64,000 nucleotides of DNA. Origin: Verrucomicrobiota bacterium (GTDB taxonomy: Bacteria; Verrucomicrobiota; Verrucomicrobiia; Chthoniobacterales; SZAS-18). The stretch's first letter is position 1. The number at the start of each line of letters is the position of its first letter. Positions 1 through 64,000 of this stretch are shown here, in pieces. Location: contig JAFEGM010000078.1 of the NCBI GenBank assembly GCA_018240025.1, positions 1 to 64,000 of the forward strand. The letters run 5' to 3'. The position numbers and the translations under genes are program-made. A model generated the notes under the pieces. The model was given only the letters and a program-made list of their open reading frames with translations, had not been told where the DNA came from and ran no database searches.

Positions 1-1
1 G

Positions 2-199
2 TCATTCAGGCTGACGCAGTACAACGAGTCCTCCCGCTCCCAACGCCTCGCCTCCATCGACGCGGCATTGACACCCTCGCCGGCATCTGCTCCCGTGGCG
101 GCGCTGGTGCCTAACACCGGCCGCTCAACTTCAAACCGAGGCACCAACCTCGCGAGCGACATCCCAAAACGAAGTAAAAAGTCCCGATACCACGGGTAG
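2..199 (+). CDS. C-terminal part of an unrecognised protein (5' end outside window)
   Basis: Frame 2 is open from the window edge to a TAG and has the strongly G/C third positions expected of coding DNA here, so it is taken as the tail of a rightward gene. About 65 residues are visible, rich in Ser, Thr, Ala and Pro, with a basic end (K-R-S-K-K-S-R). No domain is recognisable. Its last third runs through the candidate attC site, as often happens with integron cassette genes. Frame 1 would instead stop at a TAA inside the first attC box, but its codon usage looks worse. The start and function are unknown. Confidence 0.4.
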   Translation, partial: SFRLTQYNESSRSQRLASIDAALTPSPASAPVAALVPNTGRSTSNRGTNLASDIPKRSKKSRYHG

Positions 200-237
200 G
201 CCGAACGGGTGGTGCCGCGTGCCGACAAGCGTTAGGC
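109..237 (+). other. Candidate integron attC recombination site
   Basis: A 7-base box GCCTAAC (109-115, fits RYYYAAC) is exactly complementary to GTTAGGC (231-237, fits GTTRRRY). A second RYYYAAC box, GCTCAAC, lies at 123-129. Inside these the sequence is imperfectly self-complementary, with GGCACCA (140-146) facing TGGTGCC (210-216). The right edge ACAAGCGTTAGGCGC closely resembles the right end of many known attC sites. The 129-base span fits the known attC size range. No integrase gene or second attC is visible in the window, so this is a candidate only. Confidence 0.45.
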
Positions 238-261
238 GCTTCTGTGGTGTCGGGACTTTTT
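176..261. repeat. 18-bp inverted repeat with 50-nt spacer
   Basis: The arms at 176-193 (AAAAAGTCCCGATACCAC) and 244-261 (GTGGTGTCGGGACTTTTT) match at 17 of 18 positions. The right arm ends in five T, so RNA read rightward would form a long-stemmed terminator-like hairpin. The left arm lies inside the candidate attC site and the right arm lies beyond it, so the two structures are mutually exclusive. Confidence 0.6.
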
Positions 262-295
262 CGTGGTTTCGCGGTCCCACGGCTGACAAGACCAT

Positions 296-649
296 ATGAG
301 CAATACACCCCGCGCAGAGCTGCTGTTCATCGACACGGCCGATCCCGCCAACAAGACCATCGAGGTGGACCTCCCCGCCGACCAAAGCCGCGCTGGCAAA
401 CGCCGCGCTGCCCAGCTGGGGCTCACGTTCGATCAGTACCTGACCCGCCTGATTGTCGCCGACGCCGACCGCGACCGCGGCGTCCAGACGACGTGCATTT
501 TCTGCCCGCCCGGCATGATGCCCGCCCTTCGCGCCGCTGCTGCCAAGGAGCGCATGAGCACGCGCAGGTACATCGCTCGCGCCATCCGCGGCGGACTCGC
601 CATGAGACTCGAAGCCTCTGCCCCCCTCCGCGATGTTGCGCCTCGCTGA
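296..649 (+). CDS. Hypothetical protein with two RHH-like segments
   Basis: The predicted protein has 117 residues and matches no family I can name. Two segments, around residues 40-57 (L-G-L-T-F-D-Q-Y-L) and 82-101 (R-M-S-T-R-R-Y-I-A-R-A-I), resemble the helical part of ribbon-helix-helix DNA-binding proteins, so a regulator or antitoxin-like role is possible. That is inference from residue pattern only. It starts 59 bases after the attC-like right box, and no strong ribosome binding site is visible. It is the first gene of a chain of overlapping small genes, with the next start lying 17 bases inside it. Confidence 0.5.
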   Translation: MSNTPRAELLFIDTADPANKTIEVDLPADQSRAGKRRAAQLGLTFDQYLTRLIVADADRDRGVQTTCIFCPPGMMPALRAAAAKERMSTRRYIARAIRGGLAMRLEASAPLRDVAPR

Positions 650-851
650 CTTGGACCGCCGCCCCCTCGCTGCCGACCACCCCGAGGTGGCGAAGACCGT
701 GGCCTTCCAGCCCGGTCCGGAGTTTCACGAACTCGCCCGCCGCTTCGGCCTGACGCCGCGCCGGCTGGCAACCTTCCTCGCCAAGGGCTTCGTGGACTCC
801 GCCCCGGACAAGCTCACCCTGCGGGAGGGAGGCATCGACCTGACACAATGA
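633..851 (+). CDS. Small hypothetical protein, coupled to the gene before it
   Basis: The predicted protein has 72 residues and no recognised family. Residues about 33-55 (E-L-A-R-R-F-G-L-T-P-R-R-L-A-T-F-L-A) could form a helix-turn-helix-like segment. Its start lies inside the 3' end of the preceding gene and its TGA shares bases with the ATG of the following 21-codon mini-ORF, which implies translational coupling. Codon bias is like the neighbours, favouring a real gene. Function unknown. Confidence 0.45.
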   Translation: MLRLADLDRRPLAADHPEVAKTVAFQPGPEFHELARRFGLTPRRLATFLAKGFVDSAPDKLTLREGGIDLTQ

Positions 852-913
852 ACCTCTGGCACGCCATCGGCCACGACCGCATCGGGCAGAGGCCGCAAGA
901 AATCGAACCATGA
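848..913 (+). CDS. 21-codon mini-ORF bridging two genes by ATGA overlaps
   Basis: ATG at 848-850 overlaps the preceding stop (849-851), and its own TGA (911-913) overlaps the ATG of the next gene (910-912). The peptide is Met-Asn-Leu-Trp-His at its start and Glu-Ile-Glu-Pro at its end. Exact ATGA junctions at both ends suggest it relays ribosomes from the upstream gene to the ART-like gene. Whether the peptide itself has a role is unknown. Confidence 0.35.
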   Translation: MNLWHAIGHDRIGQRPQEIEP

Positions 914-1464
914 ACATCGAAGCAATAAAACAAGACTGCATCGCTCGCCGCGATTGGGGAACGCTGTTCGGGTGGTACGGCTCGCATGAGCGTCTCATCC
1001 CGTGGCGCGAAGTGCATCCCCTAATGACCGACGCCGAGTATTGGGAGAACCTCGGCGACGTGTTCACCATGATCGAAAGCAGCGGGCCCCACCAAGGGGA
1101 GTGGATTCGCTACTTCGAGAGCAAGCGCCCCGGTCGCGAGTTGGTGATGACGGCTGAGGAGCGCGAGGAACTGGCAGCGATGCCCGACGAACTGACGCTC
1201 TACCGCGGGTATTTCCGCGGCGGACGGCGGGCCGGGCTTTCGTGGTCACTCAATCCAAAAACGGCAGAGGAATTCGCCGGCCGGGCTACCGACCCGAGGG
1301 GGCGACGCGCCTTTTTCGGGCTACCGGTGGGGCAAATCCCCATGGTGGTCACGGGCCGCATTGCCAAGCGCGATGCGTACGCGTGGTTTAGCCGAAGGGA
1401 GGAATCGGAATTGGTGGTCAATCCGCGACACATCCGCGGCATGCGGGCGCGCCGCGTAGGCTGA
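910..1464 (+). CDS. ADP-ribosyltransferase-like protein
   Basis: The protein has 184 residues and no signal peptide. The C-terminal half carries the ordered motifs of an R-S-E class ADP-ribosyltransferase fold: Leu-Tyr-Arg-Gly with Arg99, Ser-Trp-Ser at 111-113 followed by N-P-K-T-A-E-E-F-A, and an E-x-E-like E-S-E at 165-167 followed by Leu-Val-Val-Asn-Pro. Many phage and mobile-element proteins of this layout are known, often annotated as hypothetical. The target and real activity cannot be read from sequence. It is the last gene of the coupled chain, reached through the ATGA overlap at 910, and is followed by a strong terminator. It could be a toxin, a phage-type host modifier or an inactive relative. 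Confidence 0.5.
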   Translation: MNIEAIKQDCIARRDWGTLFGWYGSHERLIPWREVHPLMTDAEYWENLGDVFTMIESSGPHQGEWIRYFESKRPGRELVMTAEEREELAAMPDELTLYRGYFRGGRRAGLSWSLNPKTAEEFAGRATDPRGRRAFFGLPVGQIPMVVTGRIAKRDAYAWFSRREESELVVNPRHIRGMRARRVG

Positions 1465-1482
1465 CCCTCGCCTCACACCAAG

Positions 1483-1514
1483 GCCCGCCCTGACAGCAAC
1501 GGGGCGGGCTTTTT
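1483..1514 (+). terminator. Rho-independent terminator after the ART-like gene
   Basis: GCCCGCCC (1483-1490) pairs with GGGCGGGC (1502-1509) and is followed by TTTTT. It closes the accessory operon. Confidence 0.8.
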
Positions 1515-1543
1515 GCTGCCCAGGGGACAAATCCCCTCGTTCC

Positions 1544-1591
1544 GTGTGCTACGGCGTGTGCTACTTCCGGCCGAAAATGGCCGTGTGCTAC
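1544..1591 (+). repeat. Three copies of GTGTGCTAC
   Basis: GTGTGCTAC occurs at 1544-1552, 1556-1564 and 1583-1591. The first two are nearly contiguous and the third follows a short palindromic stretch (GGCCGAAAATGGCC). The group sits between the terminator and the tRNA remnant, where recombinase arm sites would be expected, but no function is shown. Confidence 0.5.
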
Positions 1592-1672
1592 TTCTCACAG
1601 GGGCCGCAGGGGAGGGGAGCAAAAACGGTCAATTTCCAGAGTAAAACGCCGCTATGGCGCGAGGCATTGAAA

Positions 1673-1735
1673 GGCCCTGAAATCGGACTTTTCGGGATTA
1701 TGAGTCCCCTGCTCTTACCATTGAGCTACAGGCCC
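1673..1735 (-). pseudogene. tRNA-Met(CAT)-like remnant lacking a T arm
   Basis: Read leftward from 1735 the sequence matches the 5' half of a bacterial tRNA: acceptor strand GGGCCTG, D arm GCTC...GAGC, and anticodon stem-loop with CTCATAA (CAT anticodon, complement of 1700-1702). Similarity is lost just past the anticodon stem, near 1693. No T stem or TTCGA loop is present. A partial acceptor complement (CAGGGCC) appears only 13 bases later, giving about 63 nt, with no CCA. It is best explained as a tRNA gene broken by integration or deletion. Between the terminator and the next gene start nothing else is recognised. Confidence 0.6.
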
Positions 1736-1825
1736 GCGCGAGACGCTTACCTGCGATGTCGGGCGGGGCAAGAACAGGCGTCGGCGAAATGCTTGCCGAA
1801 GGGCGGAGCTGGGCGAGAGGGGCGG

Positions 1826-2482
1826 ATGGCTGCGGAAGCGATCGCCCACCTCATCCTGGCGGCCGGGGCGTCGCGCCGATTGGGCAGACCGAAGCAACTG
1901 GTCGAGTGGCGCGGAGAACCGCTGCTCCGGCGCGCGGCGCGGGTGGCGCTGGAGCAGTCTTCAGGACCGGTGCTGGTCGTGCTGGGCGCGGTGGTCGAGG
2001 AATGTCGCCGGGCGTTGGCGGGTCTGGCGGTCGAAACGTCGGTCGCCGAAACCTGGGCGGAAGGCATGGGAGCCAGTCTTTCGGCCGGCGTCCGTCGGCT
2101 GCAAAGCGGGCCGGAGTTGGCGGGATTGGGAGTGCTGCTCTGCGATCAGTTCCGGGTGGAGGCGGATCACCTCACGGCGCTGCGGACGGCACTGACCACT
2201 GGCCGCAGCAGCATGGCTGCCGCGCGGGATGGGGCCTGGCTGGGGCCGCCGGCCTACTTCCGGCCTCGCTGGTTTCCCGAATTGGCGCGGTTGGAGGGGG
2301 AGCGCGGGGCGCGTTCGCTGATCGCGCGCCATCCGCAGGAGGCGGCCGTCATCGACCTGCCGGGCATTGCAGACGATCTCGACGAGCCGGGCGATCTCGA
2401 GCGGCTCATCCACCGGGAGGAGACCTCTGCTGCAAAGTTTGGCGTGCACCCGGGCCGGAATCCGGGCAAAGGGACAGCGTGA
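1826..2482 (+). CDS. mocA: MocA-like molybdenum cofactor nucleotidyltransferase
   Basis: This is a 218-residue NTP-transferase of the MobA/MocA family, which transfers CMP or GMP to molybdopterin. The N-terminal signature L-I-L-A-A-G-A-S-R-R-L-G-R-P-K-Q-L begins at residue 9, with E-G-M-G-A-S-L near 80 and L-L-C-D-Q-F near 105 where relatives usually have D-Q-P. I chose the ATG at 1826 because it precedes the nucleotide-binding motif by the usual few residues and follows a GAGAGGGG stretch. The frame stays open further upstream, but only through the tRNA remnant. Its TGA overlaps the GTG of the following antiporter gene. MoaE and MoaD are encoded far away in this window. The choice between CTP and GTP specificity is not certain. 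Confidence 0.75.
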   Translation: MAAEAIAHLILAAGASRRLGRPKQLVEWRGEPLLRRAARVALEQSSGPVLVVLGAVVEECRRALAGLAVETSVAETWAEGMGASLSAGVRRLQSGPELAGLGVLLCDQFRVEADHLTALRTALTTGRSSMAAARDGAWLGPPAYFRPRWFPELARLEGERGARSLIARHPQEAAVIDLPGIADDLDEPGDLERLIHREETSAAKFGVHPGRNPGKGTA

Positions 2483-3966
2483 GATTCCTCCTACCGCTCC
2501 TCCTGCTGCTCGCCTGCACCGGCAGTGCGGCTGCCGCGGCGGGCTCGCCCGCTGCTCCGGCGTTCCCTCCGCCCTTGGAAATCTACGCCGACGGTCACCT
2601 GACCTCCGTCCTGGAGAAGCTGCTGCATCGGGCGAAGACGGAGCCTTTCAACCTCGCCGCCACCCTCATTTTCCTGCTCGCGATCGGCCACACCTTCCTG
2701 GTGGCTCGCTTCCGGCATGTCGCGCACGAAGCCGAACTGGAGCACGAGGGCTTGAGCACCCTCTCGGCCGAGCCTGATGAGGAGACGGCGGAGAAGCTCG
2801 ATCGCCTGCGCTTCAAGGCGACGCTCTATCATTTTCTGGGGGAGGTGGAGGCCGTGTTTGGCATCTGGCTGCTCGCTCTGTTCGGCGCGTTCATTGCCTT
2901 CCGCGACACCAGCGCGGCGGTGCAGTACCTCAATGGCGTCAACTACACCGAGCCGATCTTCGTCACGATCATCATGTGCATCGCCGCCACCCGGCCGGTG
3001 ATCGTCTTCGCCGAGCGATCGCTCGCGCGGGTGGCCGCCCTTTTCGGCGGCACCGCGGCCGCCTGGTGGTGGTGCATCCTCATCGGCGGCGCGCTGCTTG
3101 GTTCGTTCATCACGGAGCCCGCCGCCATGACCCTCTGCGCGCTTCTGCTGGCGCAGCGGTTCTACGTCCACCAGCCCTCGCTCAGCTTCCGCTACGCCAC
3201 ACTCGGGCTGCTCTTCGTGAACATCTCGGTCGGCGGCACCCTGACGCATTTCGCGGCGCCGCCGGTCGTGATGGTGGCTTCCAAATGGGGATGGGGCACC
3301 GGCTTCATGAGCGCGAACTTCGGCTGGAAGGCGGTGGTGGGCATGTGCCTCGGCTGTGCGCTCTACGCCTGGTGGTTCCGGCGGGAACTCGCGGAGTTGC
3401 CCGACCAACCGCCGGCGCGCAAGGCGCAGCGCCGCGTACCGGCCTACGTGACCATCGCCCACCTCGTCTTCCTCGGTTGGACGGTGCTGAATGCGCACTA
3501 TCCGGCGCTGGTCGTGATCGGGTTCCTGTTCTTTCTGGCCTTCCACGCCGCGACGGAGGGGCACCAGGATGCGCTCGCCATCCGCGGACCGCTGCTGGTC
3601 GGGTTTTTCCTGGCTGCGCTGGTGGCCCATGGCGGATGCCAGCAGTGGTGGATCGAGCCCGTGCTCAGTTCGTTGAGCCCGCTGCCGCTGATGATCGGAT
3701 CGACCGCCCTGACCGCCTTCAACGACAACGCGGCAATCACTTATCTGGCCTCGCTCGTACCGGGCTTCTCGCCTGAGATGAAGTATGCGGTCATGGCCGG
3801 TGCGGTGGCCGGCGGAGGACTGACGGTGATCGCCAACGCGCCCAATCCCGCCGGTCAATCGCTCCTGCAAAGGTACTTCGGTGACGATGGCATCGCTCCC
3901 GGACAACTGCTGATTTGGGCGGCGGCGCCGACCGTGATCTGCTTCCTGGCTTTCTGGCTGCTGTAA
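2479..3966 (+). CDS. Putative Na+/H+ antiporter (Na_H_antiport_3 type)
   Basis: A 495-residue polytopic inner-membrane protein whose middle matches the putative Na+/H+ antiporter family known as Na_H_antiport_3 (former DUF1504). It begins with a Leu-rich signal-like segment, followed by a charged loop and about ten hydrophobic spans. Conserved patches include S-F-I-T-E-P-A-A-M, N-I-S-V-G-G-T-L-T-H-F, T-A-F-N-D-N-A-A-I-T-Y and N-A-P-N-P-A-G, typical of ion-transporter superfamily antiporters that move Na+ out against H+. The GTG start at 2479 is inferred from a 4-base overlap with mocA and the hydrophobic segment immediately after it. No ATG lies closer. Transport specificity is by family only. 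Confidence 0.75.
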   Translation: MRFLLPLLLLLACTGSAAAAAGSPAAPAFPPPLEIYADGHLTSVLEKLLHRAKTEPFNLAATLIFLLAIGHTFLVARFRHVAHEAELEHEGLSTLSAEPDEETAEKLDRLRFKATLYHFLGEVEAVFGIWLLALFGAFIAFRDTSAAVQYLNGVNYTEPIFVTIIMCIAATRPVIVFAERSLARVAALFGGTAAAWWWCILIGGALLGSFITEPAAMTLCALLLAQRFYVHQPSLSFRYATLGLLFVNISVGGTLTHFAAPPVVMVASKWGWGTGFMSANFGWKAVVGMCLGCALYAWWFRRELAELPDQPPARKAQRRVPAYVTIAHLVFLGWTVLNAHYPALVVIGFLFFLAFHAATEGHQDALAIRGPLLVGFFLAALVAHGGCQQWWIEPVLSSLSPLPLMIGSTALTAFNDNAAITYLASLVPGFSPEMKYAVMAGAVAGGGLTVIANAPNPAGQSLLQRYFGDDGIAPGQLLIWAAAPTVICFLAFWLL

Positions 3967-3987
3967 ATACGCCAACCGGGGCCGACC

Positions 3988-4626
3988 TCAGATGCCGCGC
4001 CGGTGGACGAGCACGAGTTGGCTGGCCTCGGCCAGATCGCGCGGCGTGATCAACTCACGATCGAGCGGCACCTCGCCGCCTTCCAGTTGTTCGATGGTCT
4101 TGCGATACGGTTCCCATTTGAGCTCGCGCACTTTGCGCAGCCGGCCGAGATCCGTGTTGGTCGCGAGGCGCCAAGCCTTGAAGACCAATTCCGAGCAGTA
4201 GATGCACTCGTCGTCGAAGCGATATCTCGGATCGTACGGACGTCCGAGAAAGGTGCGGGCAGCAGCGATAAACGAGGGAATGGAGCTCTGGAACTCGGGC
4301 CGCAGTCGGTAGGCGGCAAAGCCACTGCGACGGCCGTGTGCGAGCCACTGGCTCAGCGGAATCTCGCGCACGGGTCCGATGGCCTCGATCACCAGCCATT
4401 GACCGGCGCGGCGCAGGACCATGCCGCAGTGGGTGTAAGGAGACTCCGTCGACCCGGCGATCAGCTCGGACACGGGCCCGGAACCCAGCGCCTGGAACAG
4501 GACGTCGCCTTCCGCCGGCTGGTAGTCTGCGTGATCAATCGCCGGCCCTCGGGTCGCGAGGCCCAACGCCACCGCCAAGGTGACGAGGCAGAGCAGGAGG
4601 CGGAGCAGGTGTCGTCGCGAAGGCAT
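3988..4626 (-). CDS. Permuted NlpC/P60 (YiiX-like) papain-fold protein
   Basis: A 212-residue protein with an N-terminal hydrophobic segment (residues 7-24), so probably exported or membrane anchored. The domain from about 38 to 170 follows the permuted NlpC/P60 layout of YiiX/YebB-type amidases: G-D-V-L-F near 40, Y-T-H-C-G-M-V with His66, Glu82 after the next strand, and C-S-E-L-V with Cys144. These are the expected catalytic residues for cleavage of amide or ester bonds, often in cell-wall or lipid substrates. The ATG at 4626 is preferred because it directly precedes the signal segment. The frame extends another 44 codons upstream without protein-like sequence. Substrate unknown. Confidence 0.65.
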   Translation of the reverse strand: MPSRRHLLRLLLCLVTLAVALGLATRGPAIDHADYQPAEGDVLFQALGSGPVSELIAGSTESPYTHCGMVLRRAGQWLVIEAIGPVREIPLSQWLAHGRRSGFAAYRLRPEFQSSIPSFIAAARTFLGRPYDPRYRFDDECIYCSELVFKAWRLATNTDLGRLRKVRELKWEPYRKTIEQLEGGEVPLDRELITPRDLAEASQLVLVHRRGI

Positions 4627-4699
4627 GTGTGGGCAGAGTGACGGCGATCCCGTCGCCGGCACATACAAAATGCGCAGGCCATAATCGAGAAAATCGATG

Positions 4700-5287
4700 T
4701 CAGGCCGACCCGAACACCAGCTGTCCGAACCGGGACGGGTCGTGAAAGCTCGGAGCAAAAGTCGGCGACCAGGCGCTGAGCTCGCGGGGAGCGTGCGGGC
4801 CGCCGGGACGGTCGATGCGGTAGAAGTTCACCCGCCAAACGTCGCCGGGTTGCGGCAGATCCAGGGCGATGGATCGCAACGGCACGCTCAGCGCTGCATC
4901 CCAACCCGAGGCGTGCTGGGTGGCCGCGACCTTCAGCCCGTCGCAGTCCCAGGCGAAGTCCCGCCGCCAGCCGCTGGCGATGCGACGCAGCACCAGATCG
5001 CAAACGGTCCCGAGCGGGTTCAGTTCGATTTCGAAATAGCTCAGCCCGTCGCCCACGGGATCGAGGAAAATCTCCACGACTTCTTCGTTCCAGAGCGCGG
5101 CATCCCTCTCGGTCAGGGTCGCCCAGGGCCGCACGCCGGTGCAGGCAAACTCGACCTCGAGCGTCTCCTCCGTGCGTCGAACAGCGACGGACGTGCCGTG
5201 CCGCGGCGTCGAACCCGTGAGGTTCTCCGCCAGCACAAACTGCACCGGTGCGCGGGCGGCCGTCAGTTGAGGCACGGCGATCTTCAC
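4700..5287 (-). CDS. CBM9-like carbohydrate-binding protein
   Basis: A 195-residue protein resembling the family 9 carbohydrate-binding-like fold found in xylanases and in many stand-alone bacterial proteins. Visible pattern: E-V-E-F-A-C-T near 45, W-N-E-E-V-V-E-I-F-L-D-P near 67, Y-F-E-I-E-L-N-P-L-G near 84, W-D-A-A-L-S-V-P near 128 and a closing W-R-V-N-F-Y-R. There is no signal peptide, which is odd for a sugar-binding module acting outside the cell. Its ATG overlaps the stop of rsmD by four bases, so it is translated from the rsmD message. Ligand and role are unknown. Confidence 0.65.
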   Translation of the reverse strand: MKIAVPQLTAARAPVQFVLAENLTGSTPRHGTSVAVRRTEETLEVEFACTGVRPWATLTERDAALWNEEVVEIFLDPVGDGLSYFEIELNPLGTVCDLVLRRIASGWRRDFAWDCDGLKVAATQHASGWDAALSVPLRSIALDLPQPGDVWRVNFYRIDRPGGPHAPRELSAWSPTFAPSFHDPSRFGQLVFGSA

Positions 5288-5853
5288 CGCGGGGCGAGAT
5301 AGCTGATCTCCGTGATGCCGTAGCGCTTCTGCTTGAGCAGCTCCCAGTGCTCAGGCACGGGGGCGGAGGCGAGGGGATTCTGCTCCAGAACGAACAGGCC
5401 GGCGGGATCGAGCGCACGGCGGAGGCGCTCCGAGCGCAGCAGGCGGCCGGCGAAATCGATGTCCTGCTTGCCGGGATCGTAGTAAGGCGGGTCGGCGAAG
5501 ATCAGATCGAAGGAATTCTCCGGAACGCGATGCTCGGCGAAGGCGATGGCATCCTGCAGTAGCACCGGTGTGCGCCGGTCCTGGCCGAGGCGGGTCTTCT
5601 CGAGATTGCGCTCGATGCAGCGGACGTTGCCTTTGCGCAATTCGACGAAAAGGCAGCTGGAAGCCCCGCGACTGAGCGCTTCGAGGCCCATGGCGCCGGT
5701 GCCAGCGAAAAGATCGAGCACGCGTGCGCCCACGACCCGTTCGCCGAGACTGGAAAAGAGGGCCGCCCGGACGCGGTCCATGGTCGGCCGCAGTCCGTCG
5801 GGGGGCGAATACAGGTGCTGTCCGCCCGCCTCGCCGGCGATGATCCGCAACAT
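5284..5853 (-). CDS. rsmD: 16S rRNA (guanine966-N2)-methyltransferase RsmD
   Basis: A 189-residue SAM-dependent methyltransferase that modifies G966 of 16S rRNA in the 30S subunit. The start M-L-R-I-I-A-G with R-P-T-M-D-R-V-R-A-A-L-F at 22-33 is the RsmD hallmark. The SAM site L-D-L-F-A-G-T-G-A-M-G is at 46-56 and the catalytic D-P-P-Y at 121-124. Length is normal. It lies two bases after the R/G-rich protein gene and overlaps the CBM9-like gene, so the three form one leftward unit. The usual partner coaD is not adjacent. Confidence 0.92.
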   Translation of the reverse strand: MLRIIAGEAGGQHLYSPPDGLRPTMDRVRAALFSSLGERVVGARVLDLFAGTGAMGLEALSRGASSCLFVELRKGNVRCIERNLEKTRLGQDRRTPVLLQDAIAFAEHRVPENSFDLIFADPPYYDPGKQDIDFAGRLLRSERLRRALDPAGLFVLEQNPLASAPVPEHWELLKQKRYGITEISYLAPR

Positions 5854-5855
5854 GG

Positions 5856-7733
5856 TCAGTCCGCCCAGCCTGGCACGGGCGAGTCAGCCGGCTTACCCTC
5901 GCGGTTTTCCTCCGTGGGGGACGCGACCGGAGCGTTTTCCGCGGTCGCGGCCGGCTGGACCGGCGCAGCGGCTTCGGGTGCGTCGGCGGTCGAATCAGTC
6001 GCTTCCGAGGGAGCGGTTGGCCCTTCTCCGATATCTTCGGAAGGCGGCGCTTCGGCCGCCGCCTCCGGGCCGGCTGCGGGCGCTGCAGGCGCGGCCGCGG
6101 CACCCGCCGGAGCGGCGGGTTTCTGCGGGGTGGGCGGCAGGTCGTACGTGCCGTCGTGCAGCGCGATGACGTGTCCGGCGGCGGTGAGCCAGCGGAGGTC
6201 GGCGATCAGCAGAGACTTCGCCCGGCTGTAGGGATCTTCCAGCGTGACCGTGGCCGGCGCGGGCTCCGCGGCGGGAGCAGGCGAGGCCGCGGCTTCGGCC
6301 GGGGCCGACTCCGCGCCAGCTTCCGCGGCGACCTCGTTCGCGGCCTCGGCCGGCGCATCGGCGCTCGGGACAGCGGCGACTGGCGTCTCGGCCGGCTTCT
6401 CGGCGGGCGCGGGCCCGAGGATCCGCTCGGCCAGGGCTTTGCGGCTGATCCCGGGCGAGGCGGCGATGAGGTCGAGGATCTGCTGCACGGTGGGCGAGAT
6501 GGCCGAACCGATCTCCGCCCGGAAGGCCACGGGACGCACGCCCGAGACATACACGTACTTTTTCCGATGTTTGAAGATCTGCAGGCCAGCCTTCTGGAGG
6601 CCGGTGCGGACGACCTGCACCAGGTTGAGCGGATGCCGCGACTCCTCGTCCCAAGCCCCGCCGATGGCCCGTCCAAGCGCCGGATCCGCACCTTGGCGGG
6701 CGACCACGCCCTTCATGACGAACGACGGACCGGCCTGGATCAAGGCCGGCAGGCGATTCTCATCGAACCAACGCCGGGCTTCGGCCGGCGAATGGAAGAC
6801 CACCGGCGGCTCCGTGCCGACGACGGTAAAGGTGGTGCTGGCGCGGGACTGCTCCTTCCACTTCTCGACTTCCGCCGGATCGCTCACGGTTTCGATCTCG
6901 CGTCGGAACTGCTCGAACGACATGCGCCGAGAGTAGCGGGCTTCGTACAAGCCGCGGAGCGAGGTTTGGAAGGCGTGGTGATTGGTCGGCCCGAGCAGCG
7001 TGCCATCGAGGCGACAGCGGGCGACGTTGGTAAAATTGCCCTTCGGAGCTTCGCCGAGTTCGGTCTTTTCCTCGAACACATTGACCTTCTCGCGTTCGAA
7101 CGCCAGTCGCTCGGCCACGCGCTTGTCCAGCACGATCGGACCCTCGTCGCCCAGGCGATAGAGCGTCGGCGCGGGCTGCCCGTCCTTCTCGATCGCGGTG
7201 ATGCGGATCGAATGGTACTCGGGCTTCTCGAGGAATTTCCGCGCCAGACCGAAGAGCGGGAAGGTCATGTGGGAATTCTTGATCTGCTGCGCCAACGCGC
7301 CGAGCACGTTGGGATCTGGCAGAAACTCGACCTTGACGCTGGGCGGAGGGAGCGGAGCGGGCCGCCGGACCTCCTCGCGCGGGCGAAAGCCCTGACCCTG
7401 ACCACGCGGACCGCGTGCATCGGCACCGCGCTGATCGCGCGGGAACGGCCGGCGTTCTCCGCCGGCGCCGGGTCCACCCTGACCACCTGGACGAGGCGGA
7501 CGGGCGTCGCGCTGGGGCGGTCGCCCTCCACCGCCCGGTCCGCGCCCCTGACCTCCACCCTCACGCGGCGGACGGGGTCCGCGGCGGTCGCCCCGGTCGT
7601 CACGGCGCGGGCGATCCCCGTGCTCGGCGGCGCCGAAGTAACGGGAGTGATCGGAAGACTCGTTGACCCACGCCGGCTGAAATTTCAGGTCGGACAGGTC
7701 GAGAAGCGGAGCGGAAGGCTCGGGATTGGACAT
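5856..7733 (-). CDS. Conserved hypothetical with R/G-rich N-terminus and Ala/Pro-rich tail
   Basis: A 625-residue protein in three parts. Residues 35-120 are low complexity, dominated by Arg, Gly, Asp, Pro and Gln with several RG/RGG-like steps, as in nucleic-acid-binding disordered regions. Residues about 125-455 form a well-mixed globular segment I cannot assign. It contains H-R-K-K-Y-V-Y-V-S-G-V-R-P and a winged-helix-like I-A-A-S-P-G-I-S-R-K-A-L-A. The rest alternates Ala/Pro/Glu linkers with a short folded patch near 515-555. Being immediately upstream of rsmD suggests an RNA- or ribosome-related role, but that is inference. Transcription must start in the 282-base gap shared with acpP. 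Confidence 0.7.
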   Translation of the reverse strand: MSNPEPSAPLLDLSDLKFQPAWVNESSDHSRYFGAAEHGDRPRRDDRGDRRGPRPPREGGGQGRGPGGGGRPPQRDARPPRPGGQGGPGAGGERRPFPRDQRGADARGPRGQGQGFRPREEVRRPAPLPPPSVKVEFLPDPNVLGALAQQIKNSHMTFPLFGLARKFLEKPEYHSIRITAIEKDGQPAPTLYRLGDEGPIVLDKRVAERLAFEREKVNVFEEKTELGEAPKGNFTNVARCRLDGTLLGPTNHHAFQTSLRGLYEARYSRRMSFEQFRREIETVSDPAEVEKWKEQSRASTTFTVVGTEPPVVFHSPAEARRWFDENRLPALIQAGPSFVMKGVVARQGADPALGRAIGGAWDEESRHPLNLVQVVRTGLQKAGLQIFKHRKKYVYVSGVRPVAFRAEIGSAISPTVQQILDLIAASPGISRKALAERILGPAPAEKPAETPVAAVPSADAPAEAANEVAAEAGAESAPAEAAASPAPAAEPAPATVTLEDPYSRAKSLLIADLRWLTAAGHVIALHDGTYDLPPTPQKPAAPAGAAAAPAAPAAGPEAAAEAPPSEDIGEGPTAPSEATDSTADAPEAAAPVQPAATAENAPVASPTEENREGKPADSPVPGWAD

Positions 7734-8015
7734 AGGTCAGTCGGGCGTCGCAGTCGGAGGCTGGCTCAACTCGGTGTCGGGCTCAGCTGGGAAGGAAACG
7801 GCACAAGGTGGGACGCGGGGGAACGGTGAGCATCCCATGCGGCGTGACGGGGTGCAAGTGATGCGCGCAACCGAAGCCAAGCCAAGTTGGGGCACCAGTC
7901 GCCGAACTTGCTGGGATTGGGGTCGGGGGCGTTCCGCGGGCGCAATTATCGTTTGCCAAAGGACGGCTCGATTCGTAATGGTCCGCCCTCAATCCCTATC
8001 ATCCAGACGCAATTT

Positions 8016-8270
8016 ATGGCAGACCCCACCATCGAACAAAAAGTGAAGGACATCGTCGTCGAGCAGCTCGGCGTGAACGCCGAGCAGGTGACGCGCGAGG
8101 CCGACTTCATCAAGGATCTGCAGGCCGACTCGCTCGACATGGTGGAGCTCGTCATGGCTTGTGAGGAAGCCTTTGGGGTGGAGGTCCCGGATGAGGAGGC
8201 CGAGAAGCTGAAGACGGTTGGCTCGGTCATCGACTACATCGAGAGCAAAAAGGGCGGCTCGGCTGCCTGA
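8016..8270 (+). CDS. acpP: Acyl carrier protein
   Basis: An 84-residue acidic acyl carrier protein that carries growing acyl chains as a thioester on 4'-phosphopantetheine in type II fatty acid synthesis. The attachment motif A-D-S-L-D-M-V-E-L has Ser39, followed by [11 protein letters not shown]. The ATG at 8016 gives the standard length; the frame is open 43 codons further upstream without ACP-like sequence. It stands alone here: no fabF, fabG or fabD lies next to it. A strong terminator follows. Confidence 0.93.
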
Positions 8271-8312
8271 GCACTCCTGATCTGAGCCGCGCTTCGGCGC
8301 CCCAGAATTTTT

Positions 8313-8347
8313 GGCCCGTTCCGCGCGCGGAACGGGCCTTTCTTTTT
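8313..8347 (+). terminator. Terminator of acpP
   Basis: GGCCCGTTCC (8313-8322) pairs with GGAACGGGCC (8329-8338) over a 6-base loop and is followed by TTTCTTTTT. Confidence 0.85.
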
Positions 8348-8427
8348 CGCTTGTCTGGGGATGGGGGGCGCGGGTTATGCTGCCTGACTCGTTTGCGAGA
8401 CTCCTCCAATCCACTCCATTTGTATCC

Positions 8428-8931
8428 ATGATGAATCCAAAGACCCTCAAGTTTTCCGCCGCCACCACCTGTGCGGCCATTCTGTTTTCCGGCTGTCAGG
8501 GCATGACCCCCGGTGAGCAGGGCGCCTCGGCCGGCGCGGTGACCGGCCTCCTCGCAGGCGGTCTCGCTTTGGCGGCTGGTGCTCGCCCAAGCACTGCGGC
8601 GGCGATCGGCGCGGCGACGGCGGTGGCGGTCGGCGTGGCCGTCTATTATCACGCGAAGTACGAGGCCAGCGAGCGTCAGCGGCAGATCGCCGAAGCGAAT
8701 GCCCGCCGGGCCTACGCCGCCCGCGCGGCCAAGCTGCGCAAGCAGAACGTCCGCTATATCGCGGTCAAAACCTCCCGCGGGGAGAAGTCGCAGGGCCAGG
8801 CCCAGGTCATGGTCTGGGATACCCAGAACCAGCAGCTGGTTGGCAACACCGTGTACGACGTGAAGTCGGCGCCGGCTTCGGGCAGCACGGCGAAGTTCGA
8901 CTCCTACAACGCCGTCTACGTCGGCGGCTGA
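8428..8931 (+). CDS. Small putative lipoprotein with glycine-zipper-like segment
   Basis: A 167-residue protein with a lipoprotein signal: hydrophobic stretch then L-F-S-G-C, the Cys about residue 23 being the likely lipidated residue. Next comes a Gly/Ala-rich segment (G-A-S-A-G-A-V-T-G-L-L-A-G-G) like a glycine zipper, a basic helical part and a C-terminal domain of about 60 residues with Y-I-A-V-K-T and V-M-V-W-D-T-Q-N. Two adjacent ATGs (8428, 8431) are possible starts. An envelope location is likely, function unknown. Confidence 0.65.
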   Translation: MMNPKTLKFSAATTCAAILFSGCQGMTPGEQGASAGAVTGLLAGGLALAAGARPSTAAAIGAATAVAVGVAVYYHAKYEASERQRQIAEANARRAYAARAAKLRKQNVRYIAVKTSRGEKSQGQAQVMVWDTQNQQLVGNTVYDVKSAPASGSTAKFDSYNAVYVGG

Positions 8932-8962
8932 TCGACCGACGATTCAGTTCTTTTTCCAGGAC

Positions 8963-8988
8963 GGGGCGGCGCGAGCCGCCCCGTTTCG
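8963..8988 (+). terminator. GC-rich hairpin between convergent genes
   Basis: GGGGCGGC (8963-8970), loop GCGA, GCCGCCCC (8975-8982), then TTTCGTTT on the plus strand. It likely ends the lipoprotein transcript. On the minus strand the downstream side has GTCC then GGAAAAAG, so it is less convincing for the opposing gene. Confidence 0.65.
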
Positions 8989-9027
8989 TTTGGGCCCGTG
9001 GCGTCCAGGCAGGCGGCGGTGTTTGGC

Positions 9028-9807
9028 TCACCCCGCGATCACTGCTGCAGTCCGACGGCGTCGTGCCGCTGCCCGCAGCCCCAGCGCCAGCGCGCCCATC
9101 CCTGCGACGACTGTCCCGGGTTCCGGCACGGCACGGACGCTGAAGTTGTCGAAGGAAGTGCCCGCATTTCCGCCGAAGAAGAGGTGGGCGTTAACCCCGT
9201 CGAAGCCGTTGTCGGCTCCATCGATCACGGGGGAGACCAGATCGGGGACGAACGCTCCGCCGGTGTAGTTGAGGTCGATTTCGAACAAGGCCGTTCGGGT
9301 GAGGAAATCCCAGCTGAATCGCAGTTGGTGAATGCCGGAGCCGGCCGTGCCCATCGGCGTGCTCGACCCGGGAAACGCCTGGCCGTCGGAAAAGGAGGTG
9401 AAGCCGCTGGCGATGTTGTCTGGGTTGACGCGCAGGTTGAGCGATGGGCCGGCCGGCTCGAATGAGAAACTGGGATTACGGTTGCCGCTCCCGAGCCCGA
9501 AGAATCCCGTGCCGAGCACAGGCGCGCCCACGGGCATGATGAGCGTGATCTCGGCCACATAGCTGCCAAGGTTGGCGAAGGCTCCAGACACGGTTCGCAG
9601 GTAAGTACGGCCCGAGCCATTGAATTGCGGATCCGGAAAGACCGCGAGGCCGCCCGTGAAGTTGACGCTGGGGCCCACGATCTCGAGGGAGGACGGCAGG
9701 GTTCCGCTGCTGAAGTCTTCCTGCACCAGGAGCTGGGCGTGGGCGGAGGCGGAGACCAGTGCGAAAAGAGCAGAGGCGAGTCGAAGTTTGGCCGGAGAGG
9801 ATTGCAT
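9028..9807 (-). CDS. PEP-CTERM sorted extracellular protein
   Basis: A 259-residue secreted protein. It has an N-terminal signal peptide ending S-A-H-A-Q (about residue 24), a middle rich in Gly, Ser, Asn and Phe that looks like a beta-sandwich, and a C-terminal sorting tail: V-P-E-P-G-T, a hydrophobic span, then a basic cluster R-R-R-R. In the known system an exosortase cleaves such tails and the protein goes to the cell surface or exopolysaccharide. No exosortase is in this window. The ATG at 9807 is chosen because the signal peptide starts there; 37 further upstream codons are open but not signal-like. Confidence 0.8.
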   Translation of the reverse strand: MQSSPAKLRLASALFALVSASAHAQLLVQEDFSSGTLPSSLEIVGPSVNFTGGLAVFPDPQFNGSGRTYLRTVSGAFANLGSYVAEITLIMPVGAPVLGTGFFGLGSGNRNPSFSFEPAGPSLNLRVNPDNIASGFTSFSDGQAFPGSSTPMGTAGSGIHQLRFSWDFLTRTALFEIDLNYTGGAFVPDLVSPVIDGADNGFDGVNAHLFFGGNAGTSFDNFSVRAVPEPGTVVAGMGALALGLRAAARRRRTAAVIAG

Positions 9808-10163
9808 GCTGAAGGAGGTTGGAATGGGCTCGACGCGCGGCGTCCGCACGTCGCCGCCGTTCTCGCCGAATCTCGCGGAGGCGCCCATCCCACCTTCGGG
9901 GGAGGATCGCCCAAACACTTTCGCGCCGGCAGCGTCCCAAAGCCGATCAGCTTCCGACCAGGGCGCGCCTGGGGTTCGCTCCTTTTTCGTCGGTCCGGCC
10001 GCGTCGGCGCTGAATGGCTGCCGCCGCCGCCTCCAAACTCTCCGGCGACTCAGGCTTGCGGCGCCTTCGCGTTCAGCGACCGCAACTCCCGGGTCCCGTG
10101 CACCGGCTTGTCGGTGCAGCGTAGGGCCAGCTGAGGCGTGTCAGCCGCAGCTGCCACCACGCC
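9808..10163. other. 356-base intergenic stretch
   Basis: This lies upstream of the PEP-CTERM gene and downstream of the LuxR-type regulator. It must contain the promoter of the former, but I see no clear -35/-10 pair. A small hairpin GCACCG/CGGTGC at 10100-10117 has no T run on either strand. No gene is supported here. Confidence 0.4.
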
Positions 10164-10790
10164 TCAATGCCCGAGGTATTTCGTCACGGCTTCGGTGCGC
10201 GAGGTGACGTGGAGTTTGGCGTAGATGTTGCGCAGATGCGTGCGCACGGTTTCCTCGCCGATGCCGAGCTGATCCGCGATCTCCTTGTAGCGCAGGCCCT
10301 TGGCGAGGGGCGCCAGAACACTCAGCTCGCGCGGCGTGAGGCCGAGCAGTTCCGGCCGATTTTGCAGCTGCGGCTGGGAGAAGAAGCGCACGACACGCCG
10401 TGCAATGGCCGGAGTCATCGGCGAACCGCCGCTTGCCGCCAGGCGGACCGCGCCGACGATGCCATCGCCGCTTTGGCTCTTCACGAGATAACCGACCGCG
10501 CCGGCGCGCAGGGCATCGAAGACGTGGGCGTCTTGATCGTGCGAGCTGAGCACGACGAACGATGTGTCGAGCAACCGCGTCGCCAGCCGCGCGATGCATT
10601 CCACGCCCGACAGGCCCGGCAGATGGATGTCGATGAGCGCGACGGTTGGCGGACGCTGCGGCATCTTTTCCAGCGCCTCCTCCGCGTGGCCGAAGCGGTC
10701 GAGCAGCACGATGCCCGGACTCGCCGAGAGGGTGCGGACCAGCTCGGCGGCGAAGGGCGGACTGTCCTCGAGAATCGAGACACTGATCAT
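10164..10790 (-). CDS. LuxR/NarL-family response regulator
   Basis: A 208-residue two-component regulator. The receiver domain (1-120) has the phospho-acceptor Asp54 in L-I-D-I-H-L-P-G-L-S-G and the conserved Lys in Y-L-V-K-S near 108. The C-terminal GerE/LuxR helix-turn-helix (about 147-205) has L-T-P-R-E-L-S-V-L and Y-K-E-I-A-D-Q-L-G-I. The ATG at 10790 places the receiver at the N-terminus as usual. It follows the histidine kinase gene by 80 bases on the same strand, so the two are a cognate pair. Targets are unknown. Confidence 0.88.
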   Translation of the reverse strand: MISVSILEDSPPFAAELVRTLSASPGIVLLDRFGHAEEALEKMPQRPPTVALIDIHLPGLSGVECIARLATRLLDTSFVVLSSHDQDAHVFDALRAGAVGYLVKSQSGDGIVGAVRLAASGGSPMTPAIARRVVRFFSQPQLQNRPELLGLTPRELSVLAPLAKGLRYKEIADQLGIGEETVRTHLRNIYAKLHVTSRTEAVTKYLGH

Positions 10791-10870
10791 CTGGCGGAAA
10801 CGGGGAGTGAGGTGGGGCAGGGGAAGTGAGGAAAGCGGAAACCCGGTCTCCGCCGGGGCGAGGGCCGGAT

Positions 10871-13800
10871 TCACGGCGGCAGGATGAGGGTGACCGTGGT
10901 GCCCTGACCCGGCTGGCTTTCGACGCGGGCCGAGCCGCCGATCGACGAAAGACGGGCGGCGATGCTCTGCAAGCCGTAGCCGGTACCGTGGACCTCCCCC
11001 GGGGCGAAACCGCGTCCGTCGTCGCGCAGCACGAGGGTGAGCGTGCCGCCGGCGTCCAGGCTGGCGGTGAAGTGCGCCTCCCTGGCACCGGCATACTTGA
11101 GGAGATTCTGAGTCGCCTCCCGAATGGCCAGCAACAAGGCATGACGGCGCTGCGAGCCGAGTTGTCGCAGCGGGATGGCCGTCGGCAGATCCACGAAGCA
11201 GCGAACACCGGCCTCGCCGAGCGCCGTTTCCACCCACAAGGCAAGATGGTCGAGCGTGCCCTCGAGCGTGTCGTTCTGGGGATTCACCGCCCAGACGATG
11301 TCGCGGGTCGCCGCCGAGAGAGCCTGCGCCGTTTCGCGGATGCGGCGGAGGGTCTCGGAGGCGGCTGCACGGTCATCGAGTTGCTCCAAGCCCCGCTCGC
11401 TCAGCAACGCCACTCGGCCAAGCAGCGAACCCAGATCGTCGTGCATGTCCCGGGCGATGCGCAGGCGTTCGCGGTCGATCCCGGCAGCCGCTTCGAGCCG
11501 GGCAATGCGATTGCGGAGCGCTCGCTGCGACAACTCTCGCGTCAGCAGCACGATGAGGCCTACCACCGCCGCCGCCTGCAGGCTGCGCGCCCACCACGTG
11601 CCCCACCACGGCGGGGGGAGCCGGAAAAAGAACGCATCCACCGGCCCCGCTTCGCCCCAGGCGCGAGCCTGCAGCTGGAACACGTAGTCTCCGGCCGGCA
11701 GGTTGGTGTAATCGCGGCGAGGCTCCGCGCTCCACTCCGACCATTGCTCGTCGAATCCCACCAGCCGCGAGCGCCAGCGCAGCGGGGAGGTCCCGCGCTG
11801 GTCAGTCAGAAACCAGGGCGCGCCGAACTCGAAACGGAGTGCCTGTTGCCCGACGGCCAGCTGCCGCGTCTCCGCGCTGGCCGAACGAGATCCGCCGAAG
11901 ATCTCCCGCCCGCCGGAGGCCACGCGCCGAATCTGCGCGACCGGGGCGGAGGTCTCGTGGCCGGGCGTATCGGCCAGCGCCAGGCGAACCAGGCCTCCGT
12001 AGCCGCCGATCCACAGAGCCGACGCGTCGGCCTCGAGCCGAAGTGCCTGCGGATTGAGCCGGGTCACCCACGGCAGATTCCATTCCTGCGCATTCACCCG
12101 GCCATTCGCCCACGCCAGGCGCACCAGGCCGAGGCTGGTCTCGTCCTCGTCCAGCCGCCGCTGCAGCCAGAGGGATCCGTCTGGCAGTGCGAAAGGGCGC
12201 TGATAAACCGGCGAGCGCCATTCCGCCGGGATCTCCGGCGGCTCGACGAAGCGCCCGAGCGCGGCCTCCCAGCGCTTCAAGCCCTCGTCGACCAGCCAGA
12301 TGGCGCCGCCCCAGCGCACCACCTTGGCCCGGAGGAGCCGGGCTGGATCGGCCCCGGCGGCGGCACCCAGCGGCTCGGCGGTCGCGGTCAAGATGCTCTC
12401 TCCCTCGGCCCGAACGCGCAGCACCTCGCGGCCGTCGCGCACGAGCCAAAGCCAGTCGTCGTCGCCGAGAGCCAGCGTCTGCACCACGCCCTGCACGCCG
12501 CGCAGCGGAATGCGCTCCGACCAGCCTTCGCCCTGCCGGGTATAGAGGCCAACGCCTTGGACCGATGGCACGGCCGCGATCCTTCCGCCGCGCAGCAACA
12601 GTGGCACGCCAGTGGCCGCGGTCGTCCGATCCACCACGGTCGGCAACGCCCGCCCGTCCCGCACCGATTGCAGGCCGCGGCCGGCCACCAGCAGCTCATC
12701 GTCTGCCAGCGAGGCGAGGCCGAAGACGTCGCTGGGCAGATCGTCGCGCGCCGCAAAGCGAGCTTCTCCGGGGCCTCGTACCTGCACGCCCTGGGGGCCG
12801 CCGATCCAGAGCCGGCCGCCGACATCGCCGGCCAGCGCGGTCACGCTTTGATCCACGCCGCGTCCCGGCGCCACCGCGCGGATGGCTGAGGCTACCTGCA
12901 AGCGGGCCAGGCCGTTGTTGAGGGCCAGCCAGAGGCCGCCTTGCCGATCAGCCCCCAGCGCTCGCACCGTGTTGTCCGGCAGGCCATCGGCGCGCGACCA
13001 ACGCTCGAGCCATCGACCGTCCGGCCCCACCACCACGACTCCTCCGCGCAGCGTCGCCAGCGCGAAGCGCCGACCACCGTCCAGCGCCACGGCGCCGCGC
13101 ACGCTGTCGTTTTCGGCCAGGCCCGGGATTCGCTGGCGCGTCGATTCCTGGCCCCCGCGCCACCGACTCCATTCATTCAAGCCGAATAGCATCAGGCCGC
13201 CCTCGCCGTCCGGCTGGCTGTGCGCAAAGCGCAGGCCGTCGAGTTCCGGAGCTGCCACCAGCCTTCCTTGCCGGACCAGGAAGCTGGACAGCTTCGGTCG
13301 CTGGCCTAGCTGCAGCAGAGGTGTGCCTCCCTCCCAGGTGTAGAGTCGCACCTGCACGCCCGCGCTCAGAATCTCCGCCTTCTTGTCTTCGCGCACCCTG
13401 ACCACGACGGTATCGGCGGCGAAGAGCAGCGCTCGGCCGCCTTCCTCCGCCTGCGACCAGAAGAAGGTCCCAAGCGAACCGCCCTCGACCTGAAGCTCGC
13501 TGGTGACCGAACGGGCCTGCAGCTTTCCGTTCCCATCGGGCTCCAGCACGCAGATCGTCCCCGCTGCGCCGACCCAAATCCGGCCCTGCGCATCGCTTAG
13601 AATGGTCCGCGGCACGGCCCCGTCGGGCAAGGGCAGCAGACGCCAGGTGGCCCCGTCGAATTCCAGCAGACCGCGATTGTTGGCCACGTAGATGAGCCCG
13701 TTGGCCGCCTGGTGCACCGCCCAGTTCTGGGCATGACCGCCATACTCCGGGGGCGACCACGCACGGATGAAAGGCGCGCCGTGGAATTCCGGTTCACTAT

Positions 13801-13885
13801 TGGCCAAGGCGAACAAAGGCGCGAGACCGACGAGCCACAGCCCCGCTAAGAGCACGCGGAAAGTGATCCAACACGATCGACCCAT
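10871..13885 (-). CDS. Propeller-type sensor histidine kinase (HisKA_3)
   Basis: About 1004 residues from the preferred start. It has a signal segment (about 7-26), a long periplasmic region of repeated G-R-I-W-V-G and G-L-W-L-A-L-N-N-G-L-A-R-L type blades (two-component regulator propeller), then a Y_Y_Y-like domain ending Y-T-N-L-P-A-G-D-Y-V-F. A transmembrane helix follows, then a HisKA_3 domain with His815 in R-D-M-H-D-D-L-G-S, and an HATPase domain with D-D-G-R-G-F and a G-x-G box. The open frame extends 42 codons upstream to 14011, with another ATG between. I prefer the ATG directly before the hydrophobic segment. It phosphorylates the regulator just downstream; the sensed ligand, perhaps a sugar as in related kinases, is unknown. 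Confidence 0.85.
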   Translation of the reverse strand: MGRSCWITFRVLLAGLWLVGLAPLFALANSEPEFHGAPFIRAWSPPEYGGHAQNWAVHQAANGLIYVANNRGLLEFDGATWRLLPLPDGAVPRTILSDAQGRIWVGAAGTICVLEPDGNGKLQARSVTSELQVEGGSLGTFFWSQAEEGGRALLFAADTVVVRVREDKKAEILSAGVQVRLYTWEGGTPLLQLGQRPKLSSFLVRQGRLVAAPELDGLRFAHSQPDGEGGLMLFGLNEWSRWRGGQESTRQRIPGLAENDSVRGAVALDGGRRFALATLRGGVVVVGPDGRWLERWSRADGLPDNTVRALGADRQGGLWLALNNGLARLQVASAIRAVAPGRGVDQSVTALAGDVGGRLWIGGPQGVQVRGPGEARFAARDDLPSDVFGLASLADDELLVAGRGLQSVRDGRALPTVVDRTTAATGVPLLLRGGRIAAVPSVQGVGLYTRQGEGWSERIPLRGVQGVVQTLALGDDDWLWLVRDGREVLRVRAEGESILTATAEPLGAAAGADPARLLRAKVVRWGGAIWLVDEGLKRWEAALGRFVEPPEIPAEWRSPVYQRPFALPDGSLWLQRRLDEDETSLGLVRLAWANGRVNAQEWNLPWVTRLNPQALRLEADASALWIGGYGGLVRLALADTPGHETSAPVAQIRRVASGGREIFGGSRSASAETRQLAVGQQALRFEFGAPWFLTDQRGTSPLRWRSRLVGFDEQWSEWSAEPRRDYTNLPAGDYVFQLQARAWGEAGPVDAFFFRLPPPWWGTWWARSLQAAAVVGLIVLLTRELSQRALRNRIARLEAAAGIDRERLRIARDMHDDLGSLLGRVALLSERGLEQLDDRAAASETLRRIRETAQALSAATRDIVWAVNPQNDTLEGTLDHLALWVETALGEAGVRCFVDLPTAIPLRQLGSQRRHALLLAIREATQNLLKYAGAREAHFTASLDAGGTLTLVLRDDGRGFAPGEVHGTGYGLQSIAARLSSIGGSARVESQPGQGTTVTLILPP

Positions 13886-14055
13886 ACGCTGCCATAGCCC
13901 GTTTCGTCCTTCAGGCCTATCCCACATTCGGGGGAGAAGCGACCGACCGTAGGCCGCGGGTGTGCGTAAGCGTTGTTCGCGGTGCTTGGACGCCGCGACA
14001 GACAACCGCATCCGACGAAACTCCGGATTCTCCTAACCCCCTCTACCGGAAAACG

Positions 14056-14129
14056 CGCACCCGTTAGGATTTGAACCTAAAACCTTCTGATCCGTAGTCA
14101 GATGCTCTATCCAATTGAGCTACGGGTGC
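14056..14129 (-). tRNA. tRNA-Arg(ACG)
   Basis: A full cloverleaf can be drawn: acceptor GCACCCG/CGGGTGC, D arm GCTC...GAGC, anticodon stem CTGA-CTACGGA-TCAG loop with anticodon ACG, and T arm with GGTTCAAATCC. It is 74 bases long with no encoded CCA. The A34 would be expected to become inosine, reading CGU, CGC and CGA. Confidence 0.95.
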
Positions 14130-14202
14130 TGCGGACGGCGAAGGTCCGTCAGTTCGTCGGAATGTCAAAAAAAATTGGGACCCTGGTTCAAAAATCCAAG
14201 TC

Positions 14203-15123
14203 CTAATCGTCCTCGCGGGCGAGGCCCATTTCGTCCAGCACGCGCTGCAGGTCGTCGAGGCCGTAAAACTCGATGGCGATGACGCCCTTCTTGGCTCCGG
14301 GAGTCAGGGTGACCTGGGTCTGGAGCCGTTCGCGCAACCGGTCCTGCACGCGGGCGAGGTGAGGGCTCAGGCTGGCGGGCGAGGGGCGGCCGCCGCCGGA
14401 GCCCGCGGGAGCCGGACGCGGGCTCGAGGTGCCCTGATGCAGTGAGACCATGCGTTCGATCTCGCGCACGGTCGCGCCGCGCCGGATGGCCGCCTCGGCC
14501 ACGCTGCGCTGCGCGGCGGGATCGCGCAGACCAAGCAGCACTTTGGCGTGGCCGACGCTGAGCATGTCCTGCACGAGCCAGGCCTGCACTTCGGGGTCGA
14601 GTTCGATCAGACGCAACGCATTGGCGACGCCGGCCCGGCTGCGCCCGACGCGCTTGGCGATCTCTTCCTGGGTCAGCTTGAATTCCTGGGCGAGACGCTG
14701 GAATCCCCGCGCTTCTTCGATCGGATTGAGATCTGCCCGCTGCAGATTTTCGATTAGGGCCAGTTCGACGACCTGCTGGTCCGTGGCCTCCCGCTCGATC
14801 ACAGGTACCTTGGCGAGACCAGCCAGTTTGGCGGCGCGCCAGCGGCGTTCGCCGGCGATCAGTTCGAACTTCGCGCCCACTTTGCGCGCGACCAGCGGCT
14901 GCAGGATTCCCTGCTCCCGAATGGAATCGACCAACTCCTGGAGTTTGTCGTCCTTGAATTCCCGGCGGGGCTGCAGCGGGCTCGGAGCGATCTCGGCGAG
15001 CCCGACCTGCAGCACGCGCTCGCCTGGGCCGAGCGCCGGGGTGGCTGCGGCGGAACCGGAGCCGGCCCCGGTGCGCGGAGCGATGAGCGACCCGAGGCCG
15101 CGACCGAGAACATTCTTTGCCAT
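14203..15123 (-). CDS. parB: ParB-family chromosome partition protein
   Basis: A 306-residue ParB. The N-terminus M-A-K-N-V-L-G-R-G-L-G-S-L-I is the usual ParA-contact segment. The CTPase/ParB domain has P-L-Q-P-R-R near 50 and G-E-R-R-W-R-A-A-K near 97. A KorB-type helix-turn-helix follows (L-T-Q-E-E-I-A-K-R-V-G-R-S-R) and then a C-terminal dimerisation segment. It binds parS near the origin and loads SMC, encoded elsewhere in this window. parA, normally immediately upstream, is absent; the next gene upstream is a divergent protease. No canonical parS 16-mer was noticed. Confidence 0.92.
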   Translation of the reverse strand: MAKNVLGRGLGSLIAPRTGAGSGSAAATPALGPGERVLQVGLAEIAPSPLQPRREFKDDKLQELVDSIREQGILQPLVARKVGAKFELIAGERRWRAAKLAGLAKVPVIEREATDQQVVELALIENLQRADLNPIEEARGFQRLAQEFKLTQEEIAKRVGRSRAGVANALRLIELDPEVQAWLVQDMLSVGHAKVLLGLRDPAAQRSVAEAAIRRGATVREIERMVSLHQGTSSPRPAPAGSGGGRPSPASLSPHLARVQDRLRERLQTQVTLTPGAKKGVIAIEFYGLDDLQRVLDEMGLAREDD

Positions 15124-15335
15124 GACGCGGATCGTAGCGCGGGAATGGCGGATTTCAGATTTGAGATTTCAAAATTTTTTCTAGGCTCCTCTGTGGGGGC
15201 GCGTAGGAGCTCGAAGCGGCGTCGGTGGGTCCGCTCCGACCCAACATTTCGCTGTTCACGCCTCACTGATTTTGCTTTTCTCGGCCACTCTGCCGCTCAG
15301 CCAGGGCTGCCGGCGCCTCATCCCCGTTATTCCAC

Positions 15336-18300
15336 ATGAATCGAACGTTTATCGCGCTCACGCTGGCCGCGGCGGCTTCCGCCGGCGGGCTGGCCCTACA
15401 CCAAGCCGTCGGACAGGGGTCATCCCGGGCGGCCAGCACCCTCACGAAGGCTATCGTGCGGGATCGCGCCATGATCCCGGTGCTCCTCGCCAGCGGTGGC
15501 CGGGTCGTGGCTGACTACGGCTCTTTTGTGGTCGTGGAATCGGCCAAAAAGCGCGCCGATCTCGCCGTCGCCAAAGGCACCGAGGTGCGGGAGGACATGG
15601 ACCGCATTGAGTTGAATGCCGGACCGATTCTGACCAAATCCGCCGAGGCGCAGTCCGCGCGCCAGCCGGTGGCCGCGTTTACGGGCAAGCGCCTGCACCT
15701 GATCCAGTTTGCCGGTCCGGTGAAGCCCGATTGGCATGCGGCACTCGGCAAGGCCGGGGTCAAGGTGGTGTGCTACATCCCGGAGAATGCCTATCTGGTG
15801 TACGGCGATGCCAAGTCCCTGCAGGCCATGCAGGCCGACACGGTGCTCCGGGACGTCGTGCAGTGGGACGGCGTTTATGCCGACAGCTACAAGGTCCACC
15901 CCGATGTGCGCGTGACCGACTCGGCCGGCAACCGCCGCGAATTGAAGACGGATGAGTTCACGATCCAGCTGGTCGACGACGCCGAGGCGAACGCCAAGAC
16001 GCTCGAGGTCATCGAGCGCATCAAGCTCGACAAGGTGACCAAGGACAAGATGACCGTTCTGGGCTACCGCAACATCCGGGTCCGCCTGAATCCCGACCAG
16101 CTCGCCATCGTGGCTGCGCAGCCCGAGGTGGTCTCGATCATGCAGTATCTGCAGCCAAAGAAGAACGACGAGCGGCAGAACCAGATCATGGCCGGCAACC
16201 TGACCGGCAATGCCCCGACTGGGCCCGGCTATCTCGCCTGGCTGACGAGCAAGGGCTTCACTCAGGAGCAGTTCACGGCCTCGGGCATCGTCGTCGATGT
16301 GACGGACAGCGCCATCGACAATGGCACGACGCTCCCGTTCCACTTCGGCCTCTACACCCTGGGCGATTTCGCCCAAGGCAGCCGCGTGGTCTTCAATCGG
16401 GTGGAGGGCACCGGTGGCACGAGTGGTGGTCGGGCCGTGGACGGCCACGGCAACCTCAACACCCACATCGTCGGCGGCTACAACAACCTGAACGCCTTCC
16501 CGCACGTCGACGGGTCCGGGTTCCGGTTCGGCCTGGGGATTGCGCCTTACGTGAAGTTCGGCTGCTCGACCATCTTCGACCCGAACTTCTCGAATCCGGA
16601 CTACGAGGATATGCGCTCCCGTGGCTGGCGCGATGGCGCAACGATCAACACCAATTCGTGGGGCGCGGCCGTTGGCGGCGCCTACGATACCGATGCGCAG
16701 GCCTACGATGCCCTTGTGCGCGATGCCGCTCCGGCCGGCTCGGCGGTCCCCGTTGCTGGTAACCAGGAAGTGGTCATCCTCTTCTCGGCCGGCAATTCGG
16801 GATCCGGTGCCAACACGATCGGCACCCCTGGCACGGCCAAGAACGTGATCACGGTCGGCGCGGCGGAGAACGTCCAGCCGTTCGGCGGCGCGGATGGCTG
16901 TGCGGTGGCCGATACCGGCGCCGACAACGCCAACGACATCATCGGTTTCTCTAGTCGTGGTCCCTGCGACGACGGGCGCATCAAGCCGGAGATTCAGGCT
17001 CCGGGCACCCACATCAGCGGCGGTGTCTGGCAGGTGGCCAATCCCGGCGTGAACGGTCAGGCCGATCCGCGCTTCGATGCCTCCGGCGTCTGCGCCGGCC
17101 CCAATGGCAGCAACTTCTTCCCGACGACCCAGCAGTTCTATACGGCTTCCTCGGGCACCAGCCACTCCTGCCCTGCGACCGCCGGTACGGCGGCCCTCCT
17201 GCGCCAGTTCTACATCAATCGCGGCGTCATTCCGCCGAGCCCGGCGCTGACCAAGGCCGCCATCACCGGCACGGCGCGCTACATGACCGGCGTCAGCGCC
17301 AACGACACGCTGCCTTCCAACAACCAAGGCTACGGCATGGTCAACATGGGCATGCTGTTCGACGGCGTGGGCACGTTCGTGCGCGATCAGCTCCCGGCGG
17401 ATCGCTTCACGGCCACCGGCCAGTCCCGCACGTTCAACGTGACGGTGCGTGACAACACCAAGCCGGTCCGTGTCATGCTCGCCTGGACCGATGCTCCCGG
17501 CAGCACGACGGGCAACGCCTATAACAACAACCTCGACCTGACCGTTACGGCGGGTGGCAACACCTATCGCGGTAACGTCTTCACTGGGGCGAACTCGGTC
17601 ACGGGCGGCACGGCCGACATCCGCAACAACTACGAGGGCGTCTTCCTCCCGGCGGGGGTGACGGGTGCCGTGACCATCACGGTCAACGCGACCAACATCG
17701 TGTCCGACGGCGTGCCGAACAATGCGGACGCGCTCGATCAGGACTTCGCGCTCTACGCCTACAATGTGGGCGAAGCGGCTCCGTTCATCGAAGCCGGCGC
17801 GGTGGCCTTCACGGCCGAGAGCATCTCCCCGGCGAACAGCAAGGTCGACCCGGGTGAGACGGTGACGATCAACTTCACGCTGAAGAACACCGGACTCGCG
17901 GCGGCGGCCAACCTGACCGCGACGCTCCAGGCGACCGGCGGGGTGACGAATCCGTCGGCGGCCCAGAACTACGGTGCGCTCGCGGCCGACGCCTCGGCCG
18001 CGCGCAGCTTCACCTTCACGGCGGCGGCCAACATCAGCGGCGGCATTCCGATCACCTTTGCGATCGCGGATGGCGCCACCTCGCTCGGCACGGTGACGTT
18101 CACCCTGCCGGCGGGCCGCCCGGCCATCGCCTCGGCCAGCACGCTCGCGATCACGGCTGAGAGCATCACCCCGGCGAACAATCTGCCCGATCAGGGCGAG
18201 ACGGTGACGGTGGACCTGACGATCCGGAATTCGGGCGACCAGGCCTTCAACAACCTCGTCGGCACTCTGGCGGCCAACGCGCCGGTGAGCAATCCGAGCG

Positions 18301-19736
18301 CGGCTCAGAACTACGGCAGCATCGCCCCGGGCGCCTCGGTGACTCGTAGCTTCACCTTCACGGTCAACGGCACGCCGAACACGACCTACAGCCTCGTGCT
18401 GAACCTGCAGGATGGCGCCACCAACTTCGGCACCGCTTCCTACCCCGGCTTCCGCATCGCCCGCGCGGCGGCGGCTTCGCTGGTCTCGGTCGATCTGGTC
18501 AGCCAGAGCGCCACGCCGCTGAACGACTGGCCCGATACGGGCGAAGTAGTGACGGTCACGCTCAACGTGCAGAACAGCGGTGAATCCGCCTTCCAGAACC
18601 TGAATGCGGTGCTGGCCGCGACCGGAGGGGTCCTGGCTCCTTCGAGCGTCACGCCCATCGGCGTCCTCGCCGGCGGGGCCACGGCATCGCGCACGTTCCA
18701 GTTCACGGGCGGTGCCGCCTGCGGCACCACGCTGACCGCGACCTTCAACCTCACGGAAGGGGGCAATGCGGCCGGCTCGGTCACTCGCACTTGGCTGCTC
18801 GGTGCTGTCACGCGCACGAACGCCAACGCCATCACCATCAACGATAACGCGCCGGCCAACCCGTATCCCTCGACCATCTCGGTCTCGGGCGCGCAAGGCA
18901 CCATCACCTCGGCCAAAGTGAAGTTGAAGGGCCTTCGCCACACGTTCCCGGACGATCTGGATATTCTCCTGGTCGGGCCGCAGGGCCAATCGGTGGTTTT
19001 GATGTCGGATTGCGGCGGCAGCACGGATATCACCGGGGTCGATCTCACGTTCGACGACGCTGCGACCGCTTCGGTACCGGACTCAACCGTCCTGACGACG
19101 GGTAGCTACAAACCCACGAACATCACCGCGGGCGATGTCTTTGCCTCGCCCGCTCCGACCACCACGCCTGGCACGACGATGTCGGTCTTCAACGGCACCA
19201 ACCCGAACGGAACGTGGTCGCTGTATGTGGTGGACGATGCCGGTCAGGATGTCGGCGCCTTCGACGGCGGCTGGGATCTGATCCTGACCACGAACAGCGG
19301 CGGGTGCGCCGATACGACCACCGATCTCTCGACGGTCGTGACGGGTATCCGCAAGGGCCTCTCGCCGAACCAGGTGATCAGCCCGAAGCTGCGCATCCGG
19401 AACGGTGCCAACGTGGCCTCCGGCGTGACCTTCACGGCCAACCTCCCGGTCGGCCTGAGCGTCGGTTCGGTGACCTCGAGCCTCGGTACGCCGACCTACA
19501 CCCCGGGCACGGGCGTGATCACGCTGAGCCTGGAGACCATCCCCGCCAACACGGAAGTGGTCATCTCGGTGAACAACATGAACGTCGGCGCGGCCGGCGC
19601 GAAGCAGATCACCACGACACTGGCGGGCCTGCAGGTCGATCCGAACTCGAGCAACAACAACCTGAACTACACGTTCTACGTCCTGGGCGAGAATCCGCGC
19701 CAGACGTCGATCTTGCCGACGGAAATCGAAGACTAA
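15336..19736 (+). CDS. Large secreted subtilisin-family (S8) serine protease
   Basis: A 1466-residue protein with a signal peptide (1-25). The S8 domain, about 290-680, has Asp324 (V-D-V-T-D-S-A-I-D), His371 (G-H-G-N-L-N-T-H) and Ser609 (G-T-S-H-S-C-P-A). The oxyanion Asn lies in S-A-G-N-S-G. The His motif is unusual: three residues separate H-G from T-H. After it come a jelly-roll segment, three Ig-like repeats of about 110 residues starting near 820, 935 and 1045, a proprotein-convertase P-like domain (L-R-H-T-F-P-D-D-L-D near 1200) and a DUF11/CARDB-like end. No sorting tail is seen, so it may be released. Expected role: extracellular protein degradation. Confidence 0.88.
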   Translation: MNRTFIALTLAAAASAGGLALHQAVGQGSSRAASTLTKAIVRDRAMIPVLLASGGRVVADYGSFVVVESAKKRADLAVAKGTEVREDMDRIELNAGPILTKSAEAQSARQPVAAFTGKRLHLIQFAGPVKPDWHAALGKAGVKVVCYIPENAYLVYGDAKSLQAMQADTVLRDVVQWDGVYADSYKVHPDVRVTDSAGNRRELKTDEFTIQLVDDAEANAKTLEVIERIKLDKVTKDKMTVLGYRNIRVRLNPDQLAIVAAQPEVVSIMQYLQPKKNDERQNQIMAGNLTGNAPTGPGYLAWLTSKGFTQEQFTASGIVVDVTDSAIDNGTTLPFHFGLYTLGDFAQGSRVVFNRVEGTGGTSGGRAVDGHGNLNTHIVGGYNNLNAFPHVDGSGFRFGLGIAPYVKFGCSTIFDPNFSNPDYEDMRSRGWRDGATINTNSWGAAVGGAYDTDAQAYDALVRDAAPAGSAVPVAGNQEVVILFSAGNSGSGANTIGTPGTAKNVITVGAAENVQPFGGADGCAVADTGADNANDIIGFSSRGPCDDGRIKPEIQAPGTHISGGVWQVANPGVNGQADPRFDASGVCAGPNGSNFFPTTQQFYTASSGTSHSCPATAGTAALLRQFYINRGVIPPSPALTKAAITGTARYMTGVSANDTLPSNNQGYGMVNMGMLFDGVGTFVRDQLPADRFTATGQSRTFNVTVRDNTKPVRVMLAWTDAPGSTTGNAYNNNLDLTVTAGGNTYRGNVFTGANSVTGGTADIRNNYEGVFLPAGVTGAVTITVNATNIVSDGVPNNADALDQDFALYAYNVGEAAPFIEAGAVAFTAESISPANSKVDPGETVTINFTLKNTGLAAAANLTATLQATGGVTNPSAAQNYGALAADASAARSFTFTAAANISGGIPITFAIADGATSLGTVTFTLPAGRPAIASASTLAITAESITPANNLPDQGETVTVDLTIRNSGDQAFNNLVGTLAANAPVSNPSAAQNYGSIAPGASVTRSFTFTVNGTPNTTYSLVLNLQDGATNFGTASYPGFRIARAAAASLVSVDLVSQSATPLNDWPDTGEVVTVTLNVQNSGESAFQNLNAVLAATGGVLAPSSVTPIGVLAGGATASRTFQFTGGAACGTTLTATFNLTEGGNAAGSVTRTWLLGAVTRTNANAITINDNAPANPYPSTISVSGAQGTITSAKVKLKGLRHTFPDDLDILLVGPQGQSVVLMSDCGGSTDITGVDLTFDDAATASVPDSTVLTTGSYKPTNITAGDVFASPAPTTTPGTTMSVFNGTNPNGTWSLYVVDDAGQDVGAFDGGWDLILTTNSGGCADTTTDLSTVVTGIRKGLSPNQVISPKLRIRNGANVASGVTFTANLPVGLSVGSVTSSLGTPTYTPGTGVITLSLETIPANTEVVISVNNMNVGAAGAKQITTTLAGLQVDPNSSNNNLNYTFYVLGENPRQTSILPTEIED

Positions 19737-19768
19737 ACCCCCGAGGCTGACCATCAGCCTTGTCGAAG

Positions 19769-19801
19769 GGCCCGGGCGAGCGATCGCCCGGGCCTTTTTT
19801 T
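19769..19801 (+). terminator. Terminator of the subtilase gene
   Basis: A perfect 11-bp stem, GGCCCGGGCGA (19769-19779) with TCGCCCGGGCC (19784-19794), has a GCGA loop and is followed by seven T. Confidence 0.92.
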
Positions 19802-19893
19802 GCGGCCGCGAATGGATCGCCGGAGAACCCCACGAGTTCTCGATCTGCGCTCCATGCGCCCTGATTGCGGCGCGACCGCCCGTGTGCCGCCGC

Positions 19894-21303
19894 TCAGTAC
19901 GTCTTCCGCAGATTGCTAGGCAGAATGTTCAGCTCGGTCCGGTATTTCGCCACGGTCCGCCGGGCGATGGGAATGCCGCGCTGCTCGAGGATCGCCACGA
20001 CCTCCTTGTCGCTGAGCGGATTCTGCGCGGACTCGCCCTTGATCAGTTCGAGGATCGCTTCCTTGACGCTGGTGTTGCTCATCGCCTCGCCGTCGGCGGT
20101 CTGGTAGCCCGGCGTGAAGAAGTAGCGCATCTCGAACACACCCTGCGGCGTCGAAATGTACTTCCCCGAGATGGCACGGCTGACGGTGGTCTCATGCACC
20201 CCGACCGCGTCGGCGATCTGCACCATGGTCAGCGGCCGGAGATAGGCGGATCCCTTGTCGAGGAACTCGCGCTGTCGCAGGACGATCTGCTGGGCGATTT
20301 TGAGGATCGTGTCCTGACGCTGGTGGATGCTTTTGATGAGGAACTTCCCGCTGCGGATCTTCTCGCGGATGTAGTCTTTGACCTCTCCGCGGGCGCTCTC
20401 CTGGGACATGATGTCCTTGTAGGTGTTGCTGATGCGGAGGTGGGGAATCTGTTCGCTGTTGAGCGTGATGAGGTACTCGCCGTCTACGCGCTCCACGTTT
20501 ACGTCGGGCAGCACGTAATTGTTGGGTGCGGCCGCGAAGATCTGGCCGGGCTTGGGATCCAACAGTGCGATGCTGTTGGCGGCGTTCTGCACCGCCTGCA
20601 CCGTGATCCCGAGCTTGCGCGCGATGTCCGGAAAGCGTCGCTTGCCGAGCGCGTCGAGGTGCTTGTCGATGATCTGCCACTCGATCGAGCCTTCCTTCCC
20701 GCGTCGCTTCAATTGGACCAGCAGGCATTCGCGCAGGTCGAGTGCGCCGACACCAGCTGGATGGAAGGTCTGAATGAGCTCGAGCACCCGCTGGAAGTCC
20801 TCCTGGGCAATCCCGGTGTTCGCCGCCATCTCCGCCGGCGGGGATTGCAGGAACCCGTTGTCGTCGATGTTCCCGATGATCAGCTCAGCGATCTTGCGGC
20901 CATTCTCGTCCAGATCGGTCCCCTTCAGCTGCTCGAAGAGGTGCTGCTGCAGGGTCTCCTGGTTGGCGACCGAGTCGAACATGTGCTGACGCCGCTCTTC
21001 GTCCTCTTCGCTCCGCGAGGAGTAGCTGCCCGTCTGCGCCATGTATTCCCGCCACTCTTCGTCGAGCCGCGCCAGCTGCTCGAACTCCTCCTGGAACTTT
21101 TCGTCCTCGGCCGCGTCCCGCTCGTCCGGGGTGGTTTCCGGGGTCTCCTCTTCGAGAGTCGGATTGGCCGCCATCTCCTCGTGGATCAGTTCACGGAGTT
21201 CCAGCAGGGGAACCTGCAGAATCTTCAGGCTCTGCTGCAGCTGCGGTGCGAGCACCTGCATCTGCGACAGATTCTGGGATTGGAACATGCCTTGCGCCGC
21301 CAT
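19894..21303 (-). CDS. rpoN: RNA polymerase sigma-54 factor RpoN
   Basis: A 469-residue sigma-54. Region I is Gln-rich (S-Q-M-Q-V-L-A-P-Q-L-Q-Q-S-L-K-I-L-Q), region II is strongly acidic (about 45-85), then come the core-binding domain, a helix-turn-helix, and the RpoN box A-R-R-T-V-A-K-Y-R at 447-455 that reads the -24 promoter element. The ATG at 21303 gives the conventional N-terminus; the open frame runs 68 codons further up into the lpdA promoter side. It directs core polymerase to -24/-12 promoters that need an AAA+ activator, none of which is encoded in this window. Confidence 0.94.
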   Translation of the reverse strand: MAAQGMFQSQNLSQMQVLAPQLQQSLKILQVPLLELRELIHEEMAANPTLEEETPETTPDERDAAEDEKFQEEFEQLARLDEEWREYMAQTGSYSSRSEEDEERRQHMFDSVANQETLQQHLFEQLKGTDLDENGRKIAELIIGNIDDNGFLQSPPAEMAANTGIAQEDFQRVLELIQTFHPAGVGALDLRECLLVQLKRRGKEGSIEWQIIDKHLDALGKRRFPDIARKLGITVQAVQNAANSIALLDPKPGQIFAAAPNNYVLPDVNVERVDGEYLITLNSEQIPHLRISNTYKDIMSQESARGEVKDYIREKIRSGKFLIKSIHQRQDTILKIAQQIVLRQREFLDKGSAYLRPLTMVQIADAVGVHETTVSRAISGKYISTPQGVFEMRYFFTPGYQTADGEAMSNTSVKEAILELIKGESAQNPLSDKEVVAILEQRGIPIARRTVAKYRTELNILPSNLRKTY

Positions 21304-21481
21304 GAGAGAGGGCGCGATTGTCGCGCGTCTGGGCAGGGTGCGGCAAGCAGTTTCCGGGCCGAAGCGCTCGCAAGGTTGTCCTCGACCAAGGGCATTTCGC
21401 ACGGTGAAAACGTTCCGGGCTGCTTTCTCAGAAATCGCCAGTAGTTCGACACCAGCCGGAGGTTGGCTAAATTTTCCGCAT

Positions 21482-22882
21482 ATGCCTTCCTTCGACGTCG
21501 TGATCATCGGTGCTGGACCTGGCGGCTATGTCGCCGCAATCCGCTCCGCCCAACTCGGACTCAAGACCGCTCTCATCGAGCGGGAGAACGCCCTCGGCGG
21601 CACCTGTCTGCGGGTGGGCTGCATCCCGAGCAAGGCGCTGCTCAATTCGAGCCATCACTACGCCTTCGCGAAGCACGAGGCCGCCGCCCACGGCGTGCTG
21701 CTGGACAAGGTCGGCCTCGACCTCGGCACCATGCTCAAGCGAAAGGACAAGACGGTCGGGCAGCTGACGGGCGGCGTGGCGTTCCTCATGAAGAAGAACA
21801 AGGTGACGACCTTCTTCGGCCACGGCGTCATCGAAAAGGCGGGCCAGGTCAGCGTGCGCAAGGCGGACGGCTCGATCGAGTCGCTCGAGGCCAAGCACAT
21901 CATCCTCGCGACCGGCAGCGTGCCCATCGATCTGCCATTCGCGAAGCCCGACGGCAAGGTCATTGTCACGAGCACGGAGGCGCTCTCGTTCGAGAAGGTG
22001 CCGGAGAATTTCGTGGTCATCGGGGCCGGCGCCATCGGGCTGGAGCTCGGCTCCGTCTGGGCGCGCCTCGGCGCGCAGGTCGATGTGGTGGAATTCCTGC
22101 CGCGGATCGTGGCCGGATTCGACGCCGACATTTCCGCCGCTCTGCAGAAGTCGCTCCAAGCCGAAGGCATGCGCTTCCATCTGGACACCAAGGTCAAGGA
22201 AATCCGCGTGACCGGCAGCCGGGCCCACGTCGTGGCGACAGGCAAGGACGGGCAGGAGTTGTCGTTCGTGGCCGATCGCGTGCTGGTGGCTGTCGGCCGC
22301 AAGCCGAGCCACGGGGGCGCGGCTCCCGAAGCGCTTGGACTCGCGGTCGACGAGAAGGGTCGCGTCAAGGTCGACCACCACTTCCGCACCAACGTGCCGG
22401 GCGTCTACGCGATCGGTGACTTGATTGCCGGTCCGATGCTTGCGCACAAGGCCGAGGAGGACGGCGTGGCCTGTGCTGAGCTCATCGCCGGCAAGGCGGG
22501 TCACGTGAACTACGACCTCGTGCCGAGCATCGTGTATACGCACCCCGAAGCCGCCAGCGTCGGGCTCGGCGAGGACGCCGCCAAGGCCGCTGGCCGCGCG
22601 GTCAAGACCGGCAAGTTCCTCTACCGGGCCAACGGTCGCGCACTGGCCTCGGACAGCGCGGACGGATTTGTGAAGATCATCGCCGACGCCAAGACGGACC
22701 GGCTGCTTGGTGCGCAGATCATCTCACCGGCGGCCAGCGAACTCATCGCGGAGGTGGTCTCGGTGATGGAATTCCACGGCAGCGCGGAGGATCTTGCCCG
22801 CACAGTGCACGGTCATCCGACGCTCAGCGAGGCGACCAAGGAGGCCGCGTTGGCGGTGGACGGTCGCGCGATCCACGCCTGA
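21482..22882 (+). CDS. lpdA: Dihydrolipoyl dehydrogenase
   Basis: A 466-residue flavoprotein disulfide reductase, the E3 subunit of 2-oxoacid dehydrogenase complexes, which reoxidises dihydrolipoamide with NAD+. FAD site I-I-G-A-G-P-G-G-Y-V-A at 8-18; redox pair Cys42 and Cys47 in G-G-T-C-L-R-V-G-C-I-P-S-K; NAD site V-I-G-A-G-A-I-G-L-E-L-G near 180; catalytic His in V-H-G-H-P-T-L-S-E-A near the C-terminus. The ATG at 21482 is the only sensible start. The pyruvate or 2-oxoglutarate dehydrogenase subunits are not adjacent. A paralogous reductase lies just downstream on the other strand. Confidence 0.93.
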   Translation: MPSFDVVIIGAGPGGYVAAIRSAQLGLKTALIERENALGGTCLRVGCIPSKALLNSSHHYAFAKHEAAAHGVLLDKVGLDLGTMLKRKDKTVGQLTGGVAFLMKKNKVTTFFGHGVIEKAGQVSVRKADGSIESLEAKHIILATGSVPIDLPFAKPDGKVIVTSTEALSFEKVPENFVVIGAGAIGLELGSVWARLGAQVDVVEFLPRIVAGFDADISAALQKSLQAEGMRFHLDTKVKEIRVTGSRAHVVATGKDGQELSFVADRVLVAVGRKPSHGGAAPEALGLAVDEKGRVKVDHHFRTNVPGVYAIGDLIAGPMLAHKAEEDGVACAELIAGKAGHVNYDLVPSIVYTHPEAASVGLGEDAAKAAGRAVKTGKFLYRANGRALASDSADGFVKIIADAKTDRLLGAQIISPAASELIAEVVSVMEFHGSAEDLARTVHGHPTLSEATKEAALAVDGRAIHA

Positions 22883-22930
22883 GCGTGGTCGCAAGCGATC
22901 TGTCCGCGTCTCGGTCCAGAGCTCGCCTTG

Positions 22931-22960
22931 AAAAATCGCGGGGAGTCGCCCTCCCCGCGA
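22931..22960 (-). terminator. Terminator of the moaE-cobS-flavoprotein operon
   Basis: Stem TCGCGGGGA (22936-22944) with TCCCCGCGA (22952-22960). On the minus strand it is followed by TTTTT (complement of 22931-22935). It lies between convergent genes and mainly serves the leftward one. Confidence 0.8.
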
Positions 22961-22982
22961 CACGCACGAGCAGTCGCTCGGC

Positions 22983-24416
22983 CTACATCCCCGCCAGTTC
23001 CTCGGCCGGATACGTCCAGATTTCCGAGAGGGTGGGGTGGTAGTGCGGGGCGAGTGCGAAGTCGCGGGCCGTGGCGCGGAGATGCAGCGCCATACCCACC
23101 TCGTGGATGAGATCCGACGCCTCGGGCCCGACGACGGCACCTCCGATCAGGCGGTTGTCGCGCCGATCCGCGAGGAGCTTCACGAATCCCTCGGTTTCGC
23201 CCATCACGATCGACTTGCCGTGGTCGGCAAAGGGATAGGTGGCGACCGCGAAATCGAGTCCCGCCGCCCGCGCCTCGCGCTCGCTCAGGCCGACGACGCC
23301 GATCTGCGGATGGGTGAAGACGCAGAACATCTTGGCCCGGTAGTCCATCGTCTCCTCCCCACCATCGAGCTTGCCCAATGCACGGGCGGCATTGCGCGCG
23401 GCGATCTCTCCCTGCTGGATCGCCAGGTGGACGATCTCGTGCGGTCCGCAGACATCCCCCGCCGCATAGATGTGCTCGGCCGTCGTGCGCTGATTCGCGC
23501 CGGTCTGCGGTCGACCCCGCTCCACGACGAGCCCCGGCACATGCTCCAAGCCCAATCGTTCCGTGGCCGGACTGCGCCCGAGAGCCATGAGAATTTCGGC
23601 TGCTTCCACCGTTTGTTCGCCGCTCGCCGAGGCGAAGCGGACGCGTTTGCGGCCCTCCGGCGTGCGTTCCACGCCGAGCACCTGCGTGCCGAGATGGAAA
23701 GTGACGCCGCGGGCGGACATCGCCTCGACGACCGCATGGGCGATGTCAGCATCGACTTCGCGCAGGGCCTGGCCGCCGCGGTTGATGACCGTGACCTTGG
23801 CGCCCAGCCCGCTCAGGTGGTGAGCGGCCTCCATCGCGATGGCGCCGGCCCCGAGCACGATCAGCGATTCGGGAATCTCAGCCAGTTCCAGCGCATCGTC
23901 GCTCGTCAGGTAGCCCGCTTCCGCCAGCCCAGGCAGATCCACGCGGCTGATGACCGAACCGGTGGCGAGCAGAAACGCCTTGCCGCGCACCGTGCCCAGC
24001 GAGCGGTTGTCCGCATTGAGGATCTCCAGAGAGTGCGCGTCCGTGAATCGGCCGAACCCGCGCACGAATTCGAAGCGCCCACCCGCCAGCTGTCCACGTC
24101 GGTAGCTGGCGAATTCTTCCACCATCCGACGCTTGCGCGCGAGGATCTCGCCCGGCTCCACGCGCAGATTGTCCGCCCGCAGCCCGAACTCGGCCGCGCG
24201 CCGCAGCGTGAGCATGCGGTTGGCCGATTCGATGACCGTCTTGCTCGGCATGCAGCCGCGCAGGATGCAGAGTCCACCGACTTCCTCCCCGCCTTCCACG
24301 ACCAGGGTTTGCAGCCCGAGGCCCGCGGCCGTGCGCGCGGCCGCGTAGCCGGCGCTGCCTCCGCCGAGGATGATGAAGTCGTATTCGGAGCGGGTGGGGT
24401 GGGAATGCTGACTCAT
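22983..24416 (-). CDS. Dihydrolipoamide dehydrogenase/mercuric reductase-like flavoprotein
   Basis: A 477-residue class I pyridine nucleotide-disulfide oxidoreductase. FAD site I-I-L-G-G-G-S-A-G-Y-A at 15-25; redox Cys50 and Cys55 in G-G-L-C-I-L-R-G-C-M-P-S-K, which deviates from the usual G-G-T-C-V; NAD(P) site V-L-G-A-G-A-I-A-M-E; dimerisation-domain H-Y-H-P-T-L-S-E near the end. All redox residues are kept, so it should be active. It is diverged from the neighbouring lpdA, and the substrate may not be lipoamide. Its ATG overlaps the stop of the GT-C gene (ATGA). It is last of a five-gene leftward operon, followed by a terminator. Confidence 0.8.
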   Translation of the reverse strand: MSQHSHPTRSEYDFIILGGGSAGYAAARTAAGLGLQTLVVEGGEEVGGLCILRGCMPSKTVIESANRMLTLRRAAEFGLRADNLRVEPGEILARKRRMVEEFASYRRGQLAGGRFEFVRGFGRFTDAHSLEILNADNRSLGTVRGKAFLLATGSVISRVDLPGLAEAGYLTSDDALELAEIPESLIVLGAGAIAMEAAHHLSGLGAKVTVINRGGQALREVDADIAHAVVEAMSARGVTFHLGTQVLGVERTPEGRKRVRFASASGEQTVEAAEILMALGRSPATERLGLEHVPGLVVERGRPQTGANQRTTAEHIYAAGDVCGPHEIVHLAIQQGEIAARNAARALGKLDGGEETMDYRAKMFCVFTHPQIGVVGLSEREARAAGLDFAVATYPFADHGKSIVMGETEGFVKLLADRRDNRLIGGAVVGPEASDLIHEVGMALHLRATARDFALAPHYHPTLSEIWTYPAEELAGM

Positions 24417-25966
24417 GGAGGGAGATACTCCGGCCGGACGCGCACGAGCGAAAGGGTCGAGTCGCGCACCGTCCCCACCGCCCGGTCGGGCAGTTCGAGG
24501 AAAGCGGGCACGAGTTCCGGGTGGTGCCGCAGGCGGAGATCGAGCGAGCGGGCTCCGTAATTCTCCGGATACATCGCCCCCGCAATCAGGCGGTCGGTCG
24601 AATCGGAGACGATCCAGCGCACCCGCCGCCGACGGATGATTGCGAACGCCTCTGCGTCGTTCGCCGCCGACAGCACCCGCTCGGCGTCGAGCGCCCCGGC
24701 CAATGCCTGATGCGAGCTGCCCGCGATCGCTGGCTGGCCCGACCAGTAAGCCAGCGGCGGACACAGCCACCACGGCGCAAGAATGCCGTCTCGTCGGCTC
24801 GGCTCGTTCTGCGCCTCGGTCCGAATTTCTGCGGCCAGCGCGTGCAGAAGGTCAGCCTCCGCGCCGCGTCCGTGGGGACCGGAACTGGGCCAGGCTGCGG
24901 CGAGCACGGGCAGCAGGGCGACGCCGAGCACAACGCTGCGGCGCGGGATCGGCCAGGCGGCCGCGAGCGGAACCGACAGGGCGATCCCCAGGACCAGGAA
25001 GTAGGCCCAGCGAGCCTGCCAGCAGGTCAGGGCGAGCAGAATCGCAAGGCAGACGGACAGGCTGAGGGAACCGCGGGCGGCCTGGCGCGCGCTGTAGACG
25101 AGCGCTCCCGGAATGAGAACGACGAAGCCCCCGAACCAAGTCAGCAGCGTCCACGACCACGGCGGCTGGGATGCGAGTTCGCCAATGTGTTGCGACCAGC
25201 GCAGAAACCACTCGCTCTCCGCGCCATGGAGCCAGCCGAATTCGAGCCGCCAACCCTCCGCGGCCAAGGCCATGGTCAGCACGACACCCGTGCCAACCAG
25301 TACGAGCGCCGTGAAGCGCTTCGGCTGGCCGGAGGCGATTGCCCTTGCAAGCAGGAACAACAGCACGGGTTCGTAGAAGGAGACCCAAAGCGCCATCCCC
25401 CAAAGGACGCCGGTGCTGAGAGCCGTCCGCGGCCGAGGATCGATCGCGAGCGCGTGCTCCGCCGCTCCGGCCGCCGCCAGCAGCACGAGCAGCAGCGCCT
25501 GATGATCCGGCCGCCCGAGCACGGTTCCGTGGACAGAGATCGGGCTGAGTGCAAACAGCGCCAGCCCTGCCCACCAGCCGGCGGGCCAGCCGGCGCGACG
25601 CGTCAGATTCAGCAAGGCTGCCAGCGCCAGCAGGAAGCAGAGCGGACCGATCCAGGCCCCGGCCAAATCCCGCGCGGCGGCTCCGCAGAACGGATGCAAA
25701 GCCCAGGCGACCGCAGCGATGAGGTAGTCGAGCGGAGCGGTTGCATGCGGCCGGGTGCCCAGCGGGAAATTCTCGAAATCGTGCGCGCGGACGATGCGGC
25801 CCGGCGCGGCCATGACTTGCTCGACTCGGGTCATGCGGGCGTAGCAGTCGCCGTCGACGAAGGCCACGCCCCAGGGGCGGAAGACCTCGCCCCACGATGC
25901 GCAGCGCAGCGCGAGTCCCGCCAGCGCGAGCAGCAGCAGGAGCGCGATTCGGGCCGGCGGCTTCAT
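24413..25966 (-). CDS. STT3/PglB-like GT-C membrane glycosyltransferase
   Basis: A 517-residue protein with about 11-12 hydrophobic spans and a C-terminal soluble part. The first outer loop has V-D-G-D-C-Y-A-R-M (Asp38, Asp40), then F-P-L-G-T-R-P-H and A-P-L-D-Y-L, resembling the start of STT3/AglB/PglB oligosaccharyltransferases. Near residue 400 A-P-W-W-L-C-P-P-L-A-Y-W occupies the place of the STT3 W-W-D-Y-G block, followed by P-A-I-A-G-S-S-H as in STT3. The central Asp of W-W-D is Leu here. It may transfer a lipid-linked sugar to protein or lipid, but activity is uncertain. The gene is one base after cobS and overlaps the flavoprotein gene. Confidence 0.6.
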   Translation of the reverse strand: MKPPARIALLLLLALAGLALRCASWGEVFRPWGVAFVDGDCYARMTRVEQVMAAPGRIVRAHDFENFPLGTRPHATAPLDYLIAAVAWALHPFCGAAARDLAGAWIGPLCFLLALAALLNLTRRAGWPAGWWAGLALFALSPISVHGTVLGRPDHQALLLVLLAAAGAAEHALAIDPRPRTALSTGVLWGMALWVSFYEPVLLFLLARAIASGQPKRFTALVLVGTGVVLTMALAAEGWRLEFGWLHGAESEWFLRWSQHIGELASQPPWSWTLLTWFGGFVVLIPGALVYSARQAARGSLSLSVCLAILLALTCWQARWAYFLVLGIALSVPLAAAWPIPRRSVVLGVALLPVLAAAWPSSGPHGRGAEADLLHALAAEIRTEAQNEPSRRDGILAPWWLCPPLAYWSGQPAIAGSSHQALAGALDAERVLSAANDAEAFAIIRRRRVRWIVSDSTDRLIAGAMYPENYGARSLDLRLRHHPELVPAFLELPDRAVGTVRDSTLSLVRVRPEYLPP

Positions 25967-25967
25967 C

Positions 25968-26804
25968 TCAGGCGAGCGCGGTGGCGCCGAGCGCCGCCAG
26001 TGCGGTGCATTCCGCGACCTCGGTCAATGCGCCGTAGGTGTCCCCGGTCAGCCCGCCGAGCAGCCGAGACCAGCGCCAGGCGAGCCAGCCTGACACGGCG
26101 GCCACGAGTCCGGTGGCGAGGACGAAGCGGGCGAAATCGAGAATGCCGATCGGATCGATCACCACGGGTGGGGAGATGCCCGGATGAAACGCGAGCCGCG
26201 GGCCGACGAGCAGGAGGAGCGGGAGCCAGAAAAGCAGGAGAGTCGCGACCAGCATCTGCTGGCGATCGGCATGTTGCTGGAAGCCGCGTCCGAGGCCGCC
26301 TTCCCGCGCGACCGGAAAGCAGAAGATCCCGATCAGGTTCGCCCACCGCCCGAGCATGGGCGCGAGCAGCGTGGCCAGCCACCAGTGGGTGCCGGCGGCG
26401 GCGAGGAAGAAGACCTTCAGCGCCAGCACGGCGATCAACGCCAGCGCGCCCATCGCGCCGATCCGGCTGTCCTTCATGATCTCCAGCATGCGTTCGCGCG
26501 AGCGGTGGCTCATGACGGCGTCGAACGTGTCCGCCAAGCCGTCGAGATGCAGCCCGCCAGTTAGCAGCGCCCAGACGAAGACGATCAGGGCCGCCCGCAG
26601 AAAGTACGCGTGCGGCCAAAAAACGGTGGCGAAATGCCCCACGAGCAGCCCGATCACGCCGAGCAGCAACCCGACGACCGGCGTCCAAGTGAGCGCGCGA
26701 GCCAGGTTACGGTCGAACTCCGGATCCGGCGTCGGCAGCCAAGGCACGGGCACGATGGTCAGGAAGCGCAGCGCTTCGAAGAATCCGCGGAACCAGTGTG
26801 CCAT
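25968..26804 (-). CDS. cobS: Adenosylcobinamide-GDP ribazoletransferase CobS
   Basis: A 278-residue polytopic membrane enzyme that joins adenosylcobinamide-GDP with alpha-ribazole to give adenosylcobalamin. Hallmarks: F-L-T-I-V-P-V-P near 15; G-G-L-H-L-D-G-L-A-D-T-F-D near 83; the metal-binding M-K-D-S-R-I-G-A-M-G near 110; and G-R-W-A-N near 147. Length is normal. cobU, cobT and cobC, its usual partners, are not in the window. It is the third gene of the leftward moaE operon, one base ahead of the GT-C gene. Confidence 0.93.
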   Translation of the reverse strand: MAHWFRGFFEALRFLTIVPVPWLPTPDPEFDRNLARALTWTPVVGLLLGVIGLLVGHFATVFWPHAYFLRAALIVFVWALLTGGLHLDGLADTFDAVMSHRSRERMLEIMKDSRIGAMGALALIAVLALKVFFLAAAGTHWWLATLLAPMLGRWANLIGIFCFPVAREGGLGRGFQQHADRQQMLVATLLLFWLPLLLLVGPRLAFHPGISPPVVIDPIGILDFARFVLATGLVAAVSGWLAWRWSRLLGGLTGDTYGALTEVAECTALAALGATALA

Positions 26805-26825
26805 TATTCACCCATGGCGGTTGGA

Positions 26826-27233
26826 TCAGGGGGCCGTCAAACGGCCTTCGCTCGCAGCGGTGGCTGGGGCCAGGAACCAGACCGCCGGGGGACTAAGGCG
26901 CTTCCTTACTCGGAGTAGTGAGGCGGAGATCGCGTCCACGCTGGGAAGAAGCGCGATGATCGCGCAGGCGGTCAATCCGACGATAACGGGTGGGAGTCGG
27001 CCCGAGAACACCGGGGGCTTCGTCTGGCGCGTGCGCCGGATCTCGACCAGCGCGTAGCCAACCGTCGCGACGCAGAACAGGCTGACCAGGGGCATTCCAG
27101 CTCCGTCGAAGTGGGGTTCGCCCATGGCGCGCATCCGACCCCCGAGAAGTCCGTAAGCCAACGCGCTTAAGCCCACCGGAGCTGTGAGGGCCAGCAATCC
27201 CCAGCGGATGGGGCCCCGCTGTCTGGTGTTCAT
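26826..27233 (-). CDS. Small membrane protein, unknown
   Basis: A 135-residue protein with three likely hydrophobic spans (about 12-30, 46-62, 80-98) and a basic C-terminal part. No family recognised. Its ATG overlaps the moaE stop by four bases and its stop lies 21 bases before cobS, so it is cotranslated with them. That argues it is a real gene. Function unknown. Confidence 0.6.
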   Translation of the reverse strand: MNTRQRGPIRWGLLALTAPVGLSALAYGLLGGRMRAMGEPHFDGAGMPLVSLFCVATVGYALVEIRRTRQTKPPVFSGRLPPVIVGLTACAIIALLPSVDAISASLLRVRKRLSPPAVWFLAPATAASEGRLTAP

Positions 27234-27652
27234 GACGGCGATGCCGCGGGTTCGGCGTCGGCGACCGAAACCGCTTCCTTCCAGATCGGCACGACTTCCT
27301 TGAGCCGCGTGATCAGCCAGCCGGTGGCCTCCAGCGCCGGGGCGCGATGTGCACAGGCGACGCGGACATGGAGCGATGGTTCGCCGGCGGCCACGAAGCC
27401 ATAGCGATGCCGCAGGACGCAGCCGGCGAGCAGGGGGAACTTCTCCTGGGTCTCCGCGGCCACGCGTTCGAGCCAGGGAATAGCCATGCGGGGATGCGCC
27501 TCGTAGCGAATGCCGCGGATCGGGCTGCCGGCTTCCAAGCCGCGCACGATACCCCAGAAATCGACCACGCCGCCGGCTTCACCGGTGTTTTCAGGCGCCA
27601 GCGGCTGCAGCGGCTCGGTGGTGAGCGCGATTTCCCAAAACGAAGTTGCCAT
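27230..27652 (-). CDS. moaE: Molybdopterin synthase catalytic subunit MoaE
   Basis: A 140-residue MoaE, the large subunit of molybdopterin synthase, which converts cPMP to molybdopterin using sulfur carried on the C-terminus of MoaD. Visible: G-G-V-V-D-F-W-G-I-V-R near 27 (usually G-A-x-x-x-F-x-G-x-V-R), I-R-Y-E-A-H near 48, R-H-R-Y-G near 81, and W-K-E-A near 123 with the active-site Lys. The MoaD partner is encoded about 12 kb away on the other strand. It heads a five-gene leftward operon and is divergent from gnd with 54 bases between. Confidence 0.9.
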   Translation of the reverse strand: MATSFWEIALTTEPLQPLAPENTGEAGGVVDFWGIVRGLEAGSPIRGIRYEAHPRMAIPWLERVAAETQEKFPLLAGCVLRHRYGFVAAGEPSLHVRVACAHRAPALEATGWLITRLKEVVPIWKEAVSVADAEPAASPS

Positions 27653-27706
27653 CAGAAATCCTTACTTGTTAGCCTCCATCACTCCAATCGGAAATACCCC
27701 AACACT

Positions 27707-29116
27707 ATGAATGCTGATATCGGCCTCATCGGCCTCGCCGTCATGGGCGAGAACCTCGTCCTAAACATGGAATCGCGCGGCTTCAAGGTCGCCGTCTACA
27801 ACCGTACGGTGGAGGTCGTGGAGAAGTTCGAGAACGGCCGCGGCAAGGGAAAGAACTTCGTCTTCGCCAAGTCCCTGCCGGAGTTCGTCAACTCGCTGGC
27901 CAAGCCGCGCAAAGCCCAGATCATGGTCAAGGCGGGCGGGCCGGTCGATGCGGTCATCGAGCAGCTCCTGCCGCTCTTCGAGCCGGGCGACATCATCATC
28001 GACGGCGGCAACTCGCTCTGGACCGACACGCAGCGGCGCGAGAAGGCCTGCAAGGAGAAGGGCATCCATTTCTTCGGCGTCGGCATTTCCGGCGGTGAGG
28101 AGGGCGCGCTGAAGGGCCCGTCCATCATGCCGGGCGGTTCGAAGGAGGGCTGGCAGGCGCTGGCTCCCATCTACCAGAAGATCGCAGCCGTGGCCGAGGG
28201 CCAGCCCTGCTGTCTGCACATGGGACCGGACGGGGCCGGCCACTATGTGAAGATGGCGCACAACGGCATCGAGTACGGCGACATGCAGCTCATCTGCGAG
28301 GCCTACGCGATCCTCGAGGCCGCGCTCAATCCGAGCGCGGAGGAATTCGCCCAGATCTTCAGCGAGTGGAACAAGGGCGAGCTCGACAGCTTCCTGATCG
28401 AGATCACCTCCAAGATCTTCACCAAGAAGGATCCCGACACCGGCAAGCCGGTGGTCGACATCGTCCTCGACAAGGCCGGCCAGAAAGGCACGGGCAAGTG
28501 GACGGTCGGCCACGCGGTCGAGATGGGCGTGCCCCTCTCGGTCATCGGCAGCGCGGTCGAAGCCCGCATCCTTTCCTCGCTCAAGGACGAGCGCGTGGCG
28601 GCCAGCGCGATCCTGCACGGCCCGACCACCAAGCCGTACGAGGGCGACCGCGCCAAGCTCATCGAGGCCGTGCGCGACGCGCTCTACGCCTCCAAGATCA
28701 TGAGCTATGCCCAGGGCATGGTGCAGCTCGGCAAGGCCAGCGAGCTCTACAACTGGGGCCTGAACTTCGGCGAGATCGCCTCCATCTGGCGCGGCGGCTG
28801 CATCATCCGGGCGCGCTTCCTCAACCGGATCACCGACGCATATCGCTCGAATCCGGGCCTGAAGAATCTGATGCTCGATCCGTTCTTCGCCGAGATCCTG
28901 CAGCGCACCCAGGCCAACTGGCGCGTGGCGGTGCAGACTGCGATCAGCTACGGCATCGCCACGCCGGCCTTCAGCGCGGCGCTCGGCTACTTCGACAGCT
29001 ACCGCACGGCCAGCCTCCCGGCCAACCTGCTGCAGGCGCAGCGCGACTACTTCGGCGCGCACACCTACGAGCGGGTCGATAAGCCGGGCGTCTTCCACTA
29101 CGACTGGTATTCCTGA
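27707..29116 (+). CDS. gnd: 6-phosphogluconate dehydrogenase, decarboxylating
   Basis: A 469-residue cytosolic enzyme of the oxidative pentose phosphate pathway, making ribulose 5-phosphate, CO2 and NADPH. The dinucleotide site G-L-A-V-M-G-E-N-L begins near residue 8. The N-R-T after the second strand is typical of NADP preference. The catalytic segment G-I-S-G-G-E-E-G-A is near 125 and the family signature D-K-A-G-Q-K-G-T-G-K-W-T near 258. Length matches the long form. The ATG at 27707 directly precedes the Rossmann strand. A strong terminator follows. Confidence 0.95.
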   Translation: MNADIGLIGLAVMGENLVLNMESRGFKVAVYNRTVEVVEKFENGRGKGKNFVFAKSLPEFVNSLAKPRKAQIMVKAGGPVDAVIEQLLPLFEPGDIIIDGGNSLWTDTQRREKACKEKGIHFFGVGISGGEEGALKGPSIMPGGSKEGWQALAPIYQKIAAVAEGQPCCLHMGPDGAGHYVKMAHNGIEYGDMQLICEAYAILEAALNPSAEEFAQIFSEWNKGELDSFLIEITSKIFTKKDPDTGKPVVDIVLDKAGQKGTGKWTVGHAVEMGVPLSVIGSAVEARILSSLKDERVAASAILHGPTTKPYEGDRAKLIEAVRDALYASKIMSYAQGMVQLGKASELYNWGLNFGEIASIWRGGCIIRARFLNRITDAYRSNPGLKNLMLDPFFAEILQRTQANWRVAVQTAISYGIATPAFSAALGYFDSYRTASLPANLLQAQRDYFGAHTYERVDKPGVFHYDWYS

Positions 29117-29132
29117 GCCCATCTGCTTCACC

Positions 29133-29165
29133 GGCCCGCGGGAGTGCGCTCCCGCGGGCCTTTTT
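29133..29165 (+). terminator. Terminator of gnd
   Basis: GGCCCGCGGGAG (29133-29144) pairs with CTCCCGCGGGCC (29149-29160) across TGCG, followed by TTTTT. Confidence 0.92.
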
Positions 29166-29255
29166 GCTTGGCGGGGAGTCCGTCGCGCCTGAGCGTGGCG
29201 TTCTTTCCGCGGATTCCCTCCGCCGCGGGAACGTCCCCTGCTTTCCGTCCGCACC

Positions 29256-30827
29256 ATGATTTACGACGACCTCATCATCGGCGCCGGCCACAACGGCCTC
29301 ATCTGCGCCTGCTACCTCGCCAAGGCCGGACGCAAGGTGCTCGTGCTGGAGCGTCGCGGCGTGGTGGGCGGGGCAGTCTGCACGGAGGAGATCGTAACCG
29401 GATTCAAGTTCGACGTCGGATCCTCGGCCCACATCATGTTTCCGGGCACGCCGATCATGGGCGAACTCGGCCTGGCCGAGTTCGGACTCGAGTACATCGA
29501 GATGGACCCGTGGGCCTTCTTCCCGGTGCCCGGCGCCGCCATGGGGATTTCGTTCTACCGCTCGGTCGAGCGCACCTGCGAGTCCATCGCCCAGGTCTCG
29601 CCGGCCGATGCCGAAGCCTACAAGCTCTTCTGCGAACGCTGGGGCGAGCTCAACGAAGGGATCTGGGAAGCCTTCCTCAAGCCGCCGACGCCGGGCGGAA
29701 TGTTCGCCACCATCCTGAAGCGGAACCTCTTCAACAGCCGCTCCCGCAAGCTTTGGAGTTCGATGGACACGTCGCGCCTGCTCATGTCGAGCTACGGCCG
29801 GGTCATCGAGGAGACGTTCGAAAACCAGCACGTCCGCGCCGCGCTGGCCTGGTTGGCGGCACAGTCGGGACCGGGACCGGACGAGATTGCCACGGGCGAC
29901 CTCGTCGGCTGGCATCCGATGATCCACAAGACCGGTGCCTGGCGCGCGCGCGGCGGCAGCGGCATGCTGACCCAGGCGCTGGCGCGCTGCCTCGAATCGC
30001 TCGGCGGCAAAGTGCAGCTGAACGCGCCGGTCACCTCCATCCGCAAGGGCGGTGGCAAGGCGCGCTTCGCGGTCGAGAGCCACGCCGGGACCTTCGAGGC
30101 GAAGAATGTCATCGGAGCTTGTCACGTGCAGGAGACGATTCTCGACCTGCTCGATCCCGCGCTTTGCCCGCCCGATCTGCGCAAGCGCGTCTCCGATCTG
30201 CGGGTCGGCAACGGCTTCGGCATGATCGTACGCCACGCGGTGCACGAGTTGCCGCACTATCTCGGTCAGCCCCGCAACGAGCAGGGCATCTCGCCCTGCC
30301 ACAGCGCGCTCCAGCTGCTCTGCCCTTCGATGCAGCATTTGCGCGACAACTACATCGAGTATCTGGCCGGCCAGACGCCCGCGGTTCCCAGCGTGCTGGC
30401 GATGACGTTCTCGGCGCTCGATCCCAGCCTGGCGCCGGAAGGCCAGCACGTGCTCTTCGGCTGGGCGCAGTATCATCCCTACGAGCTGCGTACAGGCGAG
30501 GACTGGGACGCCATCGCCGAGCGCGAGGCCGACAAGATCTGGCAGGTCATCTGCCACTATGCGCCCAACATGAAGGGCAAGCTCATCGACCGCTACATCC
30601 AGACGCCGCTGGAGATCGAGCGGAAGCTGGCGCTGCGCCGCGCCAACGTCATGCACATCGAGATGAGCCTCGACCAGATGTTCTTCTTCCGCCCGCTGCC
30701 GGAGCTCAGCGCGTACAAGACTCCCGTGCCCGGACTGTTCCTGACCGGGGCCAGCACCCATCCGGGCGGCGGCGTCTTCGGGGCCAGCGGACGCAATGCA
30801 GCGCAGGTGATCCTCAAGTCGAAGTGA
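29256..30827 (+). CDS. Phytoene desaturase/PYROXD2-like FAD oxidoreductase
   Basis: A 523-residue flavoprotein of the CrtI/CrtO/PYROXD2 superfamily. FAD site D-L-I-I-G-A-G-H-N-G-L at 5-15 and the R-R-G-V-V-G-G-A box near 34-41, followed by F-D-V-G-S-S-A-H. A C-terminal FAD-binding segment reads T-G-A-S-T-H-P-G-G-G-V near 498. The G-H-N-G variant and C-terminal T-H-P-G-G-G favour the CrtO/PYROXD2 group over classical CrtI. No phytoene synthase or other carotenoid gene is nearby, so the substrate is not determined. It sits after the gnd terminator with its own upstream gap and ends convergent to the amidohydrolase. Confidence 0.78.
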   Translation: MIYDDLIIGAGHNGLICACYLAKAGRKVLVLERRGVVGGAVCTEEIVTGFKFDVGSSAHIMFPGTPIMGELGLAEFGLEYIEMDPWAFFPVPGAAMGISFYRSVERTCESIAQVSPADAEAYKLFCERWGELNEGIWEAFLKPPTPGGMFATILKRNLFNSRSRKLWSSMDTSRLLMSSYGRVIEETFENQHVRAALAWLAAQSGPGPDEIATGDLVGWHPMIHKTGAWRARGGSGMLTQALARCLESLGGKVQLNAPVTSIRKGGGKARFAVESHAGTFEAKNVIGACHVQETILDLLDPALCPPDLRKRVSDLRVGNGFGMIVRHAVHELPHYLGQPRNEQGISPCHSALQLLCPSMQHLRDNYIEYLAGQTPAVPSVLAMTFSALDPSLAPEGQHVLFGWAQYHPYELRTGEDWDAIAEREADKIWQVICHYAPNMKGKLIDRYIQTPLEIERKLALRRANVMHIEMSLDQMFFFRPLPELSAYKTPVPGLFLTGASTHPGGGVFGASGRNAAQVILKSK

Positions 30828-30848
30828 GGCGCGGAATCCGGCGCGCGC

Positions 30849-32597
30849 TCACTTCCGCTCGATCTTGAAGCGGACCGTGCGGATGAGGCCGTTGCGCACT
30901 TCATAGATGGCGGCGCCTTCCAGGACCACCCCGTTGGGCAGGCCGGTCACCCGTTCTTGATCCACCACCAGTTCGCCCGCCACGACCCGGCTGGTGACCT
31001 CGGCGTGCAGCTTTGGCAGCTGCTTGAACATGTTGCCGTACGTCTTGCGCATTGCGTCCAGGCCGGTGCTGTCGAGCCGATCCGGGTAGGTGAAGATGCG
31101 CACGTCCTCGCCGTAGCACGCCAGAAAGGCGTCGAGGTCGCGGGCATTGTAGGCGTTGAGCTGGCGCTGCACGACGTCGGCCGGACGGTCCGGCACGAGC
31201 GCGCTGGCGGCATGCACCACGCCACCCTTCACGACCGACTCGATGTCGGAGGCGCGAGCGATGTCCTGCAGCGGATCCGATTTCAGCACCACGAGGTCGG
31301 CCAGCAGACCAGGCGCGAGACTGCCGAACTCGGCCTTGGCTTGAAACGCGCGGGCGGCAGTCGCGGTCGCGGCCTTGAGGATCTCCATCGGCGTCAGACC
31401 TGCCTCCCGCATCAGCGCGAACTCCCGGAAGATGGCCGGTCCGTGGATCGTGCCGATATTGCCCGCATCGGTTCCCGCGGCAATGGGAATGTCGGCGTCC
31501 TGCAGGCGCTTGAGATTCTTCTGCGCCTGCCGCATCGGCGCGGTCACCCGCATCTCCAGGAACTTGGGATTCTGCACCGCGATGCGCAGATTCTCCGGCA
31601 CGAGCTCCGGCTTGAGATGGGCGAGGTCGAAGAGCGTGCCGATGACGTAGGGATCGCCCAGGGCCAGCTCCTCGCGCGGCAGCCGAAGCTGCTGGGCGAA
31701 AGTCTGCGCGTAGCGCTCGAAGACGACCAGCGTGGGCGTGAGGATCGTGCCGCGCTCGCGCAGCAGGGCGATGAAGGCGTCGTCGATGTCCTTGTCGTTG
31801 ACGCTGTGCACGAGCAGGTCGGCACCGGCTTCGACTGCCGCGCGCGCGGCCTCCAGTTCGGTGGCGTGGATCGCCACGCGGATTTTCTGCGCGCGACTCT
31901 CCTCGACCGTGGCGCGGACGATCGGCGTGAAACGCTCGACCGCGCCGGGGCCGTCGACCACGAACCAGATCTTCACGTAGTCCGCCTTCTCCGCGGCCAG
32001 CTTGCGGACCAGGGCGCGAGCCTCCTCGGCGGTCGTGGTCTTGACGATCGGCGGATCGCCGAGATCGAGCTTGGTTCGCGAGACGCTGGAAATCAGCGGG
32101 CCGGCCGCGGCCACGCGCGGGGCCAGCGGATTCCCCTGGGCCAGACGTCGCATTTCGAAGTTCCACATGGGCCCGCCGATATCGAGCACCGCCGTCACCC
32201 CGGTGCGGAGATAGCGCTGGAAGGCGTCGGGCAGCCGCTCGCGCACGAGTTCCGTCTCGCGGGCGTAGCTGCGGACTTTGTTCAAGTCGATGGCGTCGGG
32301 TCGGGTGTAGAGCCCGCCCGATTGGAAGAAGTGCACGTGGGAATCGATGTAGCCCGGCAGGATCCAGCGTCCCTTGGCGTCGAGGACGCGAGCGCCTACC
32401 GGCACCGGAGTTTGTTCCGCCGGGCCGAGGGCGACGATGCGTTCGCCGTCGAGGACGAGATTCGCCTCGGTCAGCACGCGACCGCTGCCCGGGTCGATGA
32501 GCGTGGCGCCGGTGAAGACGGTCGGGGCGGCGGTCAGCGGGGGCGCGATCCCGAAGGCGAGGGCCGCCAGCAACGCAGCCAGGCGAGGGGAGAACAT
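30849..32597 (-). CDS. Secreted amidohydrolase fused to an NTF2/SnoaL-like domain
   Basis: A 582-residue protein. A signal peptide (1-24) precedes an imidazolonepropionase-like amidohydrolase: D-S-H-V-H-F with metal His87 and His89, V-K-I-W-F near 200 with the likely bridging Lys, A-I-H-A-T-E and L-V-H-S-V-N with further His, and A-A-G-T-D-A-G-N with the catalytic Asp. From about 465 to the end a separate domain (V-V-Q-R-Q-L-N-A-Y-N-A-R-D-L-D-A-F) has the SnoaL/DUF4440 NTF2-like pattern. The amidohydrolase probably hydrolyses a peptide-like or cyclic amide outside the cytoplasm. The role of the second domain is unknown. Confidence 0.8.
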   Translation of the reverse strand: MFSPRLAALLAALAFGIAPPLTAAPTVFTGATLIDPGSGRVLTEANLVLDGERIVALGPAEQTPVPVGARVLDAKGRWILPGYIDSHVHFFQSGGLYTRPDAIDLNKVRSYARETELVRERLPDAFQRYLRTGVTAVLDIGGPMWNFEMRRLAQGNPLAPRVAAAGPLISSVSRTKLDLGDPPIVKTTTAEEARALVRKLAAEKADYVKIWFVVDGPGAVERFTPIVRATVEESRAQKIRVAIHATELEAARAAVEAGADLLVHSVNDKDIDDAFIALLRERGTILTPTLVVFERYAQTFAQQLRLPREELALGDPYVIGTLFDLAHLKPELVPENLRIAVQNPKFLEMRVTAPMRQAQKNLKRLQDADIPIAAGTDAGNIGTIHGPAIFREFALMREAGLTPMEILKAATATAARAFQAKAEFGSLAPGLLADLVVLKSDPLQDIARASDIESVVKGGVVHAASALVPDRPADVVQRQLNAYNARDLDAFLACYGEDVRIFTYPDRLDSTGLDAMRKTYGNMFKQLPKLHAEVTSRVVAGELVVDQERVTGLPNGVVLEGAAIYEVRNGLIRTVRFKIERK

Positions 32598-32662
32598 GGC
32601 ATCTTGATGCGGCCGAACGGCGCGATTGTCACCAAGTTCGACGCTGCTCCGTCTGCGGATTT

Positions 32663-33508
32663 GTGAACCTCGAACCTTCCTTCGTCGTCGTCTTCCTCAT
32701 CCTGGCGGCCGCCTTCGCCCTCCGTACCGCGTTGGTGACCGGGGTGGTCGCACGTTTCATCACTGACAATCGCCGCCTGGCTGCGCGGCGCATTTTTCGC
32801 CTGCCGTATCCGGATGAGCAGCTGCGCGCGGAGTTGAAGGCGACGGTCGGGATCGTGCTCTTCGACGCCTTGGTCGCGACGGTACTGTTTCGCTGGCAGA
32901 TCCTGCAATTGAGCGGCTCGGGCTGGGCCGCGCACCTGCTGACTTTCGCCCTGCTCTTCGTCTGGTTCGAGCTCTGGTTCTACCTCACCCATCGGCTGCT
33001 GCACACCAAGGCGCTCTACTTCATTCACGAGCAGCACCATTTGGCCAAGGTGACGCATCCGCTCACCGCCATGTCCTTTTCTCTGCTCGAGCGCGCCATC
33101 CTGCAGCTTGGCGTGGTCGGGTTCCTCCTCGCGCTACAGCACCTCCTGCCGCTGAGCCGCGCGGGTGCCGCGCTCTATCTGGGAGCAAACTATCTCTTCA
33201 ATGTGCTCGGCCATTCCAACACCGAACTCACTCCGCGCAGCATGCGCCGCGGCTGGTTTGGGCGGGTTTGGGTGACGCCGACCTTTCATGCGCTCCACCA
33301 CGCCCGCTACGGCGGACACTACGGGCTCTTCACCCAGGTGCTCGATCGCTGGTTCGGCTCGGCCTTCGCCGACTACGAGCGCGTTCTCGACCGCGTGGAG
33401 GAGGGCGCCGGACTGGCCCGGTTGACCGAGCGGGTGCTCGATCCCGGCGATACGGGCAGGCCGACGGGGCCGGAAAATCGCCTTCGCGACCCGCAGTCGG
33501 CGCAGTAG
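32663..33508 (+). CDS. Sterol desaturase/fatty acid hydroxylase family protein
   Basis: A 281-residue membrane protein starting at GTG. It has about four to five hydrophobic spans and the three His clusters of the di-iron fatty acid hydroxylase superfamily: T-H-R-L-L-H-T near 111, H-E-Q-H-H-L near 123 and H-A-L-H-H-A-R-Y-G-G-H near 210. It likely inserts oxygen into a lipid C-H bond. The substrate is not deducible. It ends eight bases before the SDR start, so the two may act on the same lipid. Divergent from the amidohydrolase with 65 bases between. Confidence 0.82.
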   Translation: MNLEPSFVVVFLILAAAFALRTALVTGVVARFITDNRRLAARRIFRLPYPDEQLRAELKATVGIVLFDALVATVLFRWQILQLSGSGWAAHLLTFALLFVWFELWFYLTHRLLHTKALYFIHEQHHLAKVTHPLTAMSFSLLERAILQLGVVGFLLALQHLLPLSRAGAALYLGANYLFNVLGHSNTELTPRSMRRGWFGRVWVTPTFHALHHARYGGHYGLFTQVLDRWFGSAFADYERVLDRVEEGAGLARLTERVLDPGDTGRPTGPENRLRDPQSAQ

Positions 33509-33516
33509 GCTGCGGC

Positions 33517-34383
33517 ATGGCCAGCAAGCGCGCGATCGTCATCACCGGAGTTTCCACCGGGATCGGAGAAGCCTGCGCCCGGGTGCTGCTGCGCGCAGGC
33601 TTCCGGGTCTTCGGCAGCGTGCGCCGCGCCGCGGACGGCGAGCAGTTGCAGCGCGAGGGCGGCGCCGATTTCACGCCGCTGGTTTTCGATGTGACCGACG
33701 CGGAGGCCGTGCAACGCGGCGCGGCAACGGTCGCAGCTGCGCTCGGCCAGGAGACGCTGGCAGGATTGGTCAACAATGCCGGCATCGCGGTGGCGGGGCC
33801 ACTGGAGCATCTGCGCATCGAGGAGTTGCGCCGCCAGTTCGAGGTCAACGTCATCGCCCCGCTCGTGGTCACGCAGGCGTTTTTGCCGCTGCTCGGCGCC
33901 GACCACGCGCGCACAGGGCCACCCGGTCGCATCGTGCAGATCGGCTCGATTTCCGGGCGCATCGCGGGCCCGTTCGTCGGCCCCTACGTGGCCTCGAAGC
34001 ACGCGCTGGAGGGCCTGTCCGACACCCTGCGGCGGGAGCTGATGATCCACGGGATCGAGGTCGTCATGATCCGCCCCGGACCGATCAAGACGCCGATCTG
34101 GGAGAAGGGGGAGGCGAATGCGACCGACGAATTCGACGCGACCAAGTACCGCGGACCGCTGGAGAAGCTGCGCGCCTATGCCAAACAGGCCGGAGAAACC
34201 GGACTGCCGGCCGAGGATGTCGGGCGGCTGGTGCATCAGGCCCTGACCGTACCCCGGCCGAAGACGCACTACGCCATCGTGCCGCAGGCGTTCACCAATT
34301 GGATCATGCCCCGGTTGCTGCCGGCCCGGATGGTCGATGGCGCGATCGGCCGCCTGTTCGGTCTGCGGCGCCAGCGGCCGTGA
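33517..34383 (+). CDS. Short-chain dehydrogenase/reductase
   Basis: A 288-residue classical SDR. NAD(P) site T-G-V-S-T-G-I-G at 10-17; N-N-A-G near 85; catalytic Ser in I-G-S-I-S-G, Tyr and Lys in Y-V-A-S-K near 155; then R-P-G-P-I-K-T-P. R-R-A after the second strand hints at NADP(H). The ATG at 33517 puts the Rossmann motif at the usual place. It lies directly downstream of the fatty acid hydroxylase-like gene and probably shares its transcript; a lipid alcohol or ketone substrate is a guess from context. Confidence 0.85.
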   Translation: MASKRAIVITGVSTGIGEACARVLLRAGFRVFGSVRRAADGEQLQREGGADFTPLVFDVTDAEAVQRGAATVAAALGQETLAGLVNNAGIAVAGPLEHLRIEELRRQFEVNVIAPLVVTQAFLPLLGADHARTGPPGRIVQIGSISGRIAGPFVGPYVASKHALEGLSDTLRRELMIHGIEVVMIRPGPIKTPIWEKGEANATDEFDATKYRGPLEKLRAYAKQAGETGLPAEDVGRLVHQALTVPRPKTHYAIVPQAFTNWIMPRLLPARMVDGAIGRLFGLRRQRP

Positions 34384-34389
34384 TGCGCG

Positions 34390-35733
34390 CTACTTCGCGC
34401 GGCTCACGTCGAGCGGAGTACCGGTGGCGAACTGCGCCGGCAGCACGCGGAGCAGGCCGGCGACGGTCGGATGCAGCTGATTCCACTGCACCAGCCCGAG
34501 ATCGCGCCCGGCCGGGTTGGCGGGATCCCAGATGGCCAGGAAGCCGAGCATTTCCGGGTTCTCCCGCACGTCCCAGCCGTGCATGCCGCGCGGGTCGCGC
34601 GAGCCGGGACGAATGGCCACGATGGGCTCGTCGGCCGGCTCCCAGGTGAAGGTCATGCCGCGCGGCAGCACCACGATCAAGTCCCCGCAGCGAGTGGGAT
34701 GCGCATAGCCCCAGTCCTTCGGCGCCTCCTCGCGGCGCACGGCCACGATGCCGGCATCGGCAGCCTTCAGCTTGTCGATTAACTCCTGCAGGCGCTTGGC
34801 GCGTTCCGGCGAGCCGGCGGGGAAGGCCTGCGGATCGAGAAACACGTGGCCGACGTTGCCGGTGGTCGTGAGTTTGAGGCTCGGGTCCCGTCGCGGCACG
34901 CCGAGAATGCGCTCGAAGTTGGCCACCTTGGTCACCGGGGACATGCCGTGGTCGGCGCTGAAGACGAAGACGAGCCGATCGCGCGAGGTGCGGCGCTGAG
35001 CCTGCCAGACGGCGCGGGCGCGTTCGACGAATTTGCCCAACAGCGCGTCGGTGGTCTGGACCATCTTGCGCGTTTCCTCCGACTGCGGTCCGGTGTCGTG
35101 GCCGGGCTTGTCCGTGGCGATCACGTAGCCCATGACCAGATGCACGGGACGGGCCCCCGGCTTGCGCAGTACGCCTTCCCAAGCCTCGAGCAGGTTGTTC
35201 AGCCGCGCCTCATCGGTGAGCGAGCCATCGAACTTCTCTCCGAACACGGTGGTGCGGACCGCCCCCTTCTGGCTGTGCGACAGGGGCCAGTCGAGCACCA
35301 CCGTCGAAACGCCCTGACGTTGCGCCGTCAGCCAGATCGGCTCGGCCTGGAGCAGCGAGGCATCGTTGGGATAGCCGTACTGCGTCTTGGTGGAGGCGTC
35401 GTAGAACGAGTTCGCCGTGATCCCGTGTCGCTCGACGCTCACTCCGGTCGCGAGGGAGCAGTGCGAAGGAAAGGTGATCGAGGGGAAGACCGGCGCCAGC
35501 TGCGCGCTCCAGGCCGCCTCCCGGCGCAGACGCTGGAAAAACGGCAGGTCCGGAGCGGCCGAGTAGTCGCCGCGAAAGCCGTCGATGCTGATCCACACCA
35601 CCGTCGTCCGCGCGGCGCGGTCCAGCGCTTTGGAATACATCGACCAGGCCAGCCAGAGACCGCCGCCGAGCGCGCAGGCGAAGACGAGAAGGATGGTGAA
35701 GGCGCCTCGACGCGCGGGCTGATCGGTGGACAT
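34390..35733 (-). CDS. Membrane-anchored nucleotide pyrophosphatase/phosphodiesterase
   Basis: A 447-residue alkaline-phosphatase superfamily enzyme of the NPP group. An N-terminal transmembrane segment (about 10-32) anchors it with the catalytic part outside. Metal and nucleophile motifs: I-S-I-D-G-F-R-G-D-Y near 49, F-P-S-I-T-F-P-S-H-C with the Thr nucleophile, D-K-P-G-H-D near 207 and S-A-D-H-G-M near 258. It hydrolyses phosphodiester or pyrophosphate bonds; the actual substrate is unknown. The ATG at 35733 starts just ahead of the anchor; the much longer open frame upstream has no protein-like sequence. It faces the SDR gene across a gap of only six bases. Confidence 0.82.
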   Translation of the reverse strand: MSTDQPARRGAFTILLVFACALGGGLWLAWSMYSKALDRAARTTVVWISIDGFRGDYSAAPDLPFFQRLRREAAWSAQLAPVFPSITFPSHCSLATGVSVERHGITANSFYDASTKTQYGYPNDASLLQAEPIWLTAQRQGVSTVVLDWPLSHSQKGAVRTTVFGEKFDGSLTDEARLNNLLEAWEGVLRKPGARPVHLVMGYVIATDKPGHDTGPQSEETRKMVQTTDALLGKFVERARAVWQAQRRTSRDRLVFVFSADHGMSPVTKVANFERILGVPRRDPSLKLTTTGNVGHVFLDPQAFPAGSPERAKRLQELIDKLKAADAGIVAVRREEAPKDWGYAHPTRCGDLIVVLPRGMTFTWEPADEPIVAIRPGSRDPRGMHGWDVRENPEMLGFLAIWDPANPAGRDLGLVQWNQLHPTVAGLLRVLPAQFATGTPLDVSRAK

Positions 35734-35838
35734 GAAGCGGCCAGAATAACGAGGATTCAATCCGATGCAGCGTCCAAGTGCGGACGATGTGACACGCCGC
35801 GATCGAATGCGAGCGCACCCAGCGGCGTCCAAGCTGCG

Positions 35839-36630
35839 ATGTGGTCCGCCAAAGTCCGCGCCTGTGTCGTTCTCGCCTGCTGTCTGACGGGTGTCGCCGC
35901 TCTTCCGGCCAGCTGGGATGCGCCGGTCTCCCGCGAAAAACCGGGGGATTTTCCCGCCCTGCCTACGCCGCTGCGGGCGACTTACCGCATCGGCTGGAGC
36001 GGCCTGACGGCCGCCCGCGCGACCGTGGCCGTGACCAAACGAGGCGGCCAGTATGATTTCGCCGCCGACACCACTACGGTGGGCGCGGCGCGGGTGCTCT
36101 TTCCGCTCGATGCCACCATTCGCTCCACGACCGATGCCAGCACACTGCGCCCCGTGCGGGTGGAGCAATCGGAGCGGCGGCGCGACCGGGTGATCGAGGA
36201 GCGCGTGCGCTTCAACGGCGAAGGGGCCGAGCGCATCAAGGAAGTGCGCCCTCACAAAGGCCCGGCCAAGGACCCGGAGGTGAAGACCTTCCAGAGCGAC
36301 GCACTGCACGATTTTTTCAGCTGCTTCCTGGCCCTGCGCAGCCAGCGGCTCGCGGCCGGACAGACGCGGACGCTGGCGGTGATGTCACCGAGCGTGCCGT
36401 ACCTAATCACGCTGACTCATCGCGGAACCGAGCGGCTGCGTATCGGAGGCAAGGACGTCGAGGCGCTCAGGTTCTCGGTCGATGCGCTGAGCAAGGTCAG
36501 CGACGGCGAGGCCAAGCCGCAGAAGAAATTCCGCAAGGCGACCGTCTGGGTCTCGAACGACGATCGACGCGAGATCGTGCGAGCGGAATCGCAGGTCTTC
36601 ATCGGCTCGGTCTTCCTCGAAAAGGAATGA
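35839..36630 (+). CDS. DUF3108-type exported protein
   Basis: A 263-residue protein with a signal segment (1-22). The rest fits the DUF3108 beta-rich pattern: L-R-A-T-Y-R-I-G-W-S-G-L-T-A-A-R near 51, repeated D-A-T-I-R-S-T-T-D-A and R-V-E-Q-S-E-R-R-R strands, L-H-D-F-F-S-C-F near 157, and W-V-S-N-D-D-R-R-E-I-V near the end. Family members are probably periplasmic and of unknown function. The ATG at 35839 is the one followed by the hydrophobic segment. It is divergent from the NPP gene and convergent with the RlpA gene. Confidence 0.72.
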   Translation: MWSAKVRACVVLACCLTGVAALPASWDAPVSREKPGDFPALPTPLRATYRIGWSGLTAARATVAVTKRGGQYDFAADTTTVGAARVLFPLDATIRSTTDASTLRPVRVEQSERRRDRVIEERVRFNGEGAERIKEVRPHKGPAKDPEVKTFQSDALHDFFSCFLALRSQRLAAGQTRTLAVMSPSVPYLITLTHRGTERLRIGGKDVEALRFSVDALSKVSDGEAKPQKKFRKATVWVSNDDRREIVRAESQVFIGSVFLEKE

Positions 36631-36657
36631 TTGCCGATTGGGCGGTGGCTTTCCGGC

Positions 36658-37065
36658 TCAGTCGACCACCTCAATCCGCACCCGCGTCAGTCCGTGGCCT
36701 TTGAAGCCCAGCAGGTGCGCCGCCTTGGGCGAGACGTCGATGATGCGTCCGTCGATGTAGGGCCCGCGGTCCGTGATCTGCACCGTGACTTCCTCGCCGT
36801 TGTTTAGATTGCGCACCTTCACCAGCGTGCCGAGGCGCAAGGTCCGATGCGCCGCGATCAGCGCGCTGTTCGACCACTTCTTGCCGCTGGCCGTGCGGGA
36901 ATGTCGGCTGAAGCGGCTCGGCGCGTGCCAGGAGGCGAGCCCTTCCTCGCTGTAGCCGCGCTGGGCCGGGCTATGCACGACCCGGATGACCGGTGAGGGA
37001 CCGCGCGAGGCGCACCCAGCGAGCAGAAGACACGAGGCGAGAGCGAAAAGAAGGAGCGGACGCAT
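36658..37065 (-). CDS. rlpA: RlpA-like double-psi beta-barrel lipoprotein
   Basis: A 135-residue lipoprotein with signal L-L-L-A-G-C (Cys about residue 18) and an RlpA-type double-psi barrel: E-G-L-A-S-W-H near 41, T-A-S-G-K-K-W near 58, A-A-H-R-T-L-R-L-G-T near 71 and I-T-D-R-G-P-Y near 97. RlpA proteins bind or cut denuded peptidoglycan strands during septation. There is no SPOR domain, so this is the short form. The Glu/His/Asp-type residues of active RlpA appear kept (His in S-W-H, Asp in T-D-R-G). The start ATG lies right before the lipobox. Confidence 0.85.
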   Translation of the reverse strand: MRPLLLFALASCLLLAGCASRGPSPVIRVVHSPAQRGYSEEGLASWHAPSRFSRHSRTASGKKWSNSALIAAHRTLRLGTLVKVRNLNNGEEVTVQITDRGPYIDGRIIDVSPKAAHLLGFKGHGLTRVRIEVVD

Positions 37066-37191
37066 GACCGGGGTGGGGCGGAATCGTGCGAATGCACGAT
37101 CTGTGCCGCTCTGGCCAGCGGATTCCGCGCTGGACATTCCAGCGCGCCCCGCCACGCTCCGCGCGCAAATCCCCTTCCCACATTTCCTGCC

Positions 37192-39153
37192 ATGGCCCTG
37201 GCCCAACTGAACGAAGAGCAAACCCGCACTTGGACCCGCGAGCAGAAGGATCGGTGGTGGTATGAGAATTTCTATCGGGGCGACATGCGGCAGCTCACGC
37301 TCCGTTCGGCGCTGACCGGCTTCTTCATGGGCGGCATCCTCTCCGCCACGAATCTTTACATTGGCGGAAAAACGGGCGTCTCGCTCGGGGTCGGACTGAC
37401 TTCGGTGATTCTCGCCTTCGCCCTTTTCCGTGCGCTGGCCAAGGCCGGCTTCCAGGACTTCACCATTCTCGAAAACAACGCACTGCAGTCGATCGCCACC
37501 TCGGCCGGCTACGTCAGCAGCCCCCTCATTTCCTCGCTGGCTGCCTACATGCTCGTCTCGGGCAATATCCCGGCGTGGTGGCAGATCGTCATCTGGCTGA
37601 TCGTGATTTCCCTCATCGGCGTGCTGGTGGCGTTCCCGATGAAACGAAAATTCATCAACGACGACCAGCTGCCCTTCCCCGAGGGCGGCGCCTGCGGCGT
37701 GGTGCTCGATGCGCTCTACAATACGGGCGAGAAGGGCGGCGGCGAAGGTGTCTTCAAGGCGCGGGTGCTCGGCATTGCCGCGGCCATCGCAGGCGGCTGG
37801 CAGTTTCTTTGCAGCGATGCGCTGATGAAATACGCGCTCCTCAAGAAATCCGCCTTCCACGTCTCCGAGCATCTCGATGACTACTACTACCTGCTCATGG
37901 CGAAGCTCAGTCTCTGGAAACCGCAGATTCTGGGCACGGATTTCAAGACGCTCGGCCTCCGTCTGACGGCCGATCTTTCCATGTTCGGAGTCGGCGGCCT
38001 CATGGGCATTCGCGTGGCCGGTAGCGTCTTCCTCGGCGCCTTCATCAATTTCGTCATCCTCGCGCCGATCATCATCCAGCGCGGGGAAATCGCCCCCTAC
38101 ACGAATGCGGCCGGCAAGCTGGTGAAGATCAGCCGTGGCGAGATCGTCAATCAGTGGTCGCTCTGGTGGGGCGTGACCATGATGGTGGTTGGCTCGCTCG
38201 TGGCGCTGCTCGGCAAGCCCGAGCTTTTCACCAGCGCCTTCAAGACCTTGAGCGGCAAGAAGAGCGACCAGCCGGCGCAGACGGACGTGCTCAAGGACAT
38301 CGAACTGCCGCTGTGGATCTCGGCGGTGGGCGTGCCGATCATGAGTCTGATCGCCGCCTGGGTGACCAACGCGTTCTTCGGCGTGCCGTTCTACTACGTG
38401 CTGCTGGCATTGCCGCTGATCTTCATCCTCACGGTCATCTGCACGAACTCGATGGCCCTCACGTCCTGGACCCCGACCGGCTCGCTGAGCAAGATCACCC
38501 AGTTCTCGTTCGGCGCGCTCGACCGCACGAATCCGGCCACCAATCTGACCACGGCGGGCATGACGGCCGAGATCGCGGCCAATGCGGCGAATCTTCTTTC
38601 CGACATCAAGCCCGGCTACATGCTCGGCGCCAAGCCGCGCCAGCAGGCCATCGGGCACGTGATCGGCATCTTCGCCGGCGCGCTGGCGGCGGTGCCGCTC
38701 TTCTTCGTGCTCTTCCTGCGCGGGAAGGACGGCAACTTCTCGGTCGACAACATCGTCTCCGACGCCTTTGGCTTCCCCGCCGCGCTGCAATGGAAGGGCG
38801 TGGCCGACATCATCGCCAAGGGGCTGAAGGCGCTCCCGGCCACCGCCATCTGGTCGATGATCGTGGCGGCGGTCATCGCCGCCACCATCGAGATCTACAC
38901 GATCGTCCGAAAGAAGCCGTTCCCGCTCTCGACCGTTTCCATCGGCCTCGGCGTGGTGCTGCCGCCCAACGCCTCGTTCACCATGTTCCTCGGCGCGCTC
39001 TTCTTTTGGTGGATGAAGCGCAAGCACACCGACACCGAGAGCAAGCCCTACAAGCTCTGGGTCGACAGCATGGAGCCGATCTGCGCCGGCCTGATCACGG
39101 GTGCCGCGCTCATCGGTATCGCCAATACGCTGGTCGGCGTGTTCTTCGACTGA
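37192..39153 (+). CDS. OPT family oligopeptide transporter
   Basis: A 653-residue polytopic membrane protein of the OPT family, which imports oligopeptides or metal-chelate complexes with protons. There are about 14 hydrophobic spans. The N-terminal motif T-G-F-F-M-G-G-I-L-S-A-T-N-L-Y near 43, G-L-T-S-V-I-L, and the later G-M-T-A-E-I-A-A-N-A-A-N-L-L near 455 are typical of bacterial OPT proteins. I cannot tell peptide from siderophore substrates. It may be cotranscribed with hpt and moaD, the gap to hpt being 85 bases. Confidence 0.88.
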   Translation: MALAQLNEEQTRTWTREQKDRWWYENFYRGDMRQLTLRSALTGFFMGGILSATNLYIGGKTGVSLGVGLTSVILAFALFRALAKAGFQDFTILENNALQSIATSAGYVSSPLISSLAAYMLVSGNIPAWWQIVIWLIVISLIGVLVAFPMKRKFINDDQLPFPEGGACGVVLDALYNTGEKGGGEGVFKARVLGIAAAIAGGWQFLCSDALMKYALLKKSAFHVSEHLDDYYYLLMAKLSLWKPQILGTDFKTLGLRLTADLSMFGVGGLMGIRVAGSVFLGAFINFVILAPIIIQRGEIAPYTNAAGKLVKISRGEIVNQWSLWWGVTMMVVGSLVALLGKPELFTSAFKTLSGKKSDQPAQTDVLKDIELPLWISAVGVPIMSLIAAWVTNAFFGVPFYYVLLALPLIFILTVICTNSMALTSWTPTGSLSKITQFSFGALDRTNPATNLTTAGMTAEIAANAANLLSDIKPGYMLGAKPRQQAIGHVIGIFAGALAAVPLFFVLFLRGKDGNFSVDNIVSDAFGFPAALQWKGVADIIAKGLKALPATAIWSMIVAAVIAATIEIYTIVRKKPFPLSTVSIGLGVVLPPNASFTMFLGALFFWWMKRKHTDTESKPYKLWVDSMEPICAGLITGAALIGIANTLVGVFFD

Positions 39154-39238
39154 GCGGACCCAGCCGGCGGGCGTCGACAAGCCGGCGCCCGCGTCGAAAT
39201 TCCCCTTCCGGACGTCGATTCCCGGCTACTGTCTTCCG

Positions 39239-39814
39239 ATGCTTCGCGACCTCGACCGCGTCCTCTATCACGAATCGACCATCCTCGTCCGGCTCGATGA
39301 GCTGGCCGCGCAGATCACGAAGGAATACCGCGATCTCGAGCTGACCGTGGTGGCGGTGCTGAACGGCAGCTTCATGTTCATGGGCGACCTGCTGCGGCGC
39401 ATTCCGCTGCCGCTGCGGGTCGACTGCGTCTCGGTCGCCAGTTACCACGGCGGGACCGAGACGACGGGCAAGGTCACGTTCGATCAGCTCAGCATCCCGG
39501 ATGTGAAGGGGCGGCACGTGCTCATCCTCGACGACATCCTGGACAGCGGTCTGACCATGGATGCCATCAAGCACAAGCTGGGTGGACTCGGGGCGAAGAG
39601 CATCAAGGTCTGCGTGCTGCTGCGGAAGCTGAAGAAGCGGATGGCCGAGGTGGACGCCGAATACGTGGGCTTCGACATCGGCGACGAATTCGTGGTCGGC
39701 TACGGGCTCGATTTCCAGGAGAAGTACCGCAACCTCCCGTGCATCGGCGTGCTCCTGCCCGAGGTGATCGAGGCCGGTTTCGCGGCGGCCCGCGCGGCCA
39801 AGGACAAGGAGTGA
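39239..39814 (+). CDS. hpt: Hypoxanthine phosphoribosyltransferase
   Basis: A 191-residue purine salvage enzyme converting hypoxanthine (and usually guanine) with PRPP to IMP or GMP. The PRPP loop V-L-I-L-D-D-I-L-D-S-G-L-T near 96-108, the V-A-V-L-N-G-S-F-M-F near 38 and S-Y-H-G-G near 68 are characteristic; F-D-I-G-D-E-F-V-V-G-Y-G-L-D near 145 is the metal and base-binding region. ATG at 39239 gives normal length. The moaD gene follows seven bases later. Confidence 0.92.
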   Translation: MLRDLDRVLYHESTILVRLDELAAQITKEYRDLELTVVAVLNGSFMFMGDLLRRIPLPLRVDCVSVASYHGGTETTGKVTFDQLSIPDVKGRHVLILDDILDSGLTMDAIKHKLGGLGAKSIKVCVLLRKLKKRMAEVDAEYVGFDIGDEFVVGYGLDFQEKYRNLPCIGVLLPEVIEAGFAAARAAKDKE

Positions 39815-39821
39815 GCGGACG

Positions 39822-40067
39822 ATGAAGGTGACCGTCGAATACTACTCCCGGCTGCGCGACCTGTGCGGCGTCGGCAGCGAGGAGATCGAGCTATCCGCCG
39901 GCGCGCCGGTCAGCGAGTTGTTGAAGACCTGCTTCCTGCGCCACGCCGGGCTCGGGGCGTGGCAATCGCACCTGCTGATCGCGGTTGGCGTCGAGTACGT
40001 CGGGCGCGGCCACGCGCTGGCCGATGGCGACGTCGTCTCGCTCATGCCACCCGTACAGGGCGGCTGA
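39822..40067 (+). CDS. moaD: Molybdopterin synthase sulfur carrier subunit MoaD
   Basis: An 81-residue ubiquitin-fold protein starting M-K-V-T-V-E-Y-Y-S-R-L-R and ending P-P-V-Q-G-G. The C-terminal Gly-Gly is thiocarboxylated and donates sulfur to cPMP in complex with MoaE. It directly follows hpt, an unusual partner, and is far from moaE and mocA in this window. The D-V-V-S-L-M-P-P-V near the end matches MoaD rather than ThiS. Confidence 0.9.
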   Translation: MKVTVEYYSRLRDLCGVGSEEIELSAGAPVSELLKTCFLRHAGLGAWQSHLLIAVGVEYVGRGHALADGDVVSLMPPVQGG

Positions 40068-40093
40068 GCGAGCGAGTGGCCGGCCCCGCGGCG

Positions 40094-41938
40094 TCAGAAC
40101 TTGGGCGTGTAGTGCATCGGACTGCCAGGACCGAGAGGTAGATCGGTCCAGTAGTAGCCGAGCAGGAAGAGGGTCCAGAGCACGCCGAAGAAGAGCGAGT
40201 ACGGCAGCATCAGGGAGATGAGCGAGCCGAGTCCGGCATTCTTCTGGTACTTCTGCAGCACCACGAGAATGATGAGCAGATAGCTGTTCAGCGGGGTGAT
40301 GATGTTGACCACCGAGTCGCCGATCCGGTAGGCCGCCGTGGTCAGTTCGGGGCTGATGCCGACCATCATGAACATCGGGATGAAGATGGGCGCGAGCACT
40401 CCGAATTTGCTCAGCATTCCGCCGATGGCGAAGTCGCCCAGGATCACGAGCAGAACGAAGAGGACGAGCAGGAAGGGCACCGGCAGATCGATCTGCACGA
40501 GCAGCGAGCCGCCCGCGTAGGCGAGCAGGCGGTCGAGTCGCGAATAGGCGAAGTAGTTGACGAACTGCGCCATGAAGAAGGCGATCACGAGCACCGGCAC
40601 GATGCTCTGGATGCCCGCGTAGAATCCGCCCACGAGGTCCTTTTGCGAACGCAGGGTGCCTGCGAACGCACCGAAGACGAGGCCGGGCACGAGGAAGGCG
40701 AAGAAGATGATCGGCACGATGACCTGCGACCACCGCGGAGTCGGGTTTTCAATCAGCGCGCGACGCCCCGACGACTCCGTGACCAGCAGCGGGTCGCGCG
40801 CCAGGACCATCTGCGGCGGGACGCCGGCTGGCGTCGGTCCGGGCGGCTGAATCTGCACCGGCAGCGCGGCCAGGACGCGTCCGTCCGCCAGGGTCGGCTG
40901 ACCGACGCCGTGCAGCGGCATGCCGGGCGTGTAGATCATGTAAGCGAACGCGCCCAGCACGAGCGCCATGGCCGCGACGGCCCAGGCCAGAGCGCGCTTC
41001 TCGCGCGGCTGCAGCGACATGTCGCGCAGCGCCTTCTCCTGCTCCGGGTCGCCCGCGGCCTCGCGAGCGGCGAGGCGCTGGAGGCGCGGCTCGACGATGC
41101 GATCGGTCACATACCAGCCCGCCAGCATGACGGTGATGGCGGAGCCCATCTTGAAGTAGAGATTGTGCAGGATGTTCACCTGATAGGCCGGATCGATGAT
41201 CCGCGCCGCATCCTGGGCGAAGCCGGTCAGCGCGCCGTCACCGCCGGTCGGGAAGAATCCTGCCCCGAATCCACCGGCCACGCCCGCGAAGGCCGCGGCC
41301 AAGCCGGCGACCGGGTGCCGCCCGACCGCGTGGAAGAGCGCGGCGGCCAGCGGCGGCAGGATGATGTAGCCGGCATCGCTGGCGACCGAGGCGTTCGCTC
41401 CCAGGAGGACGATGACGGGCGTCAACAGCGAGGCCGGTGTGGCCACCGCCAGCGCCCGCATCAGCGCGCTGAAAAAGCCGAACTTCTCGGCCAGTCCGAT
41501 GCCGAGAATGGCCGCGAAGATCAGCCCCAGTGCCGGCAGCGAAGTGAAGTTCCGCAGCATCGAGGAGAGCATCCAGTAGAGCCCCTCGCTGGTGAGAAGC
41601 GACCGTGGCGTAATGGGCTGACCGGACGGGACCAGCGCCACTTCGGGTTGGCCGTCGGGGCCTTTTTTCGGCTTGCGCACCGGCTGCCCGGCCGCATCGA
41701 GCACGATGCTGCCGGAGGCGTCGCGCTTCTCGACCGTGACCACCTGCGGTCGCACCGGTTGCACCGACCAGCCGGCGGCAGCACCGATGGCCGAAGCCAC
41801 GATGCAAAGCGCGCCCAAGATGATGAAGATCAGCGTGGGGTCGGGGAGTTTGTTGCCGAGCCACTCGATGCGGTCGAGCAGGGTCAGGCGCGGAGGGGTG
41901 GCCGAGGCGGCCGGGGGAGGCTCGGGGGTCGGATGCAT
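40094..41938 (-). CDS. AbgT family transporter
   Basis: A 614-residue membrane protein of the AbgT family (p-aminobenzoyl-glutamate importers and, in some members, sulfonamide efflux pumps). The start R-L-T-L-L-D-R-I-E-W-L-G-N-K-L-P-D-P is the family hallmark. G-A-N-A-S-V-A-S-D-A-G-Y and N-I-I-T-P-L-N-S-Y-L are the conserved transport-core motifs. Two large soluble loops interrupt the spans (about 65-110 and 375-430), longer than in E. coli AbgT. The ATG at 41938 precedes the hallmark. Convergent with moaD. Confidence 0.88.
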   Translation of the reverse strand: MHPTPEPPPAASATPPRLTLLDRIEWLGNKLPDPTLIFIILGALCIVASAIGAAAGWSVQPVRPQVVTVEKRDASGSIVLDAAGQPVRKPKKGPDGQPEVALVPSGQPITPRSLLTSEGLYWMLSSMLRNFTSLPALGLIFAAILGIGLAEKFGFFSALMRALAVATPASLLTPVIVLLGANASVASDAGYIILPPLAAALFHAVGRHPVAGLAAAFAGVAGGFGAGFFPTGGDGALTGFAQDAARIIDPAYQVNILHNLYFKMGSAITVMLAGWYVTDRIVEPRLQRLAAREAAGDPEQEKALRDMSLQPREKRALAWAVAAMALVLGAFAYMIYTPGMPLHGVGQPTLADGRVLAALPVQIQPPGPTPAGVPPQMVLARDPLLVTESSGRRALIENPTPRWSQVIVPIIFFAFLVPGLVFGAFAGTLRSQKDLVGGFYAGIQSIVPVLVIAFFMAQFVNYFAYSRLDRLLAYAGGSLLVQIDLPVPFLLVLFVLLVILGDFAIGGMLSKFGVLAPIFIPMFMMVGISPELTTAAYRIGDSVVNIITPLNSYLLIILVVLQKYQKNAGLGSLISLMLPYSLFFGVLWTLFLLGYYWTDLPLGPGSPMHYTPKF

Positions 41939-42078
41939 GGGAGGAAGCCGTCGCGCCGGCGACGGGCGCGGGGAGTTAGCACGCTTCGCGATTTTCGCCA
42001 GTGTAGGATTTCGCCTGACGTGATCGAATCGGGGAATGGTGGCTTGCGGTGGCCAGACCCGGTCCGCAGGCTCGCGAC

Positions 42079-43590
42079 GTGACCTCGAGACTGCTTCTGA
42101 AATTGTGGGCGCTCTTTCTGGCGCTGGCCTGGCCGGCTGCCGCCCGCGAGCCCAGCCTGCGCGTGGGGGCAGATCGACAGGGTGGGGCACCCTACATTTT
42201 TGTGCCGCCAGGTGCCGACGAGAAGTTGGTGAAGGGCTTCGAATGGGAGCTGGTCAACGCCGTCGCCACCCGGCTCGGCCGGCCGGTCGAGCTGGTGCAG
42301 AACGAATGGGACAGTCTCATTCCCGGCCTGCTCAAGGGCGACTACGACGTCGCCATTACCGGGATCGAAATCACGCCCGAACGGAAGGAGGTGGTGGCCT
42401 TCTCCGATCCGTATCTGGTCACCCACCTGACGCTGGCGGTGCGCGACAACGAGGCGCGCATCCAGCGCTGGGCCGATTGTGTCGGCAAGCGGGTGGGCGC
42501 GCTGAAGCAATCCCAGGCCGCGGCGGCCATCGAGCAGCAGGGGAAGATCGAACTGGTGACCTACGGAACCGAGGTGGACGGCTACACCGACCTCCTGCTA
42601 GGTCGGATCGACGCCATGCTGTGCGATGCGCCGGTGGCCCGCTACTACGGAGCGCCGCGAGTCGGCCTGCGCCTGCTGCAGGAGCCGATCGGCCGGATGG
42701 AATACGGCTTCGCGGTGGCGAAGACCAACCCCGACCTGCGCGAGCGCATCAACGAAGTGCTGCGCGCTCTGCGGACCTCCGGCCAGCTGCGGGAAATCGT
42801 CGACCGCTGGAATCTGTGGAATCCGCACCTCACTGCCGAATGGGGCGACGCCGGCGTGCCACGCGGCCGTCCGGTGGAATACGAGGCGTTTCTGGAAGCC
42901 GTGAAGCAGAACGCCCCCGCCACGCGCGGATTGCGCTGGTATGCCAGCCTCATTCCGCAGCTGCTGCGGGCCGCGGGCGTGACTTTGGGCATTTCGCTCG
43001 CCTCCATGCTGCTGGCCTCGTCGCTCGGCCTGCTTCTGGCATTGGGACGCGTCTACGGGCCGCGGCCGCTCGGCTGGCTGGTGGTCGGCTACGTCGAACT
43101 CCTGCGCGGAACGCCGCTGCTCTTCCAGCTGCTCTTTCTCTATTACGGGCTGCCCAATCTGGGGCTGGACTTGTCCCCGTTTCTGGCCGGATTTCTCGGC
43201 CTCGGCCTGAACTATGCCGCCGCTGAAGCCGAGAATTTCCGCGCCGGGCTGCAGGCGATTCCGCGCGGGCAGCTGGAGGCGGCGCATTCGCTGGGCTTCA
43301 CCCGCTGGCACGGGATCTACGAGATCGTCTTCCCGCAGGCCCTGCGCACCGTCTTTCCTCCGATGACGAACGACTTCATCGCGCTGCTGAAGGATTCCTC
43401 GCTGGTCAGCGTGTTGACGATGGTCGAGCTGACCAAGACTTACACCATGCTGGCCACGACCTACTTCGACTATTTCGGGGTCGGTCTGCTGACCGCCGCG
43501 ATCTACCTGCTGATGGGGTTGCCGTTCGCCCGGCTGGCGCGGTTTCTGGAGGCGCGGCTGCAGGCGCGGATGAGCGGGCAGGCGGCCTGA
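42079..43590 (+). CDS. Fused amino-acid ABC transporter substrate-binding and permease protein
   Basis: About 503 residues. A signal peptide is followed by a family 3 solute-binding domain (about 20-250: L-R-V-G-A-D, F-E-W-E-L-V-N-A-V-A, G-D-Y-D-V-A-I-T-G-I-E-I-T-P-E-R). A His/Glu/Gln-type permease then covers about 280-500 with the E-A-A loop L-E-A-A-H-S-L-G-F-T and P-Q-A-L-R-T-V. It imports a polar amino acid, the binding domain being tethered to the channel. No ATPase gene is adjacent. The start is a GTG; I prefer 42079, next to the signal peptide, over the in-frame GTG at 42049. Confidence 0.82.
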   Translation: MTSRLLLKLWALFLALAWPAAAREPSLRVGADRQGGAPYIFVPPGADEKLVKGFEWELVNAVATRLGRPVELVQNEWDSLIPGLLKGDYDVAITGIEITPERKEVVAFSDPYLVTHLTLAVRDNEARIQRWADCVGKRVGALKQSQAAAAIEQQGKIELVTYGTEVDGYTDLLLGRIDAMLCDAPVARYYGAPRVGLRLLQEPIGRMEYGFAVAKTNPDLRERINEVLRALRTSGQLREIVDRWNLWNPHLTAEWGDAGVPRGRPVEYEAFLEAVKQNAPATRGLRWYASLIPQLLRAAGVTLGISLASMLLASSLGLLLALGRVYGPRPLGWLVVGYVELLRGTPLLFQLLFLYYGLPNLGLDLSPFLAGFLGLGLNYAAAEAENFRAGLQAIPRGQLEAAHSLGFTRWHGIYEIVFPQALRTVFPPMTNDFIALLKDSSLVSVLTMVELTKTYTMLATTYFDYFGVGLLTAAIYLLMGLPFARLARFLEARLQARMSGQAA

Positions 43591-43677
43591 ACCGGCCTTC
43601 CGCCGGGCCACAATCGGCTTGGCACGCCCCCCTTCGCGGCTATTTCTCCACCCCCGCGGTTCGCCGCCTTCCGCCGC

Positions 43678-46600
43678 ATGTACCTCCAGTCGCTCGAACT
43701 CTTCGGCTTCAAGTCGTTCGCCAACCGGACCAAGCTGACGTTCAGCCGGGGCGTGACGGCCATCGTGGGGCCGAACGGCTGCGGCAAGTCGAACGTGCTC
43801 GACGCCATTCGCTGGGTGCTCGGCGAACAGTCGGCCAAGGCGCTGCGCGGCGCGGAGATGGCCGACGTGATCTTCAACGGCTCGGATGCACTGGCCCCGG
43901 TGGGCTTCGCCGAGGTCTCGCTGACCTTCGCGGAATGCGAGCGCGAACTCGGGACGGAGTTTCACGAGGTCAAGCTGACCCGGCGGGTGTTCCGCGACGG
44001 CAAGAGCGAGTATCTGATCAACGGCACATCGTGCCGCCTCAAGGACATCCAGCAGCTTTTCATGGATACGGGTATTGGCCGCACGGCGTACTCGATCATG
44101 GAGCAGGGCAAGATCGACCAGTTGCTCTCCTCGCGCCCGGAGGATCGGCGCGCGGTCTTCGAGGAGGCGGCCGGCATCACCCGCTACAAGGCGCAGAAGC
44201 GCGAGGCCCTGCGCAAGCTGGAGCAGACCGAGCAGAACCTCGTCCGGCTCGACGACATCCTGAAGGAAGTGCAGCGTCAGCTCGGCTCGCTCACCCGGCA
44301 GGCGGCCAAGGCGCGGCGCTGGCAGGAGATCAGCACGCAGCTGCGCACGCTCGAGACGCACCTGGCCGACAACCAGTATCGCGATTGGAAACGCACCCTC
44401 GAGAGCCTGGAAAAGCGGGCCCTGGAGGCGCGCGAAGCCAGCGAGCAGGCCGAGCGGACCGCCACCGAGGCGGAGGCGGAGCTGCAGGAGAAGCAGCTCG
44501 ATCTCAAGGAGCGCGACGAGGTGCTTTCGCGCGCCCGCGGCTTCGCCAACGACGTGAAGAACCGGCTGACCCAGGCGCAGTCGCGGCTGGCCTTCAACAA
44601 GGAGCGGATGGCCGAGAGCACGGGCGCGATCGAGCGGCTCAGGACGGAGATCGAGAATGCGCGCGAGAAGCAGCGCCAGCAGGCCGAACGGCTGGCGGAG
44701 ACGGACACGCAGGAGCAGCAGCTGAGCGAGGCGCTGCGCGCGCAGCAGGCGGTGCTCGACAATGCGCTGGCCGAATTGCAGGGCGTGCGTCTGCGGCGCA
44801 ATCAGGCCGAGGCGGCCGCCCAGCGCGCGGCGCAGATGGCGGTCTCGGCCGACAGCAAACTGCAGTATCTCCGCACCGAAGTCGCCCGCGCCCAGACCAG
44901 CGAGGCGGGCGCGGAGTCGCGCGTGCAGCAGCTCGGGCAGGAAGCGGCGGCGCTGGGACCGCAGCGGATCCAGGCGGCGACGGCCCTGGCGGAAACGCGG
45001 GAGGCGCAGACCGAGAATCAGCGCGCCGTGGAAGCCCGGCGGGAGGGACTGCGCCAGGCGGAGGCGGAGCAATCGGCCTCCCAGCGGGAGCTCCAGGTCA
45101 TCGAGCCCGAGCGCGCCAACGCGCAGCGGCTGGTCGCGTCGCTGCAATCGAAAGTCGACGTGCTGCGCCAGCTCAACGTCGAAGGCGAAGGCCTTGGCGG
45201 CGGGGCCAAGGCGCTCCTGCGCGGGCTCGACCGACCGGAGCGCTTCAAACCGGCGACCGTCGGCGCGCTGGCCACGCTGATGGAGGCGGAGCCGGCCTGC
45301 ATCGCCGCCATCGAGGCGGTGCTGGGCGACGCCCTGCAGACGATCATCCTCACCGAGAGCGAGCTGGCCCGCGAGGCTTTGGAGACGCTGGCCGCCCGCA
45401 ATCTGGGCAAGGCGAGCGTGGCCCCGCGGCTGGCCCGCACGCCGAGTTTTCATGCGCTCGACCTCGTGCTGCCGAGCGGCGCGGTCGGCTTCGCCCGCGA
45501 CAAGGTGAAGGCCCAACCGGCGGCCGAGTGGCTGGTCGACGAACTGCTCCGCGGCGTGGTGCTGGCGCCCGATCTGGCCACGGCCGTGGGCATCGTGGCG
45601 GCCCAGCCGGAATTCACGGTCGTGACCCTGGCGGGCGAAGTCCTCGGCCGCGACGGCATCTGGCGCGGCGGGCGCGCCTCGGGCAAGGCGGAGTCGTCGA
45701 TCCTCCAGCGCAAGGCGCAGATCACGGAATTGGACGGGCAGCTCGAGGGCGCCCGGGCCGAGCTGGCGACCATCGACACCCGGCGCGAGCAAGCGCAGGC
45801 TCGACTGGCCCAGGCCCAGCAGGCGCTGCGCGAAGAGCGCGAGCAGCTGCAGGCGGCGCAAATTCGGGTCTCCGAACTGGCCGGCAAGGCGGCGCTGCTC
45901 GAGCGCGAAGAGCGCGAGCTGCAGCGGCGCGAGGAGGCGCTGCGACGCGAACAGGAGCAGACGGCGGTGCGGGCGCAGCAGGCGCGCGACCGGGCCGCGG
46001 CGCTGGCGCTGGACGTCAATGCCGCCACCGCGGCGGTCGAGGCGGCGCAGGGGGAGATCAGCGTCTCGCGCCAGCAGGTCGAGGAATTGCGTCTGCAGGA
46101 AACCGCCCGCAACGACGCTCTGACCGAGCTGCGCGCACGGTTCGCCGCCGAGCAGCGCGGGCGCGACGATCTCTCGCGTCAGCGGCAGGAGTTGGCGGCT
46201 CGCCGCGACGAGTGGGTCGGCATCGTGCAGGAGCGCTCGAAGGAGCTGGAGCGCTACGAGGCGCGGATGGAGCAGTACACGGCCGAAAACGCCGGCCTCG
46301 ATGGCGCCATCGAGCTGGGCACGGTCGAACTCGAGGACGCGGAGAAGGAGACCGAACGCCTCGCCTTGGCGCGGCTCAATGTCGCCGCCGTCATCACCGA
46401 ACTCGACGGCGTGGCGCGCGCCAGCCGGCGCGAAGCCTCGGTGCTGCACGATCAGAAAGGCGAGCTCGAAGTGCAGATGACGCAGCTCCGGCTGCGGCAG
46501 GAAAATCTGGCCGAGAAGATCGCGCAAAGGTACCAGGTCGATCTCGCGCTTTTCCTCCCGGCACTCGACGCCTTCCACGCGGCCTTCACGGAGCGTCGGT

Positions 46601-47412
46601 CCAAGGATGCGCCGGCGGTCACCGGCGAGGAGATGTGGACCGAGGTCGAGCAGATCGTCCTGACCCTGCAGGAGCGCCTGAACTCGATCGGCACCGTCAA
46701 CGTCGACGCCATTCAGGAGCACGACGAGCTTGAGCAGCGACACACCTTTCTGCAGACCCAGCGCGAGGATCTGGTGAAGTCACGCGACGAACTGCAGGGC
46801 ATCATCGGCAAGATCAACGCGACCACGTTGGAGCTGTTTACGGCCACCTTCGAGCGTATTTGCACGAACTTCGCCGAGATGTTCACCGAGCTCTTCGGCG
46901 GCGGCCGCGGCAGTCTGGTGCTGTCGAACGAGAGCGACCCGCTGGAGAGCGGCATCGAGATCATGGCGCGTCCGCCCGGTAAGCAGCTGCAGTCCATCAC
47001 GCTGCTGAGCGGCGGCGAGAAAACGATGACCGCGGTCTCGTTGCTTTTTGCCATCTACATGGTCAAGCCCAGCCCGTTCTGCGTGCTCGACGAAATGGAC
47101 GCGCCGCTGGACGAGTCGAACATCGGCCGCTTCATCAAGATGCTCGACCGCTTCGTGCAGCAGAGCCAGTTCCTGGTCATCACGCACAACAAGCGGACCA
47201 TCGCTCGGGCCGACGTGCTCTACGGCGTGACCATGGAGCAGCCCGGCGTGAGCAAGCCCGTGGCGGTGCGGCTGACGGACACTTCCGAGGGACCGGCTGT
47301 CGCTTCGGGCCAGACCACGCTGGCGCCCGCCGCCCAGCCGCCTGCGCCTTCGACGCCGGCCGCCGAAGGTGCGCCCGCCGCCGCCGAGGAACACGTGCCG
47401 ATCGAGGTCTAG
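43678..47412 (+). CDS. smc: Chromosome segregation protein SMC
   Basis: A 1244-residue condensin ATPase that dimerises and extrudes DNA loops with ScpA/ScpB. Walker A G-P-N-G-C-G-K-S-N near 33, long heptad coiled coils on both sides of a hinge (about 520-680, with F-K-P-A-T-V-G-A-L-A-T-L-M), signature motif L-L-S-G-G-E-K-T-M-T near 1110 and Walker B V-L-D-E-M-D-A-P-L-D near 1135. The head is followed by an unusual 30-residue Ala/Pro tail. scpA and scpB are not in the window, but parB, the loader, is. The ATG at 43678 starts M-Y-L-Q-S-L-E-L-F-G-F-K-S-F as expected. Confidence 0.96.
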   Translation: MYLQSLELFGFKSFANRTKLTFSRGVTAIVGPNGCGKSNVLDAIRWVLGEQSAKALRGAEMADVIFNGSDALAPVGFAEVSLTFAECERELGTEFHEVKLTRRVFRDGKSEYLINGTSCRLKDIQQLFMDTGIGRTAYSIMEQGKIDQLLSSRPEDRRAVFEEAAGITRYKAQKREALRKLEQTEQNLVRLDDILKEVQRQLGSLTRQAAKARRWQEISTQLRTLETHLADNQYRDWKRTLESLEKRALEAREASEQAERTATEAEAELQEKQLDLKERDEVLSRARGFANDVKNRLTQAQSRLAFNKERMAESTGAIERLRTEIENAREKQRQQAERLAETDTQEQQLSEALRAQQAVLDNALAELQGVRLRRNQAEAAAQRAAQMAVSADSKLQYLRTEVARAQTSEAGAESRVQQLGQEAAALGPQRIQAATALAETREAQTENQRAVEARREGLRQAEAEQSASQRELQVIEPERANAQRLVASLQSKVDVLRQLNVEGEGLGGGAKALLRGLDRPERFKPATVGALATLMEAEPACIAAIEAVLGDALQTIILTESELAREALETLAARNLGKASVAPRLARTPSFHALDLVLPSGAVGFARDKVKAQPAAEWLVDELLRGVVLAPDLATAVGIVAAQPEFTVVTLAGEVLGRDGIWRGGRASGKAESSILQRKAQITELDGQLEGARAELATIDTRREQAQARLAQAQQALREEREQLQAAQIRVSELAGKAALLEREERELQRREEALRREQEQTAVRAQQARDRAAALALDVNAATAAVEAAQGEISVSRQQVEELRLQETARNDALTELRARFAAEQRGRDDLSRQRQELAARRDEWVGIVQERSKELERYEARMEQYTAENAGLDGAIELGTVELEDAEKETERLALARLNVAAVITELDGVARASRREASVLHDQKGELEVQMTQLRLRQENLAEKIAQRYQVDLALFLPALDAFHAAFTERRSKDAPAVTGEEMWTEVEQIVLTLQERLNSIGTVNVDAIQEHDELEQRHTFLQTQREDLVKSRDELQGIIGKINATTLELFTATFERICTNFAEMFTELFGGGRGSLVLSNESDPLESGIEIMARPPGKQLQSITLLSGGEKTMTAVSLLFAIYMVKPSPFCVLDEMDAPLDESNIGRFIKMLDRFVQQSQFLVITHNKRTIARADVLYGVTMEQPGVSKPVAVRLTDTSEGPAVASGQTTLAPAAQPPAPSTPAAEGAPAAAEEHVPIEV

Positions 47413-47491
47413 GCGCGCAAAGAGCAGAAGCGCCGGGGCCGGGTGGGACGCGCCCTTTGCATGCGCGCCGTCGCCTGCCTAGCATTGCGCC

Positions 47492-48448
47492 ATGTCCAAC
47501 CTGCTTTCCCGCCGCGAAGCCCTCCGGGCGTTCCTCTTCACCGCCGGAGCTCTGGCGTTGCCGCAATGGTCGTTCGGTCAGGAAGCGAGTTCGAAAGCGA
47601 CGCCCCCGCCCGCGAGCACCGGGGTGCCGAAGGTCGCCGCCGCCACGCTGGGCGAGCGTCTGACGCTGCTGACCAATGCGGGCGGCAACGTGGTGGTGCT
47701 GACCGGCGACGAGGGTCCGCTGGTGGTCGATGCCGGCGTGCCGGCCATGGGTGTGGCCCTGCTCGCCGAGGTGAAGCGCCTGTCGGGCAATCCGAACGCG
47801 ACGCTGATCAACACGCACTGGCACTTCGACCACGCTGGCGGCAACGAGGCCTTCGCCCGCGCCGGTGCCCGCATCGTGGCTCACCGGAATTGTCGCGAGC
47901 GGCTCTCCAAGGACAGCGTGGTGGAATTCCTCGAGATGAAGGCGCCGGCCGCCCCGAAGATCGCGCTGCCGACTGTCACGGTGAGCGACGCTTTGACCAT
48001 TCACGCGAACGGCGACGATGTGCGGCTGAGCGCGGTCGCCCCGGCTCATACGGACAATGACCTGCTGGTGTTCTTCGCCCAGGCCAATGTCCTGCACATG
48101 GGCGATCTCTACTTCAACGGGATCTACCCGTTCATCGACTATTCGAGCGGCGGCTGGATTGGCGGCATGGTCGCCGCGGCGGAGAAGGCGCTGTCGCTGG
48201 TCGATGCCAAGACGAAAATCGTGCCCGGCCACGGCCCGCTCGCCTCGAAGGCCGATCTCCAGGGCTACCGCGATTTCCTCGCCACCACGCACGAGCGTCT
48301 GGCCAAGCTCCTCAAGCAGGGACGGACGATCGACGAAATCGTGCAGGCCAAGCCCATGCAGGATTTCGACGAGAAGCTCGGCAAGGGCTTCCTGCCACCG
48401 GAGAAGTTCGTGCGCTGCACGGCTCTCGGGCTGCAGAAGCACGGCTGA
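47492..48448 (+). CDS. Tat-exported MBL-fold metallohydrolase
   Basis: A 318-residue metallo-beta-lactamase-fold protein. The N-terminus has L-S-R-R-E-A-L-R-A-F followed by a hydrophobic stretch, resembling a twin-arginine signal. The zinc motif T-H-W-H-F-D-H-A-G-G gives His109, His111, Asp113 and His114; A-H-T-D-N-D near 187 and P-G-H-G-P near 246 supply the remaining ligands. The layout matches the group often called cyclase or quinoprotein-relay-like MBL proteins; true beta-lactamase activity is not implied. It starts 79 bases after smc. Confidence 0.83.
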   Translation: MSNLLSRREALRAFLFTAGALALPQWSFGQEASSKATPPPASTGVPKVAAATLGERLTLLTNAGGNVVVLTGDEGPLVVDAGVPAMGVALLAEVKRLSGNPNATLINTHWHFDHAGGNEAFARAGARIVAHRNCRERLSKDSVVEFLEMKAPAAPKIALPTVTVSDALTIHANGDDVRLSAVAPAHTDNDLLVFFAQANVLHMGDLYFNGIYPFIDYSSGGWIGGMVAAAEKALSLVDAKTKIVPGHGPLASKADLQGYRDFLATTHERLAKLLKQGRTIDEIVQAKPMQDFDEKLGKGFLPPEKFVRCTALGLQKHG

Positions 48449-48570
48449 GCGAACGCTGCGAGTGGTCGCGACCCTGGATGGGGCAGCACGTGACCGGGAC
48501 GTAGCGTTGCCGAACCGGAACGGAATTCGGCAAACTGCGGGCTCGCTCGAATGGAGTCGAGCGCTCTGGC

Positions 48571-51500
48571 ATGAACGAAGATCGTCCCTCCCCGCCGGCG
48601 GCCCGGGCCGCAGCGGGAACCGTGCCGCCGGACCAGGGAGAAGACCGCTGGACTCCCGCGGATCGGGATCGCACCATCGTCAGCCTCCTGGCCGACGCCG
48701 TGTGGGCTTGGGAGCTGAACCCGAATCGCTTCGAATGGCATGAGGGTCGCCAGCGCTGCTTCGGATATGAATCGGCCGCCGAGGCACGCACCTTCGATTT
48801 CTGGGAAGAGCGCCTGCATCCGGAAGACCGGAGCCGGGTGCAGCGACGGCTGCGAACCGCTCTGGCCGGGGCGGAGGGTGCCTGGGCCGATCGCTTCCGC
48901 TTTCGTTGCCGCAACGGAACCTACGCTCACGTCGAGGCCCACACCCGCATTCTGCGCGAGGCGGAAGGCAAGCCGATCCGGCTGGTCGGGGCCCTTACGG
49001 ACATCACCGAGCGGGCACAGCGGGAATTGGAGATCGAGCATGCGGTCGAGATGCAGGCCGGCATCGTTCGCCTGCTGCATGATCTGACCACCCGCGACTT
49101 CGATCTGTCCGCCGCGCTGCAACTCGTGGCGAGTCGGACGCTGGAGCTGGTCCGCGCCAGCGGCGTGGCGCTCGACCTGGTGGAAGGCAGCGACGTGGTC
49201 TGCCGAGCCGCGGTGGGAGCGATCGCCCGCCAACCCGGCGATCGCGGCAACTGGCCGGGGCCGCTGGCGGACGAAGCGCTGCGCGCGGGCAAGCTGGTGG
49301 TGTGTGCCGATGCCGAAGTCGACCCGCGGGTCGATCGTGCAGCCTGCCGCGCCATTGGTGCGCGCTCGGTGGTCGTGCTCCCGGTGCGGCTCGGCGAAGG
49401 CGCCCTGGGCCTGCTCAAGGCGGTGTCCCAGCGGGCCGACGCGTTCCGGGCCGGGGAGACGAGCAATCTGCTGGTCCTGGCTGGAGCGGTCGGGGCGGTC
49501 ATCCAGCGTTACCGTGCGATCGGGCAATTGCGGGTCTCCGAATCCAACTACCGGCTGATCTTCGAGCAGAACCCGCAGCCGATGTGGACGTTCGATGCCC
49601 GGACGCTGCGCTTCCTCGCGGTGAATCGCGCGGCCATCGAGCACTACGGCTACAGCGCGGAAGAATTTGCGGCGATGAGCCTGCGCGATCTGCATCTGCC
49701 GGAGGATGTGCGGGCCCTTGAACGGGCTGTGTCGCAGCAGCCACCGGGAGAGAAGTCGTTCAGTTTCTGGCGCCACCGCCGCAAGGACGGCAGCGTGATC
49801 AGCGTCGAGGTGTCCTCCGACAGCCTCCAACTCGACGGCGCGACGGCCCGGCTCGTCCTGGCCCAGGATGTAACCGAGCGAGTACGGACCGAACGCGAGC
49901 TCGCCCAAGTGCATCGTACCGAACGGATGCTCAGCCGCTGCCATGAGGCCTTGGTGCGGGCCGCTTCCGAACACCAGCTGCTCGAAGCAATCTGCAGCCT
50001 GGCTGTCGATGTCGGCGGCTTTCGCATGGCCTGGGTGGGCTATGCGCAGCAGGATGCCGGGCGAACCATCGTACCCATGGCCCATGCGGGACCGGCCGAG
50101 GACTATCTGGGCAATGGGCGACTTTCCTGGGACAAGGAGCAGATAAATGGGCGCGGCCCGGCGGGGCGCGCGGTGCGCACCGGCGAAGTCGTCATCTGCG
50201 AAGACGTGCAGAAGGAGGGGGAGGCAGATCCTTGGCTGCATCATGCCGCGCGCTGTGGCTTCCGCGGCCTGGCCTATCTGCCGATCCGGGATCTGGATCG
50301 GGTGCTGGGGGCCATGGGCCTGCTCTCGCACGAGCCGCTGCGACTGCATCCCAGCGAAGTACGCCTGCTGCGGCAACTGGCGGACGACCTCGCCTTCGGC
50401 CTCAGCACGATCCGCGCGCGCCAGGCCCGACAGCGAACGCTCGATGCGATTCTGACGACCGCCCGCGGCGTGAGCGCTTCGATCGGCAGCGCCTATTTCC
50501 CGCGCCTGATGGAGAGCATGGCCGCAGCACTCGGTGCGCCGGTGGGCCTGGTGGCGGAGTTTCTGCCCGGCCATGCCCGCGCTCGCACCATCTCGGTCGT
50601 GGTGGACGGACAGCACCTGGAGAGCTTCGAATACGATATCGTCGACACCCCGAGTGCCTGCATCGAACGCGAGCAGCTCTGCGTCGTGGAGCGTGGCCTC
50701 TGCGATCGGTTTCCCGCCGATCCGTGGCTGCAAAGGGTCGGTGCCCAGGCCTATGTCGGCACGGCGCTGCTGAACTCCGAAGGCCATGTCATCGGCGTGG
50801 TCGCCGTGATGTATCGCGCGCCGATCGCCGAGCCTGAATTCATTTCCTCGACGCTCCGCATTTTTGGCGCCCGCGCCTCGGCCGAGCTGGAACGGAAGCG
50901 GGCCGATGCGCAGGTGCGGGAGCAAGCCTCGCTGCTCGACAAAGCGCAGGATGCGATCCTGGTGCGCGACCTGCAGCACCGGATCACGTACTGGAACAAG
51001 AGCGCCGAGCGGCTCCATGGCTGGACGGCCGACGAGGTCCTGGGCCGAGGCGCCCGAGACTTTCTCTACCGGGATCAGGCCGCCTTCGACGAGAGTACCG
51101 CCAAGGCGCTCGAGTCCGGAGAGTGGACCGGCGAAATGGAGCATCTGACCAAGGATGGGCGCACGCTCGAGGTGGAATGCCGTCTGACCCTGGTGCGCGA
51201 CGAAGGCGGAGCGCCGACGTCGATCCTCGCCATCCACACCAACGTGACGGAGCGCAAGAAGCTGGAAGCGCAGTTCCTGCGCGCCCAGCGGATGGAGAGC
51301 ATCGGCACGCTGGCGGGAGGCATCGCGCACGATCTGAACAATGTGCTCGCGCCGATCCTGATGTCGGTCCAGCTCCTGCAGGACGAGTTGAAGGACGAGC
51401 AGGGCCGCGCGCTGCTCGAGGTGCTGGAAACGAGCTGCCAGCATGGAGCGGATCTCGTCCGCCAGGTGCTCTCCTTCGCCCGTGGAGTGAAGGGCCAGCG

Positions 51501-52440
51501 GGCGCTGGTCAATCCACGGCATTTGGTGCGAGATATTCAGAAAATCATCGCCGACACCTTCCCGAAGAACGTCGAGTTCACTTTTCGCCCGGATCGCTCG
51601 CTTTGGATGGTGACCGGCGATTCGACCCAGCTGCACCAGGTGTTCATGAACCTCTGCGTGAATGCCCGGGACGCCATGCCAGGTGGAGGGCGGCTGACGA
51701 TCACGATGCGCAATGCGGAGGTCGACGAGGTGTACGCCGGCATGAACCCCGAGGCGCGCCCGGGGAACTACGTGGTGGTCGAGGTGGCCGACACCGGCTC
51801 CGGCATTCCCCGGGCGCTACGGGACCGCATTTTCGAACCCTTTTTCACCACCAAGGAGATGGGGCGGGGAACGGGGCTGGGGCTTTCGACCACCATGGCC
51901 ATCGTCAAGAGCCACGGGGGTTTCATCAATGTGGTCAGCGAAGTCGGGCGCGGCACGAACTTCGAGGTGTTCCTGCCGGCGAATGTGGAAGGCGCGGCCG
52001 AAGCCGCGGAGAGTTCTGCAGGCGCAGACCTGCCGCGCGGTCAGGGCCAGTTGGTGCTCGTGGTCGACGACGAAGCGGGCATCCGGCAGGTGGCGAAATC
52101 CGCGCTCGAACGCTTTGGTTATCGAGTCCTGCTGGCAACCAACGGGGCGGAGGCGATCGCTCTGCACGCCATGCACCGCGAAGAGATCGCGGTCGTGCTC
52201 ATCGACATGTCCATGCCGGTGATGGACGGGTCGACCGCCATCGTGGCCATCCGGGCGATCAATCCGCAGGTGCGGATCATCGCCTCCAGCGGTCTGACCT
52301 CGCGGGAGGAAATCGACTCCGCCGTCCGCGAAGGCCGCTTCCACTTCGTGCCCAAGCCCTACACCGCGGAGAAGATTCTGCGCGTGCTCTCCGAGGCGCT
52401 CGGTCCGGAACCCGGAGGCACCGCCGAATCGGGCCGGTGA
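48571..52440 (+). CDS. Hybrid sensor histidine kinase (PAS/GAF array, kinase, receiver)
   Basis: A 1289-residue soluble hybrid kinase without membrane spans. Order: PAS (about 25-150), GAF (165-310), PAS (320-440), two GAF-like domains (460-780), PAS (785-900), HisKA with His920 in I-A-H-D-L-N-N-V-L, HATPase with N-box N-L-C-V-N-A-R-D-A and G-T-G-L-G-L, and a C-terminal receiver with Asp1212 in V-L-I-D-M-S-M-P-V-M-D-G. Such kinases integrate several cytoplasmic signals. No dedicated regulator gene is adjacent, so its output passes by the built-in receiver to an unknown partner. It ends eight bases from the convergent RND pump gene. Confidence 0.9.
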   Translation: MNEDRPSPPAARAAAGTVPPDQGEDRWTPADRDRTIVSLLADAVWAWELNPNRFEWHEGRQRCFGYESAAEARTFDFWEERLHPEDRSRVQRRLRTALAGAEGAWADRFRFRCRNGTYAHVEAHTRILREAEGKPIRLVGALTDITERAQRELEIEHAVEMQAGIVRLLHDLTTRDFDLSAALQLVASRTLELVRASGVALDLVEGSDVVCRAAVGAIARQPGDRGNWPGPLADEALRAGKLVVCADAEVDPRVDRAACRAIGARSVVVLPVRLGEGALGLLKAVSQRADAFRAGETSNLLVLAGAVGAVIQRYRAIGQLRVSESNYRLIFEQNPQPMWTFDARTLRFLAVNRAAIEHYGYSAEEFAAMSLRDLHLPEDVRALERAVSQQPPGEKSFSFWRHRRKDGSVISVEVSSDSLQLDGATARLVLAQDVTERVRTERELAQVHRTERMLSRCHEALVRAASEHQLLEAICSLAVDVGGFRMAWVGYAQQDAGRTIVPMAHAGPAEDYLGNGRLSWDKEQINGRGPAGRAVRTGEVVICEDVQKEGEADPWLHHAARCGFRGLAYLPIRDLDRVLGAMGLLSHEPLRLHPSEVRLLRQLADDLAFGLSTIRARQARQRTLDAILTTARGVSASIGSAYFPRLMESMAAALGAPVGLVAEFLPGHARARTISVVVDGQHLESFEYDIVDTPSACIEREQLCVVERGLCDRFPADPWLQRVGAQAYVGTALLNSEGHVIGVVAVMYRAPIAEPEFISSTLRIFGARASAELERKRADAQVREQASLLDKAQDAILVRDLQHRITYWNKSAERLHGWTADEVLGRGARDFLYRDQAAFDESTAKALESGEWTGEMEHLTKDGRTLEVECRLTLVRDEGGAPTSILAIHTNVTERKKLEAQFLRAQRMESIGTLAGGIAHDLNNVLAPILMSVQLLQDELKDEQGRALLEVLETSCQHGADLVRQVLSFARGVKGQRALVNPRHLVRDIQKIIADTFPKNVEFTFRPDRSLWMVTGDSTQLHQVFMNLCVNARDAMPGGGRLTITMRNAEVDEVYAGMNPEARPGNYVVVEVADTGSGIPRALRDRIFEPFFTTKEMGRGTGLGLSTTMAIVKSHGGFINVVSEVGRGTNFEVFLPANVEGAAEAAESSAGADLPRGQGQLVLVVDDEAGIRQVAKSALERFGYRVLLATNGAEAIALHAMHREEIAVVLIDMSMPVMDGSTAIVAIRAINPQVRIIASSGLTSREEIDSAVREGRFHFVPKPYTAEKILRVLSEALGPEPGGTAESGR

Positions 52441-52448
52441 TCAAGGGC

Positions 52449-55400
52449 TCAAGCTGAGGCAGGCTCCCCGGCCGAGGCCGGGGCCTGGACGCCCGGCGCG
52501 CTGCCGCGGCGGAAGAATGGGATCGTGTCGAGCCACGCTTGGAACTTCTCGCCGTAGAGGAAGAGCACCGGCGTGATGTAGAGCGTGATGATCTGCGATA
52601 CGATCAGTCCGCCCACGATCACGAGCCCGAGCGGGCGCCGCGCCTCGCCGTCCGCGCCCCAGCCGAGCGCCAGCGGCACGGCGCCCATCAGCGCAGCCAG
52701 GGTGGTCATGATGATGGGGCGGAACCGTTCCAAACTGGCTTCGTGTACGGCTTTCTCCGCGCCCACGCCTTCCGCCATGCGCTGGATGGCGAAGTCGATC
52801 ATCATGATGCCGTTCTTCTTCACGATGCCGAGGAGGAGGAAGATACCGACGAAAGCGTAGAGCGAGCATTCCTGGTCGAAGATCAGCAGCGTGGCCAATC
52901 CGCCCACCGCCGCGACGGGCAGCGAACTCAGCACGGTCAGCGGGTGCACGTAGCTTTCGTAGAGGATGCCGAGGATCACGTACATCGCGAAGACCGCCGC
53001 GATCATCAGCACGCCCAGTGCGCCCACGGTTTCGGCGAACACCTTAGACTCGCCCTGCGGCGAGCCAGTCACGGTCGGCGGCAGGACTGCTGCGGCCGTC
53101 TTCTCGACGAACGCCGCGGCGTCGCCGATGGCCTCGCCTTCCTTCAAATTGAAGGAGATCGTGGCGCAGGGGAACTGGTTGAGATGCTGCACGCTGCGCG
53201 GCCCGACCACCTCGGTCCAGCGCGCCACCGCGCTCAGCGGCACAAGCGTCTTGTTGTCGTCGGCCCGCACGAAGAGCAGCTTGAGGTTCTCCGGGACCGA
53301 GCGCTGCTGGTCGTCCACCTCGAGGATGACCTGATACTGGTCGTTCGCCTTCTTGATCAGGTAGACGAAGTTTTGTGAGTAAGCGTTCCGCAGGGCCGAG
53401 AGAATGCGCTGGGCGGACACGCCGTAGGTCGCGGCCGGCTCGCGCAGGATCTCGATCGAGAGGTTGGGTGTGTTCGTCTGCAGGTCGTTGTTGACGAAGA
53501 GGAAGCCCGGATAGCTACGCAGCTTCGCCGTCAGTTCTTCGGTCGAGCGCCGCACTTCGTTGCCGTCGAGGCCGGTGATCGTGTACGAAAACTTGCCCTG
53601 GGCATTGCCGGCCGCGCCCGTGCTGATTTGTAGCACCGCGTTCGGCGAGATGAAGGCCGCCACGCCCGGGATCTTGTTGATCTCGGTGATGATTTCCCGG
53701 ATCACCCGCTGGATCGGGGCACGTTCCTTGCGGTCGCGCAGGAAGATGACCGTGAAGACATCGAAGCCCTGCGTGCGAACGAGCGATTTGTCGACCGCCG
53801 GGTGCTCCTTCACGATCTTCTCGATCTGCGACAGATAGCCGCGCAATTGCTCCGGCGACGTGCCTTCGGCGCAGCGAATCACGCCGCGCGCGAAGCCGCT
53901 GTCGCCGACCGGGAGGAAACCGACGCGCTGCAGGCCGAAGAGGACGTAGGTGGCGACCAGGCAGAGCACGAACGCCACCACCGAGACGAGGCGGTGCCGG
54001 AGCGCGATGTCGAGGGTGCGTCCGTAGCCGGCGATGACGCGGTCCATGAACACCGACATCTTCCGCTCCATCCAAGTCTTCGAGCCGCTGAGATGCCCGT
54101 GCAGCAGCGTGGAGCACATCAGTGGAGTCAGCGTCAGCGAGACTACGCCCGAGGCGACGATGGCCACGATGATGACGATGGCGAACTCGCGGAACTGCAG
54201 GCCCAGCACGCCGGGCATGAAGACCAGCGGCAGAAAGACCGCGGCCAGCGAAAGGGTCATCGAGATGATGGTGAAGCTGATCTCCTTGGCGCTGGCCAGC
54301 GCCGCCTGGATCGGAGGCTCCTGCAGGTGCTCCATGCGGCGCACGCAGTTCTCGAGGAAGACGATGGCGTCATCGACCAGGAACCCGATGGCCAGGGTCA
54401 GCGCGAGCAGCGAGAGGTTGTCGATGCTGTAATTCAGCCGCTGCATCACGATGAACGTGATGAAGAGCGACATGGGCAGGGCCACGACCGGAATGAGCGT
54501 GTCGGCGGCGCGTCCGAGGAAGACGAAAATCACCACCACCACCAGGATGAAGGCGATGAAGAGCGTCTCCTGCACATCGTTGACTGAGGCCACGATGGTG
54601 GCGGAACGGTCGTAAGTCGGGATGAGATCGATGGACCCAGGCAGCTCGCGCTTGAGCTGCGGCAAAAGCTCGCGGACGGAGCGGGCCACGGCCACCGTGT
54701 TCGAGCCCGGAGCGCGCGAGACAGCCAGGGTGATGGACGAGGCGGGCGTGGGCTGTCCGCGCACATTGAAGATGCGGGCAAAGCGCTCGTCGCTGATCGA
54801 CTCGGAGACGGTCGCGACGTCGCCGAGGCGGATGACGTTGCCGTCGCGTTCGGCGATGACCAGACGCTGGTAGTCTTCCGCGGTTTCCAGCTGTCCCTGC
54901 GGTTGCAGCAGGAACGTCCGGTTCGGGCCGTCGAACTGGCCGGCGCCCTGGTAGCTGGTGCCGGCGCGGATCGCATTGGCCAGGTCCTCCATGGTGAGCG
55001 CGCGAATGGCGAGCTTGGAGGGATCGGCCTTCACGCGGATGGCGCCCTTCGAGCCGAAGAGATCGACCTTCGAGACGCCCGGCAGGATGGAGATGCGCTG
55101 TGCGACCAGCGTGTTGGCGAAGTCGTAAATCTGCGCGTAGGTCAGCGTTTCGCTCGTCAGCGCGATGAAGAGGATCGGCTGCTCGTTCGGGTTCTGTTTG
55201 CTCAGCGTCGGCGGGGAGGGGAGATCCGCCGGCAGCGCGCTGAGGGCCTGTTGGATCGACGCCTGTACATCGGTCGCGGCCGAGTCGATGCTCTTGCTCA
55301 GATTGAATTGCAGCGACAGCTGGGTGAAACCCTGCGTGCTGGTCGAGGTGATGAGATCGACGCCGTTGATCTGCAGGAATTGCCGCTCGAGCGGCGTGGC

Positions 55401-55589
55401 CACGGTCGCCGCCATCGTTTCCGGGCTCGCTCCCGGGTAGCCGACCCCCACGCTGATGACCGGGAAATCGACCGTCGGCAGATCGTTCACCGGCAGCGAA
55501 CGGTAGGCCAGGATGCCGAAAATAATGGTCGTGACGCTGAGCAGCAGCGTCATGACCGGCCGGCGGATGAAGGGCTCGGAGAAGTTCAT
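52449..55589 (-). CDS. RND efflux pump inner-membrane transporter
   Basis: A 1046-residue RND (HAE1/MdtB-type) proton-driven exporter. The start N-F-S-E-P-F-I-R-R-P-V is typical. Twelve spans with two large periplasmic loops; the proton-relay pair lies in G-F-L-V-D-D-A-I-V-F-L-E-N near 405. F-A-M-Y-V-I-L-G-I-L-Y-E-S-Y near 880 and G-I-V-K-K-N-G-I-M-M-I-D-F-A near 930 are RND motifs. It is 10 bases downstream of the adaptor gene. No TolC-type outer-membrane gene is in the cluster. Substrate range is unknown. Confidence 0.92.
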   Translation of the reverse strand: MNFSEPFIRRPVMTLLLSVTTIIFGILAYRSLPVNDLPTVDFPVISVGVGYPGASPETMAATVATPLERQFLQINGVDLITSTSTQGFTQLSLQFNLSKSIDSAATDVQASIQQALSALPADLPSPPTLSKQNPNEQPILFIALTSETLTYAQIYDFANTLVAQRISILPGVSKVDLFGSKGAIRVKADPSKLAIRALTMEDLANAIRAGTSYQGAGQFDGPNRTFLLQPQGQLETAEDYQRLVIAERDGNVIRLGDVATVSESISDERFARIFNVRGQPTPASSITLAVSRAPGSNTVAVARSVRELLPQLKRELPGSIDLIPTYDRSATIVASVNDVQETLFIAFILVVVVIFVFLGRAADTLIPVVALPMSLFITFIVMQRLNYSIDNLSLLALTLAIGFLVDDAIVFLENCVRRMEHLQEPPIQAALASAKEISFTIISMTLSLAAVFLPLVFMPGVLGLQFREFAIVIIVAIVASGVVSLTLTPLMCSTLLHGHLSGSKTWMERKMSVFMDRVIAGYGRTLDIALRHRLVSVVAFVLCLVATYVLFGLQRVGFLPVGDSGFARGVIRCAEGTSPEQLRGYLSQIEKIVKEHPAVDKSLVRTQGFDVFTVIFLRDRKERAPIQRVIREIITEINKIPGVAAFISPNAVLQISTGAAGNAQGKFSYTITGLDGNEVRRSTEELTAKLRSYPGFLFVNNDLQTNTPNLSIEILREPAATYGVSAQRILSALRNAYSQNFVYLIKKANDQYQVILEVDDQQRSVPENLKLLFVRADDNKTLVPLSAVARWTEVVGPRSVQHLNQFPCATISFNLKEGEAIGDAAAFVEKTAAAVLPPTVTGSPQGESKVFAETVGALGVLMIAAVFAMYVILGILYESYVHPLTVLSSLPVAAVGGLATLLIFDQECSLYAFVGIFLLLGIVKKNGIMMIDFAIQRMAEGVGAEKAVHEASLERFRPIIMTTLAALMGAVPLALGWGADGEARRPLGLVIVGGLIVSQIITLYITPVLFLYGEKFQAWLDTIPFFRRGSAPGVQAPASAGEPASA

Positions 55590-55599
55590 GGCGCCTGGT

Positions 55600-56769
55600 T
55601 CAGCCCTCGCCGCGTTTCGTTTCGCCTTCCGGACCGGCCACGACGCTGGGCGGCGGCACGGTCTCCGTCACCTTCACCGTCGCGCCGGGCGAGAGGAAGA
55701 GATGACCGGTGACCACGACGGTCTCGCCTTGCCGGATGCCATCTTCGATCACTACATCGCCGCCGTGGCGCTGCCCCGGACGCACCGGGCGGATGGCGAC
55801 CTTCTTCTCGCCGCCGATGACGAAGACGAACGTCCCGATCTGCCCGACCTGCACCGCCTGACTCGGGACGAGGACCGCCCCCTTGGCCACGTCGAGCACC
55901 AGCCGCACATTGACGAACTGCCCCGGCCAAAAGGCTCGGTCTTCGTTCTGTACGCGACCACGCAGGCGGACGGTGCCGTTGCCGACGGTGACCGCATTGT
56001 CGAGAAAGGCGAACTCGCCCTTGCGGCGTTTGGTGGGTTCGGCCGCCGACCAGACCTCGACGCTGAGCGTGCCGCGATTCTGGTAGGCTCGCACGGCCGG
56101 GAGCTTTTCCTCAGCGATGGTGAAATCGACGAACAGCGGATCCTGTCGGGCAATGGTGACGAGCGTCGCGCCCCCCGGGAAATTGACGAGGTTCCCCCGA
56201 TCGACCAGCCGCTTGCCCGCCCGGCCGCTGATCGGCGCGCGTACCGTGCAGAATTCGAGGTTCAGCTTGGCAGTCTGGACGTTGGCTTCATCGGCGCGCA
56301 CCAAGGCCTGCAGTTCCGCCAGCTGCGCGCGGGACTGATCGAAATCCTGCGATGAAGCGACCTTCTTCTCCGCCAGGGAATCCATCCGCTTCATCTGCGC
56401 CTGTTGGTACGCGAGCTTGGCCTGGTTCTGGCCGAGCGTGGCGTTGGCCTTGTCGAGCGCGGCCTGGTAGGTGCGCGGATCGATGCTGAAGAGGACGTCA
56501 CCCTGTTTGACCTCGGCGCCGTCCTGGAAGTGCACCTCGACGATCTGGCCGGCCACCTGGGCCTGCACGTTGACGATCTCGGAGGCCGAGGTGTTGCCGA
56601 TCTCGTCGATGTAGAGGGGCACGTTGCGCGTGAACGCCGTCGCGGCAGTGACCGGGCGGGGCGGCTGGGCGGCAGGGGGAGGTTTTGCGCTTCCACGCAG
56701 GAACCATGCGCCTCCGAACGTCGCTGCCGTCGCCAGGCCCGCGTAGAAAACAAGCTGGCCTAGTTTCAT
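55600..56769 (-). CDS. RND efflux periplasmic adaptor protein
   Basis: A 389-residue membrane fusion protein (MdtA/AcrA type) bridging the RND pump and an outer-membrane channel. An N-terminal membrane anchor (about 5-22) is followed by the lipoyl half-motif V-Q-A-Q-V-A-G-Q-I-V-E-V-H-F near 70, an alpha hairpin (about 105-170), the second lipoyl half C-T-V-R-A-P-I-S-G-R near 175 and a beta-barrel and membrane-proximal part. First gene of the two-gene leftward operon. There is no Cys lipobox, so anchoring is by the helix. Confidence 0.9.
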   Translation of the reverse strand: MKLGQLVFYAGLATAATFGGAWFLRGSAKPPPAAQPPRPVTAATAFTRNVPLYIDEIGNTSASEIVNVQAQVAGQIVEVHFQDGAEVKQGDVLFSIDPRTYQAALDKANATLGQNQAKLAYQQAQMKRMDSLAEKKVASSQDFDQSRAQLAELQALVRADEANVQTAKLNLEFCTVRAPISGRAGKRLVDRGNLVNFPGGATLVTIARQDPLFVDFTIAEEKLPAVRAYQNRGTLSVEVWSAAEPTKRRKGEFAFLDNAVTVGNGTVRLRGRVQNEDRAFWPGQFVNVRLVLDVAKGAVLVPSQAVQVGQIGTFVFVIGGEKKVAIRPVRPGQRHGGDVVIEDGIRQGETVVVTGHLFLSPGATVKVTETVPPPSVVAGPEGETKRGEG

Positions 56770-57019
56770 TATGGGGAATATGGAACTTCCGGCGCGCGGC
56801 CCCCGCTGTCAAAGCTCATGCCACGCCGATGCTGCGAAAGCCGCGCGACCCGCTGCAGCTTTGAGAAGGCATCGCCTCTCATCCTTGAAACGCGTGTACC
56901 GACCGCTGACCCGAATTCATGCGACAGCCCTGAAGGGGCGAAACCCGAGCGGGCGACGGACGCAGCGGCTGTCAGCCAATGGACTAAAGTCTGGCACGGA
57001 ACCTGTTCTATCTCCGTCC
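56770..57019. other. Intergenic stretch with paired hairpins
   Basis: Upstream of both the RND operon and the helicase. It holds two adjacent potential RNA stems: GACAGCC (56923-56929) with GGCTGTC (56967-56973), and GCCA (56975-56978) with TGGC (56992-56995), extended inside by GAC/GTC. No known riboswitch is recognised. No gene longer than a few codons is supported. Confidence 0.35.
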
Positions 57020-57094
57020 ATGCGTCTTTTCGTTGCCACCTGTTTCGCTGGAGTCGTGCTCGGTCTGCTGCTCGTAAAGGTCATGGGTGCGTAG
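57020..57094 (+). CDS. Possible 24-residue single-span peptide
   Basis: A short frame M-R-L-F-V-A-T-C-F-A-G-V then Leu/Val-rich and ending V-M-G-A. It would be a single transmembrane helix with one basic residue at each end. No ribosome binding site is evident. It lies just after the paired hairpins and 102 bases before the helicase. It is as likely chance as gene. Confidence 0.2.
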   Translation: MRLFVATCFAGVVLGLLLVKVMGA

Positions 57095-57196
57095 CGCCGG
57101 GGCCGCGGGGCGGAGTCGGCCGTCGCGTCGATTTCCGCAATCCGCATTGGCCTTCGTCCGGAAAGCGGGCGACACCTCGCGCCCGCGTCCGAACGC

Positions 57197-59209
57197 ATGC
57201 GACTTTTCGACCTCAACGATCCTCAGCTCCGCGCCGTCAAGCAGACTCAGGGACCGGTCCTGATCCTGGCCGGCGCGGGCACGGGCAAGACCCGCACCAT
57301 CACCGCGCGCATCGCCTACCTGATCAGCGAAGGCGTGCCGCCGGAGCACATCCTGGCGGTCACCTTCACGAACAAGGCGGCCGATGAAATGCGCGAGCGC
57401 GTGGCCCACGCCGTGGCGCCGGAGAAGGCCAAGCTGGTCACGGTCTCGACCTTCCACGCGCTCTGCGTCCGCATCCTGCGCCAAGACATCGAGAAGCTGG
57501 GCTACAAGGGCAACTTCACCATCTACGACCAGTCCGATGCCACCGGGCTGATCCGGCAGATCATTCACCGCGTCGCGGCCAAGGACGAGAAGCTGGAGCC
57601 CTCGGTCGCCCAGAATGCGATCTCCAAGGCCAAGAACCTGGGGGTCGACGCGCCGAGCAGCGACGCCGAGACCGAAACGCTGGCCGGCGCGGTCTTCGCC
57701 CGCTACCAGCGCGAGCTGAAGCGGCTGAATGCGGTCGACTTCGACGACCTGCTGCTGCTGGCCGTGAAGGTGTTGCGGGATCACGACGATGTCCGCGCGA
57801 AATGGCGCGGCCGCTACCACTACCTGATGGTGGACGAGTTTCAGGACACCAACCGGCTGCAGCTGGATCTCGTGCGGCACCTAGCTGCGGGCGAACCGCC
57901 GAACGTCTGCGTGGTCGGCGACGACGATCAGTCGATCTACGGCTGGCGCGGGGCGGACGTGAGCAACATCCTCGAGTTCGAGCGGCATTTTCCGCGGCCC
58001 ACGGTGGTCGCGCTCGAGCAGAACTACCGCAGCACCGGCCACATCCTCGATCTGGCCAACAGCCTCATCCGCCACAATCCGCGGCGCCGCGCCAAACGGC
58101 TCTGGAGCGCTGAAGGCGAGGGGAAGAAGCCGCAGCTGGTGGGTGCGCCGGACGATCGGGAGGAGGCGCTCTACGCGGTGCAGGAGCTGCATCGCATCGG
58201 CCACGATTTCGCCGTGCCGTGGAAGCAGTTCGCCGTGCTCTTCCGCACCAACGCGCAGTCGCGGCTGATCGAGGAGGCGCTGCGCGAGCGCAACATTCCG
58301 TATCGCATCGTGGGCGGGAAGAGCTTCTTCGACCGACGCGAGATCAAGGACGTGCTGGCGTATCTCTCGCTGCTGCTCAACACCGCCGACGACGTCAGCC
58401 TCTTGCGCGTGATCCAGGCCCCGCCTCGCGGCATCGGCGAGGCCACGGTCGAGCGTGCGCTCGATTTCAGTATCGAGCACAAATGCGGGCTGCTGGCGGC
58501 GCTGCAGCATCCCGATTTCCACGGTGTGCTGGCCAAGAAGACGCGCGAGGCGATCAAGACGTTCGTGGCCTTCCTCGATCGCTTCGAGACGCGGATGTTC
58601 GAGCCGCTGGCCAAGTACGCCGACGTGACCAAGGAGCTGCTGAACGAGAGCGGCTACCTCGAGGACCTGAAACGCGGCTGCAAGGACGAGGCCGAGTTCG
58701 ATCGGCGCTCGGAGGCGATCCACGAGCTGCTGCTCGATCTCGAGCGGCACCAGGAGAAGAGCCGGAACAACGGTCTGCGCGAGTTCCTCGACAAGCTCAG
58801 CCTCGATCGCGAGAAGGACGAAGACGACAAGGAGAAGGATGCGAAGGACGGGGTTACGCTCATCACCCTGCATGCGGCGAAGGGGCTCGAGTTCGACTAC
58901 GTGTATGTGCTCGGACTCGAGGAGGGGCTGCTGCCGCACGAGCGCTCCAAGAACGAAGGCACGCTCGACGAGGAGCGGCGTCTGCTCTACGTGGCCATCA
59001 CGCGGGCCCGCAAACAGCTCACGCTGCTCTACTGCCGCGGGCGTCTTCGCTACGGTCAGGTGCTGCCGCGGCAGGCCAGTTCGTTCATCCGCGAGCTCGA
59101 CACCCGCCATTACGAGACCGTCAACTGGCACCAGCAGGTGAATGCGCCAGTCGAGGAGAGTGCGGGACTCAGCGCCTTCGCCCGCATGAAGGCCATGCTC
59201 GGCGGGTAG
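57197..59209 (+). CDS. UvrD/PcrA/Rep-type superfamily I helicase
   Basis: A 670-residue ATP-dependent 3'-5' DNA helicase for repair and replication restart. Q-motif L-N-D-P-Q-L-R-A-V near 6, Walker A L-A-G-A-G-T-G-K-T-R-T near 24-34, D-E-F-Q-D-T-N (motif II) near 214, G-D-D-D-Q-S-I-Y-G-W-R-G near 238, V-A-L-E-Q-N-Y-R-S-T near 271, T-L-H-A-A-K-G-L-E-F near 556 and V-A-I-T-R-A-R-K near 597. Shorter than E. coli UvrD because the C-terminal tail is minimal; size is close to Rep or PcrA. The precise orthology is not decided. Confidence 0.92.
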   Translation: MRLFDLNDPQLRAVKQTQGPVLILAGAGTGKTRTITARIAYLISEGVPPEHILAVTFTNKAADEMRERVAHAVAPEKAKLVTVSTFHALCVRILRQDIEKLGYKGNFTIYDQSDATGLIRQIIHRVAAKDEKLEPSVAQNAISKAKNLGVDAPSSDAETETLAGAVFARYQRELKRLNAVDFDDLLLLAVKVLRDHDDVRAKWRGRYHYLMVDEFQDTNRLQLDLVRHLAAGEPPNVCVVGDDDQSIYGWRGADVSNILEFERHFPRPTVVALEQNYRSTGHILDLANSLIRHNPRRRAKRLWSAEGEGKKPQLVGAPDDREEALYAVQELHRIGHDFAVPWKQFAVLFRTNAQSRLIEEALRERNIPYRIVGGKSFFDRREIKDVLAYLSLLLNTADDVSLLRVIQAPPRGIGEATVERALDFSIEHKCGLLAALQHPDFHGVLAKKTREAIKTFVAFLDRFETRMFEPLAKYADVTKELLNESGYLEDLKRGCKDEAEFDRRSEAIHELLLDLERHQEKSRNNGLREFLDKLSLDREKDEDDKEKDAKDGVTLITLHAAKGLEFDYVYVLGLEEGLLPHERSKNEGTLDEERRLLYVAITRARKQLTLLYCRGRLRYGQVLPRQASSFIRELDTRHYETVNWHQQVNAPVEESAGLSAFARMKAMLGG

Positions 59210-59302
59210 CCGGACTTCGCCCGGACACGTCCGGGCCCTATGCCACAGTCGGGGACATTCCCGGACTGACAGTGCCGGGCGTCCGCGGGACACTCACGGT
59301 CG

Positions 59303-59695
59303 ATGCAGATCACGCGAATCGATCATCTGGTGCTGACGGTGCGCGACGTGGAGGCGACCTGCGCCTTCTACGAGCGGGCACTGCTGCTGGAGCCCATCCG
59401 CTTCGAGGGCGGGCGCCGGGCGCTGCGCTTTGGCGAGCAGAAGATCAACCTGCACCCGGCAGGCGCCTCGTTTCAGCCGCATGCGCGCTATCCGACCCCC
59501 GGCTCGGGCGATCTCTGCTTCGTGACCACGACGCCGCTGGCGGAAGTGCAGGAACATCTCGAGCACGCCGGCGTGGTCCTCGCCCTCGGCCCGGTGGCGC
59601 GGACCGGGGCGCTCGGGCCGATGACCTCGGTGTATTTTTACGATCCGGACGGCAATCTGGTCGAGGTGGCGGTATACGACGCGCCACCCGCGTAG
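59303..59695 (+). CDS. VOC family (glyoxalase-like) protein
   Basis: A 130-residue vicinal-oxygen-chelate protein with two beta-alpha-beta-beta-beta units. Likely metal ligands are His8 in R-I-D-H-L-V-L-T-V, Asp/His positions in the middle and Glu in D-G-N-L-V-E-V-A near 118. Closest in feel to the small virulence-associated or fosfomycin-type VOC proteins, but the substrate is unknown. It begins 93 bases after the helicase gene. Confidence 0.8.
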   Translation: MQITRIDHLVLTVRDVEATCAFYERALLLEPIRFEGGRRALRFGEQKINLHPAGASFQPHARYPTPGSGDLCFVTTTPLAEVQEHLEHAGVVLALGPVARTGALGPMTSVYFYDPDGNLVEVAVYDAPPA

Positions 59696-59730
59696 ATCCG
59701 CTGACCGCCGGGCACGCGCGTCGAAGCCAC

Positions 59731-59762
59731 AAAAAAGGGCGGGCCGCTCGCGCGACCCGCCC
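59731..59762 (-). terminator. Terminator of the glutamate dehydrogenase gene
   Basis: GGGCGGG (59737-59743) pairs with CCCGCCC (59756-59762). On the minus strand the hairpin is followed by TTTTTT (complement of 59731-59736). Confidence 0.85.
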
Positions 59763-59782
59763 GGAAATCGAATCGGCTAGGC

Positions 59783-61066
59783 TTACGGGAAGAGACCGCG
59801 GGTATTCTTGGCCTTGCGCACGCGCTCGACCGCGATCGCCATGGCCGCGGTGCGGTGGCTGATCTTCTCGGTCTTGGCTTTGCGCACCACCGCCTGGAAG
59901 GAGTGGTCGAGAATGCGGAAGAGCTTGTCCGTCACCTCCGTCTCGTTCCAGAAGAACGCGGCCAGGTCCTGCACCCATTCGAAGTAGCTGACGATAACGC
60001 CGCCCGCATTGCAGAGAATGTCCGGGATGACGAAGATGTCGTTCCAGCGCTGATCGAGGATGGCGTCGGCCTCCGGGGTGGTCGGGCCGTTGGCGCCTTC
60101 GGCCAGGATGCGGCACTTGAGCTGGCCGGCGTTGCCGCCATGGATGACGCGATCGACCGCCGCCGGGATGAGAATGTCGCAAGGCTGGATCAGCATGTCC
60201 TCCGGCGAGATGCGCGGCGCGCCGGTGAAGTTGCTGAGATCGCGGTTGGTCCGCATGTGCTCCTCGAAGTCCTCGAACTTCAGGCCCTTCGCGTCGTAGA
60301 AGGCGGCGTAGGCATCGGACAGACCGACGATCTTCACGCCCGCCTTGTAGTAGAGGCTGGCGGCGGCGATGGCGCCGACGTTGCCGAAGCCCTGCACGAT
60401 GCAGGTGCACTTCTCGGCATCGATCTTCAGCACATCGAGCGCGCGCTCGACGAGGAAGGCCACGCCGCGGCCGGTGGATTCACGACGACCGAGCGAGCCG
60501 CCGAGATAGATCGGCTTGCCCGTCACGATCTCGTTCACCGAGTAGCCGACGTACATGGAGTAGGTGTCCATGAACCAGGCCATGACCTGCTCGTTGGTGC
60601 CCATGTCGGGCCCCATCACGTCGATCTTCGGGCCGACGAACGGGATCATTTCCTGCATGTAGCGGCGGCTGAGCGCCTCCAGTTCGCGCGGGGAGAGGCT
60701 GCGGACATCCACGCAGACGCCGCCCTTGGCGCCGCCATAAGGCAGGCCGGCGAGCGCGCATTTCCAGCTCATCCAAATCGAAAGCGCGGCCACTTCACCC
60801 ATGTTGACCGAGGGCGCGAAGCGCGTGCCGCCCTTGGTCGGCCCCATCGAGAGGTGGTGCTGCACGCGATAGCCTTGGTAGACCGCGGTCGTACCATCGT
60901 CCTTGTGGATCGGCACCGAGACGCTGATGGCGCGCTTCGGGTAGAACAAGCGATCACGCTCATCCGACGGGATGTTCATGTATTCCGAGATGACCCGGAA
61001 CTGCTCCTTCGCCATGTCGAAGGCGGGATCGTTGTAGAGGGAAAAGGGGTGGGCTTCGATGGACAT
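59783..61066 (-). CDS. gdhA: Glu/Leu/Phe/Val-type dehydrogenase (glutamate dehydrogenase)
   Basis: A 427-residue cytosolic dehydrogenase interconverting glutamate and 2-oxoglutarate plus ammonia. G-Y-R-V-Q-H-H-L-S-M-G-P-T-K-G-G-T-R-F near 66-84 and the catalytic Lys in P-Y-G-G-A-K-G-G near 103 are diagnostic. The dinucleotide site G-F-G-N-V-G-A near 211 follows. The short-form length is that of the NAD-type hexameric enzymes. ATG at 61066 (M-S-I-E-A-H-P-F) gives the standard N-terminus. Monocistronic, with its own terminator. Confidence 0.88.
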   Translation of the reverse strand: MSIEAHPFSLYNDPAFDMAKEQFRVISEYMNIPSDERDRLFYPKRAISVSVPIHKDDGTTAVYQGYRVQHHLSMGPTKGGTRFAPSVNMGEVAALSIWMSWKCALAGLPYGGAKGGVCVDVRSLSPRELEALSRRYMQEMIPFVGPKIDVMGPDMGTNEQVMAWFMDTYSMYVGYSVNEIVTGKPIYLGGSLGRRESTGRGVAFLVERALDVLKIDAEKCTCIVQGFGNVGAIAAASLYYKAGVKIVGLSDAYAAFYDAKGLKFEDFEEHMRTNRDLSNFTGAPRISPEDMLIQPCDILIPAAVDRVIHGGNAGQLKCRILAEGANGPTTPEADAILDQRWNDIFVIPDILCNAGGVIVSYFEWVQDLAAFFWNETEVTDKLFRILDHSFQAVVRKAKTEKISHRTAAMAIAVERVRKAKNTRGLFP

Positions 61067-61277
61067 AACAAGGGACAAGGAAACGCCGCCTTGCGGTCGC
61101 CGGGGGGACGCCACAAACGCGGGGAAGGGAAGACTATGGGAATGGCGCGGCCGGGTGCAACTCAATCGCGCATCGGTCAGGGAAGATTCCGCGGCACCAG
61201 CCCGACGCGAGACAACCGAAACGCGGGGAAAGGCGAAGGGTGGAGCAGCAGCGGGCCGCCGCCCGTGACCGCTCCTC

Positions 61278-61754
61278 ATGACGAAGACCCTTTTCGAAGA
61301 ACTGACCGCCGGTCTGCCCGATTGGCTGGAGATCGAGCGCATCTCGCTGCGCCTGATCGCCGCCCTCGTGCTCGGCGGAGTCATCGGATGGGAGCGCGAG
61401 CGGGCCGGCAAGGCGGCCGGCTTGCGCACGCACATGCTGGTTTCGCTGGCCAGCGCGCTCTTCGTCGTGGGCGGCACCGCGGCCGGGATGTCGTCGGCGG
61501 ATCTCTCGCGGGTCATTCAAGGCATCGCCGCCGGGCTCGGATTCCTGGGCGCGGGCACGATCATGAAGCACGACCGCAACATGGAGATCGAGGGTCTGAC
61601 CACCGCCGCGGGCATCTGGATGACCGCCGCGGTGGGAGTGACCGTGGGTCTGGGGAGGATCGGCCTGGCCGCGCTCGCTGTCCTGCTCGGCTGGGTAGTG
61701 CTGGCGTTGGTCAATGCGCTCGACCGGCGCTCGGGTGGCAAGGTCAGCGAATAG
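61278..61754 (+). CDS. MgtC/SapB family membrane protein
   Basis: A 158-residue protein with four to five hydrophobic spans. The conserved core G-G-V-I-G-W-E-R-E-R-A-G-K-A-A-G-L-R-T-H near 35-54 and G-L-G-F-L-G-A-G-T-I-M near 92 are the MgtC/SapB hallmarks, and G-L-T-T-A-A-G-I-W follows. Only the membrane part is present; the C-terminal ACT-like domain of MgtC is missing, as in the SapB-type short form. Role possibly in Mg2+ or acid stress, unproven. Confidence 0.83.
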   Translation: MTKTLFEELTAGLPDWLEIERISLRLIAALVLGGVIGWERERAGKAAGLRTHMLVSLASALFVVGGTAAGMSSADLSRVIQGIAAGLGFLGAGTIMKHDRNMEIEGLTTAAGIWMTAAVGVTVGLGRIGLAALAVLLGWVVLALVNALDRRSGGKVSE

Positions 61755-61825
61755 TAGCCGGCGGCCAGAGGGGACAACGGCAGGGCCAAGCGCGGTCGAA
61801 TGGTCCGACGCATCGACCGGCCGGG

Positions 61826-61881
61826 GATCGCGAGGCGCCATGCGCGAATCGGATGCATCGATTCGCAGGCGCCTCGCGATC
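61826..61881. repeat. Long near-perfect hairpin (22 bp paired)
   Basis: GATCGCGAGGCGCC (61826-61839) pairs with GGCGCCTCGCGATC (61868-61881). Inside that, GCGAATCG (61844-61851) pairs with CGATTCGC (61859-61866) around a 7-base loop, with a 4-by-1 internal bulge. There is no T run on either side, so it is not a classical terminator. It sits in the 230-base gap between the MgtC-like gene and the YnbA-like gene. Confidence 0.7.
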
Positions 61882-61984
61882 GCTGCTTTCGATACGCTGG
61901 GAGCGGCGTTTGCGGGAGCTTGGGCGGGTGACTCCGATTCTGCTACCGTCCGACCCCGCGACCGCCCCAAGGTCCGCGCCACGC

Positions 61985-62635
61985 ATGAGCACCGAGCCTG
62001 CCTACCAACCGAGTTCCCGCCGGCCCATCGCAGACATCTTCCGCCTGACCGCCCATGGCGCCGTGCGGGCCTGCCTGAAGCTCGGGATCAGCGCCGACGC
62101 CATCTCCTACGCTTCCATGGTGGCCGCGGCCGGGGCAGGAGCATGTCTGCTCTTCGCCGCTCAACATCGCTGGCTGCTGTTGCTGGCGCCCGTCTTTCTC
62201 TACCTCCGCCTTTGGCTGAACATGCTCGACGGCATGGTCGCGCTGGCTTCCGGCCAGGCCAGTCTGCGCGGCGAGATCCTGAACGAGGTGCCGGACCGCA
62301 TCTCGGATGTCCTGGTCTTTGCGGCCCTCGCGCATTCGGGGTTGGCGAATCCGGCCGCCGGTTACTGGGCGGCGCTGGCTGCGGTCTTCACCGCTTACAT
62401 CGGCATCTTCGGCCAGGCGGTCGGTGTGCAGCGGGAATTCAGCGGGCTGATGTCAAAGCAGTGGCGCATGGTCGCCGTGCATCTCGGCGCCTGGACGGCC
62501 TGGTTCCTGCCGACGGTGCCGGTGCTCGAATGGACCTGCTGGCTGGTGGTCGCGGGTTGCGTCCAGACCGTCGCCGTCCGCCTGCAGCGCATTCTGCGCG
62601 CCCTCGAAGAGAAGAAACGCCACGCCAAGAAATGA
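61985..62635 (+). CDS. CDP-alcohol phosphatidyltransferase, YnbA-like
   Basis: A 216-residue membrane enzyme with about five to six spans. The CDP-alcohol transferase motif is present in variant form: D-G-M-V-A, a spacer, G-E-I-L-N-E-V-P-D-R-I-S-D. The Asp four residues after the Gly is Asn and the Arg after D-G-x-x-A is Leu. As I recall, E. coli YnbA also has N-E in this place. It would transfer a phosphatidyl group from CDP-diacylglycerol to an unknown alcohol. ATG at 61985. Its stop overlaps the start of the YnbC-like gene, so the two work together. Confidence 0.75.
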   Translation: MSTEPAYQPSSRRPIADIFRLTAHGAVRACLKLGISADAISYASMVAAAGAGACLLFAAQHRWLLLLAPVFLYLRLWLNMLDGMVALASGQASLRGEILNEVPDRISDVLVFAALAHSGLANPAAGYWAALAAVFTAYIGIFGQAVGVQREFSGLMSKQWRMVAVHLGAWTAWFLPTVPVLEWTCWLVVAGCVQTVAVRLQRILRALEEKKRHAKK

Positions 62636-64000
62636 ACTCGACCGAACATCGCTTCACCACCTGGGACGGCACCGAGCTGTTCTATCGCGCCTGGCTTCCT
62701 CCGCAGCAGGCCCGGCGCGCGCTGCTGCTCTTCCACCGCGGCCACGAGCATTCCGCGCGTTGGGAGGAGACCGTGCGCGCGCTGGCTCTCGATGACGTGG
62801 CCGTCTTCGCCTGGGATCAGCGCGGCCATGGACAGTCGCCCGGGCCGCGCGGGCACGCGCCGAACCTGGCGGCGGTCATCCGCGATGCCGACTGCTTCGC
62901 GCGGCACGTGGCGGAGACCCACGGCATTGCGTCCGAGGACACGATCGTACTCGCCCACAGCGTCGGCGCGGTCGTCGCCACCGCCTGGGTGCACGACTAC
63001 GCTCCGCGGCTGCGCGCTCTCATCCTCGGCACGCCGGCCTTCCGGGTGCGGCTCTACGTGCCCTTCGCCATTCCGGCCCTGCGGCTGAAGGAGAAGCTCT
63101 TCGGCCCGGGCGAGGTGAAGAGTTACGTGAAGGCGAAAATGCTGACGCACGACCCGGAGCAGGCGGCGGCTTACGCGGCCGATCCGCAGATCTTTCGGCA
63201 GATCGCGGTCAACGTGCTGCTCGATCTGTTCGATACCTCGCAGCGTCTCGTGGCCGATGCCGGCGCCATCGTCGTTCCGACGCTGGTGATCAGCGCCGGC
63301 GCCGACTGGGTGGTGAACAACGCGACCCAGCGACTCTTCTTCGAACGGCTTTCGTCGCCGGTGAAGCGATTCGAGGAATTGCCTGGATTCCACCACGCCA
63401 TCTTCCACGAGAAGGAGCGCGCGCGGCTCTTCCAACTTGTGGGCGATTTCATCCGCGAACGCTTCACCGCACCAGCGCCGCAGCGCAGCCTCGTGCAGGC
63501 GGATGAGCAGGGCTACACGCGGCAAGAGTACGATCGGCTGCAGCAGCCGGGTTCGCCGGCCTTCGGCCTGGTGCGTGCTTCCATGAAGACGCTCGGCCAG
63601 CTGAGCGAAGGCATTCAGCTCGGCTGGAAAGCAGGCTTCGATGCCGGCGTGACGCTCGATTACGTCTACGAGAATCGCGCCCGCGGCCGCACGCCGCTGG
63701 GCCGGATGATCGATCGCAACTATCTCGACAGCATCGGCTGGCGCGGCATCCGGCAGCGTCGCGTGCACTTGCAGCAACTGCTCGCCCAGGCCCTCCGGCA
63801 GATCGCCGCTGCGGGGCGTCCGGTGCGGCTGGTCGACATCGCCTGCGGCGGCGGGCGCTACGTGCTCGAGACCATGGCCGCCGAACGCGCGACGCAGCCC
63901 ACCGCGCTGCTGCGCGACTACAAGCCCGAGAATCTGGAGGTCGCGCGCGGGCATGCGCAGCGGCTCGGCCTGAACGAGGCGACCACCTTCGCGCAGGCCG
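62632..64000 (+). CDS. Alpha/beta hydrolase fused to a methyltransferase, YnbC-like (3' end outside window)
   Basis: At least 456 residues are visible and the frame is open at the window end. Residues 1-285 form an alpha/beta hydrolase of the lysophospholipase or monoacylglycerol-lipase type: oxyanion H-R-G-H-E near 35, nucleophile Ser110 in L-A-H-S-V-G-A-V, Asp in S-A-G-A-D-W near 234 and His in G-F-H-H-A-I-F near 264. From about 330 a second part begins, with the SAM-binding L-V-D-I-A-C-G-G-G-R-Y near 405. This architecture matches E. coli YnbC, whose gene also follows ynbA. The ATG overlaps the upstream stop (ATGA). Role: probably processing of a phospholipid made by its neighbour. Confidence 0.75.
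   Translation, partial: MNSTEHRFTTWDGTELFYRAWLPPQQARRALLLFHRGHEHSARWEETVRALALDDVAVFAWDQRGHGQSPGPRGHAPNLAAVIRDADCFARHVAETHGIASEDTIVLAHSVGAVVATAWVHDYAPRLRALILGTPAFRVRLYVPFAIPALRLKEKLFGPGEVKSYVKAKMLTHDPEQAAAYAADPQIFRQIAVNVLLDLFDTSQRLVADAGAIVVPTLVISAGADWVVNNATQRLFFERLSSPVKRFEELPGFHHAIFHEKERARLFQLVGDFIRERFTAPAPQRSLVQADEQGYTRQEYDRLQQPGSPAFGLVRASMKTLGQLSEGIQLGWKAGFDAGVTLDYVYENRARGRTPLGRMIDRNYLDSIGWRGIRQRRVHLQQLLAQALRQIAAAGRPVRLVDIACGGGRYVLETMAAERATQPTALLRDYKPENLEVARGHAQRLGLNEATTFAQA

Follow-up and report, generated by a model that had tools for sequence, protein, structure and literature searches.

The WWD pocket is a hallmark of STT3 enzymes and reads the glycosylation sequon. The window analyzed in this study (64,000 nucleotides from a contig of a Verrucomicrobiota bacterium) contains a gene for an STT3/AglB-like transferase of 517 aa (24413..25966, minus strand), the protein of which lacks the Asp of WWD, and the locus raises the question of what such a protein could transfer, and to which acceptor. 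The open reading frame was found exactly where an earlier note, made from the sequence alone, had placed it without naming a strand, and its GC content at the three codon positions (0.73/0.55/0.82) fits a genuine gene. Upstream on the same strand lies cobS (25968..26804, minus strand; PF02654, 1.3e-54), and the junction reads TGA-G-ATG, with a single base before the transferase ATG. Downstream, the start of a gene for an FAD pyridine-nucleotide-disulfide oxidoreductase (22983..24416, minus strand; PF07992, 2.5e-50) overlaps the transferase stop (ATGA).

Orthologues were found in 34 of the 57 genomes searched, its own included, mostly within one order. Counts made across the phylum are lower bounds, with at most three first-pass candidates scored per genome. 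Residue counts cover the matching genomes other than four (G406, G408, G425 and G430) for which no locus was obtained, and every count leaves out L001 and L028, which repeat the window protein and L002. Alignment A1 (29 members) and the tree also omit L017, which has an undetermined stretch, and the partial L032. A scan of viral contigs yielded 36 stretches, not one of them a relative, and genome contigs supplied a single relative. The genomic neighborhood was compared in 22 loci (the window, L002 and 20 others picked by hand, largely on the length of their contigs) by means of stop-to-stop open reading frames with matches in other loci, a method that would miss genes present in a single locus. 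In 11 of these loci the transferase gene was followed, in the same orientation, by the FAD oxidoreductase gene, bactofilin genes were downstream in 10, and gyrB was on the other side of the transferase in 12; further clusters (gyrA, cysK and others) were identified by eye only. No glycan genes or glycan cluster were present among the conserved neighbors in the 22 loci. The window genome encodes three PF02397 phosphoglycosyltransferases, a count that is uninformative because such enzymes are common. An exosortase was present in 32 of the 34 genomes with the transferase gene and in 14 of the 23 without it (Fisher p 0.004), an association that carries little weight because kinship and genome size were not corrected for.

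The likeness to oligosaccharyltransferases proposed in the earlier note proved to be beyond chance in both the PDB profile search and the comparison with a verrucomicrobial AglB, L033. In profile-profile alignment, the window family matched L033 over 499 columns (Prob 99.1, E 1.1e-18), and L033 in turn matched Archaeoglobus fulgidus AglB-L at 1.4e-14 and PF02516 at 67.9 bits, above the cut-off. The family also matched the PglB-like L035 (E 4.5e-6). The direct profile match to AfAglB-L alone was weak (E 0.014), and the Pfam search gave no match of the window protein to PF02516. The best family model was TIGR04154 (NCBIfam), the archaeosortase-associated STT3 model of AglB type, which matched 24 of 29 members (best 2.7e-15); the window protein itself scored 31.8 of 450 bits, below the curated cut-off, and did so through its residues 7-159 only. 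PF22627 (AglB_core-like) matched 5 of 29 members (best 8e-4), and single members gave weak matches to TIGR03663, NF047440 and UpsF. Of the four matches listed when PDB profiles were searched, those to the AfAglB-S1/S2 domains alone were significant; the C-mannosyltransferase DPY19 was absent from these four and appeared among the fold matches, where AglB domains scored higher. Three controls assigned by Pfam to the PMT type gave E values of 0.37, 0.36 and 0.0027 with hhalign, the last over 68 columns. By its sequence profiles, the window protein is distantly homologous over its full length to AglB of the archaeal type and not to GT39/GT83.

The C-terminal globular domain is of the short type (residues 366-517; 24416..24871, minus strand), as judged from its match to 3vgp (E 6.2e-7) and from a model. 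This model (pLDDT 61.5) matched AfAglB-S2 at Z 9.5 (rmsd 3.6, 121 residues), DPY19 at Z 6.9 and ArnT at Z 4.5, which, used with the caution that a model of modest confidence calls for, suggested that the domain resembles A. fulgidus AglB-S. A full-length AlphaFold2 model, built from two sequences (the window protein and L002), was set aside as fold evidence because of its pLDDT of 40.8; the Foldseek list obtained with it opened with OST and DPY19 entries, but at query TM-scores of 0.13-0.25 and with every E value at 0.001 or above. The structure prediction against AglB and ArnT that had been suggested earlier thus favored AglB for the C-terminal model, at the pLDDT given, and left the membrane part without a usable model. 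About 10-11 transmembrane helices were read by eye from hydropathy, compared with 13 in GT66, and the stretch from D154 to E263 is shorter. AglB-S1 and AglB-S2, which the window protein resembles in C-terminal sequence and modelled fold, are likewise short, with 591 and 593 aa according to PMC3703281; the same paper gives them a WWDYG motif and a variant DK motif, whereas the window protein has P-W-W-L-C-P and no recognized DK or MI motif.

The residues on the catalytic side were largely conserved, in rows reaching down to 28% identity with the window protein. The D-G-D segment of the earlier note occupies residues 38-40 in the first DXD-type motif, DGDCYARMTR (residues 38-47; 25826..25855, minus strand), in which D40, the counterpart of AfAglB D47, was present in 31/31 rows and D38 in 29/31. 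H74 (25745..25747, minus strand; 31/31) corresponds to AfAglB H81 near the phosphate site. In the second DXD-type motif, GRPDHQ (residues 151-156; 25499..25516, minus strand), all six residues were found in 31/31 rows and D154 corresponds to AfAglB D161. The spacings D40-H74 (34) and H74-D154 (80) are both identical to those of AfAglB. A conserved turn that is probably periplasmic, WVSFYEP (residues 194-200; 25367..25387, minus strand), has W194, E199 and P200 in 31/31 rows. The TIXE-like HIGE (residues 260-263; 25178..25189, minus strand) contains E263, the counterpart of AfAglB E360 (31/31), with Ile two residues before it in 26/31, and R319 (25010..25012, minus strand; 30/30) corresponds to R426 of the phosphate site. 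The roles of these counterparts in AglB (metal, acceptor side, lipid phosphate) are described in PMC7226087 and PMC8342417. D47, H81, D161, H162, E360 and R426 of A. fulgidus AglB-L (3waj/5gmy/7e9s) all have counterparts in the window protein, but its span from D154 to E263 is 109 residues where D161 to E360 of AglB-L is 199. Moreover, the third metal-ligand position, His163 in AfAglB and Asp in PglB, holds Q156, which was Gln rather than Asp, Glu or His in 31/31 rows, and the place of AfAglB R154 lacks Arg, with the neighboring R152 invariant. Campylobacter PglB (5ogl, 3rce) shares the general STT3 plan, and its D56, D154 and E319 have counterparts via AglB (PMC7226087); however, it is linked to the window protein only through an intermediate.

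The acceptor side was different. PWWLCP (residues 398-403; 24758..24775, minus strand) lies at the WWDYG site, with P398 in 27/30 rows, W399 in 29/30, W400 in 30/30 and P403 in 30/30, and no row of the family alignment had an intact WWDYG. Other variant forms of the motif, SWPYG and RWGYG, also occurred among the STT3 proteins seen. The loop after WWD contains SSHQ (residues 417-420; 24707..24718, minus strand), with H419 in 30/30 rows, in the NPFQ region of AglB-L, where the exact pairing is unsure; the P-A-I-A-G-S-S-H segment noted before is residues 412-419. P-W-W was placed on W-W-D in 6/7 MAFFT runs, those with intermediates, and W-W-L in 1/7, the run with the family and AglB only. The PDB profile search was split, with 3vgp giving the former register and 3vu0 the latter; the profile-profile alignment with L033 gave P-W-W, and the direct AfAglB-L profile alignment and both matches of one further alignment gave W-W-L. 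Since the runs that include intermediates, such as L075, in which LAPWDGG aligned beside LAPWWLC, place P-W-W on W-W-D, this register is favored, although a shift by one residue is possible. In it, the family rows read Pro (27/30), Trp (29/30), Trp at the Asp place (30/30), a variable residue and Ser/Cys/Thr/Ala, so that the invariant W400 would replace Asp, with Leu401 at Tyr; in the other they read Trp, Trp, Asp (1/30), Ser/Cys/Thr/Ala and Pro. A reading in which the two Trp of the window protein coincide with those of WWD, with variation at the third position alone, is less likely, as 6/7 MAFFT runs oppose it. The WWD Asp is absent from the window protein in either register, as are Tyr and Gly of WWDYG. 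The earlier statement that the Asp of WWD is Leu (P-W-W-L, residues 398-401) therefore holds for the loss of Asp, and its Leu belongs to only one of the two registers. No DK or MI motif was recognized by eye in the alignment, and variant DK motifs are visible only with a structure, as stated in PMC3703281. According to PMC3527161, changes in WWDYG abolish N-glycosylation by Campylobacter jejuni PglB, and D459V, W457S, W458R/C, Y460N and G461D occurred in inactive clones; PMC4287180 states that WWDYG is present in all AglBs.

As far as homology and the catalytic residues go, these findings support a diverged oligosaccharyltransferase. The protein is probably an active, shortened AglB-type transferase of lipid-linked sugars that recognizes its acceptor by some means other than the Asn-X-Ser/Thr pocket. 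It would be a compact STT3-superfamily enzyme of the cytoplasmic membrane, using a polyprenyl-phosphate- or -diphosphate-linked sugar as donor on the outer face. The metal and D40/E263 would activate an acceptor nucleophile that attacks C1 of the sugar, and the acceptor would be chosen without the +2 hydroxyl of the sequon. It would then be either another kind of protein site, which seems somewhat more likely, or a non-protein molecule.

A less likely form of such chemistry would use the STT3 scaffold for transfer to a non-protein acceptor (a lipid or a polymer of the cell envelope), as ArnT and arabinosyltransferases do with theirs. The loss of peptide-pocket residues beside a largely retained donor/metal side would suit it, as would the related verrucomicrobial clade L077-L080, which has no WW at all, and, weakly, the bactofilin genes downstream in 10/22 loci; but two of the PMT/ArnT-type controls showed no sequence match (E 0.37 and 0.36). 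To our knowledge, the acceptors of STT3-type enzymes are proteins in every case, which also counts against it.

That the protein is a conventional N-oligosaccharyltransferase acting on Asn-X-Ser/Thr, or on Asn in a less strict context, in which Trp indoles, Ser/Cys 402 or the SSH loop replace the Asp, is unlikely. The retained W399 and W400 and the Ser/Cys/Thr at 402 in 29/30 rows would be expected of it, plasticity of the WWDYG segment is noted by the authors of PMC3703281, and L025 has WWD in the less favored register. This last point loses credibility because the MAFFT runs put the Asp of L025 probably off the Asp place in the favored register; moreover, Tyr and Gly are replaced in both, and WWDYG mutants were among the inactive PglB clones (PMC3527161). 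The pseudoenzyme considered in the earlier note, retained for a structural or regulatory role, is more doubtful still: the lost WWDYG speaks for it, as does Q156 where other enzymes have a His or Asp ligand, but the metal and phosphate residues are invariant in the aligned rows (D40, H74, D154 and E263, 31/31; R319, 30/30). A GT39/GT83 (PMT/ArnT-type) transferase with a chance WW, the better fit that the earlier note had named as refuting its view, is very improbable, for although it belongs to the same broad membrane-transferase class, and ArnT and one control gave the scores above, no such Pfam model matched at 0.01 among 29 members, the other two controls stayed at E 0.37 and 0.36, and OST domains outscored ArnT.

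With an active, non-sequon AglB-type transferase as the preferred reading, a fuller proposal seems to us evenly balanced: in a bacterial clade, the STT3/AglB scaffold may have stopped reading Asn-X-Ser/Thr and come to serve another protein site (e.g., O-linked) or an envelope acceptor that is not a protein. Its metal ligand would include Gln, and its P-W-W-x-[SC]-P / SSH pocket would be remodelled, with an invariant Trp at the Asp place. A bacterial family that kept the catalytic side and replaced the WWD pocket is a natural experiment on the determinants of acceptor choice. It also hints that Verrucomicrobiota carry out a transfer step that has escaped study, on which our literature search found no paper, and, if active, the family could yield a transferase that prefers sites of a new kind.

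The gene encoding the STT3/AglB-like transferase lies on the minus strand, where a reading-frame check placed its ATG at 25966 and its TGA at 24413, giving a protein of 517 residues. The segments pointed out in the earlier note were present in this protein (D-G-D at residues 38-40, P-W-W-L at 398-401 and P-A-I-A-G-S-S-H at 412-419). A Pfam scan of the protein gave no match over the cut-offs, and the AglB-type NCBIfam model TIGR04154 matched residues 7-159 at 5e-8, its score of 31.8 bits lying below the cut-off of 450. Among the 29 aligned family members, TIGR04154 matched 24 (best 2.7e-15) and the Pfam model AglB_core-like matched five (best 8e-4); NF047440 (6.4e-5), TIGR03663 (0.0013) and UpsF (0.0014) matched one member each. 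Against PDB sequences, the 29-member profile was significant only for the soluble domains of AglB-S1 and AglB-S2 of A. fulgidus (6.2e-7 and 6.3e-6). Two verrucomicrobial STT3s formed the bridge to full-length enzymes: L033, an AglB (1.4e-14 versus AglB-L, 3waj; PF02516, 67.9 bits), and L035, which is PglB-like (1.5e-11 versus 5ogl). The alignment of the family profile to L033 spanned 499 columns (Prob 99.1, E 1.1e-18), and that to L035 covered the first outer loops (E 4.5e-6), versus values of 0.37, 0.36 and 0.0027 for three controls that were of PMT type by Pfam and had each surfaced earlier as a weak PF02516 match. The direct match of the profile to residues 22-699 of AglB-L was weak (E 0.014), yet ran almost end to end.

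The full-length structure model, made from two sequences, reached a pLDDT of only 40.8, too low for use, and the C-terminal 152 residues modelled at 61.5. The best PDB match of this modest C-terminal model was AfAglB-S2 (Foldseek E 2.1e-4; Z 9.5, rmsd 3.6, 121 aligned), followed by other oligosaccharyltransferases (OSTs) and by DPY19, AftD and ArnT at Z 6.9, 6.5 and 4.5, so that the better fit to a GT39/GT83 fold considered in the earlier note was not observed for this domain. The window protein is an AglB-related variant shared by its whole family, and is neither a lone mutant nor, by its sequence matches, a GT39/GT83 enzyme.

According to two published reports, the metal ligands of AfAglB are D47, D161 and H163, and E360 of the TIXE motif acts on the acceptor together with the metal and D47; H81 and R426 are close to the phosphate, and D552 of WWDYG, Q571 and K618 are close to the peptide (PMC8342417, PMC7226087). 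In the alignment, D40, H74, D154, H155, Q156, E263 and R319 of the window protein paired with D47, H81, D161, H162, H163, E360 and R426, respectively. The first six were identical in 31/31 rows (30 of the 34 matching genomes plus L006, a family member), and R319 in 30/30, one partial row lacking a residue there. The D-H-D spacing (34 and 80) was equal in the window protein and AglB-L. However, the third metal-ligand place is an invariant Gln in the family and His in AfAglB, and the family has no Arg at the AfAglB 154 place, carrying an invariant Arg at 152 instead. The D154-E263 span comprises 109 residues, compared with 199 in AglB-L and 165 in PglB, and hydropathy suggested approximately 10-11 membrane helices instead of 13; the protein therefore probably lacks one helix pair and a section of loop EL5. 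The protein probably works like GT66 N-oligosaccharyltransferases on the donor side. Of the GT66-defining features that were tested, it lacks WWDYG, the expected third metal ligand and a score over the curated cut-offs, and the protein is therefore counted as a homologue and is not filed in the GT66 N-oligosaccharyltransferase functional family.

Across 30 rows, residues 400 and 403 were always Trp and Pro; position 398 was Pro in 27, Val in 2 and Arg in 1, position 399 Trp in 29 and Tyr in 1, and position 402 Ser in 21, Cys in 5, Thr in 3 and Ala in 1. Position 401 varied: Leu in 14, Ile in 4, Trp, His and Phe in 2 each, and Gln, Cys, Glu, Ala, Asp and Tyr in 1 each. The pairing of residues 398-403 with WWDYG is uncertain and may be off by one. 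Two-sequence and AglB-only alignments, including that with 3vu0 and one of seven MAFFT runs, tended to place W399-W400-L401 on W-W-D. Once the intermediates were included (L033, SWPYG; L075, PWDGG; L035, WWDNG; L041, RWGYG), P398-W399-W400 took this place in the L033 profile alignment, with 3vgp and in six of seven MAFFT runs, gap-free to the next loop. The favoured reading of these alignments is that the first Trp became Pro, the second was kept and the Asp became a fixed Trp. Leu401 would thus stand at the Tyr place, and the single 'Asp' of one member, L025, would be beside the point. WWDYG was found in no member whichever register was used; the earlier note had Leu at the Asp, and the favoured register puts Trp there instead. 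According to one report, inactive C. jejuni PglB clones carried D459V, W457S, W458R/C, Y460N and G461D (PMC3527161). The SSHQ loop, whose His is invariant, comes afterwards, in the NPFQ region of AglB-L.

WWDYG is also altered in a clear AglB, L033 (1438-3570, minus strand, genome G216), a long AglB-type protein with 290 bits to TIGR04154. Two STT3-like proteins of one genome (G293), L041 (130-2325, minus) and L034 (49-2919, minus; KWGYG), have Gly for Asp, and the segment is highly varied in the phylum. Canonical STT3s look rare there because TIGR04154 matched 8/337 genomes at 1e-6 and PF02516 7/194 at 1e-4, PMT models being better for at least three of these seven. In a second verrucomicrobial STT3-like clade (L075, L077-L080), three scanned members had no Pfam match; L077-L080 lack WW and conserve a W-E-N segment, and L079 and L080 bear a long C-terminal extension.

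In a 38-row tree with a midpoint root only and several long branches, the 29 family rows formed one clade (100/99) placed next to this second clade, with AglB-L, L033, L035 and L041 apart from both. The gene is single-copy in the window's genome, and 34/57 genomes, its own included, matched at E 1e-5 or better in a search among relatives. One genome of the same genus, G257 (97% complete), had no match in this search, and the gene may therefore have been lost there. Among 387 drawn genomes of the phylum, at least 5 matched the single protein at 1e-8 and at least 13 the profile at 1e-5, of which 5 (window's genome counted) were very strong and near full length. One member, L002, comes from a Chthoniobacterales metagenome-assembled genome, and L006 (genome G322) belongs to the window's class and a different order.

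In the window, cobS and moaE lie upstream, the transferase starting 1 base past the cobS stop, and its own stop is overlapped by the start of a downstream FAD disulfide oxidoreductase gene (22983-24416, minus strand). This FAD gene was downstream on the same strand in 11/22 loci, in one at a distance of 1.6 kb; bactofilin genes, often two, came next in 10/22, and gyrB lay on the opposite side in 12/22. No glycan genes were found among the conserved neighbours identified in the 22 loci. The window's genome encodes three PF02397 phosphoglycosyltransferases and six exosortase matches (contigs C62, C57, C67, C22 and C66). Exosortase was present in 32/34 genomes with the transferase gene versus 14/23 without it (p 0.004, kinship ignored).

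By homology, the protein would be an outer-face transferase with a sugar linked to polyprenyl phosphate or diphosphate as its donor. The metal would be held at D40/D154 (with Q156), the acceptor activated by D40/E263 and the phosphate stabilised by H74/R319; the acceptor is probably not chosen via an Asn-X-Ser/Thr sequon. We regard this proposal as a whole, lipid-linked-sugar transfer at the outer face with these metal, acceptor and phosphate roles and an acceptor not selected by sequon, as reasonably probable.
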